This document shows, one piece after another, positions 1-13,725 of a stretch of 13,725 bases of DNA (position 1 is the stretch's first letter; each line of letters opens with the position of its first letter). The stretch is from Actinomycetota bacterium (GTDB lineage Bacteria; Actinomycetota; Actinomycetes; Streptosporangiales; Streptosporangiaceae): positions 6,876 through 20,600 of the forward strand of contig PLIQ01000557.1 in the NCBI GenBank assembly GCA_003140115.1. The letters are read 5' to 3'. The position numbers and the translations under genes were made by a program. The notes under the pieces were generated by a model. That model made no database searches. It was not told the origin of the DNA and saw only the letters and a list, made by a program, of their open reading frames with translations.

Positions 1-762
1 GTTGGCAGGTCCCCCTAATGAGCCGACCGGCATGACGGTCAGGGCCGGCCCTAGGTGATGCCGTCCGTTACCGGAGAACCCGGCGATGGCGGTGCCGATC
101 AGGGTGGCCTCAACGATGTGGTCGCGGCGGCCCACGGAGACCGGGCAGTCCCGCTGGCTGACCTGCAGCTGCATGCCGGCGATCACCACGCCCTCGGCGC
201 CGAGCCGCTTGACGTCGCTTTCCAGCTGCAGCCTGGCGTCCCGCCGCGATTGCATGACCAGCTCGGTCCAGCCGGCGACCTCTGCGTTGCCCGACCCCCA
301 GCGGGCCTGGCGGACCGTGGTCCGGTCATCGTGCCGGGACCCGATCGATATGCCGAGCGCGAGCCCTGCGGGGACCCAGCCCGTCATGATCAGCTTGGCG
401 AAATCCTGCCCGGACAGATCGGAGGTGAACGGCTCGCGCCGCCCGTCCGCGGCGCCTGGCGCGCGTACGGCGGTGCCGATGGCGGTGAACTCCAGCCCGC
501 CCAGCGGAAACGACCCCCGGGACAGCCGCACGCCCACCACGCCGTGCCCGCCAAGCTGGGCACACTCGGTGGTCATCCGGTCGAGGGCGGTGTGGCGCGC
601 CTGGTACATGGCCTGCACCAGCGGGCCGAAGGGCCCGCCGCAGCTCGACACGCTGGCGGACCCGGCCGCGTACACCGCCGCGCCGAACACCTGGCCAACC
701 GGTTCGAAGCCCGCGCTGCGGATGGCGGCGAACTCACCAGTGGTCAGCGAGGATCCCCACAC
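1..762 (-). CDS. YbjQ-like (putative heavy-metal-binding fold) two-domain protein, C-terminus outside window
   Basis: The minus strand stays open for 254 codons from a GTG at 762 to the window edge. The protein contains two tandem YbjQ-type segments. The first (about residues 5-99) opens with LTTGEFAAIRSAGFEPVGQV; the second (about 110-235) opens with SDLSGQDFAKLIMTGWVPAG. Both contain the family's pattern of a long helix of about 25 residues ahead of 'LGAEGVV' or 'LGGHGVV' and then a strand ending in 'IGTA'. The YbjQ family was called heavy-metal-binding on structural grounds, but its biochemical role is not established. An in-frame TAG at 772-774 fixes the start at or after 762, and a GGGGG stretch just upstream could serve as ribosome binding site. 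Actinobacterial homologues, as I remember them, usually carry about 30 extra N-terminal residues, so this gene may have lost its 5' end at the same junction that truncates the neighbouring dehalogenase gene. Family call is fairly sure; function unknown. Confidence 0.8.
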   Translation of the reverse strand, partial: MWGSSLTTGEFAAIRSAGFEPVGQVFGAAVYAAGSASVSSCGGPFGPLVQAMYQARHTALDRMTTECAQLGGHGVVGVRLSRGSFPLGGLEFTAIGTAVRAPGAADGRREPFTSDLSGQDFAKLIMTGWVPAGLALGISIGSRHDDRTTVRQARWGSGNAEVAGWTELVMQSRRDARLQLESDVKRLGAEGVVIAGMQLQVSQRDCPVSVGRRDHIVEATLIGTAIAGFSGNGRHHLGPALTVMPVGSLGGPAN

Positions 763-765
763 GCC

Positions 766-1284
766 CCCAGCCTAGGCCCGCTCGCCGCCACCCGCGGCCT
801 CACCATCAGCGCCGCCGACGCCGCCGAGCTCACGGACCGGTTCGCCACCATGCCGCCCCACCCCGAGGTCCCCGCCGCGCTGCGCCGGCTCCGGGAGCAC
901 GGCTTCCGGCTGTTCACCCTCACCGACAACACCCTGGCCATCTCCGGCCGGCAACTCGAGCACGGTGGCATCATCGACCTGTTCGAGCGCCGCTTCAGCG
1001 TCGATGAGACCGTCCGCCGCCACAAGCCCGCACCCGAGGCCTACCATTCCGTCGCCACCGCCCTCGACCTCGACCCGGCCCGCATCTGCCTGATCGCCAG
1101 CCACGTCTGGGACACCATCGGGGCCGGCGCGGCCGGCTGGCAGACCGCGCTCATCCTCCGCGAAGGCAACGCGCCGCTCGACGTCGGCCCGCAGCCGGAC
1201 TACATCGGGAAGGACCTCGACGCGGTCGCCGATCAGCTCATCGAGCGGTACGCCACGGCGAACGCCAGCCAGCCAGGACGCTGA
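766..1284 (+). pseudogene. 5'-truncated haloacid dehalogenase type II-like (HAD superfamily) gene
   Basis: This plus-strand frame encodes roughly the last 170 residues of a HAD hydrolase of the L-2-haloacid dehalogenase type, a family usually about 220-240 residues long. Motif II appears as LFTLTDNT, the motif III lysine lies in RRHKPAPEAY, and motif IV is represented by ASHVWDTIGAGAAGW. The cap-domain end (TMPPHPEVPAALRRL) is also there. Motif I with the catalytic Asp (DxFGT-like), which lies in the first 15 residues of the family, is absent. The frame upstream of 766 is only the antisense of the YbjQ gene, and neither other plus frame contains it. The first in-frame ATG is at 850, so a 144-residue product could be made, but it would lack the nucleophile. 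I therefore call it a gene remnant. The stop is TGA at 1282-1284. It is not obviously part of the downstream operon, whose promoter begins after it. Confidence 0.75.
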
Positions 1285-1297
1285 CCGCACCTGGCGC

Positions 1298-1328
1298 TTG
1301 GCCGCACCGAGTGTGACGTAGGTACAAT
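1298..1328 (+). promoter_or_regulatory. Candidate promoter of the oxidoreductase-PmoA-cupin operon
   Basis: A good -10 hexamer, TACAAT (1323-1328), lies in the otherwise short gap after the dehalogenase remnant. The best -35 is TTGGCC (1298-1303), with a rather long 19-base spacer, so the -35 is weak. Transcription would start near 1335, some 10 bases before the palindromic operator at 1346. The region 1285-1388 holds this promoter, the operator and the ribosome binding site, and nothing else that I can see. Confidence 0.5.
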
Positions 1329-1345
1329 CGAATAGCGGAGAAAAC

Positions 1346-1362
1346 CTTCGAAACTTTCGAAG
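1346..1362. promoter_or_regulatory. Perfect 17-bp palindromic operator, probably LacI-family
   Basis: CTTCGAAACTTTCGAAG is a perfect inverted repeat (8 bases, 1-base centre at 1354, 8 bases). It lies about +11 to +27 relative to the predicted start, ahead of the start codon, where a bound repressor would block transcription. Its core CGAAA-N-TTTCG recurs in variant form at the two other promoters of the locus (7581-7611 and 7780-7796), which ties the operon to the LacI-family gene at 7843. From memory, the xylobiose regulator BxlR of Streptomyces was described as binding a short CGAA/TTCG inverted repeat, so the type of site fits; the identity of the protein is inference. Confidence 0.75.
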
Positions 1363-1388
1363 AGGTGCGCGAGAGCCTGGAGGTCGCC

Positions 1389-2648
1389 GTGCCATCCGGA
1401 CCCATCCGGGTAGCGATCGTCGGAACCGGGGGCATCGCCCGGGTTCACGCCGAGGCCCTGCGGCCCGACCCGGCCGCGACCGCACCGGCGCCCGGGGCCC
1501 CGGCAGCGGCCCCCGGCGCCCCGGACCCGGCCAGCGGCGTCCCGGACCCGGCCCGCGCGGCGCTCGTCGCCGCCGCCGACGTCGACCCGGACCGGCTCGC
1601 CGCCTTCGCCCGCGAGCACGGCGTGTCCGCGACCTACAGCCGCCTCGACGACCTGCTCCGCGATACCCGTCCCGATCTGGTACACATCTGCACGCCGCCG
1701 TTCGCGCACCACCAGCAGGCGTTGGCCTGCCTGCGGGCCGGCGTGAGCGTCCTGGTGGAAAAGCCGCCGGTGATCAGCCTGCGTGAGTTCGACGAGCTCA
1801 CCGCAGCCGAACTCACCGCGGCCGAGCCCGCGACGGGCGCCGCGGCGGCCCCGGTGGCCGCCTACCCGGGCCCGTGGTTCGCCAGCGTCTACCAGCACCG
1901 GTTCGGGGCGGCGCCGCGGCGGCTGAAGGCGCTGATCGCCGACGGGACGCTCGGCCGCCCGCTGATCGCCGTGTGTCACACCACCTGGTTCCGTGATCAG
2001 GCGTACTTCGACGTTCCGTGGCGCGGCCGGTGGGATACCGAGGGCGGCGGTCCCACCATGGGCCACGGCATCCATCAGATGGACCTGCTCCTGGACGTGC
2101 TCGGCGACTGGGCCGAAGTCCGCGCGATCGCCCGCCGCCAGGCCCGCCGGACGCGGACCGAGGACGTGTCGCTGGCCCACGTCACGTTCGCCAGCGGCGC
2201 GGTCTCGAGCGTGGTCAACAGCGTGCTGTCGCCGCGCGAGGAGAGCTACCTGCGCTTCGACTTCGAGCATGCGAGCGTCGAGGTGACGCACCTGTACGGG
2301 TACACCGACCAGGACTGGCGGATCACCCCCGCCCCCGGATGGCAGCCGCCGGGACCGCTCACCCCGCCGGGACCGCTCAGCCCGCTGGGCTCGCTCGCCC
2401 CGCCGGGCTCACCCAGCCGGCCGGGCCCGGCTACGCCGAGCGGTCACCGGGGCCAGTTCGCCGAGGTGCTGGCGTGCCTGGCGGCTGGCCAGCGCCCGCC
2501 GGTGGCGCCGGGCGAGAGCCGCCGCACGCTGGCCCTGGTGGCGGCGATCTATGCCGCGGCCTTTACCGGCCAGCCGGTGACCCCGGCGGACCTGGCCGAG
2601 GGGTCGCCGTTCTACGACCGGATGGACGGGGGACAGGCGCCGTGGTGA
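1389..2648 (+). CDS. Gfo/Idh/MocA-family NAD(P)-dependent oxidoreductase with proline-rich insertions
   Basis: This 419-residue protein belongs to the family that oxidises or reduces hydroxyl groups of sugars, inositols and related polyols with NAD(P) in the cytoplasm. Residues 6-17 form the dinucleotide-binding turn (IRVAIVGTGGIA), EKPP (124-127) is the conserved Lys-Pro loop, and GGGPTMGHGIHQMD carries the catalytic-type His229 and Asp232. I chose GTG 1389 because TGGAGG (1378-1383) sits five bases upstream. The alternative GTG 1365 has no spaced ribosome binding site and abuts the operator. Three low-complexity insertions are unusual: Ala/Pro-rich residues 26-56 between the first helix and second strand of the Rossmann fold, ELTAAELTAAE at 136-146, and four Pro/Gly-rich hexapeptides at 320-343. 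Family members are usually about 330-390 residues, so these account for the extra length. It is the first gene of an operon and its stop overlaps the PmoA-like gene start. The substrate cannot be read from the sequence. Confidence 0.9.
   Translation: MPSGPIRVAIVGTGGIARVHAEALRPDPAATAPAPGAPAAAPGAPDPASGVPDPARAALVAAADVDPDRLAAFAREHGVSATYSRLDDLLRDTRPDLVHICTPPFAHHQQALACLRAGVSVLVEKPPVISLREFDELTAAELTAAEPATGAAAAPVAAYPGPWFASVYQHRFGAAPRRLKALIADGTLGRPLIAVCHTTWFRDQAYFDVPWRGRWDTEGGGPTMGHGIHQMDLLLDVLGDWAEVRAIARRQARRTRTEDVSLAHVTFASGAVSSVVNSVLSPREESYLRFDFEHASVEVTHLYGYTDQDWRITPAPGWQPPGPLTPPGPLSPLGSLAPPGSPSRPGPATPSGHRGQFAEVLACLAAGQRPPVAPGESRRTLALVAAIYAAAFTGQPVTPADLAEGSPFYDRMDGGQAPW
1520..1553 (+). repeat. Direct repeat in the Ala/Pro-rich insert of the oxidoreductase
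   Basis: The 13-mer CCCGGACCCGGCC occurs at 1520-1532 and again at 1541-1553, a period of 21 bases, encoding the similar peptides APDPAS and VPDPAR. It lies in residues 26-56, a stretch with no counterpart in typical family members. The repeat suggests growth of the insert by slippage. Confidence 0.6.
1794..1823 (+). repeat. 15-bp tandem duplication inside the oxidoreductase gene
   Basis: Two adjacent 15-base units (1794-1808 and 1809-1823) differ at two positions and both encode ELTAA. They fall just after the EKPP loop, in the connection before the substrate-side strand. Two units only, so this is a small recent duplication. Confidence 0.55.
2346..2417 (+). repeat. Four tandem 18-bp repeats encoding proline-rich hexapeptides
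   Basis: Units start at 2346, 2364, 2382 and 2400. The first two differ at one base; the third and fourth are more diverged. They encode PPGPLT, PPGPLS, PLGSLA and PPGSPS (residues 320-343 of the oxidoreductase). A fifth, degenerate proline/glycine-rich stretch follows. The unit is a multiple of three, so copy number can change without breaking the frame. It lies between the end of the beta-sheet domain and the last helices (HRGQFAEVLACL). Confidence 0.75.
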
Positions 2649-3508
2649 TGTCCGTCCGTGACGACCACGCGGCCGTCCAGGCCCGGTGGGACGACGCGGA
2701 GCTGTTCCGTTACGTGTACCTGCCGGACGATCCGCCGCTGGAGTCGCCCCGGCCGTACCTTCATCCGGTGCGCACCCTGGCCGGGGAGCTGGTGACCGAC
2801 TACCGTCCCGGTGATCACCCGTGGCACAAGGGGATCTCCTGGTCGCTGCCGAACGTCGGAACCGAGAACTTCTGGGGTGGTCCGACGTACCGCCGGGGCG
2901 ACGGCTACATCCAGCTCGACAACAACGGCGCCATGCGGCACGACGGCTTCGGCGCGATCGGGGCCAGCGGCGGCCAGGCCGGCCTGGCCGAGCGGCTGAC
3001 CTGGGTGACCGCAGCGGGCCAGGCGCTGTTCACCGAGCAGCGCCGGATCACGGCCGCCGTCCGGCCGGACCGGTCCGCCTGGTCCTGCGCGTTCCAGACC
3101 ACGATGCGCAACGTCAGCGGGCGGACGGTCGCCATCGGCAGCCCGACCACCGAGGGCCGGGAGGCCGCGGGGTACGGCGGCCTGTTCTGGCGGGGGCCCG
3201 CCGCGTTCGCCGGCGGCCGCGTGCTGACCCCCGACGGGGCCGGCCGGGACGAGGTCATGGGCTGGCGCGGGCCGTGGCTGGCGTTCGCGACCCCGGCGGC
3301 GACGCTGATCTTCCGCGATTCGCCGGCCAACCCCGGCTTCCCGTGCCAGTGGTTCGTGCGCAGCTCGCCCTACGCGTGCGTGTGCCCGGCACCGTTCTTC
3401 GCCGCGGAAGTCCCGGTCCCCGCCGCGGCCGAGCTGACCCTGCGCTACGAGGTCGTCGTCGCCACCGGCGAGCTGACCATCGATGCCTGCGTTACGGAAA
3501 GAGCCTAA
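2648..3508 (+). CDS. PmoA-family (DUF6807) protein
   Basis: The protein is about 286 residues, soluble and without a signal peptide. It matches the family labelled 'PmoA' or DUF6807, whose name is misleading: it is not the membrane methane monooxygenase subunit, and its activity is not established. The diagnostic stretch is GDHPWHKGISWSLPNVGTENFWGG (split here: GDHPWHKG at 55-62, His57 and His60; ENFWGG shortly after). A later conserved TTEGREAAGYGGLFWRGP and a C-terminal NPGFPCQWFVRSSPYACV are also typical in character. The fold expected for the family is a beta-sandwich. The start is uncertain among GTG 2642, GTG 2645 and ATG 2648; GGGGGA (2628-2633) favours 2642 by spacing, while ATG 2648 shares a base with the upstream stop. 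All give nearly the same protein and all imply translational coupling. Members of this family commonly sit beside Gfo/Idh/MocA oxidoreductases, as here, suggesting a shared substrate. Confidence 0.85.
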   Translation: MSVRDDHAAVQARWDDAELFRYVYLPDDPPLESPRPYLHPVRTLAGELVTDYRPGDHPWHKGISWSLPNVGTENFWGGPTYRRGDGYIQLDNNGAMRHDGFGAIGASGGQAGLAERLTWVTAAGQALFTEQRRITAAVRPDRSAWSCAFQTTMRNVSGRTVAIGSPTTEGREAAGYGGLFWRGPAAFAGGRVLTPDGAGRDEVMGWRGPWLAFATPAATLIFRDSPANPGFPCQWFVRSSPYACVCPAPFFAAEVPVPAAAELTLRYEVVVATGELTIDACVTERA

Positions 3509-3509
3509 T

Positions 3510-4283
3510 TTGACCGAACGAAGCGTGCCTCACGCCCCACCGCCACCTCTCACCTCCCCGGGCCTGTCGTTCCCCGGCGCGACCGCGGTGACCATGCTGG
3601 AGGTCTACGACTGGATCGCGCCGGACGGCCTGCGCGGCGGCTCGGCCCACGTACACCTGGCGTCGACCGAGGGCTACGTGGTGCTGGCCGGCCACGGGCG
3701 GCTGCAGACCCTCGGCGCGCGGGGGTACGCCGAATCGGAGCTCCATCCGGGTGACTGCCTGTGGTTCACGCCCGGGATCATCCACCGGCTGGTCAACCAG
3801 GGCGGGCTGCGGCTGCTGGTCATCATGGCGAACGCGGGCCTGCCCGAGGCGGGCGACGCGGTGCTGACGTTCCCGCCGGAGATCCTGGCCGACCCCGCGG
3901 CGTACGCCCGGGCCGCCACGCTGCCGGCCAACGGGGCGCTGGAGGACGGGGCGCGGCGGCGGCGGGACCTCGCGATCGAGGGCTACCTGGCCCTGCGGGA
4001 CCAGTTCGCGGAGCGAGGGCCCGCCGCGCTGGAGGGATTCTTCGCCGCCGCGGTGCGGCTGGTGGCCGGGCGGGTGCCGCAGTGGCGGCAGCGGTGGCAG
4101 GCGGGGGCGTTCGCGGCGTCGGCGGCGACCGGACGCCAGCTGGACCAGCTCGCTGACGGCGACGCCGGCTATCTCGCCGCCGGCGTGCTGCGGCAGATCG
4201 CTCGCCCGGCCGGGCCGGCCGGGTACGGCATGTGCGGCTTGCTCACCCGCTACGACCCGGCCACCTCGGTGACGAGCCGCTGA
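3510..4283 (+). CDS. Cupin-domain protein with helical C-terminal extension
   Basis: This 257-residue protein has an N-terminal cupin barrel (about residues 25-110). Motif 1 is GGSAHVHLASTEGYVVLAGHG, giving His47, His49 and Glu54. Motif 2 is GDCLWFTPGIIH, giving His92. These four residues are the usual metal ligands of cupins, so a metal-bound sugar isomerase, epimerase, dioxygenase or sugar-binding role is possible; the sequence alone does not choose. Residues about 140-245 are mostly helical (RRRRDLAIEGYLALRDQFAE onward) and resemble no domain I can name. I chose TTG 3510, one base after the PmoA-like gene stop, because GGAAAG (3496-3501) lies eight bases upstream. ATG 3483 would overlap the previous gene by 26 bases with no ribosome binding site; GTG 3525 is also possible. 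It is the last gene of the operon and converges on the transporter genes. Confidence 0.8.
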   Translation: MTERSVPHAPPPPLTSPGLSFPGATAVTMLEVYDWIAPDGLRGGSAHVHLASTEGYVVLAGHGRLQTLGARGYAESELHPGDCLWFTPGIIHRLVNQGGLRLLVIMANAGLPEAGDAVLTFPPEILADPAAYARAATLPANGALEDGARRRRDLAIEGYLALRDQFAERGPAALEGFFAAAVRLVAGRVPQWRQRWQAGAFAASAATGRQLDQLADGDAGYLAAGVLRQIARPAGPAGYGMCGLLTRYDPATSVTSR

Positions 4284-4285
4284 GC

Positions 4286-4300
4286 GGGCTGGTTCAGCCC
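4286..4300. terminator. Short hairpin between convergent operons, possible bidirectional terminator
   Basis: GGGCTG-GTT-CAGCCC is a perfect six-base-pair stem with a three-base loop. It lies in the ten-base gap between the cupin stop (4283) and the permease stop, and extends a few bases into the permease gene. There is no T-run on either side, so it would be a weak intrinsic terminator; it is nevertheless the only stem I see at this convergent junction. Confidence 0.4.
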
Positions 4301-5175
4301 CTGATCGCGCCGACCAGGCCGCCGACGAGCCTGCGCTGGGCGAACACGAAGATGGCGAGCGCGGGGATCATCGACACGGCGGTGAACGCGTAGACCCGCG
4401 CGGTGTCCTGGGTGTAGGTGGACTGGAAGTTGGCCACGGCCAGGGGCAGCGTGTAGTGGTCCTGGCTGGTGAAGACGACCAGCGGCAGCAGGTAGGCGTT
4501 CCAGCTCGTGACGAAGGCCAAGATGCCGACGGTGATCAGGGCGGGCCGGGACAGCGGCAGCAGGATCCGCAGGAAGAACCGGATCCGGGTCGCGCCGTCC
4601 ACGATCGCGGCGTCCTCCAGTTCGCCCGGGATGGCGCGCATGAACGGCCGCAGGATGACGATCGTGACCGGGAGCGCGAACGCCGCCTCCGGCAGGGCCA
4701 CGCCGAGCAGGTTGTCGTTCAGGCCGATCTGCTGCAGCAGCAAGAACAGCGGCAGGGCCGCGGTGTTGAGCGGGAACAGCAGTCCGGCCACGAACAGCAC
4801 GTACAACCCTTCGCGCCCGCGGAACGTGTAGCGGGACAGCGCGAAGGCCGCCATCGAGCCGAGCGTCACGGCCAGCCCGGTCGCCACCACGGCGATCACC
4901 ACGCTGTTGGCCACGGCTTGCCAGAAGAGTGACGAGGTGGCGATCGCCGCGTAGTTGCTCCACACCCACGGGTGCGGGAGTGCGTTCGGGTTGGCGTTGA
5001 GCTGAGCGGTGGTGCTGAACCCGCCGACGACCATGTACAGCATCGGCGCGATCGTGATGGCCAGCACGAGCAGGATCACCAGGTAGCTGGCGGGCAGCGA
5101 GAGCCAGGTGCGGCGTTCGCGGATCACGTCCCGGCGCGGGGCGCGCCGGCCCAGCCGGGCGCTGGCGGCGGTCAT
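4294..5175 (-). CDS. Carbohydrate ABC transporter permease, MalG type
   Basis: This 293-residue inner-membrane protein has six predicted membrane segments (first at about 27-50). The cytoplasmic EAA loop runs at about 184-211 (GELEDAAIVDGATRIRFFLR, then ILLPLSRP) and docks the ATPase. The C-terminal half, with FVTSWNAYLLPLV, is characteristic of MalG-like permeases of the CUT1 class, which import di- and oligosaccharides. The start ATG 5175 follows AGGTGA by four bases, and the gene lies 19 bases after the preceding permease gene. It is the last gene of the transporter operon. No ATPase gene follows; in Streptomyces such importers share a general ATPase (MsiK) encoded elsewhere, and that is probably so here. 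Confidence 0.93.
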   Translation of the reverse strand: MTAASARLGRRAPRRDVIRERRTWLSLPASYLVILLVLAITIAPMLYMVVGGFSTTAQLNANPNALPHPWVWSNYAAIATSSLFWQAVANSVVIAVVATGLAVTLGSMAAFALSRYTFRGREGLYVLFVAGLLFPLNTAALPLFLLLQQIGLNDNLLGVALPEAAFALPVTIVILRPFMRAIPGELEDAAIVDGATRIRFFLRILLPLSRPALITVGILAFVTSWNAYLLPLVVFTSQDHYTLPLAVANFQSTYTQDTARVYAFTAVSMIPALAIFVFAQRRLVGGLVGAIRG

Positions 5176-5194
5176 CTGATCACCTGCTTCCTGG

Positions 5195-6139
5195 TCACAT
5201 GACGGCCCGGGTCAGCGCGCCGGCGGTGTCGCGGCGCAGCGCGTAGCGCTGGTAGGCCAGCGCGAAGACGACGGAGATGACGAACAGCACCACCGAGACC
5301 GTGGCGCCGTACCCGAACTGCGTGCGCTGGACGCCGTTGGTGTACTGGTAGGTCAGCATGGTGTTCGACGCGTTCGCCGGCCCGCCCAGGGTCATGATCC
5401 AGACCAGATCGAAGAGCTGGAGCGAGCCGATGACCGACAGGAAGATCCAGATCCGGATCGTCGGGGCCAGCAGCGGCAGCGTGATCGCCCGGGTCAGCTG
5501 CCACGGGGTGGCCCCGTCGATGGCCGCCGCCTCGCGCAGCTCGGGCGGGATGCCCTGCAGGCCGGCCAGCAGCAGGACGATTCCGAAGCCGATGTACTTC
5601 CAGGTGGCCACCACGAACACCGAGTACAGCACCAGCGATGTGCTGGCCAGCCAGTAGTGCACCAGGCCGCCGAGGCCGGCCGCCTTCAGCAGCGCGTCCA
5701 GCGGTCCGCCCGGCTGCAGCAGCTCGTACCACATCACCGCCGCCGTCGCCTCGGACAGCACGAACGGCGCGAACACGGCCAGCCGCAGGAACGTCCGGCC
5801 GCGCATCCGGCGGTTCAGCAGCAACGCCAGCCCGATGCTGATGGGAAGCTGGATCACCAGCGACAGCACGGCGATGATCACGTTGTGCAGCAGGGCCTGG
5901 TGGAAGACCGGGCCGGTCAGCACGCCGGTGTAGTTCGCCGTGCCGATGAAGTCGTTCAGCGGCCCGAAGCCGCTCCAGTTGTACAGGCTGTACCAGACGG
6001 CGAAGATCATCGGGACGATCACGAACCCGAGGAACAGGACGATCGGCGGGACGAGCAGCACGATCAGCTCGACCCGCTTGCGTACCACGCGCCGCGACCG
6101 TGGCGGGCGGGCACGCACCGCGCTCTGGGTGCGCGCCAT
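5195..6139 (-). CDS. Carbohydrate ABC transporter permease, MalF type
   Basis: This 314-residue membrane protein has an Arg-rich cytoplasmic N-terminus (residues 9-22), a first membrane segment at about 24-50 and five or so more. The EAA loop is at about 198-226 (PPELREAAAIDGATPWQLTR, then AITLPLLAP). The sequence after it (FDLVWIMTLGGPANASNT) is typical of MalF-like CUT1 permeases. The start ATG shares one base with the stop of the binding-protein gene (TGATG at 6141-6137), so the two are translationally coupled. It forms the heterodimeric channel with the MalG-type permease encoded next. Confidence 0.93.
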   Translation of the reverse strand: MARTQSAVRARPPRSRRVVRKRVELIVLLVPPIVLFLGFVIVPMIFAVWYSLYNWSGFGPLNDFIGTANYTGVLTGPVFHQALLHNVIIAVLSLVIQLPISIGLALLLNRRMRGRTFLRLAVFAPFVLSEATAAVMWYELLQPGGPLDALLKAAGLGGLVHYWLASTSLVLYSVFVVATWKYIGFGIVLLLAGLQGIPPELREAAAIDGATPWQLTRAITLPLLAPTIRIWIFLSVIGSLQLFDLVWIMTLGGPANASNTMLTYQYTNGVQRTQFGYGATVSVVLFVISVVFALAYQRYALRRDTAGALTRAVM

Positions 6140-7461
6140 CAGTGGCCGGAGCTACTGCTTACGGAGTTGATGATGGTCGAGTTGCTGCCCTGGCCCGCGA
6201 AGAAGTCCGCGAGCGCGTTGTCCAGCGCCTGACCCTGGTTGGTCGGGAAGGCGATGTCGAAGTACTCCGCGTCGTAGGCGGCGGTGTCGTGGGCCTTCGC
6301 GGCCGCCTGCAGCGCCGGGTCGGTCAGCACCGACTCGGCCGCGCTGTTCGCCGGCAGCCCGACGCCCGCCTTCTGCACCAGCTCCTCCTGGACCGGGGTG
6401 CTGTCGATGTACTGGAGGAACTCGGCGCAGGCCGGTTCGGCCGCCCCGGTGGTGCAGGAGAAGCCGTCACCGCCGGACAGCACGGCCGTCGCGGCACCCG
6501 CGCCGCCGGGAATCTGCGGGAACGGGAACCAGCCGAGCTCGGAGATGATGTTCTTGTTCGAGGTGAGGGCCGGGACCACGCTGGTCTCCCAGTCGCCCTG
6601 CAGCTCCATGGCGGCCTTGCCGTTGGCCAGCAGGCCGGCCGAGCTGCCCGCGCCGGTCTGGGCCTGGGTGGCGTTGAACCCGCCCTGGAACGGGCTGGTG
6701 GCCATGAACGCGGTCAGGTCCTTGGTCGCCTGGGAGAAGCACGGCGCGGTCATGTTGATGGCCTTGATCGAGGACTGCAGCACGGACTCGGAGCACTCCC
6801 GGACCGCGAAGTACTCCCAGTAGAACGCGTCCGGCCAGCGGCTGCCGCCGCCCAGCGCGATCGGGGTGATGCCGTGCGCCTTGAGCTTGACGTCATCGGA
6901 CTCGAGCTGGGCGATCGTGGTCGGCGGGGACGTGATGCCGGCCTTGGCGAACAGGTCCTTGCGGTACCAGAAGCCCACCACGTGCTGATCGTAGGGGATG
7001 CCGTACTGCTGCCCGTTGACCTGCCAGCCGGCCGCGGCCGGACCCACCTCGGTGATCCAGCTCGACGCGAGCGAACTGAGGTTGGTCAGCTTGCCCGAGG
7101 TGAACTGGGTGGCCTCCTGGCCGCCGCCCCACTGCTGGAAGATGTCCGGCGGGGTGTCCGACTTCAGGGCGATCGGCATCTTGGTGGTGAACAGGTCGCT
7201 CTGAATCGGGTCGACGCTGATCGTCACGTTCGGATGCGAGGCGTGGAACGCGGCCGCCACGCTCTGCCAGACGCCCAGCAGGGGCTGGGTGTTGCCGTTG
7301 TTCCACCAGGTGAGGGTGACCTTGGCGGTGCTGCTGCTGCTCGAGGTCGAGCTCGCGCTGGTACTTGAAGTGCTGGTGCTGGTGCTGCTACTGCACGCGG
7401 CGATCGTGACTGCCGCTGCCACCGCGACGGCGGCGATGGCAGGCTTCCTGGAACCTCGCAT
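6139..7461 (-). CDS. Extracellular sugar-binding lipoprotein of ABC transporter
   Basis: This 440-residue protein is a family 1 solute-binding protein. The N-terminus has basic residues (RGSRK), a hydrophobic stretch and a lipobox ending at Cys23 (TIAAC), so the mature protein is anchored on the outer face of the membrane by a diacylglyceryl cysteine. Residues 24-45 are almost all Ser and Thr, a flexible tether. The binding fold follows from VTLTWWNNG, through TPPDIFQQWGGGQEA and YGIPYDQHVVGFWYRKDLF, to GKAAMELQGDWE, all characteristic of oligosaccharide-binding members. AGGAGA (7471-7476) lies nine bases before ATG 7461. It is the first gene of the operon with two permeases. The ligand is not readable from sequence; the neighbouring GH3 enzyme makes a beta-linked xylo- or gluco-oligosaccharide the best guess. 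Confidence 0.93.
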   Translation of the reverse strand: MRGSRKPAIAAVAVAAAVTIAACSSSTSTSTSSTSASSTSSSSSTAKVTLTWWNNGNTQPLLGVWQSVAAAFHASHPNVTISVDPIQSDLFTTKMPIALKSDTPPDIFQQWGGGQEATQFTSGKLTNLSSLASSWITEVGPAAAGWQVNGQQYGIPYDQHVVGFWYRKDLFAKAGITSPPTTIAQLESDDVKLKAHGITPIALGGGSRWPDAFYWEYFAVRECSESVLQSSIKAINMTAPCFSQATKDLTAFMATSPFQGGFNATQAQTGAGSSAGLLANGKAAMELQGDWETSVVPALTSNKNIISELGWFPFPQIPGGAGAATAVLSGGDGFSCTTGAAEPACAEFLQYIDSTPVQEELVQKAGVGLPANSAAESVLTDPALQAAAKAHDTAAYDAEYFDIAFPTNQGQALDNALADFFAGQGSNSTIINSVSSSSGH

Positions 7462-7542
7462 GCGCTCTCATCTCCTGACGATGCCGAGGAACTCGTACTG
7501 CCGGGTCTGCTACTGGCGGGCCTCCTGGCGCTGCCGAAAGCG

Positions 7543-7570
7543 GCGGACGCGCATGACGAATGACGTCCGC
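7543..7570 (-). other. Inverted repeat in the leader of the transporter mRNA
   Basis: GCGGACG (7543-7549) pairs with CGTCCGC (7564-7570) across a 14-base loop, inside the predicted 146-base untranslated leader (about 7607 to 7462). The stem could stabilise the leader or affect expression; there is no further riboswitch-like conservation that I recognise. The rest of 7462-7842 holds the two promoters and operators listed separately and no gene. Confidence 0.35.
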
Positions 7571-7580
7571 ATCGACGCTC

Positions 7581-7611
7581 CGAAAGTTTAGGGAATTTTT
7601 CGGAAGTTCCG
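7581..7611. promoter_or_regulatory. Pair of operator-like sites at the transporter promoter
   Basis: Two 11-bp sites have centres exactly 20 bases apart (7586 and 7606), about two helical turns. The distal one is CGAAA-g-TTTAG (7581-7591), a near-match to the CGAAA-N-TTTCG core of the site at 1346. The proximal one is CGGAA-g-TTCCG (7601-7611), a perfect inverted repeat. For the minus-strand promoter the proximal site covers the predicted start (about 7607) and the distal one lies around +16 to +26. Two LacI-type dimers could bind the same DNA face. Binding is inferred. Confidence 0.6.
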
Positions 7612-7613
7612 TC

Positions 7614-7642
7614 ATCATAAGAAGCTGGGGCCGGCAGGTCAA
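7614..7642 (-). promoter_or_regulatory. Strong-consensus promoter of the sugar ABC transporter operon
   Basis: Read on the minus strand, TTGACC (7642-7637) is followed after exactly 17 bases by TATGAT (7619-7614), one or two changes from the vegetative sigma-70/HrdB consensus. Transcription would start near 7607, within the operator pair, which is a classical arrangement for repression by a LacI-family protein. This is the best promoter in the window. Confidence 0.7.
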
Positions 7643-7721
7643 TCCTTTGTTCCCAAGGTGTTACGTTCTATCCTGGTTCGCTGTTCTCCGGCTCTAGCGT
7701 CGTCATCTCTCCTGGTAACCG

Positions 7722-7749
7722 TGGACAAGTGCGGCAGCGTGCAGATAAT
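7722..7749 (+). promoter_or_regulatory. Candidate promoter of the LacI regulator-GH3 operon
   Basis: TGGACA (7722-7727) is separated by 16 bases from GATAAT (7744-7749). Transcription would start near 7756, leaving an 87-base leader before GTG 7843. The operator at 7780-7796 then lies about +25 to +41, so the regulator would limit its own synthesis. A second, weaker pair (TTGTTC 7647-7652, TATCCT 7669-7674) exists upstream. Confidence 0.55.
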
Positions 7750-7779
7750 GTCGGCAGGGATACCGGCTGCGATATCGTG

Positions 7780-7796
7780 ATCGAAAGTATTTCGAT
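7780..7796. promoter_or_regulatory. Inverted-repeat operator upstream of the LacI-family gene
   Basis: ATCGAAA-gta-TTTCGAT is a 7+3+7 inverted repeat centred at 7788. Its half-site TCGAAA is the same as in the 17-bp palindrome at 1346, but the half-sites are two bases further apart. It lies downstream of the regulator's predicted promoter and 46 bases before its start codon, as expected for autoregulation. Confidence 0.6.
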
Positions 7797-7842
7797 TGCG
7801 TGCTGCCGAAGGGATAGTGTGGCGGCCAGAAGGGTTGGTGCA

Positions 7843-8901
7843 GTGCTTCCAAGCAGCAAAGCGGCGGCCGACAGCACCACCGGGAGGCAGCGGCGGACTA
7901 CCCTGGCGACCATCGCCGCCGAGGCAGGCGTGTCGCTGCCGACGGTCTCGAAGGTGGTGAACGGGCGCCGGGACGTCGCCCCCGCGACCCGCGCGCTCGT
8001 CGAGCGGCTGCTCGACGAGCATCACTACACGCGGGCCGGCACCCGCAGGAACCGCCGCTCCGGCCTGGTCGACCTGGTGCTCGCCGGCCTGGACAGCCCG
8101 TGGGCGGTGGAGATCCTGCGCGGCGTCGAGGAGTGGGGCTCGGCCCACGAGACGGGCGTGGCGGTGTCCGCGGTGCGGCACGGAAACGCCCGCCCGGCCA
8201 GCTGGACGAGCGCGCTGGCCAGCCACGACACCGACGGAGTGATCGTCGTCCTGTCGGAGTTCACCAGCGGCCAGCTCGAGCAGCTGCGCGAAGCCAACAT
8301 CCCGCTGGTGGTCATCGACCCGGTGAACCCGCCCCCGCCCGACCTGCCGAGCGTCGGCGCCACCAATTGGGCGGGCGGGCTGGCCGCCACGGAGCACCTG
8401 CTGGGCCTGGGGCACCGCCGGATCGGGGCGATCGCCGGGCCGGCCGATTACCTGTGCAGCCGGGCCAGGACGGACGGGTACCGGTCGGCACTGGAGCGAG
8501 CGGGCATCAGGTTCGACCCGGCACTCGTCCGCAACGGCGACTTCCGCCACGAGGGCGGCTTCTTGCACGGCGGCGAACTGCTCGACCTGGCCGATCCGCC
8601 GTCGGCCATCTTCGCCGGCAGCGACCAGCAGGCGTTCGGCCTGTACGAGGCCGCGCGGCAGCGGGGCCTGCGGGTGCCGCAGGATCTCTCGGTGGTCGGG
8701 TTCGACGACCTGCCGGTCGCCCGCTGGGTCTCGCCCCCGCTCACCACCGTGCGCCAGCCGCTCGCCGAGATGGGCCGGGCCGCGGCGCAGATGCTGGACG
8801 ACGTGATCGACGGTGTGCCGTTGCGCACCAACCGGGTCGAGCTGTCCACCGAGCTGATCGTCCGGGAGTCGACCGCGCAGCCCGGGCCAGCAGGCTCATG
8901 A
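7843..8901 (+). CDS. LacI-family transcriptional regulator of the sugar locus
   Basis: This 352-residue protein has an N-terminal helix-turn-helix (residues 20-45: TLATIAAEAGVSLPTVSKVV, then NGRRDV) and the LacI hinge region after it. A periplasmic-binding-protein-like effector domain begins near residue 64 (LVDLVLAGLDSPWAVEILRG) and ends with VVGFDDLPVARWVSPPLTTV plus RQPLAEMG, the usual C-terminal signature. GTG 7843 is the start: AGAAGGG (7828-7834) lies eight bases upstream and no homology precedes it. The gene is divergent from the transporter operon and its stop overlaps the GH3 start in ATGA (8898-8901), so the two are co-translated. Family knowledge makes it a repressor relieved by a sugar. 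The matching operators at three promoters suggest it controls the whole centre of the window. The layout recalls the streptomycete bxl (xylobiose) locus, but I would not assign that name. Confidence 0.92.
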   Translation: MLPSSKAAADSTTGRQRRTTLATIAAEAGVSLPTVSKVVNGRRDVAPATRALVERLLDEHHYTRAGTRRNRRSGLVDLVLAGLDSPWAVEILRGVEEWGSAHETGVAVSAVRHGNARPASWTSALASHDTDGVIVVLSEFTSGQLEQLREANIPLVVIDPVNPPPPDLPSVGATNWAGGLAATEHLLGLGHRRIGAIAGPADYLCSRARTDGYRSALERAGIRFDPALVRNGDFRHEGGFLHGGELLDLADPPSAIFAGSDQQAFGLYEAARQRGLRVPQDLSVVGFDDLPVARWVSPPLTTVRQPLAEMGRAAAQMLDDVIDGVPLRTNRVELSTELIVRESTAQPGPAGS

Positions 8902-11270
8902 AGATCACCGTGGTGGCCGGGGACCAGGCCGTGGCCGAGCCGTGGCGCGACCCGTCCCAGCCGGTCGCGGAGCGGGTCGCCGACCTGCTGAGCCGGATGA
9001 CGCTGGCCGAGAAGGTCGCGCAGCTCGGCAGCGTGTGGATCGGGGCCTCCGGCGACGGTGCCGGGGTGGCGCCCATGCAGCACGAGTTCAGTGCCGACCT
9101 GCCGCCGGCGGAAGACCTGTTCCGGGACGGCATGGGCCAGCTCACCCGGGTGTTCGGCACCCGCCCGGTGCCGCCCGCCGCGGGCATGCTCGCCCTGGCC
9201 GGGCTGCAGCAGCGGATCGTCGCCGCGAGCAGGTTCGGCATCCCGGCGATCGCGCACGAGGAGTGCCTCACCGGTTTCGCCGCCTGGCAGGCGACGATCT
9301 TTCCGGCGCCGCTGGCCTGGGGAGCGTCCTTCGACCCCGGCCTGGTGCGCGAGATGGCGGCCGCGATCGGAACCAGCATGCGGGCGAGCGGCGTGCACCA
9401 GGGCCTGGCGCCGGTGCTGGACGTGGGCCGGGACCCGCGTTGGGGCCGCACCGAGGAGACCGTCGGCGAGGACCCCTACCTGGTCGGCACGATCGGCACG
9501 GCGTACGTGCAGGGCCTGCAGTCGGCCGGAGTGGACGCGACGCTGAAGCACTTCGCCGGCTACTCGGCGTCCAGCGGCGGCCGGAACATGGCACCGGTGT
9601 CGATGGGCCAGCGCGAGTTCGCGGACGTGATCTTGCCGCCGTTCGAGATGGCGATCCGGCTGGGTGGTGCCCGCGCGGTGATGGCGTCCTACACCGCTCT
9701 GGACGGGGTACCGGCCACGGCCGACTGCGACCTGCTCGGCCGGCTGCTGCGGGACGAACTCGGCTTTGCCGGCCTGGTCGTATCCGACTACTACGCCGTG
9801 TCGTTCCTTGAGCTGCAGCACGCCGTGGCCGCCAGCCAGTCCGAGGCCGCGGCCGCCGCGCTGCACGCCGGGGTGGACATCGAGCTGCCCGCCGTCCGCT
9901 GCTACGGCGCGCCACTGCGCGAGGCCGTGGCGGCCGGGCTGACGGGCGAGGCCGCCGTCGACCGGGCGGCGGCGCGGGTCCTGACCCGCAAGTGCGAGCT
10001 CGGCCTGCTCGACCCGGACTGGACGCCGCTCCCGGCCGGGGCCGGGAGCGGCCCGGATCTGGACCCGCCGGAGCACCGGGAGCTGGCCCTGCGGCTGGCC
10101 GAGGAATCGATCGTCCTGCTGGCCAACCCGGCCGGGCTGCTCCCCGTGCGGCCGGACGCCCGGGTGGCGGTCGTCGGGCCGCTGGCCGACGACCCGCTGG
10201 CGTTCTTCGGCTGCTACAGCATGCCCAGGCACCTGGGCGAGGCCCACCCGGAGGCCGCGGCGAGCGTACCGGTGACCACGGTCCTGGCGGCCCTCAGGGG
10301 TGAACTCGCGGCGGGACCGGAGACGGTGAGCTACGCGCCGGGCTGCTCGGTGCGGTCCCGTGATACCTCGGGGTTCGCCGCGGCGGTGGCCGCTGCCGAG
10401 GCCGCGGACCTGGTGGTCGCCGTGGTCGGGGACGAGGCGGGGCTGTTCGGGCGCGGCACCTCCGGAGAGGGCTGCGATGCGGCCGATCTGCGCCTGCCGG
10501 GCGTCCAGGAGCACCTGCTCGAGGCGCTGGCCGGCACCCGGACCCCGGTCGTCGCCGTCCTGGTGACCGGACGGCCGTACGCGCTGGGTGCCGTCGCCGG
10601 CCGGCTGGCCGGGATCATCCAGGCCTTCTTTCCCGGTGAGGAAGGCGGCCGGGCGATCGCCGGCCTGCTGTCCGGGCGGATCGTGCCGAGCGGAAAGCTG
10701 CCGGTCCAGCTGCCTGCCATGACGACCACCTCGCCGTCGTCCTACCTGCGGTCCCGGCTGGCCAGCCAGCACGACGGCAGCTCGGTGGATCCGTCACCGC
10801 TGTTCGCGTTCGGGCACGGGCTGTCGTATACCAGCTTCGGGTATGAGGACCTGTCGATCTCGCCGGACCGCATTCTCACGGACGGGGTCGCGGAGATCTC
10901 CTGCTCGGTCCGCAATACCGGGTCGCGTGCGGGCACCGAGGTCGTGCAGCTCTACCTCAGCGACCCGGTCGCCTCCGTGGTGCGCCCGGTGCGCTGGCTG
11001 GCCGGCTTCATCCGGGTACCACTGGAACCCGGCGAACGACGCCGGGTCACGTTCCGGGTCCATGCCGACCGGACGGCGTTCGCCGGCCGCTCCGGCCAGC
11101 GGATCGTCGAGCCGGGAGAGATCGGTATCGGAGTCGGCGGTGCGTCCGACCACCTGCCGCTGCGTGGCTCGCTCACCCTGCACGGCCCGGTCCGGACCGT
11201 CGGCCCCGGCCGCGTCCTGGTCACCGAGGCCGCCCAGGACGACAGGAGGTCAGGCAGCTCCGGCTGCTAG
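8898..11270 (+). CDS. Glycoside hydrolase family 3 beta-glycosidase (beta-xylosidase/beta-glucosidase type), cytoplasmic
   Basis: This 790-residue enzyme hydrolyses beta-linked glycosides with retention. The (beta/alpha)8 domain (about 30-345) has RDPRWGR (178-184), KHFAGYS (Lys217-His218) and VVSDYY, whose Asp297 is the expected nucleophile. The alpha/beta sandwich domain (about 390-600) contains TSGEGCDAADLRLPG; Glu524 is the likely acid/base. FPGEEGGRAIAGLLSGRIVP and the fibronectin-III-like domain (about 680-760, EVVQLYLSDPVASVVRPVRW) complete the standard three-domain architecture. There is no signal peptide: the N-terminus MKITVVAGDQAVAEPWRDPS runs directly into the catalytic domain, so it acts on imported oligosaccharides. 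ATG 8898 overlaps the regulator stop. The 3' end overlaps the opposing acyl-CoA synthetase gene by 21 bases. Xylosidase versus glucosidase cannot be settled here. Confidence 0.93.
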   Translation: MKITVVAGDQAVAEPWRDPSQPVAERVADLLSRMTLAEKVAQLGSVWIGASGDGAGVAPMQHEFSADLPPAEDLFRDGMGQLTRVFGTRPVPPAAGMLALAGLQQRIVAASRFGIPAIAHEECLTGFAAWQATIFPAPLAWGASFDPGLVREMAAAIGTSMRASGVHQGLAPVLDVGRDPRWGRTEETVGEDPYLVGTIGTAYVQGLQSAGVDATLKHFAGYSASSGGRNMAPVSMGQREFADVILPPFEMAIRLGGARAVMASYTALDGVPATADCDLLGRLLRDELGFAGLVVSDYYAVSFLELQHAVAASQSEAAAAALHAGVDIELPAVRCYGAPLREAVAAGLTGEAAVDRAAARVLTRKCELGLLDPDWTPLPAGAGSGPDLDPPEHRELALRLAEESIVLLANPAGLLPVRPDARVAVVGPLADDPLAFFGCYSMPRHLGEAHPEAAASVPVTTVLAALRGELAAGPETVSYAPGCSVRSRDTSGFAAAVAAAEAADLVVAVVGDEAGLFGRGTSGEGCDAADLRLPGVQEHLLEALAGTRTPVVAVLVTGRPYALGAVAGRLAGIIQAFFPGEEGGRAIAGLLSGRIVPSGKLPVQLPAMTTTSPSSYLRSRLASQHDGSSVDPSPLFAFGHGLSYTSFGYEDLSISPDRILTDGVAEISCSVRNTGSRAGTEVVQLYLSDPVASVVRPVRWLAGFIRVPLEPGERRRVTFRVHADRTAFAGRSGQRIVEPGEIGIGVGGASDHLPLRGSLTLHGPVRTVGPGRVLVTEAAQDDRRSGSSGC

Positions 11271-12698
11271 CTCCCGGAGGCGGTGCCGCGCGACCTTGCC
11301 CGTCGGGCCCAGCGGTAGCTCCCGGACCAGGCAGAACGCGCTTGGCCGCTTGGGCCGCGGCAAGGCCGCCTCACACGCCTCACGCAACGCATCCTCGAGC
11401 CCGCGCGGCCACGGCTCGGCCGGGACGACGTAGGCGACCGGGCGCTCCCCCAGCACCTCATCGTGAGCCGCGATCACCGCGGCGGACCGGACGCCGGGCT
11501 GAGCGAGCAGGACGTCCTCGATTTCCCTCGGGTAGATCTTCTCGCCGCCCCGGTTGATCACGTCGTCGGACCGGCCGGCCAGGAACAGGTAGCCGTCCTG
11601 GTCGAGGTGGCCCAGGTCGCCGGTGTCGAGCCAGCCGCCGGGACCGATGGCGCCGGGCGGGCCGTTGTGCGCGTACTCCCTGATGACGCCGCGGCCCCTG
11701 ATCTGCACCCGGCCCACCGTGCGAGCCGGGCACGGGACGTACCGCCCGGCGGCCAGCCGGGCGACCCGGACTTGCGGGCCGGCCGGCAGGCCCGCCGAGC
11801 CGGCCTTGCGCGGGCCCTCCAGCGGGTTGGCGGTGATCATGCTGGCCGCCTCGGTCATCCCGTAGGTCTCGATGACCGGGATGCCGGCCGCCGCCTCGAA
11901 CCGCCGGAGCACCGACGGCGCCAGCGGAGCGGAGGCCGACCGCACGAAGCGGACGCGCCCGGCGGGCGGGACCTCGGCCGGGCTCATGGCCAGCACGGCG
12001 ATGATCGCGGGTACCGCGTTGATCCAGGTGATCCGCTGCTGTTCCATCAGCTCCCAGAATCCCCGGCGGCTGAACTTGCGGTCCAGCACCAGGCCGGCGC
12101 CCGCGGCCAGGGTGGCCAGCAATCCGACCACCTCGGCGTTGACGTGGAACAGCGGGAGACAGCAGTAGCCGCGGTCCGCCTCGGTCAGCCGGTGGTGGCG
12201 GGCCACGCCGGCCGCGACGTGGCCGAGCTGATCCTCGCGCAGCAAGATGCCCTTGGGCGCGCCGGTGGTCCCGCTGGTGCACAGGAAGATTCCGCCGGTT
12301 CCGCCCGGGCTGGCTGGATGATCGGCGGGTGCGCGTCCGCCAGGGCCGTTCGGCCGAATTGATCTTTCTGGCTCGCCAGGGTCGCAGACCGTCGCCTGCG
12401 GCCTGGCCGCCGCGAGGACCCGGGAGAGCTCGGCGGCCGGGGCGCCCGGGTCCAGCGGGACGACCACCCGGCCGGCCCCGAGGATGGCGACCAGGGCGGT
12501 GGCGTAGCTGAGCGGGTCCGGCAGCCGGACGGCGACCCGTCCGCCAGGGGGTACCCCGGCGCGGTCCAGGCCGTCGGCCCAGGCCGCGGTGGAACGCCGC
12601 AGCCCGGCGTAGGTCAGGGTTCCGGCTCCCGCGGCGTCCTCAAGGTAGGGCGCGTCGCCTCGCCGGGCCGCGGCCTGCTTGATCCATTCCGCTATCAC
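11250..12698 (-). CDS. AMP-dependent acyl-CoA synthetase (class I adenylate-forming), oxalyl-CoA synthetase-like
   Basis: This 482-residue enzyme activates a carboxylic acid with ATP and probably transfers it to CoA. All core motifs are intact: TSGTTGAPKG (141-150), YGMTEA (279-284), LDTGDLG (357-363), RSDDVINRGGEKIYPREIED (376-395) and the C-terminal catalytic Lys468 in PTGKVARHRL. The stretch FVRSASAPLAP followed by YGMTEAASMITANPL resembles the Pcs60/oxalyl-CoA synthetase group, though the acid is not certain. The loop before the P-loop (107-134) is rich in Gly and Pro. I chose GTG 12698 because ACGGAG lies seven bases upstream; GTG 12704, which overlaps the previous stop as GTGA, is the alternative. 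It is coupled to the acyltransferase gene, suggesting the activated acyl group is handed to that enzyme. Confidence 0.88.
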   Translation of the reverse strand: MIAEWIKQAAARRGDAPYLEDAAGAGTLTYAGLRRSTAAWADGLDRAGVPPGGRVAVRLPDPLSYATALVAILGAGRVVVPLDPGAPAAELSRVLAAARPQATVCDPGEPERSIRPNGPGGRAPADHPASPGGTGGIFLCTSGTTGAPKGILLREDQLGHVAAGVARHHRLTEADRGYCCLPLFHVNAEVVGLLATLAAGAGLVLDRKFSRRGFWELMEQQRITWINAVPAIIAVLAMSPAEVPPAGRVRFVRSASAPLAPSVLRRFEAAAGIPVIETYGMTEAASMITANPLEGPRKAGSAGLPAGPQVRVARLAAGRYVPCPARTVGRVQIRGRGVIREYAHNGPPGAIGPGGWLDTGDLGHLDQDGYLFLAGRSDDVINRGGEKIYPREIEDVLLAQPGVRSAAVIAAHDEVLGERPVAYVVPAEPWPRGLEDALREACEAALPRPKRPSAFCLVRELPLGPTGKVARHRLRELAAGAA

Positions 12699-12700
12699 GG

Positions 12701-13725
12701 TCACGCTCCGTTCTGATCGCTGGTCACGCTCATGACGGTGACGGGTTTCCAGGTCCGGGAATCCCGTTCCGGTGCGGGGAGCTCGCGGGCCCCGCGCCGC
12801 GGTATCAGCGCCGGCCATTGCTGCCGCGTGCGCCCGGTGAGCGGCACCGCCAGCGGGGTCCTGGCCAGCACGCTGGTCAGCGCGACGCCACCGGCGAAGA
12901 CGATGCCCACGGTCAGCAGGCAGAGCAGCGGCCAGGGGATCGTCGAGCTGAGCCGTCCCCAGCCCAGCCAGATCAGCGCGGTGATGAACACCATCTGGGA
13001 CAGGTAGATGCCGTAGGCGTTGTCCGAGCCCGACCGCACCGCCGCCTTCGTCCGCGATGACCGCCAGGGGCGCACCAGGGCGACGCCCGCCAGATAACCG
13101 CAGGTGACCGCGCCGAGATTGAACGGGATGACGCTGGGCTGGAACGGGTCGCTGCCCGATCCCAGCGCGGTGGTGACGCCGTGCTGGGCCAGGAAATAGA
13201 TGCCCTCGGCGCCGAGCGCCGCGGCGGCCGTCAGCGCCACGATCAGTCGCGCGTGCCGTCTCACCCATTCGTCCACCTCCGTCAGATGGAAGGCGACGAC
13301 ACCGCCGCCGATCAGGTAGAGCAGGTAGCTCAGGGCATCCTGCTGGCCGTACCGGATCATCAGCGCCGGCAGGATGTGCCAGTGCATTCCGATCGCGATC
13401 GCCACCTGGGCCAGCGCGGCGACCGCGATAACCAGGCCGTGGTGCCCTCTGGTCCGCCGCAGCAGCATCAGCACGAGCGGGAACACCAGGTAGAACTGCA
13501 TGATCACGAGCAGGAAATACAGCTGGTAGTACCCGGTATAAGCCGCGTAGGCCAGGTGGTCGAGCGCCGCGGCCGGGCTGGCGTAGTGCGATGTCGGCAG
13601 CAGGTAGCAGAAGTAGATGACCGTCCAGCACGCGTACGGGATGACGACCGACAGGAACCGGCGCCCGTAGAAGCGGCGCAGCCCGGCCCGGCTCAGGTCG
13701 GCGTAGGCGTACGTCAGCATGCACG
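12701..13725 (-). CDS. Acyltransferase-3-family membrane protein, N-terminus outside window
   Basis: The minus-strand frame is open from the window edge to TGA 12703-12701, about 341 residues. Many hydrophobic segments follow each other (for example SVVIPYACWTVIYFCYLLP, YYQLYFLLVIMQFYLVFPLV, YLLYLIGGGVVAFHL, YGIYLSQMVFITALIWLGW), with Arg-rich short loops between. The order and spacing fit integral membrane O-acyltransferases of the Acyl_transf_3 family, which acylate sugars, polysaccharides, lipids or antibiotics. Family members start with one or two further membrane helices that carry a conserved His-Arg region; these lie to the right of 13725, so activity cannot be judged. The hydrophilic tail (about the last 50 residues, ARELPAPERDSRTWKPVTV) is cytoplasmic in style. 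The gene is followed immediately by the acyl-CoA synthetase gene. Confidence 0.82.
   Translation of the reverse strand, partial: CMLTYAYADLSRAGLRRFYGRRFLSVVIPYACWTVIYFCYLLPTSHYASPAAALDHLAYAAYTGYYQLYFLLVIMQFYLVFPLVLMLLRRTRGHHGLVIAVAALAQVAIAIGMHWHILPALMIRYGQQDALSYLLYLIGGGVVAFHLTEVDEWVRRHARLIVALTAAAALGAEGIYFLAQHGVTTALGSGSDPFQPSVIPFNLGAVTCGYLAGVALVRPWRSSRTKAAVRSGSDNAYGIYLSQMVFITALIWLGWGRLSSTIPWPLLCLLTVGIVFAGGVALTSVLARTPLAVPLTGRTRQQWPALIPRRGARELPAPERDSRTWKPVTVMSVTSDQNGA

Follow-up and report, generated by a model that had tools for sequence, protein, structure and literature searches.

Three operons in the window, as we call the whole 13,725-nucleotide stretch of actinomycete DNA analyzed here, appear to be controlled by the LacI-family protein encoded at 7843. 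In this reading, to which we assign a probability of about 0.7, CGAAA/TTTCG inverted repeats at three promoters are the operators of a repressor related to BxlR, the three operons belong to a xylan regulon, and a xylobiose-type ligand relieves repression. The sites are present in the window and conserved in orthologous gaps, the gene neighbourhood recurs, and sites of the same type precede xylanolytic genes of relatives; from these observations we infer binding, repression, the inducer, and the action of the same protein at the 1346 site.

Operator sites and their conservation

The first-pass annotation had drawn attention to operator sequences at 1346-1362, 7581-7611 and 7780-7796, and all of them were found at these positions (Table 1). 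The first, CTTCGAAACTTTCGAAG, forms a perfect palindrome of 17 bp centred on a single base, and the last, ATCGAAAGTATTTCGAT, is palindromic except for its three central bases. A search of the whole window for exact CGAAAN{1,3}TTTCG returned two matches, CGAAACTTTCG (1349-1359) and CGAAAGTATTTCG (7782-7794), and neither this pattern nor the 15-bp core occurred in any of 200 dinucleotide shuffles of the window. When two mismatches were allowed, four sites were obtained with an N1 spacer (1.66 expected; 17 of 200 shuffles reached four) and one with an N3 spacer (1.43 expected). Because the motif is not rare at this stringency, the pair at 7581-7611 is not significant on the window alone, and support for that region comes from relatives rather than from window statistics.

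Table 1. Features of the window
Feature	Position	Strand	Remarks
Putative -10 of GFO operon, TACAAT	1323..1328	+	by eye; missed by consensus scan
Operator, GFO promoter	1346..1362	.	CTTCGAAACTTTCGAAG; 1-bp spacer; exact counterparts at GFO promoters of L111 and L114
Gfo/Idh/MocA oxidoreductase (GFO)	1389..2648	+	Pfam PF01408, PF22725; start GTG preceded by GGAGG, chosen by eye; earlier GTG at 1365
DUF6807 protein ("PmoA")	2648..3508	+	Pfam PF14100, 262.5 bits
Cupin protein	3510..4283	+	Pfam PF07883, 36.6 bits
Sugar ABC transporter permease 2	4294..5175	-	Pfam PF00528
Sugar ABC transporter permease 1	5195..6139	-	Pfam PF00528
Extracellular solute(sugar)-binding protein (SBP)	6139..7461	-	Pfam PF01547
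Operator block, SBP promoter	7581..7603	.	outer half-sites CGAAA and TTTCGG, degenerate middle; relatives aligned
SBP promoter, TTGACC-17-TATGAT	7614..7642	-	scan; largely conserved in relatives, less in L008 and L009
lacI promoter, TGGACA-16-GATAAT	7722..7749		consensus scan
Self-operator upstream of lacI	7780..7796	.	ATCGAAAGTATTTCGAT; 3-bp spacer; orthologous sites in relatives
LacI-family regulator	7843..8901	+	Pfam PF00356, PF13377; recognition helix region SLPTVSKVVN
GH3 enzyme near beta-xylosidase/alpha-L-arabinosidase	8898..11270	+	NF052329, 1028.8 bits, just below the cut-off of 1050

In relatives, an exact site was present in 56 of 67 gaps between the SBP and lacI genes, versus 0.24 loci expected in first-order Markov sequence, and 65 of the 67 gaps held a site when one mismatch was allowed. 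Over the same loci, 61 sites fell within 25 kb of gap, compared with 34 in 1.27 Mb elsewhere. The proposal of one operator family is supported, as is that of a self site before lacI, which has orthologous counterparts in relatives.

The sites suggested at the divergent transporter also held up: the block at 7581-7603 consists of CGAAA, 12 bases and TTTCGG, and its outer half-sites persist across eight relatives, all of which match the window exactly in CGAAA. The first-pass annotation had parsed 7581-7611 as two palindromes. However, CGGAAGTTCCG (7601-7611) is again a palindrome in L001 only among the eight aligned relatives, and we rejected this parsing because only CGAAA...TTTCG(G/A) is conserved; the alignment suggests that 7581-7603 reads better as one element.

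It had also been claimed that every site lies at or just downstream of a promoter. The consensus scan returned a promoter for SBP and for lacI, whereas it found none in 1250-1450, upstream of GFO, where the -10 was assigned by eye; given these -10 assignments, each operator is downstream of a -10. In several relatives, a GCGATA/TACGAT element directly precedes the lacI site. The 7843 protein scored 39.9 bits for PF00356 and 150.5 bits for PF13377, both over the cut-off, which points to a LacI helix-turn-helix joined to a periplasmic-binding-like sensor domain. In the absence of inducer, such a repressor would occupy the DNA immediately after the -10 at the three promoters and block transcription of three units: lacI with the GH3 gene, the sugar importer, and GFO-DUF6807-cupin. 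An oligosaccharide from xylan, probably xylobiose, would cause it to leave the DNA.

Sites before xylan genes in relatives

The regulon had been described as local, a view that is not supported: in relatives, sites were found genome-wide, many of them before xylanase, xylulokinase and esterase genes. In total, nine relatives' genomes contained 113 sites, versus eight for the pattern read backwards, with little excess in G002 (four in all). Nine of the 10 sites in G006 were located by xylulokinase, GH10, GH3 or esterase-type genes or by the cluster itself. In G005, 11 of 23 accompanied GH10 or GH11 genes, xylulokinase, an esterase or the cluster, and the other 12 were not by a recognised xylan gene (four were assessed from Pfam matches; the others were assessed by eye or had no gene called). 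Thus, it was in the relatives that sites accompanied xylan genes, namely GH10 and xylulokinase in G006 and GH10, GH11 and xylulokinase in G005, with xylulokinase above the NCBIfam cut-off in both. The role of the esterases in xylan use is presumed, since in G005 the Esterase_PHB protein scores above the NCBIfam cut-off for a family of PHA depolymerases, and in G006 no NCBIfam model was matched by the GDSL protein. Xylan-type genes also occur in the same cluster: GH30 in L012, L037 and L022, GH10 in L041 and GH43 in L022, although the L012 GH30 scored 98.4 bits, far below the 650-bit cut-off for glucuronoarabinoxylanase XynC. We infer that the three window operons are part of a genome-wide xylan regulon rather than a local set, and they would represent its import and intracellular end.

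The GFO-DUF6807-cupin cassette

The cassette was found near lacI in 30 of 80 LacI loci, and in 25 of these 30 it ran in the same direction as the transporter. Its operator is less consistent. When the GFO upstream regions of the window and nine relatives were compared, three of the 10 had an exact site just after a -10: that of the window and, at the same position, those of L111, with a 2-bp spacer, and L114, with a 1-bp spacer. The exact site was absent from the GFO upstream regions of the other seven relatives (L006, L112, L113, L115, L119, L133 and L142), including L006, which is syntenic with the window. More broadly, five of 49 GFO upstream regions, window included, carried an exact site, and in two of the five (L124 and L129) DUF6807 was not adjacent. 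The LacI of L111 is 84-85% identical to that of the window, is located behind the L111 cupin gene, and is its nearest row in the tree, with weak support (88/46). Conservation upstream of orthologous genes, whose absence the annotation had named as refuting its proposal, is split for the 1346 site, which is present in two of these nine relatives and absent from seven. The annotation's placement of the oxidoreductase-PmoA-cupin operon in the regulon stands mainly by neighbourhood and less by the operator itself, and on these grounds inclusion of the cassette is supported as probable.

The seven GFO regions lacking a site, together with a scan that flags the 1346 palindrome as a minus-strand terminator-like hairpin, could mean that this palindrome is a transcription terminator or arose by chance. 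We rejected this reading as very improbable: all genes to the right of 1346 up to 4283 run rightward, which makes transcription from the opposite direction unexpected there; the palindrome is not followed by a T-run on the plus strand; the shuffles never produced the pattern or the 15-bp core; and L111 and L114 have sites at the same position. Nevertheless, the site-less GFO regions and the presumed xylan role of the esterases led us to keep confidence in the repressor explanation lower, and to give terminator or chance somewhat more weight, than we would have otherwise.

With respect to function, GFO matches 49 distinct solved Gfo/Idh/MocA sequences, and the fourth structure match by E-value is named glucuronide-3-dehydrogenase (8tdi, 2.9e-14), which is only a lead. 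For DUF6807, no solved structure related by sequence was found up to E 1, and in the open PMC literature the DUF6807 or PmoA names turned up in one paper, which mentions them in passing. The idea that the cassette replaces alpha-glucuronidase found no support, as GH67/GH115 was present in one of three cassette-bearing genomes (G001, of G001, G006 and G007) and one of three cassette-less genomes (G003, of G002, G003 and G005), genomes of unstated completeness. That the cassette processes decorated xylo-oligosaccharides is a guess.

A possible single regulator and variable spacing

Spacers were counted in 63 rows, window included, from the best match per gap with one mismatch allowed. On the transporter side they were 3 bp in 36, 2 bp in 21 and 1 bp in six, and at the self site 2 bp in 47, 3 bp in eight and 1 bp in eight. 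Since the 1346 site (1 bp) and the self site (3 bp) differ, a second regulator at 1346 is conceivable: several paralogous LacI proteins may share one operator alphabet, with 1346 served by another BxlR-type protein whose gene lies elsewhere in the genome. G001, which has 34 sites, and G002 encode further relatives of 49-58% identity with similar helices (VPTVSKV, VSTVSKV, VATVSKV, VSAVSKV), and Streptomyces L066 has both an orthologue of the window regulator and a BxlR-like protein. We nonetheless consider a second regulator unlikely. When helices were inspected (15 of 19 matches in G006 and 10 of 30 in G005, the others scoring lower), a single LPTVSK regulator was seen in each of these two genomes, the next-best LacI identities being 36% and 45%, yet in both genomes sites with spacers of 1, 2 and 3 bp precede xylan-type genes. 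Because G006 is a MAG, it could lack a paralogue. Moreover, among close orthologues sharing the LPTVSKVVN helix, the exact self site has a spacer of 1 bp in L003 and L005 and of 3 bp in L001, L002, L004 and L006; L007 has no exact self site.

Our fuller proposal is tentative and rather doubtful as a whole: a single LacI of the BxlR clade would read CGAAA/TTTCG at 1-, 2- and 3-bp spacers, frequently in sets of three half-sites separated by 10-11 bp, and its regulon would include an undescribed GFO-DUF6807-cupin module for decorated xylo-oligosaccharides, perhaps oxidising a uronic side group. The placement of the three-gene cassette beside, and probably under, an actinomycete xylan repressor gives a testable direction for its substrate. 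The sites also offer a natural case in which to study how a single LacI protein can accommodate operators that differ in spacing.

Comparison with known systems

In the RegPrecise survey, as reported in PMC4052901, 1251 of 1303 LacI regulators had even palindromes, most of them centred on CG; spacing was usually constant within an orthologous group, flexibility being rare. The present sites share with these canonical operators the inverted repeats near sugar-gene promoters and the autoregulation that is common there. However, they do not follow the pattern of even palindrome, central CG and constant spacing, as both odd and even spacers (1, 2 and 3 bp) are seen when orthologues are compared and also inside a single genome. 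By the account in PMC4052901, such 1-3 bp variation appears uncommon for LacI regulators.

The closer likeness is to BxlR/bxlEFGA of Streptomyces. The sequence at 1349-1359 is identical to the operator published for the xylobiose repressor BxlR (PMC4743123), and 7782-7794 fits CGAANxTTCG; a similar motif is given in PMC12772271. According to these two reports, that system likewise has a LacI-family regulator encoded next to a sugar-binding ABC importer and a GH3 gene, with the same motif at xylan genes elsewhere in the genome. At the protein level, the window regulator and the BxlR-like protein of L066 share 54% identity. The latter, so named by position only, clusters in the tree with L223 rather than with the window clade (deep forks weak, 51/91; L066 branch long). 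Unlike in the BxlR system, the GH3 gene follows lacI in the window and GFO-DUF6807-cupin is added to the set; "PmoA" and "cupin" do not occur in the text of PMC12772271. The sites are of a known kind, and through them three conserved genes appear to join the set.

Conservation of operator-like sites between the transporter and lacI

The window, which has a G+C content of 72%, contains two exact matches to CGAAAN{1,3}TTTCG, compared with none in 200 shuffles. When two mismatches were allowed, the frequency of the motif in the window was near chance, and the transporter-side site was therefore judged by conservation. A single scan of genome contigs with the LacI-family regulator returned 354 relatives, and the best 80 loci among them were used. 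Among these 80 loci, the solute-binding gene adjoins lacI divergently in 67, and a GH3 gene lies downstream of lacI, within 800 bases and on the same strand, in 59. The window GH3 enzyme scored 1028.8 bits with a beta-xylosidase/alpha-L-arabinosidase model, slightly below the cut-off of 1050. An exact site was present in 56 of the 67 solute-binding gene-lacI gaps (0.24 loci expected from first-order Markov sequences), and 65 had a site with at most one mismatch. Site density was 61 per 25 kb of gap versus 34 per 1.27 Mb outside the gaps of the same loci.

When the window was aligned with eight close relatives, the transporter-side CGAAA was invariant (9/9 rows), with a TTTCG(G/A) half-site 12-14 bases after it; on the minus strand, a promoter that is largely conserved lies upstream of both. 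The palindrome CGGAAGTTCCG on this side was found again, among the eight aligned relatives, in L001 only. Rows from Streptomyces and Actinomadura commonly show three successive half-sites, 10-11 bp apart, as their transporter site. Upstream of the transporter -35, a GTTCCC-N5-GTTAC block, a possible activator site, is largely conserved in the eight aligned relatives, mostly as GTTTCC-N5-GTTAC.

Distribution of sites in related genomes

The first-pass annotation had proposed a local regulon; instead, the same sites are spread over related genomes, many of them at xylan-type genes. CGAAAN{1,3}TTTCG occurred 113 times in nine genomes, versus 8 for the pattern read backwards and 20 for GCAAAN{1,3}TTTGC. 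In G006, 9 of 10 sites were by xylan-type or esterase-type genes, a GH3-GH30 gap or lacI: xylulokinase (386.1 bits; cut-off 380.25), a GDSL esterase-type gene whose product matches no NCBIfam model, an Esterase_PHB gene (two sites), GH3 (at the end of the preceding ORF), GH10 (two sites), the GH3-GH30 gap and lacI itself. The tenth, judged by eye, precedes a stress-protein-like ORF. In G005 (Trebonia kvetii), 11 of 23 sites were by xylan-type genes (GH11, xylulokinase at 401.6 bits, and two GH10 genes that share 6 sites), by an Esterase_PHB gene that also carries CBM2, or by lacI or the transporter; 12 were elsewhere. With a PHA depolymerase model, the G005 Esterase_PHB protein scored above cut-off, and we infer a xylan role for the esterases beside sites in both genomes. 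Thirteen of the regions fetched around G001 sites included two GH11 genes, GH10, an FGGY kinase and the LacI-transporter gap, as well as AMP-binding, MMPL and CBM3 genes and unidentified ORFs. At L176 and L185 of this genome, sites lie ahead of AMP-binding genes (acyl-CoA synthetase type) without obvious xylan context.

Coordinates and strands of features in the window and in two related genomes
Feature	Position	Strand	Remark
HAD-type hydrolase-like frame	778-1284	plus	by eye; apparent C-terminal part lacking a proper start; gene may be truncated
Site before GFO	1346-1362		exact match at 1349-1359
GFO (Gfo/Idh/MocA oxidoreductase), DUF6807 protein, cupin protein		plus	cassette
Two permeases, solute-binding protein		minus	transporter
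Transporter-side site	7581-7603		
GTTCCC-N5-GTTAC	7649-7664	plus	
Self site before lacI	7780-7796		exact match at 7782-7794
LacI-family regulator	7843-8901	plus	
GH3 enzyme		plus	follows lacI
GH115 (alpha-glucuronidase family) domain, G001	C42:2022-3119		
Sites upstream of GH115, G001	C42:3803; C42:3879		one 2-bp and one 3-bp spacer
LacI paralogue with adjoining GH67 domain, G003	C245:19177-22119		49% identical; 1-bp spacer site about 0.2 kb ahead of gene

The GFO-DUF6807-cupin cassette

The proposed link between the regulator and the cassette is well founded by gene neighbourhood and moderately by the site itself. GFO, DUF6807 and cupin genes occurred together in 30 of the best 80 loci, and in 27 of the 61 having at least 5 kb past the permease; GFO and the transporter were co-directional in 25 of the 30. 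Between cassette and transporter, L012 and L037 carry a GH30 gene and L041 a GH10 domain, while in L022 LacI-GH3-GH43-GH30 is followed by the cassette, all on one strand. Single operons of cassette, GH genes and transporter are putative.

Ten GFO upstream regions (window and nine relatives) were compared one by one. An exact site immediately downstream of a -10 was present in the window, L111 (2-bp spacer, 42 bases ahead of the match start) and L114 (1-bp spacer, 33 bases ahead), and no exact site was found in L006, L112, L113, L115, L119, L133 or L142; L115 has a degenerate site by eye. Overall, 5 of 49 regions had an exact site within 400 bases upstream of GFO (window, L111, L114, and L124 and L129, in which DUF6807 is not adjacent), versus 51 of 4000 random 400-base windows from the same loci. 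GFO is probably internal to an operon in many of the 49 loci. In L111, a LacI 84-85% identical to the window regulator lies directly behind the cupin gene, with a 3-bp site between.

Spacer variation

Spacers were tallied in 63 transporter-side rows (window included) and 63 self-site rows, with one mismatch allowed. They were of 3, 2 and 1 bp in 36, 21 and 6 transporter-side rows and in 8, 47 and 8 self-site rows, respectively. Regulators with the helix LPTVSKVVN had exact self sites with spacers of 3 bp (L001, L002, L004, L006 and window) or 1 bp (L003 and L005), or 1-bp spacer sites with one mismatch (L008 and L009); no self site was found for L007, which has the same helix. G006 and G005 each had one inspected LacI with an LPTVSK helix (15/19 and 10/30 matches inspected, respectively), yet 1-, 2- and 3-bp spacers were all present. 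Sites counted by hand and pooled from G006, G002 and G005, with G003 left out for its incomplete site list, numbered 2, 13, 15, 9, 4, 1, 3, 5 and 5 for N0 through N8; G002 alone, with 4 of 13 at N1-N3, showed little excess.

In a survey of LacI regulators, palindromes were even in 1251 of 1303, and orthologous groups usually kept constant spacing, flexibility being rare (PMC4052901). For BxlR, the Streptomyces xylobiose repressor, a site whose gap varies, CGAANxTTCG, has been given before (PMC12772271), and spacer flexibility may thus have a precedent.

Proposed regulation and relation to BxlR

Given the -10 elements assigned in this analysis, each of the three window sites lies just where a bound repressor would stand in the way of RNA polymerase, on the downstream side of a -10. 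By analogy with BxlR, and from the target genes, a xylan-derived sugar may release the repressor. CGAAACTTTCG is reported as the site that BxlR binds, and also as a motif ahead of xylan genes in S. lividans (PMC4743123). The window regulator shares 54% identity with an L066 protein, called BxlR-like for its position beside a transporter-GH3 operon, and 61% with another L066 LacI. In the tree, the BxlR-like protein stands apart from the window clade, but the deep forks are weak; hence we call the regulator, a possible BxlR orthologue, BxlR-type.
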